In this document: in pieces, positions 1 through 64,000 of the stretch
Layout: each line of letters starts with the position of its first letter
Position numbering within the stretch: the stretch's first letter is position 1
Position numbers and translations under genes: made by a program
DNA from: Litoribacter populi
GTDB taxonomy: Bacteria > Bacteroidota > Bacteroidia > Cytophagales > Cyclobacteriaceae
Length of the DNA stretch: 64,000 nucleotides
Direction: 5' to 3'
Assembly (NCBI RefSeq): GCF_007483685.1
Contig: NZ_VMKN01000001.1
Coordinates: 3,290,143-3,354,142, forward strand
The notes under the pieces: model-generated
What the model saw: only the letters and a program-made list of their open reading frames with translations
Databases searched by the model: none
What the model was told of the DNA's origin: nothing

Positions 1-565
1 CATCCTCTAAGAGAACGTGTTGACGTTGTTTTCAGTTGTCCAATGTACTCATATCACTCTTATCTATTCTTCGGGTTCCGCCCTGTTTTTATGATAAGGA
101 GCCTCTTTTTGAGCATCTAACAGCTTTACACCGGTAACATTCATTTACTGTCAAGCGGCAAGGTTCAGCCCTTCGGAAATTGTGAGACCTCCATGGATTC
201 TCATGGCTCATGTCCATTCCTACTATGGCTTCTGCTGACTTCTCATGGCAAGCTTTACTCCGTGCTTCATACTCCGTTTCCGCACGTCCATGAGACCTCC
301 CGTGGGAAGGCAACCCACTTTCACTCCATGTCCCCGACTCATTTACACCCCGATGTCCGTGTAATCTTTGGACTTTGACTTGTTTAGCAGCCTCATCCCA
401 TCGGATATGCCTGATGAGGTTCGTGTTCCTCGGGGCAGAGTTTTGCCTCCAGCTTCCTTCAGATTCCACCTCGCGGTGGACACCCTTGCTCTTGGCTAGT
501 GGTTGGCGATTACAAACCCCCACAGTGGACTTTCACCACCTAGTTGATTGCCATGCACGGCACAC
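1..565 (-). mobile_element. group II intron, bacterial class C (IIC), 5' part; continues past the left edge
   Basis: On the minus strand the element opens at 565 with GTGTG, matching the GUGYG 5' end of group II introns, followed by CCGTGCATGG. It then carries blocks I recognise from the Oceanobacillus iheyensis class IIC ribozyme, in the same order: GCAAGGGTGTCC (489-478), GGAATCTGAAGGAAGC (467-452), GAGGAACACGAAC (431-419) and GAAGTCAGCAGAAGCCATAGTA (242-221). These are domain I segments. The reverse transcriptase/maturase gene would lie to the left. On the minus strand an open frame without a clear ATG runs from about 53 to the edge and may be its beginning. The 5' exon is the terminator of the lipoprotein gene, which is the usual target of IIC introns. 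The 3' end, domains V/VI and activity cannot be judged from this window. Confidence 0.88.
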
Positions 566-593
566 TAAAAAAAGCCACTCTTGCGAAGTGGCT
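566..593 (-). terminator. Rho-independent terminator of the lipoprotein gene and intron insertion site
   Basis: On the minus strand an AAGCCACT/AGTGGCTT hairpin with a short CG-rich loop is followed by seven T and one A. The intron 5' end (GTGTG) begins at the very next base, 565. Confidence 0.85.
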
Positions 594-605
594 TGTTTCA
601 AAATT

Positions 606-1340
606 TTAAAACTGATCTATATCCTGTCTTTCCAAGGGCCTGAATTTTCTTCTCACTCCAAGCTCGTCATCTTCCATTTCTCCCTCATGAAAGGGATGTG
701 CTTCTGCTAATCGGTCACCATCATAAAAAATTCTGGTAGCATCATTTTGTGCCAGCTTGTTAAGGGGATCCCCGTAATTATCTAGCATTACAAAAGCATA
801 CTGATAGTTTCTCAAACCCTCATCCGAAACTTCAGCACTCACTACTTCTAGACTTCTAAATCTTGCTGTATCTATTCTGTCTCTTTCATGATAAACATAA
901 TAATTTTCCACTATTGAAAACGCGGAAAACTTGTTACCGTTTCCTGACATGTATCTTTTTTCATTCGGGGAATCATAAACGATATTATCAAACTCCGGAT
1001 CCACTCCTCTTACGTCCATTACCACAGATAGGTCAGACATATTTTGTTCTCTAAATCTATAATAGTAATCCTCTACCCTTTCCCCTGATTGATAAGTCCA
1101 GTTTTGCTCATTACTGGCAGTCATATAATAGGGACTGGCTTTAAATGATCCTGACACTTGAGGTGGGGTTTTACCCTCATGCATAATAAAATTCATTCTT
1201 TCAAGCTGCTGAATTCTTTCCACTGGTGCTATTTCCAGGATTTCTGGGACAAAGACTTCGTTATAGTCTTTTTGGTCATCTGATGTACAACTACTCAACG
1301 CAATAGCGCATAGGGCTACACCGCAAAATTTCCTTAACAT
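606..1340 (-). CDS. putative lipoprotein of unknown function
   Basis: This 244-residue protein starts with a type II signal peptide: basic residues at 3-4, a short hydrophobic stretch, then lipobox LSSC with Cys18 as the predicted lipidation site. The mature part is soluble and rich in acidic and aromatic residues. I recognise no domain. The start is well supported because AAAGGAGGT (1346-1354) lies 5 bases upstream of the ATG, a strong Shine-Dalgarno match and unusual for this phylum. The gene appears monocistronic and ends at the terminator occupied by the group II intron. Location in the inner or outer membrane cannot be decided from the lipobox alone. Function is unknown. Confidence 0.85.
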   Translation of the reverse strand: MLRKFCGVALCAIALSSCTSDDQKDYNEVFVPEILEIAPVERIQQLERMNFIMHEGKTPPQVSGSFKASPYYMTASNEQNWTYQSGERVEDYYYRFREQNMSDLSVVMDVRGVDPEFDNIVYDSPNEKRYMSGNGNKFSAFSIVENYYVYHERDRIDTARFRSLEVVSAEVSDEGLRNYQYAFVMLDNYGDPLNKLAQNDATRIFYDGDRLAEAHPFHEGEMEDDELGVRRKFRPLERQDIDQF

Positions 1341-1395
1341 GATTTACCTCCTTTAAATAATTAAAATATCAATAAACTTTATAAAAAAACATCCC

Positions 1396-4182
1396 TTAAG
1401 CATTGTCACGCTGTAAAAACTGACGAAAAACATAATTCAGGATACCTCCATGTTTGAAGTATTCAATTTCAATGCCAGAATCCAACCTACTTACAACTTC
1501 GAAACTTTTTCTTGATCCATCCTCACTCTCCACCTTTACTAAAAGCCTCTTACCAAGTTCCAAGCCTGTTTCTATATTTTCAATTGAGTATTTCTCCTTA
1601 CCGGTAAGCCCTAATGTTTCCGCATTTTCACCTTCTACATACTGAAGTGGCATTACTCCCATACCTACTAAGTTACTTCGATGGATCCGTTCGTAACTTT
1701 CCGCAATGACTGCTTTTACTCCCAATAAATTAGTCCCTTTGGCAGCCCAATCCCTAGAGGACCCGCTTCCGTACTCTTTACCAGCCAATACCATCAATGG
1801 AGTGTTGGTCTCTTTATATTTCTGTGCGGCATCATAAATATTCATCTCCTCCCCGCTTGGAATGTGCATCGTGTATCCGCCTTCTTTTGAAGACAATTCA
1901 TTTTTGATCCTTACATTGGCAAATGTCCCTCTAACCATAATCTCGTCATTTCCACGTCTGGACCCATAGGAATTAAAATTCGCTTTTGGAACCCCTCTCT
2001 CTAAAAGGAATTTTCCAGCGGCAGATACTTCCGAAAACGCTCCTGCTGGGGAGATATGGTCAGTAGTGATGCTATCTCCGAGTTTTAAAAGAACTTGCGC
2101 ACTTCTAATATCTTGAGGTTCGGAAATTTCTTCAGAAATCCCATCAAAAAATGGTGCCTCTTTGATATAAGTTGATTTCTCATCCCATTGATAAACCGGA
2201 TCCTTTGGTACCTCCAGGTTTTTCCATTGTTCATTTCCCTCAAAAATTTCTCCGTAATTCTTGTCAAAATCGCTAGGTGAAAGAACTTGGCTTACCAAGC
2301 CAAATATTTCTTCATTGCTAGGCCAAATGTCTTTTAGATACACCGGCTCCAGATTAGGGTCATACCCCACTGGTTCGGAATTTAAATCGATATCAACCCT
2401 TCCAGCTAGAGCGTAGGCCACCACAAGCATGGGGGACATCAGGTAATTCATTTTAACTTGGGGATGTACCCTTGCTTCAAAATTTCTATTTCCAGAAAGC
2501 ACTGAAGCCACTACTAAGTCATTATCTTCCACAGCCTGCGCGATATGCCTAGGTAAAGGCCCACTGTTGCCAATACAAGAAGTACATCCGTAACCAACTA
2601 AATGAAACCTTAAGGCTTCTAGGTCGTCAAGGAGGTTAGCTTTGATCAGATAATCGGTAACAACCTTTGAACCTGGCGCAAGGGAGGTTTTGACCCAAGG
2701 CTTCACATCCAAGCCCCTTTGACGAGCTTTTTGGGCCACCAATCCAGCACCGATCATTACGTTGGGATTGGAGGTATTGGTACACGAGGTGATGGCCGCT
2801 ATTACCACTGAGCCGTCATGAAGGGCAAATTTTTCATTATGCAACTTTACAACCACTGTCTTCAAACCATCGCGAAGTTTGGTTTCAATTTCCACTTCAG
2901 ATGGAACGGTTGGAGACTGCTCAGTCGGCTGGCTGCTTCCGCCTTCTTCATACCATCGACTCACATCTCTCTTGTCAATGGGAATATATTCCCTTCCATG
3001 CACTTCGTGGAGTATTTCTCCAAATTTACTCTTAAACTCCCTAAGCAAAATCTTGTCTTGTGGCCTTTTTGGTCCCGCTACCGTTGGTTCTACATTATCA
3101 AGGTTCAAATCTACAACACTAGAATACTCAATTTGCTCCTCATCTTTTCTCCAAAGCATGTTTTCTTTACAATATTGCTCGACTAGCTTGATTTGCTCTT
3201 CGCTTCGATTGGTTTTGGCCATGTAATCCAACGTACGGTCGTCAATAGGGAAATAGGTTACTGTACAGCCAAATTCAGGAGACATATTGGCTATGGTGGC
3301 CCTGTCCGGCACAGAAAGGGTATCCAGGCCTGAGCCGAATACCTCCACAAACTTACCCACCACCCCATGACTTCTGAGAAGCTGAGTTATGGTAAGCACC
3401 ATATCAGTAGCGGTAGTGCCTAGGGGAAGGGAGCCCGTAAGCTTAAGCCCCACAACTTCTGGCATGATAAAGTTAATCGGTTGACCTAGGATGGCAGCTT
3501 CAGCCTCGATTCCACCGACTCCCCACCCTACTACACCTATTCCATTCACCATGGGTGTATGGGAGTCCGTTCCCACAAGCGTATCCGGGAAAATCGCCCC
3601 ATCCCGAACAATCACCCCTTTAGCCAGATATTCCAAATTGACCTGGTGACAGATACCCATCCCTGGAGGAACTACCGAAAAATTATCAAATGCAGTTTGG
3701 GCCCACTTTAGCAACTGGTACCTTTCCCCATTTCTTTTATACTCAACATCCACATTTTTCTTATAGGAATAGTTGGTTCCAAAATAGTCCACTTGGACTG
3801 AGTGATCTATCACTAAATCAACGGGGATAAGTGGATTTATCTTTTGTCCATCTTTACCCTTGCGGACGGCTTCTGCACGGAGGGATGCAATATCCACCAC
3901 TGCCGGAACGCCGGTAAAATCCTGCATTAAAACCCTAGCAGGTTTGAAGGGTATATCCTTATCAGAAGGTTGCGGAGCCCAGTTGAGGATGGTCTCTATG
4001 TTATCTTTGGTAATGGCAAAGTTATCGAAATTGCGAAGGACATTTTCCAAAAGGATCCGGATACTAAATGGCAGTTTCTGAAGGCTTTTGCCCTGCTGGC
4101 AAAGCTCTGTAAGACTCCAATAATCGAGACCGCCTTGAGCAGTGGAAAGAGTTTTCTTAATATTATATGGATCCAATGACAT
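1396..4182 (-). CDS. acnA: aconitate hydratase, AcnA/IRP1 type
   Basis: Aconitase interconverts citrate and isocitrate in the TCA cycle using a [4Fe-4S] cluster. At 928 residues the protein has the length of the AcnA/IRP1 class rather than the shorter mitochondrial type. The three cluster cysteines are visible: Cys467 in TSCTNTSNP and Cys533/Cys536 in GCTSCIGNSG. The swivel domain is at the C-terminus, with GSSRDWAAKG and the SYERIHRSNL segment. The ATG at 4182 is followed directly by a good N-terminal domain. The gene stands alone, with 617 bases of non-coding DNA upstream and a 55-base gap to the lipoprotein gene downstream. No upstream regulator site was identified. A 2-methylcitrate-related paralogue is less likely given the canonical motifs. 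Confidence 0.96.
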   Translation of the reverse strand: MSLDPYNIKKTLSTAQGGLDYWSLTELCQQGKSLQKLPFSIRILLENVLRNFDNFAITKDNIETILNWAPQPSDKDIPFKPARVLMQDFTGVPAVVDIASLRAEAVRKGKDGQKINPLIPVDLVIDHSVQVDYFGTNYSYKKNVDVEYKRNGERYQLLKWAQTAFDNFSVVPPGMGICHQVNLEYLAKGVIVRDGAIFPDTLVGTDSHTPMVNGIGVVGWGVGGIEAEAAILGQPINFIMPEVVGLKLTGSLPLGTTATDMVLTITQLLRSHGVVGKFVEVFGSGLDTLSVPDRATIANMSPEFGCTVTYFPIDDRTLDYMAKTNRSEEQIKLVEQYCKENMLWRKDEEQIEYSSVVDLNLDNVEPTVAGPKRPQDKILLREFKSKFGEILHEVHGREYIPIDKRDVSRWYEEGGSSQPTEQSPTVPSEVEIETKLRDGLKTVVVKLHNEKFALHDGSVVIAAITSCTNTSNPNVMIGAGLVAQKARQRGLDVKPWVKTSLAPGSKVVTDYLIKANLLDDLEALRFHLVGYGCTSCIGNSGPLPRHIAQAVEDNDLVVASVLSGNRNFEARVHPQVKMNYLMSPMLVVAYALAGRVDIDLNSEPVGYDPNLEPVYLKDIWPSNEEIFGLVSQVLSPSDFDKNYGEIFEGNEQWKNLEVPKDPVYQWDEKSTYIKEAPFFDGISEEISEPQDIRSAQVLLKLGDSITTDHISPAGAFSEVSAAGKFLLERGVPKANFNSYGSRRGNDEIMVRGTFANVRIKNELSSKEGGYTMHIPSGEEMNIYDAAQKYKETNTPLMVLAGKEYGSGSSRDWAAKGTNLLGVKAVIAESYERIHRSNLVGMGVMPLQYVEGENAETLGLTGKEKYSIENIETGLELGKRLLVKVESEDGSRKSFEVVSRLDSGIEIEYFKHGGILNYVFRQFLQRDNA

Positions 4183-4799
4183 ATGATTTGAAGTAGGTTA
4201 AAAGATGATTTAATGACCGGAGAGAAAAAAGTATAGCCGGCAGAAATTTAACCTTCCTCATTAAGCTTTGTTTGAAGAAATTAGACAAACTTCAATATCC
4301 CTTATTCTAATTCAAAAATCACCTCTCGCAAAGAGATATAAACAGTTGATGGATATTATACTATACCCAATTAACTCAATCTTCACTTAATCATAAATGC
4401 TAACCAAATAGGAGTAAATTGGAGGGTATTGTAAATAAAGTGAGTCCCAGAATTATCTAAATTGACAACCAGAATGATCCACTTCATATGAAAAACTTAC
4501 AATCACCTTTTTGGTATCCTTTTTCAAGGTATTACTTATCGATAGCTAATGATTTAAAGATAAATGAATAGAAACTTATCTATACTCTGCAAAGCCTCTC
4601 AGCTGAATAATTACAGAAGGTTTAAGCTCTATTCCCCTTCCCAACATTTTTAATTAAACTGTTAACAAGCACAACTGATAAGCTTACAAGGAAGGGTAAA
4701 AGAAAAAGGCCCAAAGATTTCAAACTTTGGGCCTTTTTGACTTAACCGTGACATTTAATACTTGAAATGTATTTTAAGTCAAATGAATTGCAGTTTATT
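4183..4799. other. 617-base intergenic region upstream of acnA
   Basis: This stretch is AT-rich and separates acnA (starting at 4182, reading left) from the end of the mlaD-like gene. Only tiny open frames occur, the best being about 27 codons and not convincing. The right end holds the terminator at 4703-4738. The acnA promoter must lie in the left part, but I could not pick a clear -33/-7 pair. Confidence 0.6.
4703..4738 (-). terminator. Rho-independent terminator of the mlaEFD operon
   Basis: AAAAAGGCCCAAAG pairs perfectly with CTTTGGGCCTTTTT around an 8-base loop. On the minus strand it follows the mlaD-like stop codon by about 60 bases and ends in a T run. The A/T symmetry means it could also work from the other side. 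Confidence 0.85.
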
Positions 4800-5780
4800 T
4801 TAATTCTCTTCCTGAGCTGCCTGCTCTCTGGCCTGCCTTCTGAAATATCTTCTAAGCAACCATGAATGCTGAAGTGCCTCCAAATTCTCATCCAGCCTAT
4901 CTGTACCGGATTCAAGATTTTCTAGGGTTCCTTTTAGGTACTGGGCAAATTGCTCATCATTGAGCAACATTCCCAAAGCATTATCAGTCTCCTTTATTTT
5001 CTCGCTGGCCAAATTGAAATTGGTCGCGGCAGCAGAAGCTTCTTTCGTAGTGCTTTCTAGGCTTTTTGCAGTAGCTTGAAGGCTTTTAAACACAGTAGTG
5101 TCTTTCACAAGGTTATCTAATAAGGTCCCCTCTTGGTTCATCTTTGAGGCAAAACTGGAAAGATCCGAGGTGATCTTATTACTGTTTATAGTGGTGTTCT
5201 CAAGATTACTGAGCATATTACGGAAATTGTCAGCAAGTAAGCTGTCAGTAAGTACCGCTCCTATGATACCCTCCCCTTCGCTTATTTTGCCGGTTAGATT
5301 TTTTAGGTCATTGGTAATGGAGACTAGATTTCTGTTGTTCTCCTGCAGCGTTTCCATCATCTTATCCGTATCAAGTGGCATCACCGATACTAATCTATCA
5401 TCATTTTCAATAGGTGGCGCCTGAGTAGTTCCACCGTATATAACAATGATTTTGTTACCAATAAGACCATCGGAGCTGATGGTAGCTTTTGAGTCCTTAC
5501 GGATAAAATCCCGTGTTTTCTCCTCGATGTTCATCTCGATTTCTACTTGGGAATCCCCGTAGAAATTGATCTTTCGCACTGTACCTATCTTCACACCGGA
5601 AAACCACACATTGTTACCCACTTGAAGCCCTGCTACATCATCAAACACGGCCTTTGCACGGAAGCTTTTGACAAACTTCTTTTGTTGACCGCCCAAGGTC
5701 ATGATCCCCGCCACGAGAATTACTATCCCGATCAGCGTGAATATGCCTACGATAACAGATTTTTTATTTTCACTTTTCAT
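4800..5780 (-). CDS. MCE-domain (MlaD-like) lipid-binding subunit of an ABC transporter
   Basis: MlaD-type proteins are anchored in the inner membrane and pass phospholipids or other hydrophobic substrates through a ring of MCE domains. Here residues about 9-29 form the single N-terminal membrane anchor, residues about 38-115 the MCE domain (VAGLQVGNNVWFSGVKIGTV is typical), and the rest is long, helical and rich in Asn, Ser and Thr, likely a tube or coiled coil. I chose the ATG at 5780; an in-frame TTG at 5783 is one codon upstream but overlaps the ATP-binding gene more. The stop of that gene and this ATG share one base (TGATG), indicating translational coupling. It is the last gene of the mlaE-mlaF-mlaD order. 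The actual substrate is unknown. Confidence 0.92.
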   Translation of the reverse strand: MKSENKKSVIVGIFTLIGIVILVAGIMTLGGQQKKFVKSFRAKAVFDDVAGLQVGNNVWFSGVKIGTVRKINFYGDSQVEIEMNIEEKTRDFIRKDSKATISSDGLIGNKIIVIYGGTTQAPPIENDDRLVSVMPLDTDKMMETLQENNRNLVSITNDLKNLTGKISEGEGIIGAVLTDSLLADNFRNMLSNLENTTINSNKITSDLSSFASKMNQEGTLLDNLVKDTTVFKSLQATAKSLESTTKEASAAATNFNLASEKIKETDNALGMLLNDEQFAQYLKGTLENLESGTDRLDENLEALQHSWLLRRYFRRQAREQAAQEEN

Positions 5781-6529
5781 CAATTAACGAAGTTATAATC
5801 GTAAAACGCCTTTATTCTATCATCAGAAGTATAGTGGAACACCTGTTCAAACTCCCCAACTGCCCCAAATTTGCCATCCAACAAGACCGCCTGCCGATCT
5901 CCCGTCATTTTTGCACATGTTAGATCGTGGGTAATCACTATGGAGGAGGTCTTATATTCGTCTCTAACCTGATTGATCAACTCATTGATGTCACCACAGG
6001 TGATGGGGTCAAGCCCTGCCGTAGGCTCATCATAAAGCATAATTTCAGGTTCCAAGATCAATGTCCTGGCAATACCAATTCGCTTTTTCTGCCCTCCAGA
6101 AAGCTCCGATGGCATCTGGTCAATAGCTTGGCTAAGGCCTACCGATTCCAGAACACGGCGGATTTTCTTATCTTTTTCACTCTCAGAAATGTGTTTCACA
6201 TTCCTGACTAGAGGAAACTCAAGATTTTCCCGCACCGTCATACTATCATAAAGTGCACTGTGCTGAAAGGAAAAACCTATCTTAAGCCTCAGTTTATCCA
6301 ATTCTTTTGTAGGAAGGCTGTTTACCTCCTGACCAAAAACCGTCAATGAGCCCTCATCTTGGGCCAATAAGCCGACCACTATTTTAATCAATACCGACTT
6401 ACCCGTTCCTGATTTTCCCAATACTACAAGGTTCTCCCCTTTGTAAAGATCCAGATCTACTCCCTTGAGTACATGCAGGTCTCCAAAAGATTTCTTAAGC
6501 CCCTTTATTTCTATTACCTTCTCCCTCAT
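5780..6529 (-). CDS. mlaF: ABC transporter ATP-binding protein, MlaF type
   Basis: This 249-residue cytoplasmic ATPase drives the MCE-type lipid transporter. Walker A is GKSGTGKS at residues 38-45, the ABC signature LSGGQ is at 143-147 and Walker B with the catalytic Glu is IMLYDEP at 163-169; an H-loop histidine follows in VITHD. The Q-loop is present in FSFQHSALYDSMTV, whose sequence resembles MlaF/Ttg2A ATPases. The gene lies 3 bases after the permease gene and overlaps the MCE gene by one base, so all three are one operon. Gene symbol by homology and context; the function as retrograde or anterograde lipid transporter cannot be told from sequence. Confidence 0.94.
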   Translation of the reverse strand: MREKVIEIKGLKKSFGDLHVLKGVDLDLYKGENLVVLGKSGTGKSVLIKIVVGLLAQDEGSLTVFGQEVNSLPTKELDKLRLKIGFSFQHSALYDSMTVRENLEFPLVRNVKHISESEKDKKIRRVLESVGLSQAIDQMPSELSGGQKKRIGIARTLILEPEIMLYDEPTAGLDPITCGDINELINQVRDEYKTSSIVITHDLTCAKMTGDRQAVLLDGKFGAVGEFEQVFHYTSDDRIKAFYDYNFVN

Positions 6530-6532
6530 CGC

Positions 6533-7330
6533 TTAATTAAATCTAAAGAAATTAACAATCTGCAATGCTAAAAGCTCCTCGATAAAAATGAGGAACATGG
6601 CCATCACCACCGCCGCATTTGCAGCCTTGCCCACACCCTCCGTTCCTTTAGAGGATGTGTAGCCCTTATAGCAGCCTACAATTCCTATGGTAAAGCCGAA
6701 AACGGTTGATTTTATCAGAGATGAAAAGATGTCCAAGAAAGTCAAAGCCTCAAAAACCTCTACAAAAAAGGTTGTAAGGCTGGTGAGTTCGTTTTGATGC
6801 ACATTGATAAAAGCCCCCATAAGGGCTACAAAATCCACATACATCACCAGTAGCGGTATCATAAAGGTAGAAGCCAACACCCGGGTAACTACCAAATACT
6901 TGAATGGGTTGGTAGCCGATACCTCCATTGCGTCAATCTGCTCGGTCACTTTCATGGAGGCAATTTCTGCTCCTATACTCGATCCTACCTTTCCCGCAGC
7001 AATCAGTGCTGTCACCAAAGGCCCCATAGCCCTCACAATCGCAATTGAGATCAATGCAGGCAACCAACTGGTAGCCCCAAACTCTGTCAACGAAGGTCTA
7101 GATTGATTTGTGAAAACTATTCCGACAATGAAACCCGTAAGGGATATCAATGGAAGTGATTTTACCCCGATCTCATAACATTGTCGTAGCACTTCTCTAA
7201 ACTCGTAGGGAGGAAACCATACCTCCACAAAAAAGCGCTTCATAAACCTGAAGACACTCGCCAGTTCAATGAAGAATTGATCTATTTTTTTGGATATAAT
7301 GTAATTTCTCTCAGCTGTGTTTCCTGCCAT
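6533..7330 (-). CDS. mlaE: ABC transporter permease, MlaE type
   Basis: The 265-residue protein is the membrane-spanning partner of the MlaF ATPase and MlaD MCE protein. It shows an N-terminal amphipathic region followed by about five hydrophobic segments, with family landmarks such as the GPLVTALIAAGKVGSSIGAEIASM region (about residues 115-140) and MKVTEQIDAMEV after it. The EQIDAM element is typical of MlaE permeases and contacts the ATPase. It is the first gene of the operon; the ATG at 7330 follows an 80-base gap after the response regulator gene, which reads the same way, so read-through from there is possible. Confidence 0.94.
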   Translation of the reverse strand: MAGNTAERNYIISKKIDQFFIELASVFRFMKRFFVEVWFPPYEFREVLRQCYEIGVKSLPLISLTGFIVGIVFTNQSRPSLTEFGATSWLPALISIAIVRAMGPLVTALIAAGKVGSSIGAEIASMKVTEQIDAMEVSATNPFKYLVVTRVLASTFMIPLLVMYVDFVALMGAFINVHQNELTSLTTFFVEVFEALTFLDIFSSLIKSTVFGFTIGIVGCYKGYTSSKGTEGVGKAANAAVVMAMFLIFIEELLALQIVNFFRFN

Positions 7331-7410
7331 CTTTTAAATACAAATCAAAATGCGAAACTACTAAATCTCATGCTTAGAAGTCTCTTAAAAAAGCATAAAA
7401 GTTGTCTTTC

Positions 7411-7779
7411 TCAATTCAAAAGCACTTCTACTTCATTTTTGTTCAATGGCTTGATTAAAAAACCGCTGACCAACCTATACTTTTTACTCTTTTCCACGTC
7501 GTCGACATCCATGCTGGAGGTAAGCATTTTGACATCCAGCTCAATCGCTTTGGATTCCAAAATCTCCAAAAATTCCCAGCCTTTCATTTCCGGCATATTG
7601 ATATCCAAAAGCAAAAGGTCTGCCTGATTTGTGGCCAACCATTCCAACGCCTTTAGGGGATTTTCAAAAAACTGGAGTTGCAAATCGGGACTGCTCCGCA
7701 AAAGGATTTTCCTGTTGATCATGTGCTGCACTTTGTCATCATCGACAATGACCACTGTCTTGATTTTATCGGAACTCAT
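7411..7779 (-). CDS. single-domain response regulator (CheY-like)
   Basis: The protein is a lone receiver domain of 122 residues. Acidic pocket residues lie in IVDDDKV (Asp13-15), the phosphoacceptor is Asp59 in LLLLDINMPEMKG, Thr87 or Ser88 is the switch position in MLTSSMD, and Lys110 is in FLIKPLN. I moved the start from 7854 to the ATG at 7779, because the upstream 25 codons look non-coding and the receiver fold begins right after MSSDKIKTVV. No output domain or histidine kinase is adjacent, so its partner kinase is elsewhere. Proteins of this kind often act as phosphate shuttles or with hybrid kinases; the pathway is unknown here. Confidence 0.92.
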   Translation of the reverse strand: MSSDKIKTVVIVDDDKVQHMINRKILLRSSPDLQLQFFENPLKALEWLATNQADLLLLDINMPEMKGWEFLEILESKAIELDVKMLTSSMDVDDVEKSKKYRLVSGFLIKPLNKNEVEVLLN

Positions 7780-8214
7780 AATGTGATTTTGACTCGAACT
7801 AATACGAAACCGAATGTAGGAAAATTTGGCCTCAAATGTGGTAAAAATGCTCAAAAACTTGATTTAGCCTAACCGTAATTATTTAGTCTAGACTAATTTA
7901 GATAAGACTAAAAAACTCTTAACACATTAAAAACGTATAACTTAAATCATCTAATATAAAGTAATTTATCACCCTGCCACTTTTCCTCTGCCTTCTCCAG
8001 GGCATTTAAGAAATTGGGGGACTTCGCTCGCTTTGAACTAGTAGATTTGAATAATAGAAGGGGACTTATGCTCCTTAGAGTAAGCCCCCCCTTACCTAGG
8101 TTCACCCCTTCCGCTGCCTTTCCCTGAAGGAAAACCATCTATGACTCTTGTTAATTAGATAGCCAGGGGACCAGAAAAAATTGAGTAAATTGCCTTTCTA
8201 AACTTAAAAGATCA
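7780..8214. other. 435-base intergenic region between divergent genes, with a repeat-like stretch
   Basis: The region holds the divergent upstream regions of the response regulator (minus) and the YciI-like gene (plus). Between about 7970 and 8165 the base composition changes to C/T-rich on the plus strand, with phrases such as CCTTCTCCAGGG and CCGCTGCCTTTCCCTGAAGG. An open frame of 63 codons on the minus strand spans it but does not look like a protein. It resembles the decayed intergenic repeats common in Bacteroidota genomes; this cannot be confirmed without the rest of the genome. Confidence 0.5.
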
Positions 8215-8682
8215 ATGAAGACTCAAAGACAAATCCTGGGATTAGCTTTCCTTCTCCTGCCCCTTCTTTTCTGCCAAAACCTAGCTGCTCAAGAGACCTA
8301 TGATCAGAAGCTGGCCGAGCAATACAAGGCCGATGACTATGGAATGAAAACCTATGTGATGGCTTTTCTCAAAAGAGGTGAAAAAGTGGAAAAATATAGC
8401 CCCGAGGAAAGAACGAAAATCCAAAAAGGACATATGGAAAACATCAGTCAATTAGCGGCGGAAGGCAAGCTGGTTTTGGCCGGCCCCTTCATAGACGGGG
8501 ATGACCTTCGGGGGATATTCCTATTCGATGTAGCCACCATAGAAGAAGCCGAGGAGCTTACCTCACGAGACCCCGCTATAAAAGCCGGAGTATTAAGAAT
8601 GGAGTTAATTCAATGGTATGGTTCAGCCGCACTAATGGCCATCCCTGAGCTAAGTAAAAAAGTCCAGAAAAAAAGCTTCTAA
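8215..8682 (+). CDS. secreted YciI-like domain protein
   Basis: The first 25 residues or so form a signal peptide ending near NLAAQ. The mature part, about residues 45-140, resembles the YCII-related fold: KTYVMAFLKRGEK opens the first strand, a conserved His sits in QKGHMENI, followed by AAEGKLVLAGPF, and the Asp of the family motif lies in TSRDPAIKAGVL. YciI-like proteins are small ferredoxin-like domains with a proposed His-Asp pair, but their reaction is not known in general. A secreted version is common in Bacteroidota. The gene is monocistronic and converges on the AddB-like gene with a shared terminator. Confidence 0.85.
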   Translation: MKTQRQILGLAFLLLPLLFCQNLAAQETYDQKLAEQYKADDYGMKTYVMAFLKRGEKVEKYSPEERTKIQKGHMENISQLAAEGKLVLAGPFIDGDDLRGIFLFDVATIEEAEELTSRDPAIKAGVLRMELIQWYGSAALMAIPELSKKVQKKSF

Positions 8683-8687
8683 AAATC

Positions 8688-8720
8688 AAAAGGCCCATCC
8701 ATTTTTGGAAAGGCCTTTTT
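8688..8720. terminator. bidirectional terminator between the YciI-like gene and addB-like gene
   Basis: AAAAGGCC pairs with GGCCTTTT across a loop that itself can form a short CCATT/TTGG pairing. The A run on one side and the T run on the other serve both convergent genes. Confidence 0.75.
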
Positions 8721-8726
8721 GTTATT

Positions 8727-11600
8727 TCATCCTCTTTCGCAGATTTCCTGATAGGGACAGTATCTGCATTTTTCCTCATGTGGGGTTTGGTCAAAAGGAA
8801 CCTGGGGATCGTAAACTTCCTCCAGAAGCTTTTTCAATTCTGTATCAAATTCTTCTTTGTATTCTCGATAATCGTTAAGCTCGTACCCCTGGCCTCTCCC
8901 CGCCTTCACTTGGAGGTAAGGATTGAAATCTGGTTTGAAGATTTCTCTTAAGTTGAAAATTGCCGGTTTCAAGGGTTTGCTTTCTGTAGGAAATTTAGAA
9001 TTATATAGAAGCCCATACAACAAGGTCTGCATGGCCGCCTTGTTTCTATTCTTCAGCTGCCTATCGAAAAGCGACGGAATGTCGGGAAAGCTTTTCTTAT
9101 CCGTTCCCGATTTATAATCAATCAATCGGACCGTTTCCCCAACCCGATCCACGCGGTCAATGATTCCGCCAACTGCCACACTTCTTATACCTGACGGTGT
9201 TTGGATTACCACGGCTGTTCTATACTTCTTTTCTGCCTCAAGGGAAATGATTTCAAACGGCGCGGTACTCTCATCGATGGCCAAGACTCCCAACACATAC
9301 TTTTGAAGCACATCGCGGGCTATAGCTAATTGACCGTTGAGCTTGACCTCGGCGTTATCCTCAAGGAAGTACTGTTTGCGTATGGCCTTTTCGATGGACG
9401 GGAACACCAATTCCCTCAATCTTTCGAAATCTGATTTTTCTATTACAGCGCTTTTTTTCCTTTCGATATAATTTTGGTAGAGAATCTCAAGACTAAGGTG
9501 AGCCAAGTTGCCAAAAACCGCAGGGTCCACTTCCTCATTCACCACGGACTTTTCATCCATTCCCGCAATGTACCTTAAGTAGAATTTCAGTCTGCAGTCC
9601 AACCACACATTCAGGGCAGACGGTGAAAAGGCGGTGACCCTTTCACCGGCACCCTTCAAGACATACCTTTCCAGAGCTTGATAGATCTTTTCATTTTTGG
9701 GAATGGAGATGACCTGCGATTTGGAAAGATCGACTGGGACAAATACTACCTCTTCGTCCATACTCCTGTTGGTCCAATCCATTTCTTCTGCCATCTGTTG
9801 AATATACCGGCTCTTCTCTCCAGCCTTCCCCTGATCCCCCGCTGTGGTGTGGATCATATGAACCTCCTCTGCGCTGTGCAAGAGTCTGTAGAAGGTATAT
9901 GCGTAAATGGCGTCATTCTGCTCCTGTACAGGCAGCCCGAAGGCTCTCCTGAGATTAAACGGTATCATGGAGTTCATTCCCCCACCTGGAGGAAAGCTTT
10001 CCTCATTCATATTGCAAATGATCACTCGGCGGAAATCAAGGTTTCTTGACTCAAGTACCCCCATCACCTGCAAACCTGCCAAAGGCTCGCCCTCAAAGGG
10101 GAGCTTGACTTCTCGAAACACCTGACGGAAAATCCGTATGAAAAAATCTATGCTTACCTCCACATCTTGCTGATCGGAAAGAATCTCGCCCAATCGGTTC
10201 AGCTGCTTATAAGTTTGCATCAAGTAGCTTTTCTGCAATGCCTCCTCGGTAGCCTGCTTGTGCAATCTCTTGATCACCTCTCCCAAATAGGAAAATATTT
10301 TTGGAGGAGTCAGTTTGACAAAAAGCATTTTGAAAAAACTGTTGACTTTGGCTAGAAGGTCTTGCGGCACATATACCAAGTTGGTTTCTTGGATGCTTTT
10401 GAGCAACTCCTGAACCTCTTTGGTATTTTCATGCTGAAGATAGGGTGAGGCCAATAGATCCCGAACAGGTTTGTGGTAAAACAAAATCTTCTCATCCTCA
10501 ATTTTGGTGTATTTCTGTAAATCCAGTACTCCCTCCAAAAATGCGTAAACTGGCGCGTTCTTAACTGGATACCCCATCGTCACGTTAATCTTGTCGATAT
10601 TTGGCGGCATGGCGTGTAGGGTCGGAAAGAGCAGTTGCTCATCTGGCAATATCACCACGGTCTCCTCCAGCGATTCCTCACCGCTGATTTCCTCCAAAAT
10701 TTTCCCTACCAGATTGGACTGGTTTACCTTCAATGGTATCGCATAGGTTTTGATTTTGGCTTTTCTGCTGGCTATTTCACTTGGAAGGGTGTCTGGAAAT
10801 GTTGGGCCAAATACCGGATCCTTCATATATTCCCTAAAAAACAACCCTGCCTCCTGATGCTGGTCCTGGATATAGTATGCGTCCAGATCCCAATAAATTT
10901 TGGCATCAAATTTTTTGATAAAGTGCTTCAGCAGTACTTCTTCAGTTTTCGTAAATGCATTGAAACCAACAAAGACGAATTGTCTTTCAGGTTTGGGTAT
11001 GCTTTCCAGAGACTCTATGACTTGCCTATAAAGCATCCCTCCATAGGCAAGCTTTTTCTGGTCTAACTCCTCCTTAAAAGCCAAATATAATCCATGAAGC
11101 ATTTGCCAAAACTTCAAAAACTTATCCTGATGCCCTTTGTCCTGCAAGTTGAAAGATTTCCAAAATTCTCTTATAAGCTGAATTTGATTTTCAGTCAAAT
11201 AGCTTAAATCAGTTTCAATGACTTTAATTTCAGAAAGATCACGGTACAGTTTTTCCGCGTCAGCGAGAAACTGGTCTAGATCATTAAAATCCTTGAGGAT
11301 CATTTCTCCCCAATAATAGAACCTGTCAAAGTCCTCGGGGGCCGGATGGATTTTCTTGTAGACCTTATATAATTCAAAAATCAAGGTTAGGTTGTCAGCA
11401 GGTCTGTTGCCAGCATATCCGTAAAAAAGGTCCTCGATAGTTTTGACCTCTGGCAGCCATTGAGGCTTATCTATTATTTTGCCCAAATGTTGGGTAAAGA
11501 AAAGTCCTGCCCTCCTATTAGGAAGCACCACGGTCACCTCTTTAAGTGAAGGGTAAGACTGTAATATATCTTGAGCTGTATTTCTTAAGAAACTGTGCAT
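8727..11600 (-). CDS. addB: AddB-like helicase-nuclease subunit (PD-(D/E)XK family)
   Basis: This 957-residue protein pairs with the upstream AddA-like subunit to resect double-strand breaks for RecA loading. The N-terminus has the degenerate helicase start (VVLPNRRAGLFF). Around residue 845 the nuclease core shows IIDRVDRVGETVRLIDYKSG, matching the GxxDRxD...DYKTG pattern of RecB-family nucleases. A 4Fe-4S staple is suggested by one Cys in WLDCRLKFYLRYI and three Cys at the extreme C-terminus (CRYCPYQEIC). I chose the ATG at 11600 (MHSFLRN); the longer frame to 11693 would overlap the AddA-like gene by 70 bases and its first 31 residues look unlike the family. The family is diverged in Bacteroidota and often only annotated as a PD-(D/E)XK nuclease. 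Confidence 0.9.
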   Translation of the reverse strand: MHSFLRNTAQDILQSYPSLKEVTVVLPNRRAGLFFTQHLGKIIDKPQWLPEVKTIEDLFYGYAGNRPADNLTLIFELYKVYKKIHPAPEDFDRFYYWGEMILKDFNDLDQFLADAEKLYRDLSEIKVIETDLSYLTENQIQLIREFWKSFNLQDKGHQDKFLKFWQMLHGLYLAFKEELDQKKLAYGGMLYRQVIESLESIPKPERQFVFVGFNAFTKTEEVLLKHFIKKFDAKIYWDLDAYYIQDQHQEAGLFFREYMKDPVFGPTFPDTLPSEIASRKAKIKTYAIPLKVNQSNLVGKILEEISGEESLEETVVILPDEQLLFPTLHAMPPNIDKINVTMGYPVKNAPVYAFLEGVLDLQKYTKIEDEKILFYHKPVRDLLASPYLQHENTKEVQELLKSIQETNLVYVPQDLLAKVNSFFKMLFVKLTPPKIFSYLGEVIKRLHKQATEEALQKSYLMQTYKQLNRLGEILSDQQDVEVSIDFFIRIFRQVFREVKLPFEGEPLAGLQVMGVLESRNLDFRRVIICNMNEESFPPGGGMNSMIPFNLRRAFGLPVQEQNDAIYAYTFYRLLHSAEEVHMIHTTAGDQGKAGEKSRYIQQMAEEMDWTNRSMDEEVVFVPVDLSKSQVISIPKNEKIYQALERYVLKGAGERVTAFSPSALNVWLDCRLKFYLRYIAGMDEKSVVNEEVDPAVFGNLAHLSLEILYQNYIERKKSAVIEKSDFERLRELVFPSIEKAIRKQYFLEDNAEVKLNGQLAIARDVLQKYVLGVLAIDESTAPFEIISLEAEKKYRTAVVIQTPSGIRSVAVGGIIDRVDRVGETVRLIDYKSGTDKKSFPDIPSLFDRQLKNRNKAAMQTLLYGLLYNSKFPTESKPLKPAIFNLREIFKPDFNPYLQVKAGRGQGYELNDYREYKEEFDTELKKLLEEVYDPQVPFDQTPHEEKCRYCPYQEICERG

Positions 11601-11623
11601 AAATTTTTGATGAATTGGGCTAA

Positions 11624-14600
11624 TTAACCGAAAAGCTGCCCTTGTTTTCCGACGAGTGTAACTTCTATGATTTCTCCGGACTCCAGATAACATAAGTAAC
11701 CCTTTGTTGGCAACTTGGTAATCTCACTGACAAGCTCCATGTAAGCCTGTACCTGGTCTTGGTAATACTTTTTCTTTTCTCCGGTTTTAAAGTCGACTAC
11801 AATGGCCTCTTGATCCTTTAGAATCACCCTATCCGGTCTTCGCAATTCTCCGCCTGGCAAAATAATACCTTGCTCGGCTAAAAGCACCCCCTCACCTTGA
11901 AACCACCCTTTGAAAAGCTCCTGGCCAAAAAGTGTGTTCAACTGGTTTTGGAGTATTCCCTTTTCATCTTGGGTAATTTCCCCCTCGAACCAATAGGCGT
12001 CGATCCATTGCAAAGCCTCCTCCCGAGTTTTGGAGTTTTCCAATAATCGGTGGATCAGCAAACCATATTTTCTTTTTTGGTCCAAAAGATCAGAGCCTTC
12101 TAGGTTTTGGTCCAATTGACGGACTTTCAAGAGAGTTTGCCATGGTGTATAGTCCCACCTTAAATCTGAAGGAGCGGTTTTGATGGTGGGAGAACTGATT
12201 TTATCACCCCATTCACCAAATTCAAAAACCTTTGACTCTCCGTCAAAATAAACTGGAAGGTCAACTGCTGCGTCTTTCATGCTGCCATTTTCCAAAAGAA
12301 GCTGCAAATTAATGCCCAGTGAGTTTAAGGAGGTCGTTTTCTTTACCTCCTTATAGGCCGTGAAAGACCAAAAGACTTCCTCGGCCCTTGTCAAGGCGAC
12401 ATATACCATGTTTAGCGTATCGAGGTAGGCCATGATTTCCTCATTTGCGTAGACTTGCTCGAAGGCCGAATTGGCCAATTCTTTTTTGAGAGAAAGTGGT
12501 ATAATCGTGGATGGAAGACCTTCCAACTCAAATGGACTCCAAAGAATGTTATCCTTGCTGGTATCAAATATGGTCCAGTCCAAATAAGGCATTAAGACTA
12601 CTTTATATTGAAGACCTTTGGACTTGTGAATAGTCAAAATCCGCATGGCATCATGGTTTTCGGGAATCTTTACCGTCCGTTTCTGTTGGTTTTCCTCCCA
12701 CCATTCCAAAAAGCCTGCTAAGTCAGCTCTATTTTTTCCTACAAAATCGAATACAGCTTCCTTAAACCCAGAAATATAAGCCTTCTCCTTGCCGGACTGG
12801 GCCAAGTCCAAGATTTGGATTAGTTCTTCCAGCATTTCGGATAACGGCATCTGCAAAAATTCAGGCATCCTCTGGCCCAATTGTGCTGCCTTGGGCTCAA
12901 GCTCGGAGGGCAAATCTTCTACGCTAAACAATTCATGAGAAACCTCATTCTCAAAAATCACCCCGCGAAAATACCACATCGAAGTATAGGCTACCATATC
13001 CTCGGGATCAAAAATGTACCTCATACCGGCAACCAGTGCCTTGACGGAAGCGGACTGTCCCAAATACATGGCTTCATCGGATAAAACGTCAAATCTATAT
13101 TCCGGAAAATCTTGGGCGGCCTGCATCATGTTATGGACAATTCTTTCCCCCTCTGATTTTCTTCTGACAAGAAAAGCGATATCCTTCAAAGCATAGCCCC
13201 TATCCTGAAGCTCCATCACCACCTGTGGGAGTTTTTGAAGCATCTGAGCCTCGCTGCCCCCTTCTTCGGCTTCCTTGTCCTCCTGAATGAACTCCATGCG
13301 AACTTTACCTTTAAACGGCACTTCTGACTTTCGGTCAGACACTTTCTGAACTACATCCTCATAGGCTCTGCCGAGAATCCCTGCCGCCTCTACCCCATAC
13401 TTTTCCTCTAAGGTCGACTTAAGCATGCCGGCCAATTGGGAAAATACTGTATTGTTGAAATTGATGATATTGGGAAGACTACGGAAATTGGTTTCGAGAT
13501 TTTCCACCCTGATTTTAACAGATCCGATTTGTCGCTCCACTTCCTCCAAAAGTAACCTTAATTCACCACCTCTCCAGCGATAAATAGACTGCTTCACATC
13601 CCCCACCAAAAGGTTGGTTTTATTTTCGGCAAGTGAATTCTCCAATAGAGGTTTGAAACTCTCCCACTGGAAGCCACTGGTGTCCTGAAATTCATCAATT
13701 AGAAAATGTTGGTATTGATTACCGACTTTTTCATAGATGAAAGGCGCTTCATTTTCCTTGGTAATTTCTTTCAAAAAGTCATTAGCATCAGAAATGAGCA
13801 AGATGTTCTCATCGTTTTTGAGTTCAACCAACTCTTCAAGGAGATTTTTGAAAATCCCGTATACATAAAAATTTTTCCTTACCGCCTCTAGAGTATTCCA
13901 GCTGCGTGTTAGGGTATTAATTTCGGAGAGGATTCTTCCCAATCCAGCATGGAAGGCAGTCTCTATAGCATTTTTTTGTTTGCTGGTTTTGGTAGCCCAG
14001 GCATCTGGGTTGTCAATCATTTTCGACTGGGCATCTGTCAAAACTGGAACGGGACATGGTTTGGCGCCTAAATCCTCAAATCTTCGGGCAAAGGAGCGCC
14101 CACCCCCATTGAAGTCCGTCCATTCCAAGCCATTCTCGGTGCGGATACGGGTAGCCTCCTCTTTCAACTCACAGCAATACTCGGCAAGCTTTCCCCTCTG
14201 GGCATGGATAAACTTTCTCAGATCCGCCACATTTTGGGGGTTGGAGAGAAAAAGCTTAATATCCTGCTGGTATTGCTTGAATCCTTCTTGGAACAACTGT
14301 TTTCCCAGACCTTGTATGCCAGTCCTAATGTCCCAACTTTTACCCTCCTGCACCTGCTCATGGGCATAATCCACCAGCCATTTGTGCAATAGCGGGTCCT
14401 CCATCACCTTGGTAATAATCCTATCCACAACTCGTGAAAGAACAGCATCCTGATCAAGCTCGACGTCAAATTTGGCCTGAAGGTCAATTTCTCTGGCAAA
14501 AGACCTCACCACCTTTTGGAAAAAGCTGTCGATGGTGCTCACTGAAAAGCTGCCGTAATCGTGCAGAATAGCCAGCAAGGTTCGCTTTGCCCTTTCTTGT

Positions 14601-14863
14601 AGCTCGGGAGCATTGATTTGGAAGTGAGTTAGCAATGTTCTGTCTAGATCCTCTTCAGGCCGGATTTCAATTTTCATTCTGGAAAGAACTTCCAAGATTC
14701 TTTCTTTCATTTCCTGAGTAGCCTTATTGGTAAAGGTTACGGCCAGGATGGATTTGAAGGCATAAGGGTGGGCTAATGCAAGTTTAAGGTACTCTTTGGT
14801 TAGGGTGTAGGTTTTCCCCGATCCAGCAGAGGATTTATAAATGATGAATGGCTTCTCCGACAT
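11624..14863 (-). CDS. addA: AddA-like UvrD-family helicase with C-terminal nuclease
   Basis: A 1079-residue SF1 helicase fused to a RecB-type nuclease. Walker A is SSAGSGKT at residues 11-18; motif Ia is VTFTNKATQEMKER; Walker B is FLIDEFQDTSGFQW; motif III-like GDVKQSIYRWRGG; motif V is LTIHKSKGLQYKVV; motif VI is VYVALTRAEEVFW. The nuclease near residues 1015-1050 shows RRPDRVILKDQEAIVVDFKTG and QVQAYMEL. The gene lies 23 bases upstream of the AddB-like gene, so they form one unit. Together they should act as the RecBCD-equivalent of this organism. No recD-like gene is nearby, consistent with an AddAB arrangement. Confidence 0.93.
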   Translation of the reverse strand: MSEKPFIIYKSSAGSGKTYTLTKEYLKLALAHPYAFKSILAVTFTNKATQEMKERILEVLSRMKIEIRPEEDLDRTLLTHFQINAPELQERAKRTLLAILHDYGSFSVSTIDSFFQKVVRSFAREIDLQAKFDVELDQDAVLSRVVDRIITKVMEDPLLHKWLVDYAHEQVQEGKSWDIRTGIQGLGKQLFQEGFKQYQQDIKLFLSNPQNVADLRKFIHAQRGKLAEYCCELKEEATRIRTENGLEWTDFNGGGRSFARRFEDLGAKPCPVPVLTDAQSKMIDNPDAWATKTSKQKNAIETAFHAGLGRILSEINTLTRSWNTLEAVRKNFYVYGIFKNLLEELVELKNDENILLISDANDFLKEITKENEAPFIYEKVGNQYQHFLIDEFQDTSGFQWESFKPLLENSLAENKTNLLVGDVKQSIYRWRGGELRLLLEEVERQIGSVKIRVENLETNFRSLPNIINFNNTVFSQLAGMLKSTLEEKYGVEAAGILGRAYEDVVQKVSDRKSEVPFKGKVRMEFIQEDKEAEEGGSEAQMLQKLPQVVMELQDRGYALKDIAFLVRRKSEGERIVHNMMQAAQDFPEYRFDVLSDEAMYLGQSASVKALVAGMRYIFDPEDMVAYTSMWYFRGVIFENEVSHELFSVEDLPSELEPKAAQLGQRMPEFLQMPLSEMLEELIQILDLAQSGKEKAYISGFKEAVFDFVGKNRADLAGFLEWWEENQQKRTVKIPENHDAMRILTIHKSKGLQYKVVLMPYLDWTIFDTSKDNILWSPFELEGLPSTIIPLSLKKELANSAFEQVYANEEIMAYLDTLNMVYVALTRAEEVFWSFTAYKEVKKTTSLNSLGINLQLLLENGSMKDAAVDLPVYFDGESKVFEFGEWGDKISSPTIKTAPSDLRWDYTPWQTLLKVRQLDQNLEGSDLLDQKRKYGLLIHRLLENSKTREEALQWIDAYWFEGEITQDEKGILQNQLNTLFGQELFKGWFQGEGVLLAEQGIILPGGELRRPDRVILKDQEAIVVDFKTGEKKKYYQDQVQAYMELVSEITKLPTKGYLCYLESGEIIEVTLVGKQGQLFG

Positions 14864-14956
14864 TGAACTCCTGATAAATTTGAATGTCGAAGTTAATTAA
14901 ATTCTCTCCCATTCGCGAGGATTGTCATTCGTCGAGACAGTCAATGTCTCAATAAT

Positions 14957-15166
14957 TCATTTCCCATACCTACCCAATACGATAAAGAGTAATGGTCCTA
15001 AGATCGGTAAAAGGAAGGAGCCCCACATCCAAAGCATTTTTTCCCGAGTGGGCAGGGATTTATTATTGAGAATCATGACTAGAGCTATGATAAAAAATAT
15101 CAGGATAATCCCTCCGGCAATCTTCCATCCCATCAATATAAATGGTGGCAAATCCAGTTCATGCAT
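14957..15166 (-). CDS. small membrane protein with PLDc_N-like domain
   Basis: The 69-residue protein has two hydrophobic helices, about residues 15-33 and 47-64, joined by a polar turn. The second helix with the sequence FLLPILGPLLFIVLGR fits the PLDc_N domain, which is usually found at the N-terminus of cardiolipin synthases and also as free-standing small membrane proteins. No catalytic HKD motif is present, so this is not an enzyme on its own. Function unknown. It is located between the AddA-like gene and a divergent DUF218 gene. Confidence 0.8.
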   Translation of the reverse strand: MHELDLPPFILMGWKIAGGIILIFFIIALVMILNNKSLPTREKMLWMWGSFLLPILGPLLFIVLGRYGK

Positions 15167-15308
15167 AACGTATCCGATTATTCCATAAATTTACAAAAAA
15201 GTGAAGTAAATCGCTACACCACAACTAGATGACTTTGTTTAATTTTATTTGGCGGTGAATAAAATCCTTGGTTGCCGTATTATTAAATCAGAACTTGAGA
15301 TAATTTTT

Positions 15309-15316
15309 TATTTTTG
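15309..15316 (+). promoter_or_regulatory. possible -7 element of the DUF218 gene promoter
   Basis: TATTTTTG matches the Bacteroidota -7 consensus TAnnTTTG, 17 bases before the chosen ATG. No TTG at a proper -33 distance was found, so confidence is low and any leader would be very short. Confidence 0.3.
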
Positions 15317-15332
15317 CACAAAAAATATAGGC

Positions 15333-16103
15333 ATGGTTTACTTTTTATCCCAAATTTTCAGCTTCCTCATACTTCCGCTCACCATCATTCTCATTCTTTT
15401 TATCTTGGGAATGGTTTGGGTCAAAAAACCAATTGGTCGAAAACTGTTGTGGGCCTCCCTTCTCTTACTGTTGTTGATGAGCAACCGGTTTTTATCCAAT
15501 AAAATGATGAATGCTTGGGAGCCCCAATTCAAAGAAATTGCCACGCTACCTACCTACGAAGTGGGAATTGTACTTACAGGTGTCACCAATATCAACAAGA
15601 CGGCAAATGACCGGACGTTTTTTGACCGGGGAGCAGATAGGGCAACACATGCCATGCAACTTTACAAGGAGGGCAAAATCAACAAAATATTAATCACTGG
15701 TGGAGAGGGATTCTATAATGTCAACAGCAACCGGGAGGCCGATCTTTTGGCCAACTTCATGTATACGGCAGGAGTCCCCAGGGAAGACGTAATAATAGAA
15801 AACCAAGCGGTCAACACTAGAGAAAACGCCCTTTTTGCAAAGGAAACCCTGATAGAAAAAGGATATGATGTGAACAAAACCTACTTATTGATTACCTCGG
15901 CCTTTCACATGCCTAGATCAAAAAAATGTTTTGATAAGGTAGGACTCATCACTGAAACCTATCCGGTGGATTATTACGGCTCGGATAGCGGGGCCAACTT
16001 TAAATCTATCTTTCAGCCTGCACCCGATTCGTTGATGGTTTGGCAAAAAATGTTTAAGGAATGGGCTGGACTATTCGTTTATAAATTGGTAGGATATATT
16101 TGA
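15333..16103 (+). CDS. YdcF/DUF218 family membrane-anchored protein
   Basis: Two hydrophobic helices at about residues 5-25 and 36-55 are followed by a DUF218 domain. Family signatures are visible: GIVLTGV near the domain start, ILITGGEG, the acidic EADLL, IIENQAVNTRENA and LLITSAFHMPRSKKCF. Members include YdcF, SanA and ElyC, which affect envelope integrity and polyprenol-linked precursors, but their chemistry is unclear. I took the ATG at 15333 instead of the in-frame one at 15249 because the hydrophobic N-terminus starts there and the extra 28 residues look non-coding. The neighbour on the left is divergent and on the right convergent. Confidence 0.88.
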   Translation: MVYFLSQIFSFLILPLTIILILFILGMVWVKKPIGRKLLWASLLLLLLMSNRFLSNKMMNAWEPQFKEIATLPTYEVGIVLTGVTNINKTANDRTFFDRGADRATHAMQLYKEGKINKILITGGEGFYNVNSNREADLLANFMYTAGVPREDVIIENQAVNTRENALFAKETLIEKGYDVNKTYLLITSAFHMPRSKKCFDKVGLITETYPVDYYGSDSGANFKSIFQPAPDSLMVWQKMFKEWAGLFVYKLVGYI

Positions 16104-16124
16104 GCCCATCCCCTCTTCACTTAT

Positions 16125-16586
16125 TTACCAAGTGGTAGATTTTAAATCCTGAACCGCCTTGATAATGTCACTAATACTGATCTGACCGATTAAATCTCCG
16201 TCTCTCATCACTGGACATCTTCTTACTTTAAGGGTGAGGAACTTCTGAGCTGCGTCGAAAATACTAAGCTCAGGACTCATGGTCAACACTTCTGTTGACA
16301 TATGGTCGGCCACTTTTCCTCCCAAGTCTGGCGTATTGGAATATTTTCCCTTAATAATTTGCTTGAGGCAATCACCTTCGGAAATTATTCCAACTAATTT
16401 GCCTGAATCATTCACCACTGGTCCCCCTGAAATCCTTTTGGAAGTAAGGATGTCCACCACCTTGTCAATACTGTCCTCAGGATTGAAGGTGATCAAGTTG
16501 GTGGTCATGTAATCTTTCACATAAATAGGCTGAAGGGATTTTTTCTTATCCTCAACTACTCGAACTCCTTGATAACTTTTTACCAT
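16125..16586 (-). CDS. CBS-domain pair protein
   Basis: The 153-residue cytoplasmic protein consists almost only of two CBS domains, roughly residues 21-80 and 90-150. Each shows the usual pattern: VKDYMTTNLITFNPEDSI and then GIISEGDCLK in the first; VADHMSTEVLTMSPELSI and then GQISISDIIKAV in the second. CBS pairs bind adenine nucleotides such as AMP, ATP or SAM and usually regulate something. A free-standing pair has no known target. The gene is monocistronic, convergent with the DUF218 gene (21 bases between stops). Confidence 0.92.
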   Translation of the reverse strand: MVKSYQGVRVVEDKKKSLQPIYVKDYMTTNLITFNPEDSIDKVVDILTSKRISGGPVVNDSGKLVGIISEGDCLKQIIKGKYSNTPDLGGKVADHMSTEVLTMSPELSIFDAAQKFLTLKVRRCPVMRDGDLIGQISISDIIKAVQDLKSTTW

Positions 16587-16686
16587 TTCGTTTTTCTTTT
16601 AAGTTGAATATTTAATATAGATATAATCTTATATAATTCAAAATCCCCTTTTTGAAAAAACTTTAAACCCCAAACATTATTAATAA

Positions 16687-16718
16687 AAAAAACCGCCAAC
16701 CCATGGGGTTGTCGGTTT
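16687..16718 (-). terminator. Rho-independent terminator of the OmpA/TPR lipoprotein gene
   Basis: On the minus strand a hairpin of AAACCGACAACC with GGTTGGCGGTTT (one mismatch/wobble inside) closes over CCAT and is followed by a run of T. It starts about 25 bases after the stop codon at 16743. Confidence 0.78.
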
Positions 16719-16742
16719 ACATTGTTTGGTTTAGTTATCTCT

Positions 16743-18554
16743 TTATCTGATCGCTTCTCTGAAGGAAGAATTATCCCTGTAAGCTCTGAACTCAGGATCC
16801 GTGGCTGCTCTTCTTTTCAAATCGCTACTTCTTTCTGAAGCTTTTTGAAGGTTTTCGTACATCACCTCCTCATTGCCACTTCGGGCTGCGACAATTGCCA
16901 AGCCATAAAAACCATACCCAAAATCTCTGTTGACCATGACGCTTTCCTCAAAGGCATTTACCGCATTTCTGTAGTCTTCAGTCAATAGGTAGGCCAACCC
17001 TTTATTAAACAGGTTAGTTTCGTTCTCAGGAGCATTGTTCAACCTGATGGTTGCCAATTTGTAATCTCCATTGATGATATCGACAGCACCGCGTGTGGCG
17101 TCGTTTATATGAGTAAATTCCTCGCTTTGATCCTTGGTAGAAGCATCAGACATATATTTGTACGCCGTTTCGTAATCACCTAACATGAGGTGAGCCTGTC
17201 CAAGGTTATGCATAGCATATGCTTTTTCTTCATCTGCATTTGCTGCTTCAAACTCTCTAATCGCGTTTCTAAGATATTCATCCTTTTCCGATTTGGATGC
17301 TGATCTATTTGCAAGGTTCAAGTAAACCACACCAAGGTTATTGTGCGACATTGGACTGTCATAGGTTTCTACTTGGGCTTTGTATAGGCTTTCCTTCGCA
17401 GAGTAACTTGGATTGATTTCTGCAGCATAGGCAAGCTCAGCTTCTGACAAGGTATCCGTCTGCACATCCCCTCTGGAGATTCTGGAACCTAAGATCGAAA
17501 TCTCAGCCTCTGACTTTTTATCTTTAGTCGTCAAGATCTCTGTTTGCGCTATCCTCATTCTTGGATAAAGATCGTTGAAAACAGTTTTGTAAGTTGACAA
17601 TTGACGCATTTGTCTTTCTTTGCTGTCAAAGTCACCTGATCCATCGATAATTTCGTAGTACTCCTCTTTTTGACTCTCGTTTAATTGATTATAATCTTCT
17701 AGCAGCAATTTGAAATCAGACCAATCGTCCACCACAGGCTTAAGGATAAACTGTACATCTTTGGATTCGTCACGATAATCGAATTTTTCCATCTCTCTTC
17801 TATAGAAACGCTCAATTGCCTCGGCTCTGTTTTTGGAAAGGTTCCTATTCACCCTTTCTGACCCTTCAGGAGAGTGGGTACCGGTGATTGTCACCGTTTT
17901 AGTCACATTGTTATCTGCGATGAAAGCTTTCAGATAACTCCCTCGGTCAGAATTAACCTCACTTGATCTAAGGTTGGCGCTGCCTTGTTGGAAGAAAAAC
18001 TCCACCTCAGTGGGTTCAAGTTCATCGGCTGCCTCGTAATCGTGCCCCATGTAGAGCCCCATATTTGGGATTCCCCCTTCTTCTGTCACCTGACCGATTC
18101 TGGCCAACCTTGAGGTCGTAATGATTCCCTCAGCCACCCTGACTCCTTCAGTAGAAGCAGACCCACCTTTCTTTTTGTGTGTCGCACGACCTTCCACCTT
18201 TAGGGTTCCTGTTTCCATTCCATCCTTGTATGGGAACGCAAATGATTTTTGTTGAGCATTCTGTTCCTTATTGTTTATCTCAGCACCGTCAAATTCCATA
18301 TTGTCGGATATGGGCTGAATTTTACCTTGGTATTGAAATTCCGGTTGGAGGGTATATTTAAAATTCTTGTTCAGCATTTTAGGAGGAAGCTGGGCTTCCA
18401 TATCAAATTTGACAGAGTCGCCTTCTAGCACCAAGGGATTAGGTTGGACTTGGAGCTGCTGATCCGCTGAGCGTTTGATGACGGACTGCACGTTGGTGCA
18501 GGCGGATAGGACAATAGCCCCACCCATCACTGTCAAAAAAGTTGCCTTTTTCAT
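16743..18554 (-). CDS. lipoprotein with OmpA-like middle domain and C-terminal TPR repeats
   Basis: A 603-residue protein with a lipoprotein signal (lipobox LSAC; Cys19 when started at the ATG 18554). An in-frame ATG two codons upstream, at 18560, is also possible. Residues about 20-175 are a beta-rich domain I do not recognise. Around residues 185-250 lies an OmpA-like stretch: ITGTHSPEGSERVNRNLSKNRAEAIERFY fits the I.G.TD..G....N..LS..RA pattern. The last 220 residues are tetratricopeptide repeats, including HNNLGVVYLNLA, AMHNLGQAHLMLGDYETA and GLAYLLTEDYRNAV. Such proteins sit in the periplasm attached to the outer membrane and to peptidoglycan. Role unknown; gliding/secretion lipoprotein PorE has related modules in another order. 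Confidence 0.85.
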   Translation of the reverse strand: MKKATFLTVMGGAIVLSACTNVQSVIKRSADQQLQVQPNPLVLEGDSVKFDMEAQLPPKMLNKNFKYTLQPEFQYQGKIQPISDNMEFDGAEINNKEQNAQQKSFAFPYKDGMETGTLKVEGRATHKKKGGSASTEGVRVAEGIITTSRLARIGQVTEEGGIPNMGLYMGHDYEAADELEPTEVEFFFQQGSANLRSSEVNSDRGSYLKAFIADNNVTKTVTITGTHSPEGSERVNRNLSKNRAEAIERFYRREMEKFDYRDESKDVQFILKPVVDDWSDFKLLLEDYNQLNESQKEEYYEIIDGSGDFDSKERQMRQLSTYKTVFNDLYPRMRIAQTEILTTKDKKSEAEISILGSRISRGDVQTDTLSEAELAYAAEINPSYSAKESLYKAQVETYDSPMSHNNLGVVYLNLANRSASKSEKDEYLRNAIREFEAANADEEKAYAMHNLGQAHLMLGDYETAYKYMSDASTKDQSEEFTHINDATRGAVDIINGDYKLATIRLNNAPENETNLFNKGLAYLLTEDYRNAVNAFEESVMVNRDFGYGFYGLAIVAARSGNEEVMYENLQKASERSSDLKRRAATDPEFRAYRDNSSFREAIR

Positions 18555-18637
18555 AAACATTGTTGTTGGTTTATTCGATTATTTATTATATTCCCGATAA
18601 AATCAAATTGATTTATTATAATCAGACCATTATTATC

Positions 18638-18856
18638 ATGGAAAAAATCAAGATATTCTTTGAAGATCGAGCATTTGGGGTTTGCTCTAAGTTAGGTGAA
18701 AGGCTGAATTTCCCAATAGATAGCATAAGACTGTTTTTCATCTACTCCTCATTTATCACATTAGGCTCCCCAGTAATCTTTTACGTATCCATGGCTATGC
18801 TAATGAAAGTACGAAAGTATTTCCGCAAGATGAACAACCCAGTGCTATTTGACTAA
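18638..18856 (+). CDS. small PspC-domain membrane protein
   Basis: The 72-residue protein matches the PspC fold: an N-terminal segment with GVCSKLGERLNFPIDSIRL followed by a hydrophobic pair of helices (about 30-58) and a short basic tail. PspC domains are membrane proteins linked to the phage shock response; in Bacteroidota small free-standing versions are common and their role is not established. I chose the ATG at 18638; the frame is open back to 18560, but that part has a poor composition for coding. The 3' end overlaps the convergent glycosyltransferase gene by 12 bases. Confidence 0.8.
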   Translation: MEKIKIFFEDRAFGVCSKLGERLNFPIDSIRLFFIYSSFITLGSPVIFYVSMAMLMKVRKYFRKMNNPVLFD

Positions 18857-19861
18857 TCCCAACTGACTAAATTTCTTTTTTCCCTGAAAATAATATGTCA
18901 AAATTATGGAAAGGACTTTTCTTCCCGAACTTCCCTTTACCAATTTTGATGCCAAAAGGCTGTCTTTGGCCATTCTGCGCCGCATTTTGAAAAAATCTCG
19001 GTAAGCCCAGAATACTGCCAGGGAATGTGCCCATCCTTGGCTAAACATTAAATGTACCCCAGCAATCATATCCAAAGGTAATCGCTTCCAAAAAACGTTT
19101 CGAAAACCTTTTCTGTCCAGGTTCAAATACAACATTAAAATACTGTTGCGGAAATTTAAATAGGTTTTGTACGCATTGGTTTTACTAAGCGTCCCCCCGC
19201 CCAAATGGTAAACCGTACTTTGAGGAAGACAGTATAGCTTCATTCCCTTTTTTCGGATTCTCCAGCATAGTTCAATCTCCTCCATGTGGGCAAAAAAATC
19301 AGCTCGAAATCCAGCAAACTCTTCAAAAACATTGGTTCGTATTGCCAAACAGGCTCCGGATGCCCAGTCCACCTCTAGAATTTCATCGTACTGCCCCTCA
19401 TCTTTCTCAATGGTGTTAAGTATTCTTCCACGACAATAAGGGTAACCAAGACTGTCTAAAAATCCTCCACAAGCACCTGCATAATCAAAGTTTTCTGGAT
19501 TTTGATGTGATAATATCTTAGGCTGGACCCCTGCTGCCAAGGAATTTTGGTCTAAAAAGTGAATAAGCTTACAGTCCCACCCAGCGTTTACCTCAACATC
19601 AGAATTTAAAAGAATATAGTAAGTAAACCTCCCCTTGAGTTGCTCTAAAGCAGCATTATAACCACCAGCATATCCGAGGTTTTGACTATTATTCAAAATC
19701 TCTAACTCAGGGTAAGACTTAGCTAAAAAATCACAGGAACCATCAGTTGAAGCATTATCTGCCACTATGATGGGGAAAATGGAATTAATTATAACATTGG
19801 GAAGAAAACGCTCAAGCATCTCCTTCCCATTGTAATTAAGAATAACAATAGCCGCCTTCAT
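18845..19861 (-). CDS. glycosyltransferase family 2
   Basis: A 338-residue GT-A fold enzyme. Typical GT2 elements are AIVILNYNG at the N-terminus, VADNASTDGS (nucleotide-binding), YILLNSDVEV (the DxD-equivalent NSD), GACLAIRTNVFEEFAGF, and HMEEIELCWRIRKKG (the catalytic Glu/Asp region) near residue 190. The C-terminal hundred residues are basic and partly hydrophobic, possibly membrane-attached. It resembles rhamnosyl- or related transferases that act on surface glycans, but the sugar cannot be assigned. Its ATG shares one base with the stop of the upstream ybaB-like gene (TAATG), so the two are co-translated. Confidence 0.92.
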   Translation of the reverse strand: MKAAIVILNYNGKEMLERFLPNVIINSIFPIIVADNASTDGSCDFLAKSYPELEILNNSQNLGYAGGYNAALEQLKGRFTYYILLNSDVEVNAGWDCKLIHFLDQNSLAAGVQPKILSHQNPENFDYAGACGGFLDSLGYPYCRGRILNTIEKDEGQYDEILEVDWASGACLAIRTNVFEEFAGFRADFFAHMEEIELCWRIRKKGMKLYCLPQSTVYHLGGGTLSKTNAYKTYLNFRNSILMLYLNLDRKGFRNVFWKRLPLDMIAGVHLMFSQGWAHSLAVFWAYRDFFKMRRRMAKDSLLASKLVKGSSGRKVLSIILTYYFQGKKKFSQLGLVK

Positions 19862-20193
19862 TAAAACATATTGCCGAAATCCATTCCTGGGATGTTTGGC
19901 ATCATGCCTTCCGTGGCATTTTTCATTTCTTCCTTGATTTTCACATCTATAGCTTCAAAAGCTTTGTTGGTGGCTGCCACAATTAAATCCTTGAGCATAT
20001 CCTTGTCCTGTGGATTGATAAGGGATTCATCCACGGTCATGTCAATTACCTTTCGATGACCATTGACGGTGACTTTGACCATACCTGCCCCGGACTCCCC
20101 TTCTGCGGTCACGTTGACCAATTGGGCCTGCGTTTCCTTCATTTTCGCCTGGGCCTCTTTCACCTTATTCATGATATTCATAAAGTCGAACAT
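19861..20193 (-). CDS. YbaB/EbfC family nucleoid-associated protein
   Basis: A 110-residue DNA-binding protein. The family pattern is present: an N-terminal helix MFDFMNIMNKVKEAQAKMKE, then VNVTAEGESGAGMVKVTVNGHRKVIDMTVDESL, then a C-terminal helix AATNKAFEAIDVKIKEEM and a GM-rich tail. EbfC-type proteins bind DNA as dimers and influence nucleoid structure and gene expression. In many bacteria the gene follows dnaX and precedes recR; here it is instead coupled to a glycosyltransferase gene. The upstream 208 bases to the divergent unknown gene are AT-rich and must carry both promoters. Confidence 0.93.
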   Translation of the reverse strand: MFDFMNIMNKVKEAQAKMKETQAQLVNVTAEGESGAGMVKVTVNGHRKVIDMTVDESLINPQDKDMLKDLIVAATNKAFEAIDVKIKEEMKNATEGMMPNIPGMDFGNMF

Positions 20194-20401
20194 ATCCTAT
20201 CTGCTTTTTTTACAAAGATAATTGTTTTTACATCAGATTTTACTACACACAATTTTCCTATCATAGGAAATGTCATAGATTTACAATATATTATATCTAT
20301 TTTATAAATATTAAAATATAATATATCTAATTAAGAACTTTTTACAATAAAATCGACTTATATACGTATTAGGAATAGAACTCAAAAATTTCTTTTACAC
20401 C

Positions 20402-20683
20402 ATGAAAACCATCGCTAAAATTGACAAGGAGCACATCAGAGGTTTACGATTTAGTCGTAGGGAGGTCTTGGACAGCCCCGAGTCTAAAAAATTTCGTGCA
20501 GCGGATCTACTAAGGGCACTGACACTAGGGAACCTTCTTCAGAGTAAGGTTAACATTATTTTTGAAGACCGTGAAGAGAATGCATACTGCGTAGAGACCA
20601 CCGTATGGTCGGTAGGTGACCAATTTATCACACTCAAAGGAGGAATCCATATCCCTATAAACTCCATAGTCGAAGTAAACTGA
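20402..20683 (+). CDS. conserved-looking hypothetical protein
   Basis: The 93-residue soluble protein has a basic first half (HIRGLRFSRREVLDSPESKKFRAADLLRALTLGN) and a beta-rich second half ending in GGIHIPINSIVEVN. I do not recognise the family. Composition, a clean stand-alone position and a strong terminator directly behind it support a real gene. The second half could be a small beta-barrel nucleic acid-binding or regulatory fold, but that is a guess from the alternating pattern. Confidence 0.75.
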   Translation: MKTIAKIDKEHIRGLRFSRREVLDSPESKKFRAADLLRALTLGNLLQSKVNIIFEDREENAYCVETTVWSVGDQFITLKGGIHIPINSIVEVN

Positions 20684-20705
20684 AAAAAATAGCTTAATCA
20701 TAATT

Positions 20706-20742
20706 AAAAAAGCCCTTTTCAGAAATCGAAAAGGGCTTTTTT
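20706..20742. terminator. bidirectional terminator between the 20402 gene and hisS
   Basis: AGCCCTTTTC/GAAAAGGGCT is a perfect 10-base stem around AGAAATC, flanked by A and T runs, and lies between two convergent stop codons. Confidence 0.88.
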
Positions 20743-20766
20743 ACTATGGTAACAAACTGGTTTTTC

Positions 20767-22137
20767 CTAGATTGATTGACTTATTTGCTTCAAGGCATCT
20801 TGAAGCCCAATCTGTCTTTGCTCACCCGATTGCATGTTTTTGAGCGTCACTTCTCCACTTTTGATTTCTTCCGAACCGATGATGATTACAAAAGGGATGT
20901 TCTTTTTATCCGCGTAATTAAACTGCTTCTTCATTTTGGCATCATCAGGGAAAATTTCAGCGCTGATCCCAAGCTTTCTGGCTTCAGTCAGCACTTTCAG
21001 CCCATGACTCAGGGCATCTTCACCAAAGTGTGCGACCATCAAGGTGGTGGATTTTAAGCTTTCCTCAGGAAATAGCTCCAATTCTTCCAACACATCATAA
21101 AGTCGGTCCACTCCAAAAGAAAAACCAACTCCAGAAACACCCTCAAGACCAAACACCCCCGTAAGATTGTCATAACGCCCTCCTCCACTCACGGAGCCAA
21201 TGGATACATTGTTGACCTTTACTTCGAAAATTGCACCCGTATAATAGGAAAGCCCACGGGCTAATACCACGTCAAAATCCACAAATTCATCATCCTCTCC
21301 AAAGCTTTTCAGGAGCTCAAAAACCTCGCGCAATTCATTCAAGCCTTGCAATCCTACTTCACTGCTAGCCAGAAAAATCTGCAAAAACTCAAACTTGTCC
21401 CTGGAATTCATATCGATAATAGGCCCTAATTTATCAATTGACTCCTTAGAAAACCCTTTTTGTTCGAGTTCTTCCTGTACCTTTTCCCAACCGATTTTGT
21501 CCAACTTATCTATTGAAACACAAAGGTCGCTTTCTCGTCCAGGCTCCCCTATCACTTCAGATATGCCGGTCAGAATCTTTCGGTTATTGATTTTAATGCT
21601 ATAGTCAGTGAGTTGTAACGCACTAAAAACCCGCTTTATCATTAGGATGATTTCGGCTTCGCATACCAAACTGTCTGTACCTACAACGTCAGCGTCACAT
21701 TGATAAAACTCTCTATATCTCCCTCTCTGTGGACGGTCTGCCCTCCATACAGGCTGGATTTGGAATCTTTTAAAAGGAAAAACGATATCATTCCTGTTCA
21801 TAACCACATAGCGGGCAAAAGGGACGGTAAGATCATACCTTAGTCCCTTCTCTGCAACCAAAGGAAGAACTGTGTTAGGTCCTTCGGCGAGTTTTTCGGC
21901 AGATACCTTTTTCAAAAAATCTCCGCTATTTAGAATTTTATATAAAAGCTGGTCCCCCTCATCTCCATATTTTCCGGTCAGGACCGATAGATTCTCCATG
22001 CTTGGAGTCTCTAGTTGTTGAAACCCAAAAAGTTTGAAAGTGGATTTAATTGTCTCCAGTATATAGTTCCTTTTAGCCATTGTTTGAGGCCCAAAATCAC
22101 GGGTCCCTTTAGGCAAAGTCGGTTTTTGAATGCTCAT
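20767..22137 (-). CDS. hisS: histidine--tRNA ligase
   Basis: A class II aminoacyl-tRNA synthetase that charges tRNA-His. The 456-residue length is normal for the type found in Bacteroidota. Motif 2 is visible in VWRADRPQRGRYREFYQCDADVVG (about residues 125-150), the histidine-specific region in FDVVLARGLSYYTGAIFEV (about 300), motif 3 in GVGFSFGVDRLYDVL (about 340), and a C-terminal anticodon-binding domain from about residue 365. The ATG at 22137 gives the usual N-terminus (KPTLPKGTRDFGP). The gene is monocistronic and convergent with the 20402 gene. Confidence 0.97.
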   Translation of the reverse strand: MSIQKPTLPKGTRDFGPQTMAKRNYILETIKSTFKLFGFQQLETPSMENLSVLTGKYGDEGDQLLYKILNSGDFLKKVSAEKLAEGPNTVLPLVAEKGLRYDLTVPFARYVVMNRNDIVFPFKRFQIQPVWRADRPQRGRYREFYQCDADVVGTDSLVCEAEIILMIKRVFSALQLTDYSIKINNRKILTGISEVIGEPGRESDLCVSIDKLDKIGWEKVQEELEQKGFSKESIDKLGPIIDMNSRDKFEFLQIFLASSEVGLQGLNELREVFELLKSFGEDDEFVDFDVVLARGLSYYTGAIFEVKVNNVSIGSVSGGGRYDNLTGVFGLEGVSGVGFSFGVDRLYDVLEELELFPEESLKSTTLMVAHFGEDALSHGLKVLTEARKLGISAEIFPDDAKMKKQFNYADKKNIPFVIIIGSEEIKSGEVTLKNMQSGEQRQIGLQDALKQISQSI

Positions 22138-22311
22138 TTGTCGTTTATTTTGCCCAAAGTTATGAAAATTGAAGGAGAATATTCGTTTTGCTATGTTGGT
22201 GTTTAAAGCTGGAATTGTGAGATAAAGATGAATTCAGGCATTTTTCTCCACTAGCTAATGAAAATCCCTGATTTATTTGGGCATATCCGTTCATTGTTTG
22301 ATAGATATTCT

Positions 22312-22319
22312 TATCTTTG
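22312..22319 (+). promoter_or_regulatory. likely -7 promoter element of the 47-residue basic protein gene
   Basis: TATCTTTG is an exact match to TAnnTTTG, 37 bases before the ATG at 22356. The nearest upstream TTG (22294-22296) is at a shorter spacing (15 bases) than usual, so the -33 element is uncertain. Confidence 0.4.
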
Positions 22320-22355
22320 CACCTCAAATTTGGAAACTCATAAACAGATATCGAT

Positions 22356-22499
22356 ATGGCTGTTACTACTTTAAAAAGAAAACTAAAAAGAAAGAGACAA
22401 TCTCAAAAAACGAGAGTTATCAAGATCAAACAATTGAATGCTAAGCCAGTAATCAAAAATGTTGATATTGAAGAATTGAAAAAAGATTTCGACAAATAA
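22356..22499 (+). CDS. very small lysine/arginine-rich protein
   Basis: A 47-residue open frame starting ATGGCTGTTACTAC. The N-terminal half is strongly basic (TLKRKLKRKRQSQKTR), the second half is VIKIKQLNAKPVIKNVDIEE and then an acidic-basic end. It has its own -7 promoter element and a strong terminator 23 bases after the stop, so it is a complete transcription unit. It is not ribosomal protein bS21, whose sequence I would expect to start differently. The basic N-terminus suggests RNA or ribosome contact, which is inference only. I do not recognise a named family. Confidence 0.75.
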   Translation: MAVTTLKRKLKRKRQSQKTRVIKIKQLNAKPVIKNVDIEELKKDFDK

Positions 22500-22521
22500 G
22501 CTTTATTTGTAAAAAAGATAT

Positions 22522-22554
22522 AAAAAAGGCGGTACCTAAGGTGTCGCCTTTTTT
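22522..22554. terminator. bidirectional terminator behind the 47-residue protein gene
   Basis: AAAAAAGGCG pairs with CGCCTTTTTT, extended by GTACC/GGTGT with wobbles around TAA. It also serves the convergent phosphoesterase gene, whose stop lies inside the T run. Confidence 0.85.
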
Positions 22555-23071
22555 ATTGATTAATTCGGGCTTGAGCTCTCTTCCCTAGCTCCACTGCCCT
22601 TAAGTTTTTTATCTGTCCTTCCGAGAGTTCGAATTTAAGAAGCGTCCTGACTTGGTGAAAACCTTGTATACCAATTGCACCGGGATTCATAAAGAGAACA
22701 TTTGACGATTGATCAAATTCTATTTTGAGTATGTGGGAATGTCCGCAAACAAAAAGTTTCGGAGCGGTTTGCTTGATCCTAGGTTTGACCCCTTTTGCAT
22801 ACCTGGGCGGCTTCCCGCCAATGTGTATCATAAGGACTTTAACCCCTTCCACTTCAAAAAGCTGCTCTTCAGGATATGCCGCTCTAGTGAAATTATCGTC
22901 AATATTACCAGTCACAACCCTCAACCCCTTCCCTTTCGGCAATTGTTCAATTACCTTCAAGTCCCCGATATCTCCAGCGTGCCATATCTCATCTACATCT
23001 TCTAGATGCCTCAAAACCGCCTCATCGATATAGCTGTGGGAATCCGAAATCAATCCAATTAATTTACCCAT
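22553..23071 (-). CDS. YfcE/MJ0936-like metallophosphoesterase
   Basis: A 172-residue calcineurin-like phosphoesterase of the small YfcE type. Metal ligands are visible in order: SDSH near residue 9-12, HAGDIGD near 31-37, GNIDDN near 57-62 (family GNCD/N), the His of LMIHIGG and the GHSH motif near 110. These proteins bind two metal ions and hydrolyse phosphodiesters in vitro; the natural substrate is usually unknown. I took the ATG at 23071 (MGKLIGLISDSH), since the nine extra residues from 23098 precede the normal start of the fold. Monocistronic. Confidence 0.93.
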   Translation of the reverse strand: MGKLIGLISDSHSYIDEAVLRHLEDVDEIWHAGDIGDLKVIEQLPKGKGLRVVTGNIDDNFTRAAYPEEQLFEVEGVKVLMIHIGGKPPRYAKGVKPRIKQTAPKLFVCGHSHILKIEFDQSSNVLFMNPGAIGIQGFHQVRTLLKFELSEGQIKNLRAVELGKRAQARINQ

Positions 23072-23247
23072 TTTCAAACAATGTTGGTTTATCCGCAAGT
23101 TATAAATATATGCTGAAATTATATTTTCGCCCTATTTGGAAATATTCCTTATTGAAGGAGCAATCGGGGATATTTGGAATTATTTATGCTCCTATCTAGC
23201 TGCCGCTGACTTAAAATACAATTGCTCACAATTTTTACCGATTAACC

Positions 23248-23652
23248 ATGAAAACTTGGCTTGGAACTTATACAGTTATGTTGCTTCTGCTTATCGGCGG
23301 ATGTCATTCGGGCTTTATGAGCCAAGAAAAAATCCTCAGCCCCGATGAGTTTGAAATCGGTTACTCAAAGCATCCAGAATCTATCCTAATCGACATACGT
23401 TCTCCGGAGGAGGTGAAGAATGGACATTTAAAAGACGCAATCTTTATAGATTACCATGACCAGCATTTTGAGGAGCAATTGGCCTACCTTCGAAAAGATC
23501 TTGCTTATTATATTTATTGCGGGTCTGCAGATAAAACTATACCGACAGCTAGACTCATGAAAACCATGGGCTTCAAAAAAGTCTTCGTGTTACAAGGAGG
23601 AATTAAGCATTGGCATCAGCAAGGCAAAAAAATCATTCACCCACAAACCTAA
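23248..23652 (+). CDS. rhodanese-domain lipoprotein
   Basis: The 134-residue protein has an N-terminal signal with a possible lipobox (LIGGC, Cys19) and one rhodanese domain from about residue 30. The domain has IDIRSPEEVKNGHLKDAIFID, the catalytic loop Cys91 in IYCGSADKT, and VLQGGIKHWHQQGK at the end. Rhodanese domains transfer sulfane sulfur through the loop cysteine. An exported single-domain version faces the periplasm, where its substrate is not known. The stop is 4 bases upstream of the aldehyde dehydrogenase ATG, so the two genes are likely one operon. A longer frame from 23136 in another phase has no support. Confidence 0.88.
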   Translation: MKTWLGTYTVMLLLLIGGCHSGFMSQEKILSPDEFEIGYSKHPESILIDIRSPEEVKNGHLKDAIFIDYHDQHFEEQLAYLRKDLAYYIYCGSADKTIPTARLMKTMGFKKVFVLQGGIKHWHQQGKKIIHPQT

Positions 23653-23656
23653 TAAT

Positions 23657-25024
23657 ATGAAATCCATCAACCCCTACACCGGAAAAACTTTAAAAATATA
23701 CAACCCTCACAGTGACCATCAAATAAAAGAAACCGTAGAACGGGCCCAAGACACATTTTTAATGTGGAAAAAAATCGGATTTGAAGAAAAAGCCCATTTT
23801 CTTAATAAAGCTGCTGATATTCTAGAAAGTAAGAAAGAGCATTATGCCAAGCTCATTTCACTGGAAATGGGGAAGATGCTGAAGGAGTCAGTAGCTGAAA
23901 TTGAGAAATGCGCATGGGTTTGCCGATATTATGCGGAAAAAGCTGAAGGGTTTTTAGCCGACTCACCATTGGACCTCCCGGACGACAAAAAAGCTAAGCT
24001 TAAATACAATCCCTTGGGAGTGATTTTAGCAGTAATGCCTTGGAATTTTCCTTTCTGGCAGGTTTTCAGATTTGCCGCACCAAACCTGATGGTCGGCAAC
24101 ACAGGAATTCTCAAGCATGCATCCAATGTTCCTCAATGCGCATTGGCTATTGAGGAGATATTTGAGGAGGCGGGATTCCCTAAAGGCTGTTTTCAGACAC
24201 TTCTGATTTCTTCCGACAAGGTCAAATCAATCCTCCAACACCCCTCTGTAAAAGCCGCGACCCTCACTGGAAGCGAAAAAGCCGGAGAGATTATTGCCTC
24301 CCATGCTGGGGAGGTGTTGAAAAAGACCGTACTTGAACTGGGCGGAAGCGACCCTTTTATCGTATTGGCTGACGCTGATGTGGAAAAAGCAGCAAAAACA
24401 GCAGCGAAATCACGAATGATAAATTTTGGGCAAAGCTGTATTGCGGCCAAAAGATTTATTATTCATAAGAAGGTTTATGACAAGTTTGTGGAAGTTTTCA
24501 AAAAGGAAATTGAGGGATTGAAACAAGGAGATCAGTTTGATGAAAATGCTGATTATTGCTGCATGGCAAGACCTGACCTGGCGGAGGAACTCTTTGCTCA
24601 AGTCAATAAAAGTATAGCCATGGGAGCTAAAGTTATATTAGAAGGAAGTAGACCAGAAGAGGGAAAGGCACTTTTTAAACCTTATATTATTTCAGATATC
24701 ACTCCGGACATGCCTGCATATCACCAAGAAATGTTTGGTCCGGTTGCCACAATATTTAAAATAAATTCAGAAGAAGAAGCTATTAAGATCGCTAATGACT
24801 CTCCCTATGGTTTGGGTTCGTCTCTATGGACTTCGGATATGGACAAAGCAGATGAATTGGCAGGACAGATTGAAAGCGGTGCAGTTTTTATTAATGAACT
24901 CGTGGCGTCCAGCCCTTACCTGCCCTTTGGTGGAATAAAGCGATCTGGATATGGGCGTGAACTAGCCGAATTGGGTATCAAGGAGTTTGTCAATATCAAA
25001 ACAGTATCATTTACCCAATCTTGA
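23657..25024 (+). CDS. aldehyde dehydrogenase, succinate-semialdehyde dehydrogenase-like
   Basis: A 455-residue NAD(P)-dependent enzyme of the ALDH superfamily, class close to GabD/YneI. It oxidises an aldehyde to the acid through a thiohemiacetal. Catalytic Cys261 lies in INFGQSCIAAKRF, the general base Glu227 in LELGGSDPF, the cofactor-binding region includes MPWNFPFWQVFRFAAPNL and TGSEKAGEI. The N-terminus starts INPYTGKTLKIYNPHS, which is typical of the shorter SSADH type. The C-terminal SPYLPFGGIKRSGYGRELAELGIKEFVNIKTV is standard. Substrate cannot be fixed by sequence, succinate semialdehyde being the first candidate. Second gene after the rhodanese lipoprotein. Confidence 0.93.
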   Translation: MKSINPYTGKTLKIYNPHSDHQIKETVERAQDTFLMWKKIGFEEKAHFLNKAADILESKKEHYAKLISLEMGKMLKESVAEIEKCAWVCRYYAEKAEGFLADSPLDLPDDKKAKLKYNPLGVILAVMPWNFPFWQVFRFAAPNLMVGNTGILKHASNVPQCALAIEEIFEEAGFPKGCFQTLLISSDKVKSILQHPSVKAATLTGSEKAGEIIASHAGEVLKKTVLELGGSDPFIVLADADVEKAAKTAAKSRMINFGQSCIAAKRFIIHKKVYDKFVEVFKKEIEGLKQGDQFDENADYCCMARPDLAEELFAQVNKSIAMGAKVILEGSRPEEGKALFKPYIISDITPDMPAYHQEMFGPVATIFKINSEEEAIKIANDSPYGLGSSLWTSDMDKADELAGQIESGAVFINELVASSPYLPFGGIKRSGYGRELAELGIKEFVNIKTVSFTQS

Positions 25025-25096
25025 TTTCATAGAAAGCCAAGGTAATTCCCAGATTGACATAAATGCCTCAAAAAGGCTATGGAAATTGAAATTAAC

Positions 25097-25127
25097 TTGT
25101 GAATTGCCGATTAACTTTCTATTTTTA
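25097..25127 (+). promoter_or_regulatory. putative promoter of the PDH E1 beta gene
   Basis: TTG at 25097-25099, then a 20-base spacer, then TATTTTTA at 25120-25127 (one mismatch to TAnnTTTG). The spacing agrees with Bacteroidota housekeeping promoters and would give a leader of roughly 15-20 bases before the ATG at 25151. Confidence 0.45.
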
Positions 25128-25150
25128 CGCCCATAAATTTTGGCTGTTAC

Positions 25151-26128
25151 ATGAGAGAAATACAATTTAGAGAAGCATTAAGAGAGGCTTTGTCCGAAGA
25201 AATGAGACGTGACAAAAATGTGTTTGTCATGGGCGAGGAGGTAGCTGAATACAACGGGGCATATAAAGTGACGCAAGGTATGTTGGACGAATTTGGTCCT
25301 GAAAGGATGTACGACACCCCTATTGCCGAACTTGGTTTTGCTGGGTTGGGTGTAGGCGCCGCCATGAACGGTCTCCGGCCTGTCATCGAATTCATGACCT
25401 TCAACTTTTCTTTAGTAGCAATTGATCAGATCATCAACTCTGCTGCTAAGATCTATTCCATGTCAGCCGGACAATATAGCTGTCCTATCGTATTCCGCGG
25501 ACCAACCGGAAGCGCTGGCCAATTGGGTGCTCAACACTCTTCCAACTTTGAAAACTGGTTTGCTAACACTCCAGGGTTAAAAGTAGTGGTTCCTTCCAAT
25601 CCTTATGATGCCAAGGGACTTCTTAAAGCCTCTATCCGGGACAATGACCCTGTGATCTTTATGGAGTCAGAAGTGATGTATGGTGACAAAGGTGAAGTTC
25701 CTGAAGGCGAATACCTACTTCCAATCGGCGTAGCTGAAGTAAAAAGAAAAGGTAAAGATGTAACCATTGTCTCTTTTGGAAAAATGATGAAAGTGGCATT
25801 GGAAGCTGCAGAAGAACTAGCAAAAGACAACATCGAGGCAGAAGTAATTGATTTAAGAACGGTGAGACCTATCGATTATGCCACTATCATAGAATCTGTG
25901 AAGAAAACTAATAGATGTGTAATAGTTGAAGAAGCTAACCCAATTGCTTCGCTTGCTACTGATTTGGCTTTCAACATTCAGAAGAGTGCCTTCGATTATT
26001 TAGATGCCCCTGTGTTGAGGGTAAACAGCATGGATATACCTTTGAGCTACGCAGCGCAATACATTGAAGCTACCTTACCAAATGTGAAGAGAACTATAGA
26101 GGCAGTCAAAAAAGTCTGCTACAAATAA
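25151..26128 (+). CDS. pdhB: pyruvate dehydrogenase E1 component, beta subunit
   Basis: The 325-residue protein is the beta subunit of the alpha2beta2 thiamine diphosphate-dependent E1 enzyme that decarboxylates pyruvate in the PDH complex. Diagnostic parts are VFVMGEEVAEYNGAYKVTQGM near residue 25, the cofactor-binding Glu region TPIAELGFAGLGVGAAM, GQYSCPIVFRGPTG, LGAQHSSNFENWFANTPGLKVVVPS and the C-terminal IDLRTVRPIDYATI. The length and these motifs separate it from branched-chain 2-oxoacid dehydrogenases only weakly, but the NAD-linked PDH type is best. The alpha subunit and E2 are not adjacent here. Own promoter and terminator. Confidence 0.94.
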   Translation: MREIQFREALREALSEEMRRDKNVFVMGEEVAEYNGAYKVTQGMLDEFGPERMYDTPIAELGFAGLGVGAAMNGLRPVIEFMTFNFSLVAIDQIINSAAKIYSMSAGQYSCPIVFRGPTGSAGQLGAQHSSNFENWFANTPGLKVVVPSNPYDAKGLLKASIRDNDPVIFMESEVMYGDKGEVPEGEYLLPIGVAEVKRKGKDVTIVSFGKMMKVALEAAEELAKDNIEAEVIDLRTVRPIDYATIIESVKKTNRCVIVEEANPIASLATDLAFNIQKSAFDYLDAPVLRVNSMDIPLSYAAQYIEATLPNVKRTIEAVKKVCYK

Positions 26129-26132
26129 AAAA

Positions 26133-26162
26133 AAGCCTTGGGATGACCCAAGGCTTTTTTTT
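26133..26162. terminator. bidirectional terminator between pdhB and the flavoprotein gene
   Basis: AAGCCTTGGG/CCCAAGGCTT is a perfect stem around an ATGA tetraloop, with A and T runs on the sides. Confidence 0.9.
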
Positions 26163-27897
26163 ATTCCAACTGATGATAGTCTAGCGAATGCCCTTCATCC
26201 AATGCCTCCTGAACCTTTTTAGAAATGGATGGAATTTCTGCTTTTTGCATTTGAAGCCCCCCTTCCTCATCTAATCCCCATATAAGGTTCACTTTCCAAT
26301 CTTCCGATTTATCAGGGAAATCATCCCGGTAATGGGCACCTCGTGATTCTTTTCTTTCTTTTGCAGCTTTTACTACCAATTTGGAAACCTCCAGCACGGT
26401 AAACAGGTCCAGATTTTTCCATTTAATTTGAAAATCAAGACTTTTGGCCTCCACCGCATTCTCTTTCATACCTATCTCTATCTCTTCTAGTTTTTGAAGG
26501 CCATTATTAAGGTTTTCCTCTGTTCTAATAATGCCGGCATGTTCCCACATCAACAATTTGATTTCCTCTATAATCTCCTCTGGCTGGGTTTGCCAAGGAA
26601 AACTACTTGGCTTGAAGTTTTTTTCTTTTACCGAATTGTTTTTCTGCTCACTACTCTCTTCCAGAATTTTTCTACTGAGCCCCTCGCCTGTCAATTTTCC
26701 TAGCACCACAGTTTCAATCAGAGAGTTACCACCAAGCCTATTAGCCCCATGCAATCCACAAGCAGCCTCCCCTACAGCATAAAGTCCCGGAACACCTGTA
26801 TAACCGTTTTCAAAATCAATTACCAACCCTCCCATAGAATAATGACTAGTGGGCGCCACTTCCATAGCTTTTTCCGCTATGTTGATTCCAAGAGATTCAA
26901 ATCTTTCGTACATATCAGGCAGTTTCTTTTTGATGAAATCTTCCTCTTTATGTGAAATGTCAAGAAAAACCCCTTTGTCCTCTGTTCCATTTCCTTTGGC
27001 TATTTCCTTTGCTATTGCTCGGGCTACTTCGTCACGGGCATCCAACTCCATCATTTCTGGGGAATAGTTTTCCATAAATCTCTTACCATCCGCATTGAGC
27101 AGATGTCCGCCTTCTCCTCTGACTGCCTCGGTTACAAGCTTACCTTCATACTCTTCTGGCTTTACCATGCCGGTGGGGTGAAACTGCACCATTTCCATGT
27201 CCTTGAGTTTCGCTCCAGCTCTAAGAGCAAGCCGCATGGCATCTCCAAGGTTTTCATCCTTTCGGGAAGAGGAACGGCTATATATAGACGCATACCCCGC
27301 AGCCGCTATGACAGTGTATTTACTGGCAAACCTGATAAGTTGCTTTTCTTTCTGATCCAGCGCTAAAGCACCTATGATTTTGTTATTTTCCTTTAAAAGT
27401 TCAAAAACATATTTCCCATCAAGGCATTTAATCCCCATATCTTTGGCTTTCTGGACTAGGGTATCTAAAATGGCTTTTCCTGTATGATCTCCCACATAGC
27501 AGGTCCTTCTAAAGGACTGCGCTCCAAAAAAACGTTGATTGATTTTCCCTTCTTCAGTTGTATTAAATGGGCAGCCCCATTGGGCAAGCTCCTCTATGGC
27601 TTGGGGTGCATTTTTGCAAACTAGCTCAACGGCTTTGGGATCATTTACAAAGTGTCCTTCCTTGAGCGTGTCGGCAGCATGGATCTCCCATCTGTCTTCC
27701 GGGTCGAGATTGCCAAGTGAGGCGTTGATTCCTCCGGCGGCCATTTTGGTATGGGCGTCGCCAAATTCCCGCTTGGAAACCAAAAGGCAATCCACCCCTG
27801 CTTGCTTGAGGGCAACAGCTGTACGGATGCCCGCAGCACCAGCCCCAATTATCAACACATCGGTTGTCAAATCCTGGTCTACATCTTGAAAAGTCAT
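26161..27897 (-). CDS. SdhA/FrdA-type FAD flavoprotein, stand-alone
   Basis: A 578-residue flavoprotein of the succinate dehydrogenase/fumarate reductase family. The FAD-binding start is VLIIGAGAAG (residues 14-23). His49 in DAHTKMAAGG aligns with the histidine that binds FAD covalently in SDH, which L-aspartate oxidases lack. Active-site parts are FHPTG (239-243), EAVRGEGG (Arg260) and TSHYSMGG, and the C-terminus has RKESRGAHYRDDFP as in SdhA. I used the ATG at 27897; the frame is open to 28080, but those 61 residues look non-coding and reach into the divergent gene. No iron-sulfur or membrane-anchor subunit lies next to it, so the electron partner is unknown. Alternatives are a soluble fumarate reductase or an aspartate oxidase. 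Confidence 0.87.
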   Translation of the reverse strand: MTFQDVDQDLTTDVLIIGAGAAGIRTAVALKQAGVDCLLVSKREFGDAHTKMAAGGINASLGNLDPEDRWEIHAADTLKEGHFVNDPKAVELVCKNAPQAIEELAQWGCPFNTTEEGKINQRFFGAQSFRRTCYVGDHTGKAILDTLVQKAKDMGIKCLDGKYVFELLKENNKIIGALALDQKEKQLIRFASKYTVIAAAGYASIYSRSSSRKDENLGDAMRLALRAGAKLKDMEMVQFHPTGMVKPEEYEGKLVTEAVRGEGGHLLNADGKRFMENYSPEMMELDARDEVARAIAKEIAKGNGTEDKGVFLDISHKEEDFIKKKLPDMYERFESLGINIAEKAMEVAPTSHYSMGGLVIDFENGYTGVPGLYAVGEAACGLHGANRLGGNSLIETVVLGKLTGEGLSRKILEESSEQKNNSVKEKNFKPSSFPWQTQPEEIIEEIKLLMWEHAGIIRTEENLNNGLQKLEEIEIGMKENAVEAKSLDFQIKWKNLDLFTVLEVSKLVVKAAKERKESRGAHYRDDFPDKSEDWKVNLIWGLDEEGGLQMQKAEIPSISKKVQEALDEGHSLDYHQLE

Positions 27898-28005
27898 ATT
27901 GCTCTTTTTCCTATTCAAACAATCGTACCTTTCGAATGTTCGATTTAATGGGGATTTGTAAATTGCCCGGCTTTTTTGAACAACATTTCTGAAAAACATT
28001 TTAGC

Positions 28006-29430
28006 ATGAGCAAACATCTGGATGCAATAGTAGTAGGTAGCGGTCCCAATGGCTTGGCCGCCGCAATCTATCTCCAACAAAAAGGACTTTCAACAGCTAT
28101 ATACGAGCAGGCAGACGAGGTAGGCGGTGCCACCCGATCGGGAGAGCTCACCCTCCCGGGGTTCATCCATGACCTGGGATCTGCCATCCATCCTTTGGGC
28201 ATGGCCTCCCCTTTCTTCAAAACTTTACCCTTAGATGAGTATGGATTGGAATGGGTTTATCCGGATATTCCATTCGCTCATCCGTTTGCTGATGGAACGA
28301 GCGTGGCAGCTTATCAAGACATTGATCAGACCGCAAGGCAGCTGGGAAGGGACCAAGAGGTTTACTTCGATATGATGAGTTGGTTGACAGAAAACTGGGC
28401 AGATCTGGAGGAGGACATCCTCAGCCCTTTGAACATACCCAATCACCCTATCAAAATGGCCCGCTTCGGTATGAGTGCCCTTTTGCCGGTAACAACGTTT
28501 TCAAAACTGTTTTTCAAAGAAGAAAAAACAAGAGCCTTTTTCTACGGGGCCGCAGCACACTCCACATTACCCTTGACCAAGCTGGCATCTGCATCATTTG
28601 GACTTGTGCTACATGGAGTCGCACATAAGTATGGGTGGCCCTTTCCAAGGGGTGGAGCAAAAAACATTGCGGAAAGCTTAGCAGCTTATTACAGGTCCTT
28701 GGGTGGAATAATTTTCAGGGACAGTCTTATTGAATATATTGAGGAGCTTCCGCGTGCACAAGCTTACCTTTTCGACCTTACTCCAAAACAGTTGCTAAAA
28801 ATCAAGGGAACTAATATGGGCGAGGATTATAGAAAAAGGCTGGAAAATTATAAATATGGAAAAGGAGTATTCAAAATTGACTGGGCATTAAGCGAGCCTA
28901 TTCCTTTTCTGAGCGAGGAATGCAGAAAGGCCGGGACTATTCATTTTGGGTACTCAACTAAAGAAATGGAAAACAGCGCCAGAAGAGGTGCAAAAGGTTA
29001 TGTTTCTCCTGACCCTTACGTTTTACTGGCCCAGCACACCATCTTCGATTCCTCTAGAGCACCTAAAGGTCAACATACTGCATGGGCTTACTGCCATGTT
29101 CCCAACGGGGACGAAACCGATATGACCCCATTTATTGAAGCGCAAATTGAGAAAGCGGCCCCTGGATTTAAGGATATCATTTTGGCGAGAAACGCCCAAA
29201 CTACTTCCCAAATGGAGGCCTGGAATCCTAACCTTGTCGGTGGAGATATCAACGGTGGACTTCAAGACATCAGCCAGCTCTTCACACGCCCTGTGGCAAG
29301 TTTTTCACCTTACAACACACCTAACAAGCAGGTATATATTTGTTCATCCTCCACTCCCCCCGGTGGTGGTGTTCACGGCATGTGTGGTTATAATGCTGCG
29401 GTAAAAGCATATTCCGACCACTTTAAATGA
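28006..29430 (+). CDS. phytoene desaturase/PYROXD2-like FAD-dependent oxidoreductase
   Basis: The 474-residue protein has an N-terminal FAD-binding motif AIVVGSGPNGLAAAIYL and YEQADEVGGATRSGE, as in the CrtI/amine-oxidase-like group, followed by GFIHDLGSAIHPLG. The C-terminus has VYICSSSTPPGGGVHGMCGYNAA, the FAD-binding end typical of this family. It is close to the PYROXD2-like branch rather than to the carotenoid desaturases proper, and no carotenoid genes are near. The substrate is unknown. The ATG at 28006 is preferred to an in-frame one ten codons upstream because MSKHLDAIVVG is the normal family start. It is divergent from the flavoprotein gene. Confidence 0.88.
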   Translation: MSKHLDAIVVGSGPNGLAAAIYLQQKGLSTAIYEQADEVGGATRSGELTLPGFIHDLGSAIHPLGMASPFFKTLPLDEYGLEWVYPDIPFAHPFADGTSVAAYQDIDQTARQLGRDQEVYFDMMSWLTENWADLEEDILSPLNIPNHPIKMARFGMSALLPVTTFSKLFFKEEKTRAFFYGAAAHSTLPLTKLASASFGLVLHGVAHKYGWPFPRGGAKNIAESLAAYYRSLGGIIFRDSLIEYIEELPRAQAYLFDLTPKQLLKIKGTNMGEDYRKRLENYKYGKGVFKIDWALSEPIPFLSEECRKAGTIHFGYSTKEMENSARRGAKGYVSPDPYVLLAQHTIFDSSRAPKGQHTAWAYCHVPNGDETDMTPFIEAQIEKAAPGFKDIILARNAQTTSQMEAWNPNLVGGDINGGLQDISQLFTRPVASFSPYNTPNKQVYICSSSTPPGGGVHGMCGYNAAVKAYSDHFK

Positions 29431-29483
29431 TATTTGCAACCAAAATTCAATTATATTGGTATTATATATCTAAGAGTTAAAGT

Positions 29484-29966
29484 ATGAGTTTGTCATTAGA
29501 ACAACAGAAATTTATGCAATATGCGCTGGATCTTGCCCAACAAGGCATGGAGTCCGGTAAAGGTGGCCCCTTTGGCTGTGTAGTGGTCAAAGACGGACAA
29601 ATCATCGGCGAAGGGAGCAATAGCGTAACCTCAACTACCGATCCCACCGCCCACGCCGAAGTAGTGGCCATCCGAGAAGCATGCAAGCACCTAAACGATT
29701 TCCAGTTAAATGGTTGTGACATTTACACCTCATGTGAGCCATGCCCAATGTGTTTGGGTGCCATTTATTGGGCACGTCCGGACCGCGTTTATTTTGCTAA
29801 CGACAAGTTTGATGCTGCTCAAGCCGGATTCGATGACGCCTTTATTTACGAACAACTAGAAGTAGAACCTTCCAGCCGAAGTATTCCCATGATCAAAGTT
29901 ACCATGGATGATGCTAACAAGGCATTTAACCTATGGCAGGAAAAAAACGATAAAACAATTTATTAA
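29484..29966 (+). CDS. guaD: guanine deaminase, small CDA-fold type
   Basis: A 160-residue zinc-dependent deaminase converting guanine to xanthine. Zinc ligands are His57 in TAHAEV with catalytic Glu59, and Cys87/Cys90 in CEPCPMCLGAIYWARP. The sequence is very close to Bacillus subtilis GuaD along its length, including GGPFGCVVVKDG, AQAGFDDAFIYEQL and the short C-terminal tail ending in Tyr, which is swapped into the partner's active site. A tRNA adenosine deaminase (TadA) is less likely, because that family lacks the FDDAFIY segment. Probably in the same transcription unit as the following lipoprotein gene (18 bases between). Confidence 0.92.
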   Translation: MSLSLEQQKFMQYALDLAQQGMESGKGGPFGCVVVKDGQIIGEGSNSVTSTTDPTAHAEVVAIREACKHLNDFQLNGCDIYTSCEPCPMCLGAIYWARPDRVYFANDKFDAAQAGFDDAFIYEQLEVEPSSRSIPMIKVTMDDANKAFNLWQEKNDKTIY

Positions 29967-29984
29967 CCCTAAACAGAAACTAAA

Positions 29985-30533
29985 ATGAAGAAGATTATAA
30001 TGAGCCTATTCAGTGTTGCCATACTATTTTCCTGTGCTCAACAACAATCGGAAGAGGATAGGTTTGAATATGAAAACGACAGAATTGTGGATACCCAGAC
30101 TGGGGATGAATATATGATCGACGACCAAGATTCTTATGTGGTCATCCACCCTGATGGCGAACAGGAAACTGTAACATATGAAGAAACCCCATTTTATGGA
30201 ACTGAAGCTGCAGATGAGTTTTTGGAGCGGTACAATAACCGCATGATGGAAAGAAAGGAAACTCTGATGATAGAACAAAAAAACAAGATCAAACAGGCAC
30301 GTAAGGATAGATATGCCGAGTATTCCGATCAAGAGTTGGTAAAGCAGTTTAACAAATTACATCAGGATTTGGCTCCCTACGAGCAGCAGATGGACATCAT
30401 GGCCGAATTGGTAGAAAGAGGAGCGGTTACGGAAGAAGAAGCCGTTGAACTAATGGAAGTGGACCAAGCGGACCTGAACTTTGACATATACTATGACCCT
30501 GAGGAAAATGCTGAAGAAGTTCCAGCACAATAA
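29985..30533 (+). CDS. putative lipoprotein of unknown function
   Basis: The 182-residue protein starts with a short signal and lipobox LFSC (Cys17). The mature part is highly acidic at both ends and has a helical, charged middle (MMERKETLMIEQKNKIKQARKDR), likely a coiled coil. No known domain was recognised. The gene follows guaD by 18 bases and ends at a strong terminator, so the pair appears to be transcribed together, although a functional link to purine salvage is not evident. Confidence 0.82.
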   Translation: MKKIIMSLFSVAILFSCAQQQSEEDRFEYENDRIVDTQTGDEYMIDDQDSYVVIHPDGEQETVTYEETPFYGTEAADEFLERYNNRMMERKETLMIEQKNKIKQARKDRYAEYSDQELVKQFNKLHQDLAPYEQQMDIMAELVERGAVTEEEAVELMEVDQADLNFDIYYDPEENAEEVPAQ

Positions 30534-30535
30534 AA

Positions 30536-30568
30536 ACAAAAAGGCCAATCTCACGATTGGCCTTTTTT
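30536..30568. terminator. bidirectional terminator between the lipoprotein gene and ffh
   Basis: AAGGCCAATC/GATTGGCCTT is a perfect 10-base stem around TCAC with A and T runs outside, between convergent stop codons. Confidence 0.9.
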
Positions 30569-30574
30569 AATTCT

Positions 30575-31912
30575 TTATCTTTTCCCCATTTTGGGATTCA
30601 ATGCTTTGAGTGCATTTTGGGCTCCGCCCATTTTGTTCATTTGCTTCATCATCTTCCTCATGTCGCTAAATTGCTTCATAAGGTTGTTAACTTCCTGAAT
30701 ACTGCGGCCACTACCATCAGCAATCCTTTTTCTACGGCTTCCGTCAATCAGATCTGGCTGATTTCTTTCCGCAGGTGTCATACTTCTGATGATTGCCTCA
30801 ATTGGCTTAAAAGACTCATCGTCAATATCAAGCCCTTTGATAGCCTTACCCATACCCGGAATCATTCCCATCAGATCTTTAAGGTTACCCATTTTCTTGA
30901 TCTGTTCCAATTGCGAAAGGAAGTCATCAAAATTAAACTGATTTTTCCTGATCTTGGCGTTGATTCTTTTGGCTTCGTCCTCATCAAAAGTCTGCTGAGC
31001 TCTTTCCACAAGGGAAATGACGTCTCCCATACCCAAGATTCTCTGAGCCATTCTATCTGGATAGAAAACATCCAGGTTCTCCATTTTCTCACCAGTAGAG
31101 ATAAACTTGATCGGCTTATTGACTACGTGTCTGATGGAAATGGCAGCACCACCTCTAGTATCACCATCCAACTTAGTCAACACAACCCCATCAAAATTCA
31201 AGCGCTCGTCGAATGTCTTGGCAGTGTTAACAGCATCCTGACCCGTCATGGAATCCACTACAAACAATGTTTCAGATGGGTTGAGTTTCTCCTTTAGTTC
31301 GGAAATCTCGTTCATCATCTGCTCATCCACAGCTAGGCGACCCGCGGTATCGACGATTACCGTCTTTTTGCCCGACTTTTTGGCATATGCAATTGCTCTT
31401 TCGGCAATTTCTAAAGCGTTTTTGTTTTCCGGTTCGGCATAAACCTCCACACCGATTTGCTCACCGAGCACTTTCAGCTGGTCGATGGCCGCAGGACGGT
31501 AGATATCACAGGCCACCAAAAGTACTTGACGTCCTTGCTTTTTCAAATGCGTGGCAAGCTTGCCTGAAAAAGTCGTTTTACCTGACCCTTGAAGACCAGA
31601 AATCAACACCACGGAAGGATCACCCTTTAGGCTGATATCCTCCTTAGAGCCACCCATCAAATCCGTCAGTTCCTCTTGTGTTATTTTCACCAAAAGCTGA
31701 CCAGGGGACACAGAGATCAATACATCACGACCAAGTGCTTTTTCCTTGATTGAATCAGTTACTTCTTTGGCTACTTTATAATTGACATCCGCATCTATCA
31801 ACGCCCTTCTGATTTCCTTTACAGTAGTGGCTACGTTGATTTCGGTGATGGTACCGGACCCTTTTAGGGTTTTAAAAGCTTTATCTAATTTATAACTGAG
31901 GTTATCAAACAT
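30575..31912 (-). CDS. ffh: signal recognition particle protein Ffh
   Basis: The 445-residue GTPase binds 4.5S RNA and signal sequences of nascent membrane proteins and delivers ribosomes to FtsY. The N domain occupies residues 1-90, the G domain follows with GLQGSGKTTFSGKLA (P-loop, about 109), DTAGRLAVDEQMM, and TKLDGDTRGGAA, and the methionine-rich M domain fills the C-terminus with the RNA-binding SGRSIQEVNNLMKQFSDMRKMMKQM. Length and motifs are normal. Monocistronic, with a stretch of non-coding DNA upstream that carries an additional minus-strand hairpin. Confidence 0.97.
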   Translation of the reverse strand: MFDNLSYKLDKAFKTLKGSGTITEINVATTVKEIRRALIDADVNYKVAKEVTDSIKEKALGRDVLISVSPGQLLVKITQEELTDLMGGSKEDISLKGDPSVVLISGLQGSGKTTFSGKLATHLKKQGRQVLLVACDIYRPAAIDQLKVLGEQIGVEVYAEPENKNALEIAERAIAYAKKSGKKTVIVDTAGRLAVDEQMMNEISELKEKLNPSETLFVVDSMTGQDAVNTAKTFDERLNFDGVVLTKLDGDTRGGAAISIRHVVNKPIKFISTGEKMENLDVFYPDRMAQRILGMGDVISLVERAQQTFDEDEAKRINAKIRKNQFNFDDFLSQLEQIKKMGNLKDLMGMIPGMGKAIKGLDIDDESFKPIEAIIRSMTPAERNQPDLIDGSRRKRIADGSGRSIQEVNNLMKQFSDMRKMMKQMNKMGGAQNALKALNPKMGKR

Positions 31913-32256
31913 GCTGATTTAGTCTATTTACTGCAAAAATAAAAATATATATTCATTCGGGGCCATAAAAGGCTAACTTTTCTGGACAAAGATAGAAATA
32001 GAAAAAGCCACCCCAAAAGGTGGCCCTAAAAAATAAGTGAGAATTGATCGAAAAAACCAAAAAACTAACACCCTCTAGTAAGACCGTTTTTAGAAAGCCT
32101 TATAGAATTATGACCCCTATACGGGAGAAATATCATTAGCGTCCTAAGGAATTGCGAAATTCTCAAATTTCTTAAAACAAAAACGCGGTAGCTCCTCTTA
32201 TATAAAGGAATGTTTTTCTTAAAACTTTTATAAAACCACTAAAACACGTTTAACCT
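31913..32256. other. 344-base intergenic region upstream of ffh
   Basis: The ffh promoter must be here, reading left. A GCCACC/GGTGGC hairpin (32002-32024) is the only clear structure. There is no convincing open frame on either strand; the best minus-strand candidate is 23 codons. Confidence 0.5.
32002..32024 (-). terminator. possible minus-strand terminator without an upstream gene
   Basis: On the minus strand GCCACC TTTTGG GGTGGC is followed by five T, the form of an intrinsic terminator. The only genes to its right for more than a kilobase read the other way, so the transcript it would end is unknown. It could be a short antisense or small RNA, or the hairpin may have another role. Confidence 0.45.
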
Positions 32257-32376
32257 ATGGGTAATTTATTTAAAGGACTACTAGCCGGATGGGGCGCCAG
32301 CAAGCTTGGAGGAGGTTGCATCAGTACACTTATCATTTTTGCACTAATATGGTGGCTACTCGGACAGTGTAGCTAA
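32257..32376 (+). CDS. 39-residue membrane peptide
   Basis: The frame starts MGNLFKGLLAGWGASKLGGG and continues into a single hydrophobic helix with a Trp pair (IIFALIWWLL) and a C-terminal GQCS. It has the look of a real, small membrane protein: a glycine-rich amphipathic start and one transmembrane helix. Similar short Bacteroidota proteins with this beginning occur to my knowledge, but I cannot name a family. A very stable intrinsic terminator at 32421-32470 directly follows, which makes the small gene an independent transcription unit. Confidence 0.7.
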   Translation: MGNLFKGLLAGWGASKLGGGCISTLIIFALIWWLLGQCS

Positions 32377-32689
32377 CTGATTTTTATACTTAACCTCAGA
32401 AAAATAAAAACTATTTCATAAAAGTTTTTTGAACCCTTCGCCGTCGGTCAGGGATCAAAAAACTTTTTTTATTTAAAAGAATGAGGCTTTTTTGTATATG
32501 CCTTACTTTTTTTGACCCATTAACTGTATCGAAAAAAAACAGCAATTTCACGGTTAAATCATACAAAACTTTAGTCCTCAAAATAACGCTCAATTTTTCT
32601 CTTTCTTTTTTTTTAAATAAGCAATAAATGGGTTAAACTCGTGTTAAAACTTAATAAGTCCTTTAAGAAAACACCTCAAAATATTTAGC
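32377..32689. other. 313-base intergenic region with terminator and upstream region of the coiled-coil gene
   Basis: It begins with the terminator of the 39-residue peptide gene (32421-32470). The rest is AT-rich with many T runs and no credible gene; a 60-codon minus-strand frame at 32411-32593 has the composition of chance sequence. The promoter of the gene at 32690 should be in the right part, not identified. Confidence 0.5.
32421..32470 (+). terminator. Rho-independent terminator of the 39-residue peptide gene
   Basis: AAAGTTTTTTGA-A-CCCT pairs with AGGG-A-TCAAAAAACTTT, a long stem closed by a loop with a CGCCGTCGG core, followed by further T. The 45 bases from the stop codon of the peptide gene fit a terminator for that gene. 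Confidence 0.75.
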
Positions 32690-33289
32690 ATGAAAAAATT
32701 TACCCACCTCACCCTAGCTTGTTGTATGATGGCATCTGTGGCCGTAGCGCAGGAGTCCGAACAGGAAGGAAGCCTTACCAGCGGTACAATCTCCAGTCAG
32801 TTTGAATACTTGAACTCGATTTCAAACAATTACCAAGAGTACAAAGTGGTCAAGAAAACAAACCTTGATAAAATTCAGAAAAACATCACCGACTCCTTAG
32901 ATTTTTATAAAGTGCAGATCGTGGACGTGCAGAAGGAATTGGCCACTCAGAAGACCCAATTAGCTGAGATGGAAAAAAAGATGGTCACGGCAGAGGCTGA
33001 GAAAAACGCAGCCATCGACGCCAAAGACAATTTTGCATTTTTGGGCATGCCTATTCACAAATCAAATTACAACAACCTGATGTGGGGAATAGTAGGTGTT
33101 TTGGGAATGGCCCTTTTGTTCTTCCTTTTCAAATTCAATAAAAGTCATAAGGTCACTTCGGAAACACTCAGGACATTAGAAGAAACAAAAGAGGAGTTTG
33201 AGCAACACCGAAAAAACACCCTCGAAAGAGAAAGAAAACTTAACCGCCAACTGGTGGATGAAATGAATAAAAGGCATGTAAAGGCCTAA
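32690..33289 (+). CDS. exported coiled-coil membrane protein, unknown function
   Basis: The 199-residue protein begins with a signal peptide cleaved near VAVAQ (about residue 21). Residues about 50-115 are a predicted coiled coil (KVQIVDVQKELATQKTQLAEMEKKM), then a transmembrane helix near 130-146 (NLMWGIVGVLGMALLFFLFKF), and another charged helix (SETLRTLEETKEEFEQHRKN) to the C-terminus. The coiled coil lies in the periplasm and the tail in the cytoplasm if the signal peptide is cleaved. Relatives in Cytophagales are sometimes labelled tRNA methyltransferases, which this clearly is not. Function unknown. Confidence 0.8.
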   Translation: MKKFTHLTLACCMMASVAVAQESEQEGSLTSGTISSQFEYLNSISNNYQEYKVVKKTNLDKIQKNITDSLDFYKVQIVDVQKELATQKTQLAEMEKKMVTAEAEKNAAIDAKDNFAFLGMPIHKSNYNNLMWGIVGVLGMALLFFLFKFNKSHKVTSETLRTLEETKEEFEQHRKNTLERERKLNRQLVDEMNKRHVKA

Positions 33290-33292
33290 TTC

Positions 33293-33327
33293 AAAAAAGC
33301 GCAGAAATCTAATTTCTGCGCTTTTTT
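33293..33327 (+). terminator. Rho-independent terminator behind the coiled-coil gene
   Basis: AAAAAAGCGCAGAAAT pairs with ATTTCTGCGCTTTTTT around a two-base CT loop plus A. The stop codon of the coiled-coil gene lies just before it. Confidence 0.9.
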
Positions 33328-33439
33328 GCTTTTAAGAAGAGAGGCTATAATTCTACTTTCCCCATCATCCCTATTAAAAATACCCTGAAATGATTAATTT
33401 GCATGCTTATTACGCCAAAAGCATTAAAACTAATCCTGC

Positions 33440-35878
33440 ATGCAGATTGATTTCAAACACCAAGTGCTGCCCCACCTGCTGGGTATCATTTCTTTTTACC
33501 TGATAGTAGTTGTTTATTTTTCCCCCATTGTTTTTGATGGTAAAATGATGTTCCAAAACGACATCTTGCAGTGGGAAGGGTCTGCAAAGGAGGTTTTGGA
33601 ATATAGAGAAGCCACTGGGGAAGATGCCCTTTGGACAAATCGCATGTTTGGCGGTATGCCTGCTTATCTGATCAGCACCGAATTTCCAGGAGATATCACC
33701 AATGTGGTTACTAAAATTTTGACCCTTGGCTTACCCCACCCTATCAATTCACTTTTCATGGGAATGGTCGGGATGTACATACTTCTCCTAAGTTTTGGGG
33801 TCCGTTCCAGCATCAGCATTGGAGGAGCTTGGTCCTTCTCCTTCAATACCTTTCATATCATTAGTCTAGAAGCTGGGCATAATGCTAAAATATGGGCCAT
33901 TTGCCTGATCCCGCTAATTTTGGCAGGTATACACATGGCTTTTACCAAGCGGATTATCCTTGGTACAGCACTGTTCGCTTTGGCTTTGATGTTACAGCTT
34001 AAGTTTAATCATCTCCAGATCACCTATTATACTTTATTGATTGTTTTGATCTATGGACTTGGCCAGATAATCTCTTTTATCAAAACAAAACAGCTACCCG
34101 CGCTTGGTAAAGCAATGGCCTTTTTAATAGTAGGGGCCCTTTTTGCCATCCTGGCCAATTCGGGAAGACTTGCAACAACTTATGAGTACGGGGATTATTC
34201 CATCCGAGGCCAAGCAACCCTAGAAACGGCTGAGGCCACAGGTTCTGGCTTGGGAAAAGATTACGCCTTCAATTGGTCCCAAGGAAAACTGGAAACGTTA
34301 ACCTTCTTGGTTCCGAATTTCTATGGAGGAGGCAGCAGAGAAGACCTCGGTGAAGGTTCCGCCTCGGAAGAAGCTCTTAGAAGACAAGGTGCTCAAGGTA
34401 GCCAGGTACGGGATTTTGTGAGAAATGCTCCAACTTATTGGGGTGATCAGCCGGGCACTGGCGGACCTATTTATGGAGGGGCCATTTTAATTTTCATGTT
34501 TGTCATGGGTATGGTATGGGGTCCCAGAAGGTTCAAATACATCTTTCTTGTCATTACCATTTTATCTTTCATGCTAGCGTGGGGAAAAAACTTGGCTTGG
34601 TTCAATTACACCATGTTCGATTACTTCCCTGGTTACAACAAGTTCAGGGCTGTAACTATGGCCTTGTCAATGGCACTTTTTTCCATCCCTGTGATGGGGG
34701 CTTTGGGGCTTGAGTCCTATATGAACAACCGGGAACATCCACAGGTTGTGCCTAAGTTGTTTTTCGCATTTGGAGTCACAGGAGGGTTGGCGCTACTATT
34801 TGCGTTACTCCCAGGTATATTTGATTTCCGATCCCCTTCTGATCAGTATTTACCAGATTGGCTAGTTGATGCTATCCGTGAAGACCGAAAAAACATGTTG
34901 AGTGCTGATGCTTGGAGAAGTTTTATATTCATCGCCCTATCTACAGGGTTGGTTTTTGCCTTTTTGAAATGCAAGATTCAGGCAGTCTATGCCACCACTG
35001 GAATAGCCTTTCTAATCCTGGCAGACATTTGGCTCATCAATAAAAGGTATCTTGACAACGACAGCTTTGTCAACGACCCAAGTGCGGAATTTTTCCAGCC
35101 TACCCCTGCTGATAACCGGATAATGGCGGATGAAGGATATTATAGGGTATTAAACCTGGAAAATCCTTTCAACGAAGCAAGAACCAGTTACAGATTCAAC
35201 AGTATCGGTGGGTATCATGGAGCCAAAATGCGCAGGTATCAGGATCTAATTGATGAAGTATTGTCCTATGAGATGCAGGGCTTTATCCAGCAGGCCCAAG
35301 AAGGGAACTTCAATTTTGAAAGCCTGAATGCCTTAAATATGCTTAATGCCAAATACTTCTACTTTGGCGCTTCAGAAAATCAGGTGTTCAGAAATGACTT
35401 TGCCAAAGGGGCCGCTTGGTTCCCTGAAACAGTTTATCCAGTCACCTCCAATCGGGATGAATTAGGTGCGCTTCAGAATTCCGAACTGGGTAATACGGCC
35501 GTCATTAACTCCCAAGAGTTTGGCACTTTTAATGCGGGATCAGGTTCAGTGGAGCTTCTTGACTATAGCCCGAATGAACTTGTTTACAATGTGGACGCTG
35601 ACCAACCTGGAGTTGCAATCTTTTCAGAAATTTATTATCCAGAAGGTTGGAAGGCTTTTGTAAATGGTCAGGAGACCGAAATCTTAAGGGCAAATTATGT
35701 TTTAAGGGCTATTAACCTGCCAGAGGGCAATTCTGAGGTTAGATTCAAATTTGAGCCTAGCTCCTACTACACTACCAAACCGCTTATGATCATCTTCCAA
35801 TATGTGATCATTATGTTGCTGGTAGTTGGAATATTTTTGACAATTAAACCTATGGTATCTCATGGTAGAGAAAGATAA
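33440..35878 (+). CDS. YfhO family polytopic membrane protein
   Basis: An 812-residue integral membrane protein with about a dozen hydrophobic helices and a long soluble C-terminal part before a last helix. YfhO family members resemble GT-C type membrane glycosyltransferases and are required for lipoteichoic acid glycosylation in Firmicutes, but in Bacteroidota no substrate is known. Visible family features are the N-terminal loop with ALWTNRMFGGMPAYLI after the first helix and a C-terminal YPEGWKAFVNGQETEI region in the beta-rich part. The 3' end overlaps the methyltransferase gene by 17 bases, which links the two translationally. First gene of a run of five plus-strand envelope genes. Confidence 0.88.
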   Translation: MQIDFKHQVLPHLLGIISFYLIVVVYFSPIVFDGKMMFQNDILQWEGSAKEVLEYREATGEDALWTNRMFGGMPAYLISTEFPGDITNVVTKILTLGLPHPINSLFMGMVGMYILLLSFGVRSSISIGGAWSFSFNTFHIISLEAGHNAKIWAICLIPLILAGIHMAFTKRIILGTALFALALMLQLKFNHLQITYYTLLIVLIYGLGQIISFIKTKQLPALGKAMAFLIVGALFAILANSGRLATTYEYGDYSIRGQATLETAEATGSGLGKDYAFNWSQGKLETLTFLVPNFYGGGSREDLGEGSASEEALRRQGAQGSQVRDFVRNAPTYWGDQPGTGGPIYGGAILIFMFVMGMVWGPRRFKYIFLVITILSFMLAWGKNLAWFNYTMFDYFPGYNKFRAVTMALSMALFSIPVMGALGLESYMNNREHPQVVPKLFFAFGVTGGLALLFALLPGIFDFRSPSDQYLPDWLVDAIREDRKNMLSADAWRSFIFIALSTGLVFAFLKCKIQAVYATTGIAFLILADIWLINKRYLDNDSFVNDPSAEFFQPTPADNRIMADEGYYRVLNLENPFNEARTSYRFNSIGGYHGAKMRRYQDLIDEVLSYEMQGFIQQAQEGNFNFESLNALNMLNAKYFYFGASENQVFRNDFAKGAAWFPETVYPVTSNRDELGALQNSELGNTAVINSQEFGTFNAGSGSVELLDYSPNELVYNVDADQPGVAIFSEIYYPEGWKAFVNGQETEILRANYVLRAINLPEGNSEVRFKFEPSSYYTTKPLMIIFQYVIIMLLVVGIFLTIKPMVSHGRER

Positions 35879-36572
35879 AATAGTTAGCTATTATGATCAG
35901 TTTGTCACAGAACAGGAAAAAAGGGGTGTAAACTCCCGCCACCTGCACATTTTGGACAAACTCGTCTCTGCTGGATTGAAAACCGACCATAAGGTTTTGG
36001 AAGTCGGCTGTGGTATCGGGACGGTAAGCCAGTTGATTGCCAAAAAAGTAAATAAAGGAAAAGTACTGGCCGTGGATATAAGTCCGGAAAGTATCGAAAA
36101 AGCAAAAAAACTCTGGGCGGATTGCAAGAATCTCACCTTTGAAGTTTCCGATATGAAGGATTTTCTAAAGGAGGACCTGTATGACTTTTTTGTCTTCCCC
36201 GATGTTTTGGAGCATATCCCAGTGGATCAGCATTTCAAATTATTTGAAACCATAAAAAGGCATAGCCATAAGGATTCAGTGATTTTCATCAACATCCCCG
36301 CCCCGCGTTTTTTGGAGTGGATGATGAATAATGAACCTGAAAAGCTCCAGGTGATCGATCAACCTTTGGATACTGGAGAATTGATCAAAAACATCAGTGC
36401 AAACGGTTTTTATTTGGAAAAAATGGAAACCTATAGTATTTTCTATGAGGAAAACGATTATCAATATTTTGTATTGAGGTCGCAAAAACCGCTAGAAAAA
36501 GCTACATTGAGAAACAAATGGTCGGTTTTTAGAGAACGACTAAGCATAAAGATCAGAAACGGACTAAATTAA
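35862..36572 (+). CDS. SAM-dependent class I methyltransferase
   Basis: The 236-residue protein has the Rossmann-fold motif I VLEVGCGIGTVSQLIA near residue 46, the acidic end of strand beta-2 in VLAVDISPESIEKA, motif II as FFVFPDVLEHIPVD, and FINIPAPR later. The LEHIP phrase is found in Methyltransf_11/23-type enzymes which often act on small molecules or sugars. Its start overlaps the YfhO gene by 17 bases and the glycosyltransferase and flippase genes follow, so methylation of a glycan or lipid-linked sugar is a reasonable guess. Substrate unknown. Confidence 0.9.
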   Translation: MVEKDKIVSYYDQFVTEQEKRGVNSRHLHILDKLVSAGLKTDHKVLEVGCGIGTVSQLIAKKVNKGKVLAVDISPESIEKAKKLWADCKNLTFEVSDMKDFLKEDLYDFFVFPDVLEHIPVDQHFKLFETIKRHSHKDSVIFINIPAPRFLEWMMNNEPEKLQVIDQPLDTGELIKNISANGFYLEKMETYSIFYEENDYQYFVLRSQKPLEKATLRNKWSVFRERLSIKIRNGLN

Positions 36573-36578
36573 TTTTTT

Positions 36579-36842
36579 ATGACAGGAGGAGCCGGATTTG
36601 CCAAGCAGGGTAAAGATCAGTTTGATGACAACCGCAAACTGAGACAAATCAGAACACCCTATAAAGACCAAGCCTACAGAGGGGATGCCCGGCATTTTTC
36701 GGGTACATCGGAAGTATACGAGGAATTAAAAGATTGGCAAAACGACAGGCGGCAAGAGGTAGCCCAGACCACCATGTTCATATGGGCTTTCATTGCGATG
36801 TTGATCCTTTCTTTGCTGGCTGTGATGGTATTGTTATTTTGA
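36579..36842 (+). CDS. small hypothetical protein with a C-terminal membrane helix
   Basis: The 87-residue protein has a polar, charged N-terminal half (RKLRQIRTPYKDQAYRGDARHF) and one transmembrane helix near residues 66-87 (FIWAFIAMLILSLLAVMVLL). It is tail-anchored by form, with the N-terminus likely in the cytoplasm. The ATG lies 7 bases after the methyltransferase stop, so it belongs to the same operon. Family not recognised. Confidence 0.75.
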   Translation: MTGGAGFAKQGKDQFDDNRKLRQIRTPYKDQAYRGDARHFSGTSEVYEELKDWQNDRRQEVAQTTMFIWAFIAMLILSLLAVMVLLF

Positions 36843-36864
36843 ATTTTTGCCTGAGCTTTAAAGA

Positions 36865-37887
36865 ATGATTATTTATACTTATCCGGTCAAGACCGCATTT
36901 ACCGAAAGAGATGTGGAAATGATTGAGCCCCATTTTTCCATCAAGCCACTTAAATTTACAGATAGCCCAGTCAAACTACCCTTCTACTTTGTCTGGCAGG
37001 CTTTGCAGCTGTTATTTTATTTACCCAAGACGACCCACTATCTCTGTTTTTTCGCAGGGTACCACAGTTATCTACCTGTCATTTTTGGAAAGCTTTTCCG
37101 CAAAAAGGTTTTTATCCAATGCGGAGGAACGGATGCCATGAACATGCCGGCTATTAACTATGGGAATTATCGAAAAAACATCCTGAGACAGTTCACCGAG
37201 TATAGCTTCAGAAATTGCACGAAGATATTACCGGTAGCCGAAGGTCTGGTCAAACAGAATTATCAATATTCACCTTTAATCCCACATGCACAGGGGTTGA
37301 AAAATTTGATTCCAGGCCTTAAAACTCCGATAAAAGTGATCCACAATGGTTTCTCTAGCGAGTTTTGGAAAGACTTTGGCTTTGAGCGGAACCCCCAAAC
37401 ATACATTACTGTGGCCACAGGCATTTCCAAAACCAATCGGGCTGTGATCAAAGGGATAGACCTGATTGAAGAATTGGCGGAACGCTATCCAGAAGCCACC
37501 TTCACTGTGGTGGGTGATTCAGCCTACAAAACTGATTTGCCCAACATCAAGGTGCTAGGAAAATTAAGCCAAAAAGAACTCCACAACCTTTATAACAAGC
37601 ACCGTTTCTATCTGCAACTTTCCATGTCGGAAGGATTTCCCAACGCCTTGGCAGAAGCCATGCTTAGCGGGTGCATCCCTATCGGGTCTGCGGTGGGTGC
37701 CATTCCCGAGATCATTGGTGATACGGGCTTTATTTTGGAGAAAAAAGATACCGCGGCCCTCATTAAATTAGTGGACGCGGCAAACCTTTCGGACTGGAAA
37801 ACCTTGCGGCTATTGGCCCCACTGAGGGTCAAAACCCATTATGATTATGAGGATCGAAAAAATGCCCTGCTTCAGGTTTTCCGGTGA
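36865..37887 (+). CDS. glycosyltransferase, GT4-like (GT-B fold)
   Basis: A 340-residue enzyme with a GT-B fold. The C-terminal half has the strong GT4 donor motif: SMSEGFPNALAEAMLSGCIPIGSAVGAIPEI, with the E-x7-E pattern, near residues 255-285. An earlier acceptor-side HYL/GYHSYLPVIFGKLF region and PEATFTVVGDS in the second domain support it. It transfers a sugar from a nucleotide-sugar to a lipid-linked or polysaccharide acceptor. The gene is 22 bases after the small membrane protein gene and just before the flippase gene, so it likely builds the glycan the flippase moves. Sugar unknown. Confidence 0.9.
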   Translation: MIIYTYPVKTAFTERDVEMIEPHFSIKPLKFTDSPVKLPFYFVWQALQLLFYLPKTTHYLCFFAGYHSYLPVIFGKLFRKKVFIQCGGTDAMNMPAINYGNYRKNILRQFTEYSFRNCTKILPVAEGLVKQNYQYSPLIPHAQGLKNLIPGLKTPIKVIHNGFSSEFWKDFGFERNPQTYITVATGISKTNRAVIKGIDLIEELAERYPEATFTVVGDSAYKTDLPNIKVLGKLSQKELHNLYNKHRFYLQLSMSEGFPNALAEAMLSGCIPIGSAVGAIPEIIGDTGFILEKKDTAALIKLVDAANLSDWKTLRLLAPLRVKTHYDYEDRKNALLQVFR

Positions 37888-37917
37888 AGCTGCTTATCTT
37901 TAACTTTTTATTTTCCC

Positions 37918-39396
37918 ATGGGTAAAATCGCCAAGCAAAGTATTCTGACCACCATCAGCTCCTATATTGGAGTGCTGATTGGCTATGTGAATATCCTTTG
38001 GTTACTACCATTTGCTTTCACCCCCAGCCAATTTGGAGCATTTCGTACGATTCAAGATATGGCCTTGCTCTTAGTGCCCTTCGCACAATTGGGGCTCGGA
38101 CATGGTATTACCCGTTTTTATCCGCAGGTCAAAAAATATCGATTTACATTTTTTACCTATAGCCTGATTTGGTGCATAGTAGGATTTGTTGCCGTTGCCT
38201 TTTTGTTTTTAATTTTCAAAGACGATGTAATTCGGGCTTATGCTGTCAATTCCCCTGAGGTGATCGATTATCTGGGAGTGGTGTTGATGATCACGCTTTT
38301 TTCTGTCATCCATACGATATTGGATGCCTTTATGCGATCATTTATGAAGGTGGCTGTACCTACTTTTATTAGAGAAGTTCTGGTGCGAATTCTGGTAAGT
38401 GGATGGGTAGTCATGTTTGTTTTAGGCTGGATCACCTTTGACCAGCTAATGATGGGACTAGGTTTGCTTTATTTGATTGCCGTGGGATTCATGGTAATTT
38501 ATATGTTGCAAAGAAACTTGTTCAAGCTGAAATTCAACTTCGGGGTGTTTTCGAAGGCCTTCAAGGGTGAGTTTCTAAAATACAGCCTGATCACATTTTT
38601 GGGAACCGCAGGTGCAATCCTGATCATGAAGATTGACAGCTTAATGGTTGCTGCCATGATCAGCTTGGATGCCAATGCTATTTATACCATCGGATTTTCT
38701 ATAGCTGTGGTGATAGAAATGCCAAGAAGGGCTATCAGCCAAGTGGTAATGCCCGTCATCGCCGAAAGTTTTGCAGGGGGAAGACTGGACCAGATTCATC
38801 AACTGTACAAAAAAGTAGCTGTCAACCAGCTGATCATATGCCTACTGCTTTTCATCGGCCTCTGGGCCAACATCGACAACCTTTATCATTTTGTACCAAA
38901 GCGTGAGGTCTATGAAGCTGGCAAATGGGTAGTATTGCTCATTGGATTAGGCAAGCTCTCGGATGTGATCTTTTCTGTAAACGGAGAAATCATTGTCTTC
39001 AGTAAATATTATCTATTCAACATCACCTCCACCCTACTGATGAGTTTGGTGGTAATTTTACTCAACTTATTGCTGATTCCCTCCTACGGGATCGAGGGGG
39101 CCGCATTTGCCTCCTTTGTGGCTATGTTCTTTTACAACCTGTTGAAATATTATTACATCAAGGTCAAGCTTCACTTTACACCCTTTACTTGGGACTTGGC
39201 CAAAGTTATAGTGGTCGGTTTAATTGCTTACTTCCTGCCAATGTTTTTGTTGCCTACCCTGGAAAACGTTTTATTGGATATGGTGATAAGGTCTGTTGTG
39301 ATTACTGCAATTTATGCTGTAGGAATATTGTTGTTCAATCCTTCCCCTGAAGGGAAAAACATGATCTTGAATGCTTTGGGAAGGCTTAAACCTTAA
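37918..39396 (+). CDS. polysaccharide/oligosaccharide flippase (MATE/MVF superfamily)
   Basis: The 492-residue protein is an integral membrane protein with about 12-14 helices and the Wzx-like start (ILTTISSYIGVLIGYVNILWLLPFAF). Residues in the middle, such as FLKYSLITFLGTAGAILIMKIDSLMVAAM, are typical of polysaccharide biosynthesis (RfbX/Wzx) proteins. It would move lipid-linked oligosaccharides across the inner membrane. It follows the glycosyltransferase gene and its stop overlaps the convergent glycosyltransferase gene by 4 bases. The glycan itself is not identified. Confidence 0.9.
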   Translation: MGKIAKQSILTTISSYIGVLIGYVNILWLLPFAFTPSQFGAFRTIQDMALLLVPFAQLGLGHGITRFYPQVKKYRFTFFTYSLIWCIVGFVAVAFLFLIFKDDVIRAYAVNSPEVIDYLGVVLMITLFSVIHTILDAFMRSFMKVAVPTFIREVLVRILVSGWVVMFVLGWITFDQLMMGLGLLYLIAVGFMVIYMLQRNLFKLKFNFGVFSKAFKGEFLKYSLITFLGTAGAILIMKIDSLMVAAMISLDANAIYTIGFSIAVVIEMPRRAISQVVMPVIAESFAGGRLDQIHQLYKKVAVNQLIICLLLFIGLWANIDNLYHFVPKREVYEAGKWVVLLIGLGKLSDVIFSVNGEIIVFSKYYLFNITSTLLMSLVVILLNLLLIPSYGIEGAAFASFVAMFFYNLLKYYYIKVKLHFTPFTWDLAKVIVVGLIAYFLPMFLLPTLENVLLDMVIRSVVITAIYAVGILLFNPSPEGKNMILNALGRLKP

Positions 39397-40679
39397 AGCT
39401 CATCCAGCAAACCAGCCAATTGATGCGTCAATTCCTTTCGGTCATACTTCTTCACTTCACCGCCCGCTTGGATATCAATATCTCCTTGCGCAAATTTGAT
39501 CAAGAAGCTTTCAATATCTTTTACTTCCTCGTGGGAAAAGACCATTCCGGCTTTGGCTGCTTCTAGAATTTGGGCCGAGTCGCCATTGGGGTCACCTATA
39601 GCAATTACCGGTCGTCCCGTAGCCATATATTCAAAAATCTTCCCGGGAATGTTCCCCTTGGCATTTTTTGTTTTGGTTAAAATCAGCAATAGCAAATTGG
39701 CCTTTTCATAATATTCAAACACCTCTTCATGACTTACATATCCGGCCAAATGCACATGAGTTGCCAACCAGTCATCCGACTCAACAAAATGAACGACCTT
39801 ATCGCTGACCTTTCCCACGAGGGTCAATTCCACCGGAATCGCGGAACCATCAAAAGCCGCTCTCAGGGCTTTCAAAAATGGTAAAGGATCTCGAATAGCA
39901 TCAATAATTCCGGTGTATACGATTTTTAGCCCTTTGGAAATTGCAGGTGCTGTCGTAAAACCACGAGGCAAATCCGTCTGGTCAAAACCATTGGTTATAA
40001 GATCAATTCCTCTGGGGAAGATGGCCTTGATCTCTTCCTGAAACGTTGGAGATATGGTGATTACCCGATCAGCTTCTTCCAAAACTGACCTTTCCAACTC
40101 TTCATGCTTTTTTCTTACAAAGGGAGTCATGGGCAAAGTGTCCAAGAATTCCCAACTACTCCAAGGATCCCTGAAATCCGCCACCCACTTCACCCCTGTT
40201 GCTCTTTTCAGGTTTCTCCCAATCAGATGCAGGCTATGCGGTGGTCCTGTGGTGATGACCGTATCGATTTTATTTTTCCCTAAAATATCGGTAAGATAAC
40301 TCACGGATGGTTTTACCCAAAACATGCGGGGATCGGGAATTAACAAATTGGCCCTCATCCAAATTGAAATCCGGTCCACAATTCCCTTATCCCCTTTTTC
40401 CAAAATTTTGGAAGGGTCTTTAATTGATCCGCCTTTCAGTTTTCTGAAAATGCCATAAGGTTCCCAAATCGGAAACTTCAAAACCTCTAAATTCCTTGGC
40501 ACCTCCTTGAAAAGGCTTGTATCTTTTAATTCAAAATCTGGATTTTCTGGAGTAAAAATTACCGGCTCCCAACCATAATCTGGCAGATATTTGGAAAATT
40601 TTAGCCAACGCTGAACACCCGAACCGGCACTAGGCGGCCAGTAATAAGTGATGATAAGAACCTTTTTTAATTCTTGCAT
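39393..40679 (-). CDS. glycosyltransferase family 4
   Basis: A 428-residue GT-B enzyme. The N-terminal acceptor domain starts ILIITYYWPPSAGSGVQRWLKF, a classic GT4 glycine-rich loop, and the C-terminal donor domain contains GNIPGKIFEYMATGRPVIAIGDPNGD, with the ExxxxG Rossmann motifs before it (LKIVYTGIIDAI). The start is the ATG at 40679; a TTG two codons upstream is also in frame. The gene is convergent with the flippase gene (4-base overlap) and divergent from pfkA. Role in an envelope glycan pathway is inferred from the neighbours; sugar unknown. Confidence 0.92.
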   Translation of the reverse strand: MQELKKVLIITYYWPPSAGSGVQRWLKFSKYLPDYGWEPVIFTPENPDFELKDTSLFKEVPRNLEVLKFPIWEPYGIFRKLKGGSIKDPSKILEKGDKGIVDRISIWMRANLLIPDPRMFWVKPSVSYLTDILGKNKIDTVITTGPPHSLHLIGRNLKRATGVKWVADFRDPWSSWEFLDTLPMTPFVRKKHEELERSVLEEADRVITISPTFQEEIKAIFPRGIDLITNGFDQTDLPRGFTTAPAISKGLKIVYTGIIDAIRDPLPFLKALRAAFDGSAIPVELTLVGKVSDKVVHFVESDDWLATHVHLAGYVSHEEVFEYYEKANLLLLILTKTKNAKGNIPGKIFEYMATGRPVIAIGDPNGDSAQILEAAKAGMVFSHEEVKDIESFLIKFAQGDIDIQAGGEVKKYDRKELTHQLAGLLDEL

Positions 40680-40805
40680 ACTCAAAGATACTAAATAACC
40701 ACTTGTGAGAAATCAACTATAGCTTCGTAGCTTAAAACTTTTCGTCTCCCCCCTACTTATAATAAGGATAAATCTTTATTTTTAAGCTTAGAAAACCTAT
40801 TAAGC

Positions 40806-41780
40806 ATGAAGAAAATCGCAGTATTTACCTCCGGAGGAGATGCACCAGGAATGAATGCATGCATCCGCGCCGTTGTACGGACAGGAATATATCACGACTT
40901 GGAAGTATATGGAATCATGTACGGTTACGACGGCATGATAAACGGAGACATCAAGAGAATGCACACTCACTCGGTAAGCAATATAGTTCAACGGGGAGGT
41001 ACCATATTAAAGTCTGCTCGAAGTGAAGAGTTCAGAACCGGGGAAGGGAGAAAGAAGGCTTACGAGCAAATAAAAAAGCATGGCATTGAAGGTCTGGTTG
41101 CCATAGGTGGAGACGGTACCTTTACTGGTGCACAGATACTCAGTAAGGAATTCGGTATACCGGTGATCGGGTGCCCTGGTACAATTGATAATGATATTTA
41201 CGGAACTGATTTTACGATTGGATTTGACACTGCACTTAATACTGCATTGGAAGCTATTGATAAGGTTAGGGACACGGCTGCTGCTCATGACAGAATATTC
41301 TTTATTGAGGTGATGGGCCGTGACAGTGGCTATATCGCCGTGGAGTGCGGCATAGGCGGTGGTGCAGAACTTGTGATGGTTCCTGAAACTAAAACCTCCA
41401 TCCAAGATGTTGTCAAATCTCTGAAAGGACTTCGAAAAACCAAAACTTCCAGTATTGTGGTGGTGGCAGAAGGCGATGAAGAAGGAGGGGCTGCCGAAAT
41501 CATGGAAAAGGTCAAGAAAGACATCAACAATGAGAATCTAGACTTTAAAGTGACTACCTTGGGCCACATTCAACGGGGAGGAAATCCTACGGCAAAAGAC
41601 AGAATTTTGGGCAGCTGGTGCGGAGTGGCCGCTGTGGAAGGTCTCATGCAAGGCAAAACTAACTGCATGGCCGGAATTATTCATGAGGAGGTGGTCTATA
41701 CCGACTTCAACGACTGTATAACTAAAGACAAACCACTGAAAAAAGATTATCTTAAATTAATAGAAATCCTAAGCATCTAA
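40806..41780 (+). CDS. pfkA: ATP-dependent 6-phosphofructokinase
   Basis: The 324-residue enzyme phosphorylates fructose 6-phosphate at C1, the committed step of glycolysis. Motifs are FTSGGDAPGMNACIRAVVR (ATP site), YGYDGMINGD, GGDGTFTGAQ, the substrate site GTIDNDIYGTDFTIGFDTA with the catalytic Asp, and EVMGRDSGYIAVECGI. The length and the Gly in GGDGT suit the ATP-dependent PfkA type rather than the PPi-dependent enzymes. Next gene is a small membrane protein 8 bases on. Together with pyk in this window it gives two glycolytic enzymes, though not in one operon. Confidence 0.96.
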   Translation: MKKIAVFTSGGDAPGMNACIRAVVRTGIYHDLEVYGIMYGYDGMINGDIKRMHTHSVSNIVQRGGTILKSARSEEFRTGEGRKKAYEQIKKHGIEGLVAIGGDGTFTGAQILSKEFGIPVIGCPGTIDNDIYGTDFTIGFDTALNTALEAIDKVRDTAAAHDRIFFIEVMGRDSGYIAVECGIGGGAELVMVPETKTSIQDVVKSLKGLRKTKTSSIVVVAEGDEEGGAAEIMEKVKKDINNENLDFKVTTLGHIQRGGNPTAKDRILGSWCGVAAVEGLMQGKTNCMAGIIHEEVVYTDFNDCITKDKPLKKDYLKLIEILSI

Positions 41781-41788
41781 ATTACCCT

Positions 41789-42118
41789 ATGGGCTTTATC
41801 CCTATTTTCCTGACATTGGCAGGATTTATCTTTTTGTTTTTCATGGTTGTAGAAAACAGTCTTAAAAACAAGCAAAAGGCTTTCGAAGAGCAGTTTTATT
41901 TACTCAAGGAGCAGTTGGCCATCAAAGAACCTATGAAGCCAACGAGGGCAAATTTGGTAAGCATGGAAGACCTTTACCTCAAACAGGAGAAGGATCGAAG
42001 GGGCGAAGCCAAGCAGTATCTCTCCCAATCCAAGCTTTTCCTTTATCAGTATAATAGGCTTTTGAAAAAAAAGCCCTACAGCTTTGTGGCAAAAATAAGC
42101 GGCCGTCAATCCATTTGA
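41789..42118 (+). CDS. small membrane-anchored hypothetical protein
   Basis: The 109-residue protein has an N-terminal hydrophobic helix (IPIFLTLAGFIFLFFMVVE) and then a charged helical tail (KQKAFEEQFYLLKEQLAIKEP ... DLYLKQEKDRRG), probably a coiled coil in the cytoplasm. I do not recognise a family. The start lies 8 bases after the pfkA stop, so it is probably co-transcribed. Its last 13 bases overlap the 3' end of the convergent miaA gene. Confidence 0.72.
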   Translation: MGFIPIFLTLAGFIFLFFMVVENSLKNKQKAFEEQFYLLKEQLAIKEPMKPTRANLVSMEDLYLKQEKDRRGEAKQYLSQSKLFLYQYNRLLKKKPYSFVAKISGRQSI

Positions 42119-43017
42119 CGGTCGATATATTTTAAAATCCCCTCCAAATCATCAGGAGAAAACCACACCATTTCTGGATCTTTCTTAAACCAGGTCAACT
42201 GCCTTTTCGCATATCTGCGAGAATTCCTTTTCAAAAGACGAACTGCCTCCTCTTTGTCATATTCCCCTTCCAAAAACCGAAAGATTTCCGAATACCCAAC
42301 GGTCTGCAAGGCATTTAAATGCCTGAAGGGGAAAAGCTCTTCAGCCTCCTCAAAAAGCCCCTGCGCTATCATGTGGTCCATTCGCAAGTTAATTCGCTCA
42401 TACAGGACCTCCCTATCCCTTTCCAGACCAATTTTTATGATTTTAAAAGGTCTATCGACAGTCTTTTTCTGGCGAAAGCTGCTGAAAGGCCTGCCCGTTC
42501 CTTGGTAGACCTCCAATGCCCTAATCAGGCGTTGAGGATTATGGAGATCGACTGTTCCATAATAATCGGGATCCACTTCCTTCAGCATCTTTTGAAGTAC
42601 TTCTATTCCTTTATCCTGAAACAGTTGATTCAAGTTCCCCCTGATTTCAGAGGGTATTTCTGGCATTTCATCAAATCCTTTACATACAGCATCCAGATAC
42701 AGCCCCGACCCACCGGTCATGACCACACAGTCATTTATTTCAAATAATTCTTCTAAAAGTTTTAGGGAATTTTGCTCAAATTTCCTGACATCATAGGACT
42801 CATGGATGGATAGGGAATTTATAAAATAATGAAAGACAAGCGCTTGCTCTTCTTTGGAAGGTTTGGCTGTTCCTATTTCCATTTCCTTAAAAAATTGTCT
42901 ACTATCGGATGAAATAATAGAAGTATTAAATTTTTTGGCTATTTTTATGCACATATCCGTTTTACCAACGGCAGTCGGACCAGCTACGACAATTAAAAAC
43001 TTGGCGGTATCTATCAA
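42106..43017 (-). CDS. miaA: tRNA dimethylallyltransferase
   Basis: MiaA adds a dimethylallyl group to the N6 of A37 in tRNAs reading UNN codons. The 303-residue protein has the P-loop GPTAVGKTDM near residue 13, SSDSRQFFKEMEIGTAKPS (the DSRQ/Y motif binding the tRNA base), TGGSGLYLDAV, and a C-terminal SRRYAKRQLTWFKKD. The start appears to be TTG at 43017 (Met-Ile-Asp-Thr); no ATG or GTG lies before the P-loop in that frame. It is divergent from the response regulator gene with only 50 bases between. Confidence 0.93.
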   Translation of the reverse strand: MIDTAKFLIVVAGPTAVGKTDMCIKIAKKFNTSIISSDSRQFFKEMEIGTAKPSKEEQALVFHYFINSLSIHESYDVRKFEQNSLKLLEELFEINDCVVMTGGSGLYLDAVCKGFDEMPEIPSEIRGNLNQLFQDKGIEVLQKMLKEVDPDYYGTVDLHNPQRLIRALEVYQGTGRPFSSFRQKKTVDRPFKIIKIGLERDREVLYERINLRMDHMIAQGLFEEAEELFPFRHLNALQTVGYSEIFRFLEGEYDKEEAVRLLKRNSRRYAKRQLTWFKKDPEMVWFSPDDLEGILKYIDRQMD

Positions 43018-43067
43018 TTGGTATAAATTATTTTTATGAAACTCTGCCGCAAAATTACAAAAACTAG

Positions 43068-43835
43068 ATGATGAAAGATAAAAAGGTGCTCATTGTTGAT
43101 GACAATGCTTTAAATAGAAAGGTTTTCGAGAACATCATCCGACATAATTACCTTTTTGAAACAGCCGAAAATGGCTTAGTGGCATTGGATAAACTTAGAG
43201 AAAAGGAATTTGATATCATTCTGATGGATATTCAGATGCCCAAGCTTGACGGTATATCCACATTAAAGGTAATCAAGAACGAACATTTATCGGAAGCCCC
43301 CATCATTGCGGTGTCCGCATACTCGGACCAAAGTGATCGGGATTATTTTATTGCAACCGGCTTTGATGAGTTTATTGCAAAACCCATTAAGCCTAAAAAT
43401 CTATTGGAAACCATATTCCAGCACCTTCAGCCTGAAGGGGCCATCTCCTCGCATTCAACTGTTCAGGAAGAAGAAGTAGCACCTCAAGAACCTGAGGAAC
43501 TTAATGAGAAAATCGTTAAACAATTGTTGAAATATAATACTCCTGATAACATCAAAACAGTATATCTTGATTTTATAGAAGAGGCGGAAGATCTGACTTC
43601 TGACATTAAAAATTTAATAGATAGTAAAAATTACAAGGAAATAGGTGAAAAATTGCATATAATTAAGGGTAATTCCGGGACTTTAGGAGCCAATAAGATT
43701 TACCATTTCAGTGCATCTTTTGAAAAGAACATCAAAACTTCTAATTTTGATAATATTTCACAAGAACACTTGAAGCTTAAACAATTGTTGGATAACTTTC
43801 GGGATTATTTTAGTGACAAGCAATCCATTTTATAA
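43068..43835 (+). CDS. response regulator with a C-terminal HPt domain
   Basis: The 255-residue protein joins two phosphorelay modules. The receiver domain (1-120) has Asp11/12 in LIVDDN, phosphoacceptor Asp54 in ILMDIQMPKLDG, Ser83 and Lys105 in FIAKPIKP. A proline/glutamate-rich linker follows. The HPt domain (about 145-255) carries His197 in KLHIIKGNSGTLGA, the HPt motif. The first ATG is used; a second one is the next codon. Such REC-HPt proteins pass phosphate from a hybrid kinase to other receivers. There is no kinase gene in the neighbourhood, so the donor is elsewhere. A second receiver gene follows 17 bases downstream. Confidence 0.93.
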   Translation: MMKDKKVLIVDDNALNRKVFENIIRHNYLFETAENGLVALDKLREKEFDIILMDIQMPKLDGISTLKVIKNEHLSEAPIIAVSAYSDQSDRDYFIATGFDEFIAKPIKPKNLLETIFQHLQPEGAISSHSTVQEEEVAPQEPEELNEKIVKQLLKYNTPDNIKTVYLDFIEEAEDLTSDIKNLIDSKNYKEIGEKLHIIKGNSGTLGANKIYHFSASFEKNIKTSNFDNISQEHLKLKQLLDNFRDYFSDKQSIL

Positions 43836-43852
43836 ATAATAGGAATTAAAGA

Positions 43853-44233
43853 ATGAGCGATATTAAAAAAGTATTGGTAGCAGAGGATAGCTCAGTCATC
43901 ATAAATTTGACTAGAAACGTCTTAATGTTTGAAAATTTTCACATTACTTCTGTTAAAAACGGTAAGCAGGTATTGGCCAAGTTGGAAAATGAAGATTTTG
44001 ACCTGATTTTAATGGACATTAATATGCCTCAAATGGACGGAATTGAATGTACCAAAGCCATCAGAGCCTTGCCGGACAAATCCAAATCCAATGTACCTAT
44101 TGTTGCCATCACTGGAAACTATAAAAACTACACCCTGGATGACTTTAAACAGGCAGGTCTAAATGATTATGTGCAAAAGCCATTAGATTATGACCACCTT
44201 TTGGCTACTGTCAAAAAGCACATCTCTAAGTAA
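43853..44233 (+). CDS. single-domain response regulator
   Basis: A 126-residue receiver domain alone: Glu11/Asp12 in VLVAEDSS, phosphoacceptor Asp55 in LILMDINMPQMDG, Thr near 87 in AITGNYK, and Lys near 108 in DYVQKPLDYD. Starts 17 bases after the REC-HPt gene, so one transcription unit. Together they could form a REC/HPt/REC relay. It carries no output domain, therefore the final target must be a protein partner or another regulator. One possible partner is the next small unknown gene. Confidence 0.92.
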   Translation: MSDIKKVLVAEDSSVIINLTRNVLMFENFHITSVKNGKQVLAKLENEDFDLILMDINMPQMDGIECTKAIRALPDKSKSNVPIVAITGNYKNYTLDDFKQAGLNDYVQKPLDYDHLLATVKKHISK

Positions 44234-44236
44234 TTA

Positions 44237-44515
44237 ATGGCCGTAAAGTATACCAAATCCTACCTTGACAAGTTGGAAAACCTCTTTGCGGAATCCGATT
44301 TCATACTCCGATATGAGAAAGGAAATTTCAAATCAGGTTACTGTATACTCAATGACACAAACATTGTCATCGTCAACAAATACTATACTACTGAGGGAAA
44401 AATTAATACCCTTTTGGATATTCTCAGAGAACTGAAGTTTAATCCTAAGGATTTTTCCAACAAAAAAAACCAGGACTTCCTTAGCGAACTCCAACAAACT
44501 GAGCTCAAACTTTGA
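44237..44515 (+). CDS. small hypothetical protein in the response-regulator operon
   Basis: The 92-residue protein looks like a small alpha-beta fold: YLDKLENLFAESDFILRYEKGNFKSGYCILNDTNIVIVNKYYTTEGKINTLLDIL. No family was recognised. The ATG lies 3 bases after the receiver stop (TAATTAATG), and its own stop overlaps the TTG start of the MBL hydrolase gene by 3 bases. Composition and spacing point to a real gene of the same operon. A link to the phosphorelay or to the hydrolase is possible but only by position. Confidence 0.75.
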   Translation: MAVKYTKSYLDKLENLFAESDFILRYEKGNFKSGYCILNDTNIVIVNKYYTTEGKINTLLDILRELKFNPKDFSNKKNQDFLSELQQTELKL

Positions 44516-45273
44516 GGATAACATTCTTAGGAACCGGCACTTCACAAGGGGTACCCGTAATAGGTTGCCATTGTGAAGTGTGTTCTTCTTTAGATTTTAG
44601 AGACAAGAGATTACGCACATCTGTCCATTTGGATGTGGATGGGAAGAGCATCGTAATAGATACCGGACCGGATTTTAGACAGCAAATGCTGCGTGAAGAC
44701 ATCCGGGATGTGGATGCAGTTATTTTCACACACGAACACAAAGACCACACTGCTGGTCTAGATGATATCCGTCCTTTCAACTTCATGCACCAAAGGGATA
44801 TGCCAATTTTTGGGAGGTATCAGGTTCTTGAACAAATCAAAAGGGAATTTTCCTACATCTTCGAAAACCACAGCTATCCCGGTGTACCGAAGGTTCAGCC
44901 TGTGGAAATCACCAATGAGCCATTCCTTGCAGAAGGGGTTCCCATAATTCCAATTGACGTTTTACATTATAAGCTACCCGTTTTTGGTTTTAGGGTAAAG
45001 GATTTTACCTACATTACAGATGCTAATTCGATTACTAAGGAGGAAATAGAAAAGATTAAAGGTTCGAAGGTGCTGGTTCTAAATGCACTGAGATTAAAAG
45101 ACCATATCTCACATTTCACTCTAGAGCAAGCGATAGAAATGGTAGAGAAAATCCAGCCTGAGCAGGCCTATTTCACACATATCAGCCATCAGTTGGGCAC
45201 TCATTCCAAAGTGGAAAAACTATTGCCGCCTCATATCCGTTTGGCCTTTGACGGGCTAAAGATCGAAATTTAA
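44512..45273 (+). CDS. MBL-fold metallohydrolase (PhnP-like)
   Basis: A 253-residue metallo-beta-lactamase fold enzyme. It shows the N-terminal FLGTGTSQGVPVIGCHC, the metal motif FTHEHKDHTAGLDD (HxHxDH type), later ITDANSI (Asp ligand) and the C-terminal AYFTHISHQLGTH. The start GTGTSQGVPVIGC resembles PhnP and related cyclic phosphodiesterases. PhnP cleaves 5-phosphoribosyl 1,2-cyclic phosphate in phosphonate degradation, but no phn genes are near, so another phosphodiester substrate is likely. The start is a TTG that overlaps the previous stop codon (TTGA); no ATG lies near the N-terminus of the fold. Confidence 0.88.
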   Translation: MRITFLGTGTSQGVPVIGCHCEVCSSLDFRDKRLRTSVHLDVDGKSIVIDTGPDFRQQMLREDIRDVDAVIFTHEHKDHTAGLDDIRPFNFMHQRDMPIFGRYQVLEQIKREFSYIFENHSYPGVPKVQPVEITNEPFLAEGVPIIPIDVLHYKLPVFGFRVKDFTYITDANSITKEEIEKIKGSKVLVLNALRLKDHISHFTLEQAIEMVEKIQPEQAYFTHISHQLGTHSKVEKLLPPHIRLAFDGLKIEI

Positions 45274-45275
45274 CT

Positions 45276-46844
45276 ATGCATTTAAATTATCATTTTTTCA
45301 AATTCCTTTGCCCTGAACTGGACAAAGGATTGAAAGGCTGCACCTTAAAGAATTGTTTTTCACAAAACAAAGATGAGCTGATTTTTGAGTTTGAAAACCA
45401 AGAAGAATCCCGCTTTATACGGGCCTTACTTAGCCCCTCAAACACCGTCCTGAGTTTCCCCGACAAATTTGCCCGCAGCAAAAAGAATAATATTGACCTA
45501 TTCCCTACATTACTCAATCATCAAGTGACCGAGGTAGGGACATTTCTCAATGAAAGAGCATTTTTCATCAAGTTTGAGTCTTACCGCATGCTAGTGTTTA
45601 AAATGCACGGCTCCAGAAGCAACGTACTCTTATTTCAGGAATCCAAGGATCAACCTGATGATATTTTCAAAAAATCCCTGCAGGACGATTGGAACATCAA
45701 TTCTGGAGATTTTTCTAGACCTATGGAGTTCTCGAAAGAAAGATTTTCAACACTTGAGGGCAATGCAGCCCAGTTTGCCCCAACATTGGGTAAATTGCCA
45801 AGGCAATGGCTGAAAGAGAAAGGATACATAGAAGCCTCAATTGAAAAAAAATGGCAACTCATGCAAGAACTCTTGGACATGCTAGAAAGTCCTATTTTTT
45901 CAATAATCCAAGAAAAAGGCGATTACAAACTCACTCTTCTCCCTGCCTCATCCCCCATTTTTCAGAGCAGCTCTGCCATTGAAGTTAGCAATGAGTTCTT
46001 TCGATATGCAGTGGTGTTCGCATCTTTTGAAAAGGAAAAGGACAAACTGCTAAAAAGCTTTCAGGATAAGATCAAGAAAACCGAGGCCTATTTACATAAG
46101 TCCCAGCAAAAGCTAAAAACGCTGGTCGACGAAACCAGCCCTCAGCAGCTTGCAGATATCGTCATGGCCAACCTTCATCAAATAGCAGTAAACGAGGAGG
46201 AAGTAACCTTATTTGACTTTTACCAAAACAAAAACATTATTGTCAAGCTGAAAAGAGGGATGACCCCTCAGAAGTTTGCCGAAAACCTCTATAGAAAAGG
46301 CAAAAACCGGAAAATCGAAATCGCCCAACTGGAAGAAAACATTTCTAGAAAGGAGGATTACCTGCTTGAACTCATGAAAAAATCGGAAGAGATCGAAGCT
46401 TTCAATTCTTATCGGGACCTCAAAGCATTTGAAAAGGAAAACAATTTGAGCCTGCAAAAATCAGCATCACTAGAAACCATTCCCTACAAGCGGTTTGAAT
46501 TTGATAGCTATGTGGTATTGGTCGGCAAATCAGCCAAAGGCAATGACGAAATGCTGCGCTACCACAGCTGGAAAGATGACCTATGGCTCCATGCCAAAGG
46601 TGTATCCGGCTCCCATGTGATCATCAAAGGAAAGGGTAAGGAAAACATCCCCAAAGACGTCTTGGAAAAGTCAGCCCAACTTGCTGCCTATTATTCCAAA
46701 AACAAGAATGACAGCCTAACCCCGGTCATATACACCCCTTGTAAATATGTGCGAAAAGTAAAAGGCTCAGCTCCCGGCGCTGTAATGGTGGACAAGGAAA
46801 AAGTCATCATGGTGTCTCCTAAAGGCCCACAAGAACTCCAATAA
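45276..46844 (+). CDS. NFACT family protein (RqcH/NEMF-like)
   Basis: A 522-residue protein of the family that elongates stalled nascent chains on 60S/50S subunits with alanine tails. Domains: NFACT-N in the first 200 residues, two coiled-coil arms (about 255-295 and 345-385, KKTEAYLHKSQQKLKTLVDE, AQLEENISRKEDYLLELMKK), and NFACT-R at about 420-522 with LWLHAKGVSGSHVIIKGKG and SAPGAVMVDKEK. The segment aligning with the tRNA-binding Asp-Arg pair of RqcH (about 97/98) seems to read Glu93-Arg94 (LNERAFFIKF). It is shorter than Bacillus RqcH (about 570). The ATG follows the MBL gene stop directly. Function in Bacteroidota is inferred. Confidence 0.88.
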   Translation: MHLNYHFFKFLCPELDKGLKGCTLKNCFSQNKDELIFEFENQEESRFIRALLSPSNTVLSFPDKFARSKKNNIDLFPTLLNHQVTEVGTFLNERAFFIKFESYRMLVFKMHGSRSNVLLFQESKDQPDDIFKKSLQDDWNINSGDFSRPMEFSKERFSTLEGNAAQFAPTLGKLPRQWLKEKGYIEASIEKKWQLMQELLDMLESPIFSIIQEKGDYKLTLLPASSPIFQSSSAIEVSNEFFRYAVVFASFEKEKDKLLKSFQDKIKKTEAYLHKSQQKLKTLVDETSPQQLADIVMANLHQIAVNEEEVTLFDFYQNKNIIVKLKRGMTPQKFAENLYRKGKNRKIEIAQLEENISRKEDYLLELMKKSEEIEAFNSYRDLKAFEKENNLSLQKSASLETIPYKRFEFDSYVVLVGKSAKGNDEMLRYHSWKDDLWLHAKGVSGSHVIIKGKGKENIPKDVLEKSAQLAAYYSKNKNDSLTPVIYTPCKYVRKVKGSAPGAVMVDKEKVIMVSPKGPQELQ

Positions 46845-46849
46845 AACAC

Positions 46850-46877
46850 ATAAGGCCGGACATTTGTCCAGCCTTAT
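46850..46877. terminator. weak hairpin between the NFACT gene and pyk
   Basis: ATAAGGC-C-GGAC pairs with GTCC-A-GCCTTAT around an ATTT loop; only a short T run follows. It lies between two convergent stop codons, so it may end both transcripts. Confidence 0.45.
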
Positions 46878-46903
46878 GGTGCTTTTCGGTCTACCGTCGC
46901 TTA

Positions 46904-48334
46904 TCAGTTCACAATATGCAATTTCAACATATTAGTACGGCCCTTTGCTTTTAGTGGCATGCTACCTGTATTAATGATAATATCTCCTTCTTTGACAAAA
47001 CCGTCATTTTTCAACTGGTCTTGGATATCCTGAAAAGTCCCATCGGTGCTAGTTTGTTCATCGTAGAAATATGCTCTAACTCCCCAAACAAGACTAAGTT
47101 GGGTGATCAGACTCTTATTGCTAGTAAAGATGAAAATATTAGCTAATGGACGGTGAGAGGCAAGTCTAAAGGCTGTAAAACCCGATACAGTAATACCTAC
47201 AAGGGCCTTAGCCTTAACATTTCTTGAAAGCCTTGAGGCCATCAGTAATAAGTTATTACTTAAAAATGTACCATCATCCTCAGGGATTTTGTAAAGGTTA
47301 TGATAGATTTCAGCGTTTTGTTCAATGTAATCAACGATGCTGCTCATGGCCTTTACAGTTTCCACTGGATAGTTACCAGAAGCGGTTTCAGCAGAAAGCA
47401 TCACTGCATCAGCTCCATCCAAAACAGCATTGGCTACATCATTGGACTCCGCACGTGTAGGCCGAGGATTGACGATCATGCTTTCCATCATTTGGGTGGC
47501 GATGATTACTGGCTTGCAGGCCAACTTACATTTCTCCACCATTTTTTTCTGCCATAGAGGAACCATTTGCATCGGTACCTCTACACCAAGATCGCCTCTT
47601 GCTACCATGATAGCGTCCGAAGCTTCAATGATGGCATCGATATCATCCAGGGCTTCCGGCTTTTCCACCTTTGCAACGATTTTACATTCCTTACCAGCTT
47701 TTTCAATCCTAAGTCTGAGGTCCAAAATATCCTCAGCGGACCTCACAAATGAAAGTGCTATCCAATCGACATCGTTTGCCAACCCAAATTCCAAATCCTC
47801 CAAATCCTTTTCAGTAAGGGATGGAGCACTCACTTTGGTGCTAGGTAAGTTTATTCCTTTTTTAGATTTCAATAACCCACCGTGGATAACGGTACATTTC
47901 ACGCTTTTCCCATCAGTGCTGAGCACCACAAGCTCTAAGTTTCCATCGTCAATAAGAATTCTATCCCCTTCCTGCACATCATTAGGAAGGTTTTGGTAAA
48001 CGGTACTTACGAGACTGGAAGTACCTACTACTGGTTCGGTGGTGATAGTAATAGGGTCACCGGCTATAATTTCTACTCCGTTATTTTCAACTTCGCCTAC
48101 TCTGATTTTAGGACCTTGAAGATCTTGTAGGATACCAATATTTAAATTAAGTTTTTTGTTGATATCACGAATTAACTTGATGACGTCAGAGTGTCCTTGG
48201 TGATTGCCGTGGGAAAAATTAAGTCTGAAAACACTTGCTCCGGCGTGGACTAATTTGGTGAGTGTATCTTCGTTGTTGGAGGCAGGGCCTACTGTTGCTA
48301 AGATTTTTGTTTTGTTAAAAACAGGTACCTTCAT
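46904..48334 (-). CDS. pyk: pyruvate kinase
   Basis: The 476-residue enzyme makes pyruvate and ATP from phosphoenolpyruvate. Motifs: NKTKILATVGPASNNE at the N-terminus, FRLNFSHGNHQGH, LQDLQGPKIRVG, VAKVEKPEALDDID and IMVARGDLGVEVP (catalytic and metal site), AGKECKIVAKVEKPE, and CKPVIIATQMMESMI (ADP/PEP site). The C-terminal domain (about 350-476) has TVSGFTAFRLASHRP. The ATG at 48334 gives a normal length. The IPExxxVDY gene is 15 bases upstream on the same strand, so they may be transcribed together. Confidence 0.96.
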   Translation of the reverse strand: MKVPVFNKTKILATVGPASNNEDTLTKLVHAGASVFRLNFSHGNHQGHSDVIKLIRDINKKLNLNIGILQDLQGPKIRVGEVENNGVEIIAGDPITITTEPVVGTSSLVSTVYQNLPNDVQEGDRILIDDGNLELVVLSTDGKSVKCTVIHGGLLKSKKGINLPSTKVSAPSLTEKDLEDLEFGLANDVDWIALSFVRSAEDILDLRLRIEKAGKECKIVAKVEKPEALDDIDAIIEASDAIMVARGDLGVEVPMQMVPLWQKKMVEKCKLACKPVIIATQMMESMIVNPRPTRAESNDVANAVLDGADAVMLSAETASGNYPVETVKAMSSIVDYIEQNAEIYHNLYKIPEDDGTFLSNNLLLMASRLSRNVKAKALVGITVSGFTAFRLASHRPLANIFIFTSNKSLITQLSLVWGVRAYFYDEQTSTDGTFQDIQDQLKNDGFVKEGDIIINTGSMPLKAKGRTNMLKLHIVN

Positions 48335-48349
48335 AAAGTAATTTCAGTT

Positions 48350-48778
48350 TTAATAGGTTAATAGGTTTTCTTTTGATTTCAGTTTGGTCACATCCAATTT
48401 GACCACGTTTTGGACATATGGATGTCTGGAAAGCTCCTCAATATACGCATTTATATTCAATTCGTAGGTATAGTCCTGCAGTAGGAGGAAGTAATCGATG
48501 GTTTTAAGCTCCGGCACCAGATAGAGGGCCTTGTCCGATTTTGAGTATGACCTGTTCTTGAGCAACTGAATGAAGCCATGGTCTTTTTCTAATATAAATT
48601 GGGAAATAACCAAAGCCGGTTGGTTGAGAAATTCTAACTGGTAATCCTTTGTTTTGATAAGGTCCAATTCGAGCGAATTATTGATCACCCAGGCCATCTT
48701 ATAGTCCTTTAGAGGGGCTACGAGGCCGATGAGATCAAATTCATATTCATGTACAACTTGGAGCTTGGTTTTCTTCAT
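48350..48778 (-). CDS. IPExxxVDY family protein
   Basis: The 142-residue protein belongs to a Bacteroidota family named for a C-terminal motif; here the motif reads VPELKTIDYFLL (about residues 90-101). No catalytic residues are known and the function is undefined. The gene is often found beside acyl carrier and pyruvate kinase genes in this phylum, and here it lies between acpP (divergent, 149 bases) and pyk (15 bases). This conserved context suggests a housekeeping role. The ATG at 48778 follows directly after the divergent promoter region. Confidence 0.9.
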   Translation of the reverse strand: MKKTKLQVVHEYEFDLIGLVAPLKDYKMAWVINNSLELDLIKTKDYQLEFLNQPALVISQFILEKDHGFIQLLKNRSYSKSDKALYLVPELKTIDYFLLLQDYTYELNINAYIEELSRHPYVQNVVKLDVTKLKSKENLLTY

Positions 48779-48866
48779 TCGAGGAAGAATTTAAAAAACC
48801 AAAGGTAAAAATTATAGTTCAACTTTTAGCCGTAAGCGGAATATCTAAATTTAGTTTCCTGTTTTT

Positions 48867-48898
48867 TTTGGCAATAAGGGGATAAATATATTTCTTTG
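48867..48898 (+). promoter_or_regulatory. putative acpP promoter
   Basis: TTTG at 48867-48870, a 20-base spacer and TTTCTTTG at 48891-48898, the latter with one mismatch to TAnnTTTG. The distance to the ATG at 48928 is about 30 bases. The pairing agrees with the Bacteroidota -33/-7 spacing. Confidence 0.5.
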
Positions 48899-48927
48899 CG
48901 GAGTGTTTTAACTAAACTAATCACAAA

Positions 48928-49164
48928 ATGTCTGAAATTGCACAAAAAGTAAAAGCCATTATCGTTGATAAGTTAGGCGTAGAAGAATCTGAAGTTACGC
49001 CTGAGGCAAGCTTCACTAATGACCTAGGAGCTGACTCTCTTGATACTGTTGAGCTTATTATGGAATTCGAAAAGGAATTCAACATCTCTATTCCAGACGA
49101 CCAAGCTGAGCAAATCGGCACAGTAGGTCAGGCAGTGAGCTACCTGGAAGCAAACGTGAAATAA
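48928..49164 (+). CDS. acpP: acyl carrier protein
   Basis: The 78-residue carrier of fatty acid synthesis. The phosphopantetheine attachment site is Ser37 in [16 protein letters not shown]. Flanking helices are standard ([17 protein letters not shown] at the N-terminus, [19 protein letters not shown] at the C-terminus). It is cytoplasmic and very acidic. The gene is followed 24 bases later by fabF, then rnc, a widespread order in bacteria. Confidence 0.97.
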
Positions 49165-49188
49165 AATTCCATCACTGAAAATTCATTT

Positions 49189-50442
49189 ATGAATTTAAGA
49201 AGAGTTGTAGTAACAGGTTTAGGTGCCCTTACACCAATTGGCAACAATCTCCAGGAATTCTGGGAAGGGTTGGCAAATGGTGTAAGCGGTGCTGCACCTA
49301 TTACTAGATTCGATGCATCAAAATTCAAGACGCAATTTGCCTGCGAAATCAAAAACTTTGACGTAGAGCAATACATCGATAAAAAAGAAGCCAGGAAGAT
49401 GGATCCTTTCACCCAATACGCTATGATAGTAGCGGAAGAGGCAATGAAGGATTCCGGACTGGACCTAGAAACAATCAACCTCAACCGCGCCGGAGTAATC
49501 TGGGGGTCTGGTATAGGAGGTTTGAAGACTTTCCAGGATGAGGTTACCACCTTTGCACATGGAGACGGTACCCCAAGATTCAACCCATTCTTTATCCCTA
49601 AAATGATCGCTGACATCAGTGCGGGATTCCTTTCCATCAAGTATGGTTTCAAGGGTCCTAACTTTGTCACTGTATCTGCTTGTGCTTCTGCTACAAACGC
49701 TCTAATCGACGCATTCAACTATATCCGATTGGGTAAAGCTGACGTGTTTATTTCAGGCGGTTCGGAAGCTGCGGTAACCGAGGCCGGTATTGGTGGGTTC
49801 AATGCCATGAAGGCCCTTTCACAGAGAAATGATTCTCCAGAGACAGCCTCAAGGCCATTTGACAAGGATAGAGAAGGATTTGTACTTGGAGAAGGTGCCG
49901 GCGCCCTTATTCTAGAAGAATATGAGCACGCCAAAGCAAGGGGAGCCAAAATCTACGCCGAATTAGTCGGAGGAGCCATGACGGCCGATGCACACCACAT
50001 CACCGCCCCTCACCCTGAAGGTGAAGGAGCTGGCAATGTGATGAAACTTGCCCTTGAAGATGCCGGATTGACGCCCGAGGATATAGATTATATCAACGTG
50101 CACGGTACATCCACCCCATTAGGTGATGTAAGTGAAGTTAAAGCCATCCAAAAAGTATTTGGAGACCATGCTTATAACTTGAACATCAGCAGTACAAAAT
50201 CCATGACCGGACACCTTCTAGGTGCGGCGGGTGCTATTGAGGCGATTGCAGCTATCTTTGCTGTTCAAAAAGACCTAGTTCCTCCTACCATCAACCATTT
50301 TACTGATGACGAGAACCTGGACACCAAGTTGAACCTTACGTTCAATAAGGCTCAAGAAAGAAAAGTAAATGCTGCCTTGAGTAATACATTCGGATTTGGT
50401 GGGCACAACTGCTCAATCATCTTCAAGAAAATCGCCGAATAA
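49189..50442 (+). CDS. fabF: beta-ketoacyl-ACP synthase II
   Basis: The 417-residue condensing enzyme elongates acyl-ACP with malonyl-ACP in fatty acid synthesis. The active-site Cys lies in VTVSACASATNALIDA (about residue 164), the two catalytic histidines in NVHGTSTPLGD (about 304) and KSMTGHLLGAAGA (about 340), and the Lys in that last region. The N-terminus RRVVVTGLGALTPIGNN is diagnostic. Length and motifs are normal for FabF rather than FabB. Located between acpP and rnc, so part of the classic block. Confidence 0.97.
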   Translation: MNLRRVVVTGLGALTPIGNNLQEFWEGLANGVSGAAPITRFDASKFKTQFACEIKNFDVEQYIDKKEARKMDPFTQYAMIVAEEAMKDSGLDLETINLNRAGVIWGSGIGGLKTFQDEVTTFAHGDGTPRFNPFFIPKMIADISAGFLSIKYGFKGPNFVTVSACASATNALIDAFNYIRLGKADVFISGGSEAAVTEAGIGGFNAMKALSQRNDSPETASRPFDKDREGFVLGEGAGALILEEYEHAKARGAKIYAELVGGAMTADAHHITAPHPEGEGAGNVMKLALEDAGLTPEDIDYINVHGTSTPLGDVSEVKAIQKVFGDHAYNLNISSTKSMTGHLLGAAGAIEAIAAIFAVQKDLVPPTINHFTDDENLDTKLNLTFNKAQERKVNAALSNTFGFGGHNCSIIFKKIAE

Positions 50443-50444
50443 AA

Positions 50445-51179
50445 TTGAAAATATTTAGGCTACTCAGAGTTCAGGAGCTTATTTACAATAGAAAAGAAAG
50501 AAGGCTTGCGGCCGCTATCAAAATGATAGTGGGTCGCAAGCCTTTGAACTTATCTCTATATAAGCTCGCTCTAAAACATGCTTCGGCCGCCGAAGATGTA
50601 GGTAATGGTATTAAAGCTTCTAATGAAAGGCTGGAATTTCTCGGGGATGCCGTATTGGGTACCATCATCGCAGAACACCTATTTTTAAAGTTCCCCTACC
50701 GCGATGAAGGCTTTCTGACCGAAACCCGTTCCCGTATCGTAAACAGAGAATCTCTCAATCAGATTGGGATAAAACTGGGCTTGGGGAAAATTGTAGAATC
50801 TGAACTTTCTGAAAAAGGCATGTATATGCATAAGTCCCTTTTTGGGGATGCCTTGGAAGCATTGGTTGGTGCGGTGTACCTTGACCGCGGTTATGCATTC
50901 ACCAAAGACTTTGTCTATAAGCGCATTTTGACTCATTTCGATATTGAGCACATCATCACCACCACCATCAATTTCAAGAGTAAAATCATTGAGTGGGCCC
51001 AAAAAAACAACCATGCTTTGGAGTTCCACCTTTCCGGCATTCAGGGAAATCAGCGATTCAAGGAATTCACCGTAAACCTGACGGTGAACGAAGAGCAGGT
51101 GGCTGAAGGAAAAGGCTCAACCAAAAAGAAAGCTGAACAAGAAGCCGCAAAGACAGCCTGTGAGAAACTGCAGCTTTAG
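50445..51179 (+). CDS. rnc: ribonuclease III
   Basis: The 244-residue double-strand-specific endonuclease matures rRNA and degrades structured mRNA. The RNase III signature is NERLEFLGDAVLG (about residue 62), with metal-binding Glu/Asp residues there and in DALEALVGAVYLD. A C-terminal double-stranded RNA-binding domain lies at about 175-244 (STKKKAEQEAAKTACEKL). The start is TTG at 50445, two bases after the fabF stop; the ATG at 50524 would remove the first helices. Translational coupling to fabF is likely. Confidence 0.94.
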   Translation: MKIFRLLRVQELIYNRKERRLAAAIKMIVGRKPLNLSLYKLALKHASAAEDVGNGIKASNERLEFLGDAVLGTIIAEHLFLKFPYRDEGFLTETRSRIVNRESLNQIGIKLGLGKIVESELSEKGMYMHKSLFGDALEALVGAVYLDRGYAFTKDFVYKRILTHFDIEHIITTTINFKSKIIEWAQKNNHALEFHLSGIQGNQRFKEFTVNLTVNEEQVAEGKGSTKKKAEQEAAKTACEKLQL

Positions 51180-51239
51180 ATGTGCTGAACATCCTCCCGA
51201 TAAATTCGTTTTAAGCCATTAAGATTCTTTTAAACTGTT

Positions 51240-53096
51240 ATGCCTCAATTAAAAATCGCAGGAGCCACTGTCAACCAGACTCCCTTAGATTGGAAGGGTA
51301 ATTTTGACCGGCTCAAGGCCGCTATTGAAGACGCCCAGCACCAACACGTTGATATTCTATGTTTTCCAGAACTTTCCATCACTGGTTATGGGAGTGAAGA
51401 CCTATTTTTAAGCTATTGGTACCCAGAAAGAGCCTTGGCCTATGTTCACAAGCTCATCCCATACTGCCAAAATATCACCGTTTGTGTGGGAACCCCTGTA
51501 AGGATAAATGAGAAGGTATATAACTGCATGGCTGTGATTGAAAATGGCCACTTGAAAGGGCTGGTAGCAAAACAGTTTATGGCCATTGATGGTGTACATT
51601 ATGAATTCCGCTGGTTTACCCCCTGGCAACATGGCAAAATAGAGACTATTGAATTTTTTGATGAAGATGTGCCTTTAGGCGATATCATTTTTGAAAAGAA
51701 AGGCATCAAGTACGGGTTTGAAATATGTGAGGATGCTTGGAGAGGAGGATTCCGACCCGGCTATAGACTCAAAGACCGGAAGGTCGATTTGATATTCAAT
51801 CCAAGTGCCAGTCATTTTGCCTTAGGAAAGACTGCCATGAGAGAGGAACTCGCCAAAAGTAGCTCCAAAGAACTTGATGCAGTATACTGCTATACCAACC
51901 TGCTGGGCAATGAAAGCGGCAGGATGATTTTTGATGGGGAAATCATGGTGGCCAAAAATGGAAAATTGGTCGAGAAGAACAATCTGCTCAGTTTTAAGGA
52001 CTATCAAATCCTTTGTTTCAACTTGCACGAGAAGGTAACCGCTTCCATCAAGAAAATACAAAAACAGATTAAAGAAGAAGAATTTGCTCAAGCAGTAAGT
52101 CTTTCACTTTTCGATTATATGCGCAAAAGCCGCAGCAATGGCTTTGTACTTTCCTTAAGTGGAGGGGCCGACAGTTCTTCTGTGGCCATTTTGGTTGCTG
52201 AAATGGTAAGAAGAGGATTGGCCGAACTTGGCACTGAGGAGTTTTTGAAGAAAATTCATTTTAAAGGACAGCTAAATTCAAATAATCCTCAGAAGGAACT
52301 GGTGGGTCACCTGCTCACTTGCGCCTACCAGGCCAGTGACAATTCAGGAGATGAGACCTTTGAAAGTGCCAAGAACTTGGCGGAAAGCATCGGGGCCACA
52401 TTTTATGATTGGCAGATTGGAGAAGAAGTCAAAGGCTTTACTTCAAAAATCGAAAAAGCCATCGGAAGAGAGCTTACTTGGGAACAGGATGACATCACTC
52501 TTCAAAACATTCAGGCCCGGACCCGCTCCCCTATCATCTGGATGCTTGCTAACCTAAACAATGCCTTATTGCTGGCCACTTCAAACCGAAACGAAGGTTC
52601 TGTAGGCTACACCACTATGGATGGGGATACTAGCGGCAGCATTTCTCCAATCGCTGCCATAGACAAACCATTTATAATCACTTGGCTGAAATGGGCCGAA
52701 AAAGTCCTTGGTTATGACGGTTTGCAATATGTCAACTCCCTTCAGCCCACTGCAGAGTTGCGTCCCCAGGATAACAAGCAAACGGATGAGGATGATTTAA
52801 TGCCCTATCCGGTGATGTTGGAAATTGAAAAGCTTGCCTTGCGGGACAAGCGTTCACCAGTCGACGTGTTTTTGAATCTGAGAGAGGAATTGGATATTGA
52901 CCCTAAAATCCTCAAAAACTATATTACCAAGTTTTTCAGACTCTGGGCTCGCAATCAGTGGAAAAGAGAGAGGTTGGCTCCGGCTTTTCATTTGGACGAT
53001 TATAATGTAGACCCCAAAACATGGTTGCGCTTCCCTATCCTTTCTGGTGGTTTTGAGGAAGAATTGGCCGAATTGGCTTCCCTAGAGGAGGAATAA
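51240..53096 (+). CDS. nadE: glutamine-hydrolysing NAD+ synthase
   Basis: The 618-residue enzyme has two domains. The N-terminal nitrilase (glutaminase) part holds the triad Glu in LCFPELSITGYGSEDLF (about 46), Lys in LVAKQFMAIDG (about 115) and Cys in GFEICEDAWRGG (about 166). The C-terminal NAD synthase part has the PP-loop LSGGADSSSVAIL (about 305) and other NadE motifs (QNIQARTRSP, TSNRNEGSVGYTTMDGD). It amidates deamido-NAD using glutamine ammonia passed through an internal tunnel. It lies 61 bases after rnc on the same strand, so it may be in the same transcription unit. Confidence 0.96.
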   Translation: MPQLKIAGATVNQTPLDWKGNFDRLKAAIEDAQHQHVDILCFPELSITGYGSEDLFLSYWYPERALAYVHKLIPYCQNITVCVGTPVRINEKVYNCMAVIENGHLKGLVAKQFMAIDGVHYEFRWFTPWQHGKIETIEFFDEDVPLGDIIFEKKGIKYGFEICEDAWRGGFRPGYRLKDRKVDLIFNPSASHFALGKTAMREELAKSSSKELDAVYCYTNLLGNESGRMIFDGEIMVAKNGKLVEKNNLLSFKDYQILCFNLHEKVTASIKKIQKQIKEEEFAQAVSLSLFDYMRKSRSNGFVLSLSGGADSSSVAILVAEMVRRGLAELGTEEFLKKIHFKGQLNSNNPQKELVGHLLTCAYQASDNSGDETFESAKNLAESIGATFYDWQIGEEVKGFTSKIEKAIGRELTWEQDDITLQNIQARTRSPIIWMLANLNNALLLATSNRNEGSVGYTTMDGDTSGSISPIAAIDKPFIITWLKWAEKVLGYDGLQYVNSLQPTAELRPQDNKQTDEDDLMPYPVMLEIEKLALRDKRSPVDVFLNLREELDIDPKILKNYITKFFRLWARNQWKRERLAPAFHLDDYNVDPKTWLRFPILSGGFEEELAELASLEEE

Positions 53097-53122
53097 TCTT
53101 AACTTAGCAAAAATTTTAAATC

Positions 53123-54220
53123 ATGGTCAGTAGTATTTTAGATTACATTGTTTGGAGCCCCAACCCTGCCGTTTTTCCGGGATTTGAAAGGTTGAGGTGG
53201 TACAGTTTGTTGTTTGCCATAGGGTTCATCATTGGCCAGCAGATCATGATTTATATTTTCAAAAAGGAGAATCACAATCCTGAATTGGTGGATAAACTTA
53301 CCATCTATATGGTGGTAGCTACAATTGTGGGTGCCAGATTAGGGCATGTGCTTTTCTACGAGCCTGACAAGTATTTCAGCAACCCACTTGACATTCTTAA
53401 AGTCTGGGAAGGCGGCTTAGCAAGCCATGGTGCTGCTATCGCCATCCTTTTAGCTTTATGGATGTATGTACGAAAAACCCCTGGACAAAGCTATTTATGG
53501 GTGGTTGACCGGATTGTGATCGTAGTGGCACTTGTGGGTTGTCTAATAAGGTTCGGTAACCTGATGAATTCTGAAATAGGCGGGAAAGCTACCGATAGTG
53601 ACTCTGGATTCGTTTTTGCAAGAGATGCTGAAGAGACGTTGGCAACATTGAGGATACCAGTCCTAGAGGTAAATGCCTATAAGCCGGATAACCGCGAGGA
53701 TGAATTGACTGGCAATGGAATCGTTCCCTTAAATTTTGACATAGAAATTGCAAAAGGGACCTATGAGGAAAAGGATTTGAAAACAGCTCTGGAAACCGAT
53801 GTCAAATATGTACTGACCAAGTTTAGAAGCTCACAAAAATACCTGGCCGAATCTGCGGATACACCGTTGAATTATACATTGCAAGACCGTGGTGATCATT
53901 ACGTGGCTACCATTCACACTTTTGGTATTGCTAAATATCCTACTCAAATCTACGAGGCCATCTCCTATTTGCTGATCTTTATTGGATTATATATAGGCTG
54001 GGTAAAGTATAAGAATAGAATTCCTGAAGGCTTGTACCTTGGGATATTCCTTGTGGCAGTGTTTGGGATGCGGTTTATCTGGGAATTCCTAAAAGAAAAT
54101 CAGGTGGAGTTTGAAGAAGGGCTTACATTGAATATGGGGCAGGTACTAAGCATACCTGCTGTGTTGGGAGGATTTGTCTTGATCATTTTGGCAATGAGGA
54201 AAAAGCAAACCGAGCTTTAA
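53123..54220 (+). CDS. lgt: prolipoprotein diacylglyceryl transferase with an enlarged middle region
   Basis: Lgt moves diacylglycerol from phosphatidylglycerol to the lipobox Cys of prolipoproteins in the inner membrane. This protein is 365 residues long; the E. coli enzyme has 291. His102 in GGLASHGAA, Arg143, Asn146 and Glu151 in [14 protein letters not shown], and Arg317 in FGMRFIWEF fit the E. coli catalytic and conserved positions. The stretch between Glu151 and the YPTQIYEA motif (residues about 155-270) is roughly 70 residues longer than in E. coli, likely an extra soluble loop on the periplasmic face. The ATG is 26 bases after nadE. The several lipoprotein genes in the window would be its substrates. 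Confidence 0.93.
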
Positions 54221-54438
54221 GGTACCGGGTCATGGCCATGACCACCAAGCGGGTTGCATCGGGCAATCCGCTTTAAACCTAACCATCCACCTTTAAAAAC
54301 TCCATGTTTTAATATGGCTTCTTTGGTATATTGGCTGCAAGTTGGCGTATAACGACACATAGGAGGCAACAATGGGGATATAAAGTATTGATAAAACAAT
54401 ACGGGCAATATGGCGATTTTTTTGATGATGGTGCTCAC
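54217..54438 (-). CDS. yidD: YidD membrane protein insertion efficiency factor
   Basis: The 73-residue protein has the conserved Cys-containing core [22 protein letters not shown] (about residues 25-47) and C-terminal [14 protein letters not shown]. YidD is a peripheral inner membrane protein that assists YidC-dependent insertion. In many bacteria the gene sits between rnpA and yidC; here it is found convergent with lgt, overlapping by 4 bases, and neither rnpA nor yidC is in the window. The ATG at 54438 is natural for the family. Confidence 0.95.
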
Positions 54439-54605
54439 TCAGTTTTGGTTTATCCTACTCGATATTATAGCTTTGAATTTCCTACAGCTTTGCTTAGTTA
54501 AATAATAACCCAGAAGGCACGTTTATTTAATTCTGACTTTAGGTAATTAAGTTTCAACTGCCTAAGTTAGTTCCTAATTTTGATTTATTAAATACAAAAA
54601 CCCAT

Positions 54606-56045
54606 TTGAAGTTATACTGGAAATATATCACGCTTTTCTTACTGAGTTTTGCTTCAGGAGTCGTCTTGAATGCGCAAGATTTAGACTCTTTGGCTATGGA
54701 TCCCATGGCTCCAGAACAAGTGACAGTAAACAATATTTTTATCATTGGAAATGAAAAAACCCGGAAAAGCATTATATCTAGGGAAATGGATATACAAATC
54801 CGGACCACATATGACTGGGAGGATTTTATTTCCTTGCTGATTGAGGACCAAAAGAAAATCTACAACCTTCAGCTTTTTACCTCAGTAGAAGTTACCCCAT
54901 TGTTTGTTGAGGATGACCAAGTGGAAATATTAGTAACTGTGAAAGAGCGCTGGTATGTGATTCCGAGTGTTATCTTCACCTTAGCAGACCGGAATTTTTC
55001 GGAGTGGTGGGTCAACCAAAATAGGGATTTTTCTAGAGTCAACTATGGTGTGAAACTTAACCACGATAATGTGGGGGGAAGGAATGAAAAATTAAAGTTA
55101 TTGGCTCAATTTGGGTTTACTCAAGCTTTCGATATCACTTATTCTAAGCCCTATATTGATAGAAACCAACAACACGGACTTGCAGCCCAGGTCACTTATT
55201 TCACAATGAAAACTATACCTATCCGTTCGGCAGACAATAGGCAGGTCTTTTACACCAATGACAATGAAGATGTACTGAGGCAGAATATCGCGGCTAACGT
55301 CAAGTATACCTATCGGGGAAGTTTTTATAATTTTCACAATGTAACAGTAGGTTACAACCAGACTTCCATCCATGAGGATGTGCTTGCCGAAAATCCAGAC
55401 TTTTTTCAACATGATGACAATCAATTGCGCTTTTTCTCGGCCAGTTACAGCTACCGACACGATAAGCGTGATAATGTCGCCTATGCTACCGAGGGTCAAG
55501 TATTGAATGTAGGCCTGACCCGATATGGGCTGTTTTCAAATGACGATGTCAATGAAACCGAATTTTCGGTGATTGCGAATAAATACATACGGTTGACGCC
55601 TAAGTTCCATTTTGTATCAGGTGTTTCTGGTTCCACCTACCTGAGCCCCCGGCAACCCTATACTTTGGTTAGAGGTGTTGGTTATTTACCCAATTTCATT
55701 AGAGGCTATGAACTAAATGTCATCGAGGGTCAGCAAACCATCGCTCACAAAAACAGCTTAAGATATGAGTTGTTCAATAGAGCCTATGATATATCAAGTT
55801 TTGTCCCATTGGATGCCTTATCTACTTTTCCGGTACGACTTTATCTGAGCGCCAACTTTGACCACGGGCATGTAAAGGACCGAAACAATTTGCCAGAAAA
55901 TGCCCGCCTGACGAATAGGTATTTGTATGGGTATGGTTTAGGATTGGATTTGGTCACCTTTTACGACCAAGTCTTCAGGTTTGAATACTCTGTTAACAAT
56001 CTCGGATTTGGTAACTTCTTCATAAACTTTAGAGCTCCCTTCTAA
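54606..56045 (+). CDS. BamA/TamA-like outer membrane protein
   Basis: The 479-residue protein starts with a signal peptide (KYITLFLLSFASGVVLNAQ) and then a single POTRA-like domain near 37-115 (VTVNNIFIIGNEKTRKSIISRE, ISLLIEDQKKIYNLQLFTSVE). The rest, about 120-479, is a beta-barrel with features of the Omp85 superfamily, including the RGYEL region near residue 365 and a C-terminus ending in FGNFFINFRAPF. It is smaller than BamA, which has five POTRA domains, so it is probably a substrate-specific member. The start is a TTG at 54606, as the signal peptide begins there and no ATG is suitable. Confidence 0.85.
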   Translation: MKLYWKYITLFLLSFASGVVLNAQDLDSLAMDPMAPEQVTVNNIFIIGNEKTRKSIISREMDIQIRTTYDWEDFISLLIEDQKKIYNLQLFTSVEVTPLFVEDDQVEILVTVKERWYVIPSVIFTLADRNFSEWWVNQNRDFSRVNYGVKLNHDNVGGRNEKLKLLAQFGFTQAFDITYSKPYIDRNQQHGLAAQVTYFTMKTIPIRSADNRQVFYTNDNEDVLRQNIAANVKYTYRGSFYNFHNVTVGYNQTSIHEDVLAENPDFFQHDDNQLRFFSASYSYRHDKRDNVAYATEGQVLNVGLTRYGLFSNDDVNETEFSVIANKYIRLTPKFHFVSGVSGSTYLSPRQPYTLVRGVGYLPNFIRGYELNVIEGQQTIAHKNSLRYELFNRAYDISSFVPLDALSTFPVRLYLSANFDHGHVKDRNNLPENARLTNRYLYGYGLGLDLVTFYDQVFRFEYSVNNLGFGNFFINFRAPF

Positions 56046-56130
56046 TTTAGTCGTTTAATATCAAGTGGTTATAGTAAATTTATTGTAAATTACTTTCCGA
56101 TTTTTTTCCACTTATCCAGACATTTTTTTT

Positions 56131-56955
56131 ATGAAGCCTGCTGCATGGATGACCCTGTCCTTATGGACTTGCTGTGTTTTAGTTTCTCTCGCTCAATCGG
56201 GAATGGAGGTCTACCCTTCAGGGGCCCGCAGTATGGGCATGGGGAATTCCCACACAACTTTGGTAGATGGTTACAGCCTTTTCAACAATATCGGAGCACT
56301 GGGCAGGCTAGAATCTTCCCAGGCCTTCTTTGGCTTTGATCACCGTCTAAATCTTTCTGAACTAACCACACTTTCGGCCGGTATGGCCATGGTAACCCCA
56401 AAAGGGAATTGGGGACTCAATGTCAGCCATTTTGGAGGACAGCTTTTCAATCAACAAAATGTGGGTTTGGGATTTTCGAACAAGTTGGGAATCGGAAGTT
56501 TTGGATTAAAAGTCAATTACCTACAAACAAACATGGAGGAATTTGGAAGAAGTGGTGTACCTATTTTCGAATTCGGAGGAGTAGCTGAATTGACGCCCAA
56601 GTTGTTCTTTGGAGCCCATATTTACAATTTTTCAAGAGCAAAAATGAGCAAGCTTACCAATGACACTTTTCCCACCATAATTAAAGCAGGCTTATCCATA
56701 AAACCATCCGAGCATCTGACTTTCAATGTGGAAGCCGAAAAAGACATACTCTTACCACCCATTTTGAAAGTTGGAATGGAGTATGATTTTCAGGAAAAGC
56801 TTCAAGGAAGAATGGGTTTTAACTCCAACCCAAACAACCTCTTTTTCGGAATTGGCTTCAGACCCAGAAAATACCAAATTGATTATGCCTTGAGCCAAAA
56901 TTATAAACTTGGCTTCACCCACCATTTTTCATTTAATCTCCTTTTTGGCCAATGA
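56131..56955 (+). CDS. PorV/PorQ-like outer membrane beta-barrel protein
   Basis: The 274-residue protein has a signal peptide (up to about residue 22) and a FadL-like barrel. Its beginning SGARSMGMGNSHTTLVDGYSLFNNIGAL is the pattern of PorV/PorQ-type proteins, where type IX secretion uses such barrels. Later segments such as KAGLSIKPSEHLTFNVEAEKD and ILKVGMEYDF are strand repeats. The function could be a T9SS accessory or a generic channel; the genome context decides. Its last 4 bases overlap the HhH-barrel gene (ATGA), so both are translated together. Confidence 0.85.
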   Translation: MKPAAWMTLSLWTCCVLVSLAQSGMEVYPSGARSMGMGNSHTTLVDGYSLFNNIGALGRLESSQAFFGFDHRLNLSELTTLSAGMAMVTPKGNWGLNVSHFGGQLFNQQNVGLGFSNKLGIGSFGLKVNYLQTNMEEFGRSGVPIFEFGGVAELTPKLFFGAHIYNFSRAKMSKLTNDTFPTIIKAGLSIKPSEHLTFNVEAEKDILLPPILKVGMEYDFQEKLQGRMGFNSNPNNLFFGIGFRPRKYQIDYALSQNYKLGFTHHFSFNLLFGQ

Positions 56956-59048
56956 AATGGTTGTTCGCATTGATTTTCACTTTTTCGGCTGTTTTAGCTT
57001 CAGCCCAAACCTTTAAGCCAAAAGAAGTGGATTTGGAAAAATTTGCTGAGGAGTTATTTGCCTTTCAAGAGGAAGAGCTTGATTACGAAAACCTTTATGA
57101 AAGCTTGCTTCAACTCCTTCTAAATCCATTGCATCTAAATAAAGTCTCTGCCGAGGAGCTGCAATCATTGTATTTATTGACCCCGTTGCAAATCATTGAA
57201 TTTATTAACTATCGGTCATTATTCGGCCCCTTGCTTACCATCTATGAACTTCAGGCTATACCTGAGTTTGATTTGGAAACCATCTACAGGTTAGTACCAT
57301 TTGTAACTCTTGAAGACAGGGAAAACCAATTTACAGGTAATCTCTTGAATCGAATTGCAAATGACAGGGACAATTACCTCATGATCCGGCATCGTCGTGT
57401 CTGGGAATCCAGAAAAGGTTACACAGCGCCCGACACACTCTCCAATGGCAATCTGAGCAGTAGATACCTTGGAGACCCTAATGACCTCTACGTGCGCTTT
57501 AGAATGCAGCATGCCAAAGATTTCAGCGTAGGCCTAACCCTTGATAAAGATCCTGGAGAGCAATTCACTTGGGAACCCAGTTCAAAGCGGTATGGATTCA
57601 ATTTTCTATCCTATCATTTCACACTCTTTAATAAAGGAAAGTGGAAAACATTGGCTTTGGGGGACTATCAATTGCAATTTGGTCAGGGATTGGTATTTGG
57701 ATCGGGATTTTCCGTCGGAAAAGGTGCTGAGGCAATTACTACCGTTCGAAGGAGCACTTTGGGCATCAGGCCTTATACTTCAGTATTGGAGTTCGGTTTT
57801 TTCCGTGGTGCAGCATTCACCCGAAAAGAAGGCCGGTTTGAAATCACCGCTTTAGCATCTTCAACGCCAAGGGACGGAAATGTGCAAGTGAGCTTTGACA
57901 CCCTTGAGAGAGAAGAGGCTTTTATTTCATCCTTAATGCTAAGTGGGCTTCACCGCACCCCGAATGAAATAGCTCAAAAAGCCCAGCTGCGAGAGCATAA
58001 TTTGGGCGGAAATATTCATTACACTTCGCTTAACCGTTCCTTTCAAATGGGAGCTAATGCACTATATACAGAATACAGCCAATCTTTTCATCGACAAGAA
58101 AGAATCTACAATAGCTTTGAGTTTAGAGGAAAACAGAACCATTTGCAAAGCATGTATTTTAACTTCAACTATCAAAACTATTTTCTTTTCGGAGAAACCG
58201 CCCGTTCGAAAAGCGGTGGAATGGGAACAGTAGTAGGCTTGATGAGCAGCCTAAGTCCAAAAATAGATTTGTCTTTACTTTATAGAAATTATGCCAAGAA
58301 CTTTCATACCTTTTATGGGAATGGCTTTGGTGAAAGCAGTCGACCTATCAATGAAACTGGTTTTTACATAGGTTTACAAGCCAAACCTAGGAGAAAGGTA
58401 ACCTGGTCGGGGTATTATGACCAATTCCGATTTCCATGGCTAAGGTTCCAAGCTTATGCACCTTCTGAGGGTTATGAGTGGCTGCAACGCATCACTTATT
58501 CCCCTAGCCGACAAATCTTAATTTTTGTCCAAACCAGAGAAGAAAGCAAGGACCGCAATCACCGGAATACTCCAGTTGGCCCATCAGGCCATATTCTTTC
58601 AAAGGCAAAACGCTTCAATACTACCGCAAATTTAGATTTGGTCATAGATCGCCGGTGGAGCATCAAGTCGAGGGTCCAGTTCAGCAGTTATGATTTTGAA
58701 GGGCAAAAAACCAGAGGCTACACCATATTGCAGGATTTGACCTATAAATCTCAAAAGACCTCGATAAGCGGACGGATTGCCCTGTTTGATACGGACGACT
58801 ATGATAACAGACAGTACGTATATGAAAAGAACGTATTATGGGCATTTTCCATCCCCGCTTATTATGGCCAAGGTATGCGATATTATTTGCTGGGGCAATA
58901 TAAAATCAGTCCCAAACTCACTGTATGGGGGCGTTTGGCACGTACCACCTTTACTGATAGGGATGTAATCAGTTCGGGACTTCAAGAAATAAATGGTTCA
59001 AAGCTAACCGAAAGCAACTTGCAAATCCGATACGCCTTCAATAAATAA
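56952..59048 (+). CDS. outer membrane barrel protein with N-terminal ComEA-like HhH region
   Basis: The 698-residue protein has a signal peptide (to about residue 19). Residues about 58-118 have the helix-hairpin-helix pattern of ComEA/UvrC-type DNA-binding regions: LHLNKVSAEELQSLYLLTPLQIIEFI, then a second, GPLLTIYELQAIPEFDLETIYRL. From about residue 135 on, the sequence is beta-rich with alternating aromatics, likely an outer membrane barrel (for example LGDYQLQFGQGLVFGSGF). The order HhH plus barrel is known as an unnamed Bacteroidota family. DNA binding at the cell surface is a possibility but not shown by sequence. Coupled to the PorV-like gene by a 4-base overlap. Confidence 0.82.
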   Translation: MKWLFALIFTFSAVLASAQTFKPKEVDLEKFAEELFAFQEEELDYENLYESLLQLLLNPLHLNKVSAEELQSLYLLTPLQIIEFINYRSLFGPLLTIYELQAIPEFDLETIYRLVPFVTLEDRENQFTGNLLNRIANDRDNYLMIRHRRVWESRKGYTAPDTLSNGNLSSRYLGDPNDLYVRFRMQHAKDFSVGLTLDKDPGEQFTWEPSSKRYGFNFLSYHFTLFNKGKWKTLALGDYQLQFGQGLVFGSGFSVGKGAEAITTVRRSTLGIRPYTSVLEFGFFRGAAFTRKEGRFEITALASSTPRDGNVQVSFDTLEREEAFISSLMLSGLHRTPNEIAQKAQLREHNLGGNIHYTSLNRSFQMGANALYTEYSQSFHRQERIYNSFEFRGKQNHLQSMYFNFNYQNYFLFGETARSKSGGMGTVVGLMSSLSPKIDLSLLYRNYAKNFHTFYGNGFGESSRPINETGFYIGLQAKPRRKVTWSGYYDQFRFPWLRFQAYAPSEGYEWLQRITYSPSRQILIFVQTREESKDRNHRNTPVGPSGHILSKAKRFNTTANLDLVIDRRWSIKSRVQFSSYDFEGQKTRGYTILQDLTYKSQKTSISGRIALFDTDDYDNRQYVYEKNVLWAFSIPAYYGQGMRYYLLGQYKISPKLTVWGRLARTTFTDRDVISSGLQEINGSKLTESNLQIRYAFNK

Positions 59049-59090
59049 AAAAATGGACTATAGGTATACTTGTACAATAGTCCATTTTTT
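59047..59090. terminator. bidirectional terminator between the HhH-barrel gene and mscL
   Basis: AAAAAATGGACTAT pairs with ATAGTCCATTTTTT; the 15-base loop contains a smaller GTA/TAC pairing. It lies between two convergent stops. Confidence 0.85.
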
Positions 59091-59096
59091 CAAAAG

Positions 59097-59513
59097 TTAG
59101 GCTCTTTTCAAAAGATCCCTAATCTCCTCTAGAAGTTTTTCCTCCCGGGAAGGTGCCGGTGGGGGTGTTGGTGCAGTTTCCTCTTTTTTCTGAATCCGTA
59201 CCATGGAGCGAATTATCATAAATATGATTAATGCTATAATCAGAAAATCTACAACCTGCTGAATGAAATTGCCATAATTAACGGTAACAGCGCTTATCGT
59301 TTCCCCAGCAGGATCGATATAGGCTTCCCTAAGTACGACCATCAGATCTTTGAAATCAACACCTCCCAATGCAAGTCCTATAGGTGGCATTAAAATATCG
59401 TTGACCATTGAAGTAACCACCCGACCAAAAGCCGCACCTATTATAACAGCTATTGCCAAATCAACAACATTGCCGCGTAACGCGAATTCCTTAAACTCTT
59501 TGATAAATGTCAT
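59097..59513 (-). CDS. mscL: large-conductance mechanosensitive channel
   Basis: The 138-residue protein forms the pentameric pressure-release channel of the inner membrane. Family features: [45 protein letters not shown] (first helix, pore region), a periplasmic loop of about 35 residues, a second helix ([17 protein letters not shown]), and a C-terminal cytoplasmic helix ([15 protein letters not shown]). Length is normal. The gene stands alone with 191 bases to the divergent peptidase gene. Confidence 0.97.
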
Positions 59514-59659
59514 AAAAATTTTGTTTGGTTAAAAATAATATTAACACATAATCTTACTGTTAAATATAACCATTTAAAAACAAAATTCAACGTATACAGT
59601 AAGTTCAAATCTATGACAAATTATTTTTACTTAATCTAAATAATCCCAGCCGAACTATT

Positions 59660-59667
59660 TATTTTTG
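59660..59667 (+). promoter_or_regulatory. possible -7 element of the S9 peptidase gene promoter
   Basis: TATTTTTG fits TAnnTTTG exactly, 37 bases before the ATG at 59705. No TTG is found at a good -33 distance. Confidence 0.35.
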
Positions 59668-59704
59668 CCCGAACGTTAAAGGAACAGTTGATCGAAATCC
59701 ATAT

Positions 59705-61774
59705 ATGAACATAGCGGAAACCAATCTCTTAAATAAGCCTAAAGCATTAAAAATAGCCAAGAATCTTTCCATGCACCAGCATTCCAGAGTAGACCACTAC
59801 TACTGGATGAATGACCGGTCTAATTCAGATGTGATTAATTACCTGAATGAGGAAAATCAGTATCTGGATGCACAGTTAGCAGATACTATCGGGCTTCAAG
59901 AAAAGCTTTTCTTGGAAATGAAAGGTAGGATAAAAGAGGATGATGAAAGTGTTCCCTACTTTAAGGACGGTTTTTACTATTATACCAAATATATAAAAGG
60001 TGGCGAATACCCGGTTTTTTGTCGTAAAAAAGAATCTTTAGAAGCAGAAGAAGAAATTATTCTGGACCAAAACCTTCTGGCCGAGGATTGTGACTACTTT
60101 AATGTAAGTGCAGTAGGTGTAGCACCAAACCAAAATTTATTGGCTTTTGCTCAGGATATTATCGGAAGAAGGATTTACAGTCTGCGTTTCAAGGATTTGA
60201 AAACCGGTGAATTTTTGCCAGATGAAATCATTGAGGTAACCGGAAATTTTGTGTGGGCCAATGATAACAGGACCCTGTTCTATTCCAAGCAGGATCAAGA
60301 TACCCTTCGCTCCTATCAAATTTATAAGCACATTTTGGGTACACCGCAAGTGGAAGATGAACTCGTCTACGAAGAAAAAGACGACACCTTCACTACTTTT
60401 GTATCCAAATCGAAGTCTAAACAATATATTTTCTTTTGTTCACAGAGCACTGTCTCTTCAGAGTACAGGTTTTTGGATGCCAATGAACCGCATGGGCATA
60501 TCCATCTGATCCAAAAGAGAAAACGGGATTTGGAATATGAGGTGGAACATTTTAATGGACATTTCTTAATCCTTAACAACCATCAAGCTATAAATTTCAA
60601 GCTTGACAAAGCTCCGGTTGATAATCCAGCCATGGAGAATTGGGTTGAAATAATCCCTCACCGTGAGGAGGTACTTTTGGAAGGTTTTGAGGTTTTCAAA
60701 AACCATCTGGTTCTTGAGGAAAGATTCAACGGTCTTTCTCGCATTCAAATCCGAAACATGAGAAATGCCTCCAATCATTTCATTGAAATCAATGAGGAGA
60801 CCTATACCATTTGGATTGGGCATAATCCAGAGTTTGATACCCATATTCTAAGATTCGGATACAATTCACTTACCACCCCGGCCTCCACATTCGACTATGA
60901 TATGGAAAGCCGTGAAAAATATCTACTCAAGCAACAAGAAGTATTAGGAGGATTTGATCCTGCCGAATACGAGTCCAAGAGGGAATGGGCCATTGCCAAA
61001 GACGGTACTAAGGTGCCCATTTCGATCGTCTACAAAAAGGACCTATTTAATCAAAATGGGCAAAACCCGCTTCTACAATATGCCTATGGTTCTTATGGTT
61101 TTAGCACCGACCCTGTTTTCAGCTCCAGCAGATTAAGTTTGCTGGACAGAGGGTTTGTGTTTGCCATTGCCCACATCCGGGGCGGTCAGGAAATGGGCCG
61201 CAACTGGTACGAGGAAGGCAAAATGCTCAAAAAGATTAATACATTCCTAGATTTCATTGACTGCTCCGAGTTTTTGATCGACTCGGGATACACTTCTTCA
61301 GACCGCCTTTACGCCATGGGAGGCAGTGCTGGAGGGCTTCTGATGGGTGCAGTGATGAACATGCGACCAGAATTGTACCACGGCATTATTGCGGCGGTTC
61401 CCTTCGTTGACGTGGTTACTACCATGCTTGACGAGAGTATTCCCTTGACCACGGGAGAATTTGACGAGTGGGGTAATCCCAAAAACAAGGAGTTTTATGA
61501 TTACATGCTTTCCTATTCTCCATATGATAATATTGAGGCAAAGGCCTACCCTCACCTATTGATCACCTCCGGCCTCCACGATAGCCAAGTCCAATATTGG
61601 GAACCCACCAAATGGGCCGCAAAGCTTCGGGAGTTAAAAACCGACGACAACCTGCTACTCCTCTATACAAACATGGAAGCAGGGCATGGGGGCGCCTCTG
61701 GAAGGTTTAACAGCCTCAAAGAATTGGCGATGGAGTATGCTTTTATCCTCAAACTGGCAGGAATCAGGAATTAA
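59705..61774 (+). CDS. S9A family oligopeptidase (oligopeptidase B-like)
   Basis: The 689-residue serine peptidase has a seven-bladed propeller N-terminal domain (about 60-420) and an alpha/beta-hydrolase domain with the nucleophile in GGSAGGLLMG (about residue 542), Asp in the SGLHDSQV region and His in EAGHGGASGR near the C-terminus. The phrase HIRGGQEMGRNWYEEGK is typical of oligopeptidase B. The N-terminus HSRVDHYYWMNDRSNSDVINYL also fits. No signal peptide is present, so it acts in the cytoplasm and would cut short peptides, after basic residues if it is OpdB-like. The 3' end overlaps the convergent gene by 4 bases. Confidence 0.93.
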   Translation: MNIAETNLLNKPKALKIAKNLSMHQHSRVDHYYWMNDRSNSDVINYLNEENQYLDAQLADTIGLQEKLFLEMKGRIKEDDESVPYFKDGFYYYTKYIKGGEYPVFCRKKESLEAEEEIILDQNLLAEDCDYFNVSAVGVAPNQNLLAFAQDIIGRRIYSLRFKDLKTGEFLPDEIIEVTGNFVWANDNRTLFYSKQDQDTLRSYQIYKHILGTPQVEDELVYEEKDDTFTTFVSKSKSKQYIFFCSQSTVSSEYRFLDANEPHGHIHLIQKRKRDLEYEVEHFNGHFLILNNHQAINFKLDKAPVDNPAMENWVEIIPHREEVLLEGFEVFKNHLVLEERFNGLSRIQIRNMRNASNHFIEINEETYTIWIGHNPEFDTHILRFGYNSLTTPASTFDYDMESREKYLLKQQEVLGGFDPAEYESKREWAIAKDGTKVPISIVYKKDLFNQNGQNPLLQYAYGSYGFSTDPVFSSSRLSLLDRGFVFAIAHIRGGQEMGRNWYEEGKMLKKINTFLDFIDCSEFLIDSGYTSSDRLYAMGGSAGGLLMGAVMNMRPELYHGIIAAVPFVDVVTTMLDESIPLTTGEFDEWGNPKNKEFYDYMLSYSPYDNIEAKAYPHLLITSGLHDSQVQYWEPTKWAAKLRELKTDDNLLLLYTNMEAGHGGASGRFNSLKELAMEYAFILKLAGIRN

Positions 61775-62541
61775 AACTCTTCATCAACTTCTGCCCTTTC
61801 ATCGGTTGCTACAATCTCGCAGGCGTTGGAATTAAGGTTTGCCACCGGATGGTATTCCCCACATAGGTATTGAAAAAACTCAATGCCGAAAAGGTAGATG
61901 ATATGGGGGTACTCAAGCTGCGTGGTCGGGAGCTTAAACTCCATATGGTATGTTTCATCATCTATAGGGAGCATTTCCCCTTCAAACAAAACACCGTCAT
62001 ATTGGTCTTTTTTTTGAAAGCTCAAAGAAACGGCCTGCAGATAAAACCTGAAATGGGTGGCATTTGGTCTTGTATGCATGTCTCGTGCAGGGATCAAATC
62101 CGGCACAAATATGGTTAATCCATCCTCCTCAAATTGTAGATAAAAAGGAGTCATAACGGCATTTCGCACACCGACTTTCCTGTTGAGTCGAAGCCCTACC
62201 AAAAGATTGAGATCGCCATTCAGAACGGTGCGTTTCCCTCTACTCTTGGTGGGATCAGATTTTACCACTTTCACCATGATAGTCACTAAGCGGTTGAAAA
62301 ATTCATTGTCCGAGCCACGCACAATGGAGTCTCTCAGCGCTTTTAATATCTCGGCTGCCTGCTTGCCTGCATTTCCGAATTCTGCAAAATTCTCACGTAC
62401 CCTGGACATTTTGGGGTGCTCCATGATGTAAGAGCGCTCACTCCCACCATTTTCCCTGACCAAGTACACCCCATTTGATTTATAATAGGTCAATTTCCCA
62501 AGTGCCCCTATAAACCGCTGTCCACTTTTTTGTATTGCCAT
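61771..62541 (-). CDS. hypothetical protein with N-terminal GKLTYYKSNGVYLVRE motif
   Basis: The 256-residue protein starts GQRFIGALGKLTYYKSNGVYLVRENGG. The same kind of N-terminal element (G..G...YYK..G..Y..E) occurs in the neighbouring upstream gene and is similar to what I know from DUF6266-type proteins of Bacteroidota. The C-terminal half is beta-rich (LEEDGLTIFVPDLIPA, PTTQLEYPHIIYLFGIEFFQYL). There is no signal peptide, no catalytic motif and no membrane helix. The two genes are 13 bases apart and likely co-transcribed, with this gene second. Function unknown. Confidence 0.78.
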   Translation of the reverse strand: MAIQKSGQRFIGALGKLTYYKSNGVYLVRENGGSERSYIMEHPKMSRVRENFAEFGNAGKQAAEILKALRDSIVRGSDNEFFNRLVTIMVKVVKSDPTKSRGKRTVLNGDLNLLVGLRLNRKVGVRNAVMTPFYLQFEEDGLTIFVPDLIPARDMHTRPNATHFRFYLQAVSLSFQKKDQYDGVLFEGEMLPIDDETYHMEFKLPTTQLEYPHIIYLFGIEFFQYLCGEYHPVANLNSNACEIVATDERAEVDEEF

Positions 62542-62554
62542 GGCTGCTTTTCGT

Positions 62555-63205
62555 TTAGATCAAACCGAGATAAACACTATTGGATATTTTGTATTTCTTT
62601 CTTCCGCGGTTAAAAGCCGAAAATGCCATATAAGCATGGAGCTTTCCCTTATGCAATTGCGGGAAGGAAATCCCTATTTCCATTTTCCCCTCCTTTCTTC
62701 GGTTTCCTTGTAGGACGTAGAAGCTCTTTCCATCCTCGGCATTATAAAGCAACAGTAGAGCCCTGTCGGTAGACTTAGCACTACCCATCCCGGAATTATC
62801 CTCCCACTCAAAGAGAACACTGCTATCCTCTTCTATCCACCTCACACTTCCTCCGTTTGGCCCAGTTAGGACACCCATACTAATCAAAACATCTTCTGGT
62901 TGTAATACAAAACGACCCGGTTCTTCTCGAAAAGCATTGTTCATGACCTGCCCTGAAGCCACATCAATCGGAAACTTCATTCCCGATCCAGCATCCTGAA
63001 ATCCAAAATCAATGACCTCCTTTATCCTCGACAGATAAGTGTTGGTTTGGGAAAATTTGCTGATATAAAGTTTCTGCAAGGGAGTCCTTTCCTTGGGCTC
63101 CTTCTCCGAAACCTCTTTTGCATAGGTTTTGCCCTTGACCTTGTAATAAATGCTGTTACCTTTTTTGCCCCGAAAATCCTTGCCGGCGCCTTCTGCTTTT
63201 GCCAT
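62555..63205 (-). CDS. hypothetical protein with N-terminal KGNSIYYKVKGKTYAKE motif
   Basis: The 216-residue protein has FRGKKGNSIYYKVKGKTYAKEV at the N-terminus and, like its neighbour at 61771, a helical segment next (TPLQKLYISKFSQTNTYLSRIKEVIDFGFQ), then a beta-rich C-terminal part with repeated aromatics. The two genes may be diverged paralogues. I chose the ATG at 63205 (MAKAEGAGKD) over the 63250 start because the preceding 15 residues are hydrophobic and not like the neighbour. The similarity to DUF6266 is from memory and should be verified. Upstream lies a 442-base region without genes. Confidence 0.77.
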   Translation of the reverse strand: MAKAEGAGKDFRGKKGNSIYYKVKGKTYAKEVSEKEPKERTPLQKLYISKFSQTNTYLSRIKEVIDFGFQDAGSGMKFPIDVASGQVMNNAFREEPGRFVLQPEDVLISMGVLTGPNGGSVRWIEEDSSVLFEWEDNSGMGSAKSTDRALLLLYNAEDGKSFYVLQGNRRKEGKMEIGISFPQLHKGKLHAYMAFSAFNRGRKKYKISNSVYLGLI

Positions 63206-63647
63206 AATAATGAGAGATAAATGAAAAATACTAAATTCAAAAAAACTCAAAGCACCTTATCTGCGCCCCCATTTCTCACAAAAAACTACCTTTGGCCCAA
63301 AGGCGACTACAAAGCAGGACTAAAATACTCATAATATTCTAATAAGCAAGACCTTAGGTTAATTAATTTTATATCAAGCATCCAATATACCCAAATATAA
63401 TTTGTTTTAACTACCGGCAGATCGATAGGTAATCGGTACTTGATCGGTAATTGTTCAAAGACTGTTCAGAATTTTGTTTGGTTAAGGACTGCTTTAGCAT
63501 TTGCTGCTGAGGGGAATAAAGGAGGCAGGTGTAAGCCCGGCTATGATCAGATTCAGAGGATACGCCTAGGGAAAAGTCGTGTTTGGTATTAACGCAAAAA
63601 GCCCCAAGTATCTCTACCTGGGGCTTTTGATTCCAATGAATAGAATA
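63206..63647. other. 442-base intergenic region
   Basis: The left part is the upstream region of the 62555 gene. No credible open frame exists. Two short near-repeats (GATCGATAGGTAATCGGTACT and TGATCGGTAATTG) lie at about 63421-63450. The right end carries the terminator of the small membrane protein gene (63597-63628). Nothing else was recognised. Confidence 0.5.
63597..63628 (-). terminator. Rho-independent terminator of the 63648 gene
   Basis: On the minus strand AAAAGCCCC-AGG... pairs with ...CTTGGGGCTTTT and is followed by T; it starts 20 bases after the stop codon of the small membrane protein gene. Confidence 0.8.
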
Positions 63648-63860
63648 TTATGCCATAGCTTCTTGTCTCTTTGGGTTAGCTTCCTTGGTCAAGTAATAGA
63701 TAAAACCGGCCTGAGGAACAACTAGCAACAATAAGGTAGGTATTAGGGAGACAGAGGAGAATCCGAAATCCAAGCCCAACATCATGGTGGTTGAATAAAT
63801 AGCCACAACTGTTACAAGTGCATAAAAATTAACCAGAGCAATTTTCTTAATATTTTTCAT
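63648..63860 (-). CDS. small membrane protein with two helices
   Basis: The 70-residue protein has hydrophobic helices at about residues 8-28 (LVNFYALVTVVAIYSTTMMLG) and 38-58 (SLIPTLLLLVVPQAGFIYYL) joined by a short turn, and a basic C-terminal tail. I do not recognise a family. It is a complete gene with its own terminator; 140 bases to the right end of the window hold its upstream region. Confidence 0.7.
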   Translation of the reverse strand: MKNIKKIALVNFYALVTVVAIYSTTMMLGLDFGFSSVSLIPTLLLLVVPQAGFIYYLTKEANPKRQEAMA

Positions 63861-64000
63861 AGTATGGTACGTTAATGTTTTAAAAAGATTTCTGTTTTAG
63901 GTGTCAAAATCCGGGGGTGTTGTCCCGTTTGATTTTGATTACGACACTAATATGAAACAAAAATATTTAATTCCAAAACACCAAAAACCCAAAACAATCA

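Follow-up and report, generated by a model that had tools for sequence, protein, structure and literature searches.

An ORF-less class IIC group II intron of Litoribacter populi and its relatives in Bacteroidota, a family probably mobilised in trans

We describe a family of protein-less class IIC group II introns whose members, as far as their sequences allow us to infer, are very probably non-autonomous elements mobilised in trans. The copy under study lies at the left end of the window, the 64,000-nt stretch of Litoribacter populi DNA analysed here; on the minus strand a group II intron starts with GTGTG at position 565 and extends past the left window edge. Within the window genome (G000; 4.5 Mb, 7 contigs) the intron is complete, with 652 nt at G000:C1:3290056-3290707. 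Its parts and surroundings, all on the minus strand, are as follows.

606 to 1340: upstream gene (open reading frame) for a 244-aa lipoprotein-like protein, with its own stop codon.
567 to 594: Rho-independent terminator of the lipoprotein gene, the target of the intron, with a 9-bp stem (594-572) and a run of seven T (573-567); from a terminator scan.
566 to 569: IBS1, TTTA, the 5' exon bases next to the intron, with A566 as the last; from its pairing with EBS1.
1 to 565: the portion of the ORF-less class IIC group II intron that falls inside the window; from Rfam and genome coordinates.
561 to 565: 5' splice site and intron start GTGTG, read in the sequence.
310 to 480: domain I core; Rfam group-II-D1D4-3 (RF02001), 141.6 bits, E 2.7e-29.
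383 to 386: EBS1, TAAA, in domain I, pairing with IBS1 at 4/4 positions by count.
168 to 261: match to Rfam group-II-D1D4-1 (RF01998), 42.0 bits, which we take to be the domain III region.
1 to 166: reduced domain IV of about 167 nt with approximate borders, without an RT gene; from the architecture common to other ORF-less introns.
57 to 101: D4 hairpin that also occurs in the leader of the RT gene in full-length relatives, the presumed RT-binding site (DIVa-like); from covariation.
G000:C1:3290056-3290142, left of the window: last 87 nt of the intron, including domains V-VI and the 3' splice site; from whole-genome Rfam.
Window -86 to -10 (G000:C1:3290056-3290132): D5-D6; RF00029, 44.3 bits.

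The matches to RF02001, RF01998 and RF00029 all score above the gathering score. D5-D6 folds into two hairpins, with a bulged A as the seventh base from the 3' end, and its folding energy of -41.2 kcal/mol compares with -25.0 in shuffles (z -5.0). The intron ends in CCCGAT, about 50 nt before the next gene on the same strand begins, which we take from its protein to be that for glucose-6-phosphate isomerase (pgi). A preliminary description of the window had proposed a minus-strand class IIC intron starting with GTGTG at 565, and had suggested checking it with the Rfam D1-D4 models and looking for a domain V further left. The Rfam matches and our reading of the junction bear this out, and domain V is indeed present just outside the window. 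The RT/maturase gene that the same description expected to the left is absent, since the intron already ends 652 nt after its start, and no RT gene lies in between. Nor did the RT of relatives, used as query, reveal any remnant of an RT core in the window intron; against ORF-less introns it gave short and weak N-terminal matches only (residues 2-56, best E 0.003). A 144-aa frame at 89-523 was not accepted as a gene, as it spans the ribozyme.

The window intron is thus an ORF-less IIC ribozyme. It has the D1-D4 and D5-D6 parts of a group II ribozyme, a terminator target and a short EBS1-IBS1 pairing, and in the RF00029 alignment its D5 triad is CGC where the model has AGC. A D5 triad of CGC rather than AGC marks class IIC. 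The one feature of the class that is missing is an En-less IIC-type RT encoded in D4. That gene is found in a full-length relative (G324b), whose RT carries RVT_1 and the maturase domain (GIIM) and no other Pfam domain. The RT of the relatives scores 420 bits to the GsI-IIC RT and 413 to 7uim, another group II RT, and lower against LtrA (152 bits) and 6me0 (118 bits).

At the 5' junction the minus strand reads seven T (573-567), A566 and then G565 of the intron. The intron start had been placed on the base directly after the T run, which is off by one: A566 intervenes, and EBS1 pairs with it. No Pfam family was found for the 244-aa protein upstream. A terminator scan of window positions 1-1400 returned one site (594-572) against a mean of 1.3 in shuffles, and being no better than the shuffles, it leaves the case for the terminator to position and to the relatives. 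Among these, 56 of 62 5'-junction rows combine a stem of 6 or more with five or more T immediately before the intron (T counted over the preceding 12 bases), a pattern found at 129 of 3000 positions drawn at random from the fetched loci; the 62 rows count the junction of locus L066 twice and include an intron-intron junction (L047:4230). Of the preliminary interpretation, therefore, the class and the insertion behind a Rho-independent terminator stand, while the RT and the exact junction do not, and neither does the view that the example is uncommonly clean, since most relatives are placed alike.

The pairing of EBS1 with IBS1 was counted in the 30 introns with both parts readable, after the splice site had been moved by one or two bases to a GTGYG start in nine rows. 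Left out were L042 (first bases changed), L047:4230 (exon replaced by another intron), the second L066 row and the rows without an EBS1 found. Pairs form at 106 of 120 positions, where permutation gives a mean of 74.2 and none of 20,000 permutations is as high; the permutation ignores kinship, and with unique combinations only, 66 of 80 positions are paired against 43.1. Pairing is full (4/4) in 20 of the 30 introns, and the full EBS1 matches track changes in the exon (TTTG:CAAA, TTTA:TAAA, TAGT:ACTA, TTGG:CCAA and TTAT:ATAA). The remaining ten pair at 3/4 (L041, L043, L044, L046, L072, L124 and L127), at 2/4 (L045 and L111) or at 1/4 (L055).

A separate observation concerns locus L044 of Algoriphagus resistens (G316:C34), where an ORF-less intron at 2453 follows a 5' exon end GGGCTCTAAGAT, a hairpin without a T run. 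Its EBS1 begins ATC, matching GAT of the exon, and the match to the family stops after D5, with four tRNA genes beyond.

When 390 genomes of the host's family were searched with the window intron, 98 gave matches, many of them short; two candidates per genome were scored, so that copy numbers are lower bounds. Matches over most of the 652 nt without an RT come from G356, G326, G316, G018, G324 and G049, with decayed or cut ones in G045 and G003. In G324b, G334, G231, G157, G003b and G146 the matching segments are 1-345 and 572-652, whole or in part, and an RT separates them. With D4 as the query, at least 170 of 186 positions are matched in 7 of the 390 genomes (G324, G316, G018, G326, G356, G000 and G003). 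Adding Persicobacter psychrovividus (G049) and G165, the latter counted through seven ORF-less-type 3' ends only, the ORF-less kind is present in at least nine of the 390 genomes, from at least six genera.

Beyond this set, a degenerate D4 pattern run over 84,980 named species found 11 stretches, in Algoriphagus resistens (2), Algoriphagus sp. MSM8 (2), A. chordae, Lunatimonas salinarum and a Cytophagales MAG, and further in Salegentibacter tibetensis, S. salinarum, a Sphingobacteriaceae MAG and a Bacteroidetes MAG. The scan misses variants, P. psychrovividus not being listed, and is hence not exhaustive. Seven of the stretches belong to genomes already named (G316, G326, G324, G018 and G003). 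At the other four loci, D1 and the ORF-less D4 are present and no RT match was found inside the intron; D5-D6 is above the Rfam cut-off at L131 and L137, reaches 38.0 bits at L132 (cut-off 40) and was found by BLAST at L134. Three orders are represented: Flavobacteriales by Salegentibacter, Sphingobacteriales by Sphingobacteriaceae and Cytophagales by Algoriphagus.

Read from its copies, the ORF-less family is mobile. Persicobacter psychrovividus NBRC 101262 holds five ORF-less copies spread over its chromosome and two plasmids, each behind a terminator unrelated to the others (the copy at C8:20623 is the pPP7 match). Four have the same sequence, and the fifth differs from them at 1 of 650 nt. 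Beside them stand six RT-bearing copies with open frames for RTs of the same kind. In A. chordae (G324, L047) the sequence reads as though the ORF-less intron had entered an RT-bearing intron right after the first base of the latter. The EBS1 of the RT-bearing intron, CAAA, fits TTTG, and that of the ORF-less intron, CCAA, fits TTGG, which is the terminator end plus the first G of the RT intron. The ORF-less EBS1 thus fits a site created by the RT intron, which argues that the ORF-less intron came second. In S. salinarum (L134) the order is reversed, an intron with an RT tail and D5-D6 abutting an ORF-less intron that is missing its first G. The seven identical ORF-less-type 3' ends of G165, 97.6% identical to the window over 124 nt, have seven different flanks; its heads and tails are unjoinable because the contigs end within the intron.

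A related RT is present in the same genome in G324 and G049; that of G165 is partial, and that of G326 is divided between two contigs. Of the other ORF-less genomes, G356 yielded none at E 1e-10, and G316 and G018 gave fragments or distant RTs only, drafts often breaking at such repeats. Loss of RT genes at contig joins could in principle lend introns an ORF-less look, and many relatives do lie at contig ends (G165, G326 and G095). Such an assembly artefact is scarcely credible, however, because the window copy lies inside a 3.6-Mb contig with unbroken flanks and two Persicobacter copies are on complete plasmid records.

The ORF-less D4 has a common architecture in nine aligned copies and four further ones, and none of the seven RT-bearing copies looked at shares it. 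The simplest reading of these sequences would be one shared ORF deletion with a single origin. Alternatively, the ORF-less introns might be dead remnants, each derived by its own internal deletion from a local RT-bearing intron. This would fit the observation that the window intron is closest from domain I to III to an RT-bearing intron (G095, 93%) and that, by D1-D3, three clades hold the ORF-less introns, each clade including RT-bearing relatives as well. Independent decay nevertheless strikes us as quite improbable: it does not account for the single D4 architecture, and the five near-identical copies at five sites, like the insertion into an RT intron, imply that the introns still moved once the RT gene was gone.

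The D4 of ORF-less introns is similar to the start of the RT gene in full-length introns, both its leader and its first codons, and the inner part of the D4 hairpin, GGACGGAAUCC or close to it, occurs in both intron kinds, the letters of the outer stem varying. The hairpin was assessed in an alignment of 15 rows (8 ORF-less, 7 RT-bearing) chosen for holding the core, one of them a manual addition; it leaves out G356, G045 and G146, which have different cores. Over 150 cells, 98.7% are paired, with 0 of 500 shuffles as high, and covariation is 0.456 against 0.225 in shuffles (0 of 500 as high) and 0.109-0.193 when slid. Two of the five measures are less clear: pairs changed on both sides number 5 of 10 against 3.5 shuffled (11 of 500 shuffles as high), and further pair types number 7, fewer than the 9.5 of the shuffles, all 500 of which are as high. 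The RT-bearing Persicobacter-type introns (G146) have a different D4 leader. DIVa is the IEP-binding region of subgroup IIA introns (PMC2882425), and by position the D4 hairpin is presumably its counterpart, a putative RT-binding site. As a detector, a covariance model of the ORF-less D4 was poor, matching 3 of 390 genomes from the order (the window genome, G157 and G511); the introns of G157 and G511 carry an RT and match through the shared D4 hairpin. The model was run with strict filters and eight candidates scored per genome, and we draw no absence from it.

Module exchange has contributed to the history of the family. One case is shown by L112 of Algoriphagus sp. MSM8 (G326:C2, 318-950; row MSM8d), an ORF-less intron that is chimeric within domain I: over the first 75 nt it shares 96-97% identity with the A. 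chordae/Lunatimonas kind, a value that falls to 66% in the remaining domain I, where identity with the window kind is 87%. A second case, S. salinarum, appears well supported when the L112 row is removed: D4 data then group both Salegentibacter introns (92/93) and reject S. salinarum with the sharers of its domain I (AU p 6e-5), and D1 data reject the Salegentibacter pair (p 3e-9), although these p values are optimistic because the groups were named after identities had been seen. The broader idea that D4 follows the host in general was dropped, its AU p values of 0.0019 and 0.0016 having included the chimeric row. Without that row the first becomes 0.113, so that the window-kind D1 group held together on D4 data is not rejected, and the D4 tree recovers the second D1 group as a clade (79/81). 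No grouping is seen for the three A. resistens copies; constrained together they give p 0.06.

It is tempting to go further and to see in these elements SINE-like protein-less IIC introns of Bacteroidota that have lasted in three orders because they parasitise the RTs of full-length introns, and that exchange modules on the way. The 5' ends and domain I, which govern target choice, would recombine with other backbones, and the RT-binding domain IV would have a history of its own, possibly fitted to the resident RT. We offer this tentatively, as somewhat less than an even prospect; within it, the fitting of D4 to the RT of the resident host is only a possibility.

For the mechanism, we propose that an ancestor lost about 1.3 kb including the RT gene and kept the RT-binding hairpin. 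The RTs of co-resident full-length IIC introns would bind the D4 hairpin, aid splicing and carry the ORF-less intron to new terminator hairpins, chosen by the hairpin and by EBS1:IBS1 pairing; cDNA priming might take place at a replication fork, which is what has been reported for En-less introns. Lying behind a terminator, such an intron would cost the host gene little. A regulatory role for the host was dropped from consideration because the relatives stand behind many different terminators.

The preliminary description had suggested looking for further copies in the window genome, and none longer than 52 nt was found at E up to 1e-4; the copy is single. The two RTs of the genome are 47% (from a IIC-like intron with a different target) and 33% (from another class) identical to the RT of the relatives. 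In a congener (G078), the lipoprotein gene (94% identity) and the same neighbour gene are present with no intron between them; the empty site is understood here as the same two genes without the intron, the intergenic DNA and the terminator having diverged. A single copy, no close RT and a congener without the intron together indicate that the window copy is probably a lineage-specific arrival, now stranded without a close helper. It would most likely have been inserted by an RT acting in trans, of which the genome no longer holds a close relative. The same single copy without a close RT could also be taken for a splicing-only element, kept by its host and no longer moving. We consider this improbable, given that the relatives are multi-copy and that splicing is hardly what maintains an intron lying outside genes, behind a terminator. 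On the other side of the intron, left of the window (L006 2861-2914), about 50 nt separate its 3' end from the start codon of the gene that follows, and the adjoining leader block is conserved in the congener; the insertion may have displaced whatever stood upstream of the promoter of that gene.

The TeI3 introns of Thermosynechococcus elongatus, which are ORF-less, are not known to belong to class IIC. They are described as multi-copy with one shared ORF deletion and part of DIVa kept, as having good EBS/IBS pairing and forming twintrons in RT-bearing introns, and as mobilised by the RTs of other introns, by experiment (PMC2882425). Our family resembles them in the shared ORF deletion, the retention of part of D4, the multiple copies, the EBS/IBS pairing and the insertion into an RT-bearing intron; multiple recent copies at good EBS/IBS sites are seen in P. 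psychrovividus and not in the window genome, with its one copy. Unlike TeI3, which belongs to one genome, the Bacteroidota family occurs in three orders, is of class IIC and targets terminators, and its mobility in trans is inferred here from sequence comparison. In work that PMC8919778 cites, Robart and colleagues reportedly found, in 2007, class IIC (bacterial C) introns behind terminators. The window intron has in common with that class the choice of target, the GTGYG start, the RT type of its full-length relatives and the D5 triad CGC, and differs from it in having no RT gene and a D4 reduced to about 167 nt.

Phage ORF-less introns, for which use of an RT in trans has been proposed, include a Listeria phage set with 40-50% mutual identity (PMC12350094). 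They too are ORF-less with a proposed trans RT, but they are phage-borne and seemingly of another family. A 2015 review presents bacterial ORF-less group II introns as rare and splicing-only, their retromobility lost, nearly always with related IEPs in the genome that possibly act in trans, and infers that non-mobile derivatives are short-lived (PMC4424553). Another count gives 888 of 13,041 bacterial introns as lacking an IEP, with ORF-less ones increased in certain genomes (PMC8919778). Among the matches listed in our search of titles and abstracts, a scope with subscription papers outside it, none described this family. A protein-less class IIC lineage in three orders of one phylum, with recent multiplication in at least one genome, contrasts with the review's picture of rare, splicing-only introns. 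A. chordae and P. psychrovividus offer candidate natural donor-helper pairs in which to study the recognition of foreign intron RNA by a IIC RT; such recognition is a step toward the stage of 'one machinery, many introns' that has been proposed for spliceosome origins.

The window genome holds other group II introns. At locus L008 (G000:C1:1633771-1637850), a second, IIC-like intron with an RT extends from about 229 to 2080; it stands behind a long imperfect palindrome and not a T-run terminator, and by eye its EBS1 ACATC fits the exon GATGT and the D4 hairpin motif was not seen in its leader. Further palindromes and a tyrosine recombinase-like gene (L172:9671-10492, by eye) lie downstream. 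The arrangement suggests a C-attC type intron in an integron-like array; a crude scan around the intron found no attC. A third intron, at L007 (G000:C1:2473364-2474449), is of another class, with the D5 triad AGC and an open RT frame of 378 aa. Two short stretches, C5:2626-2677 and C1:2091162-2091213, were rejected as intron copies: they are one repeated intergenic stretch with no Rfam intron match at E 0.1, and hold a decayed D5-D6-like piece. The 4.5-kb contig C5, which repeats a chromosomal stretch, is perhaps an assembly redundancy.
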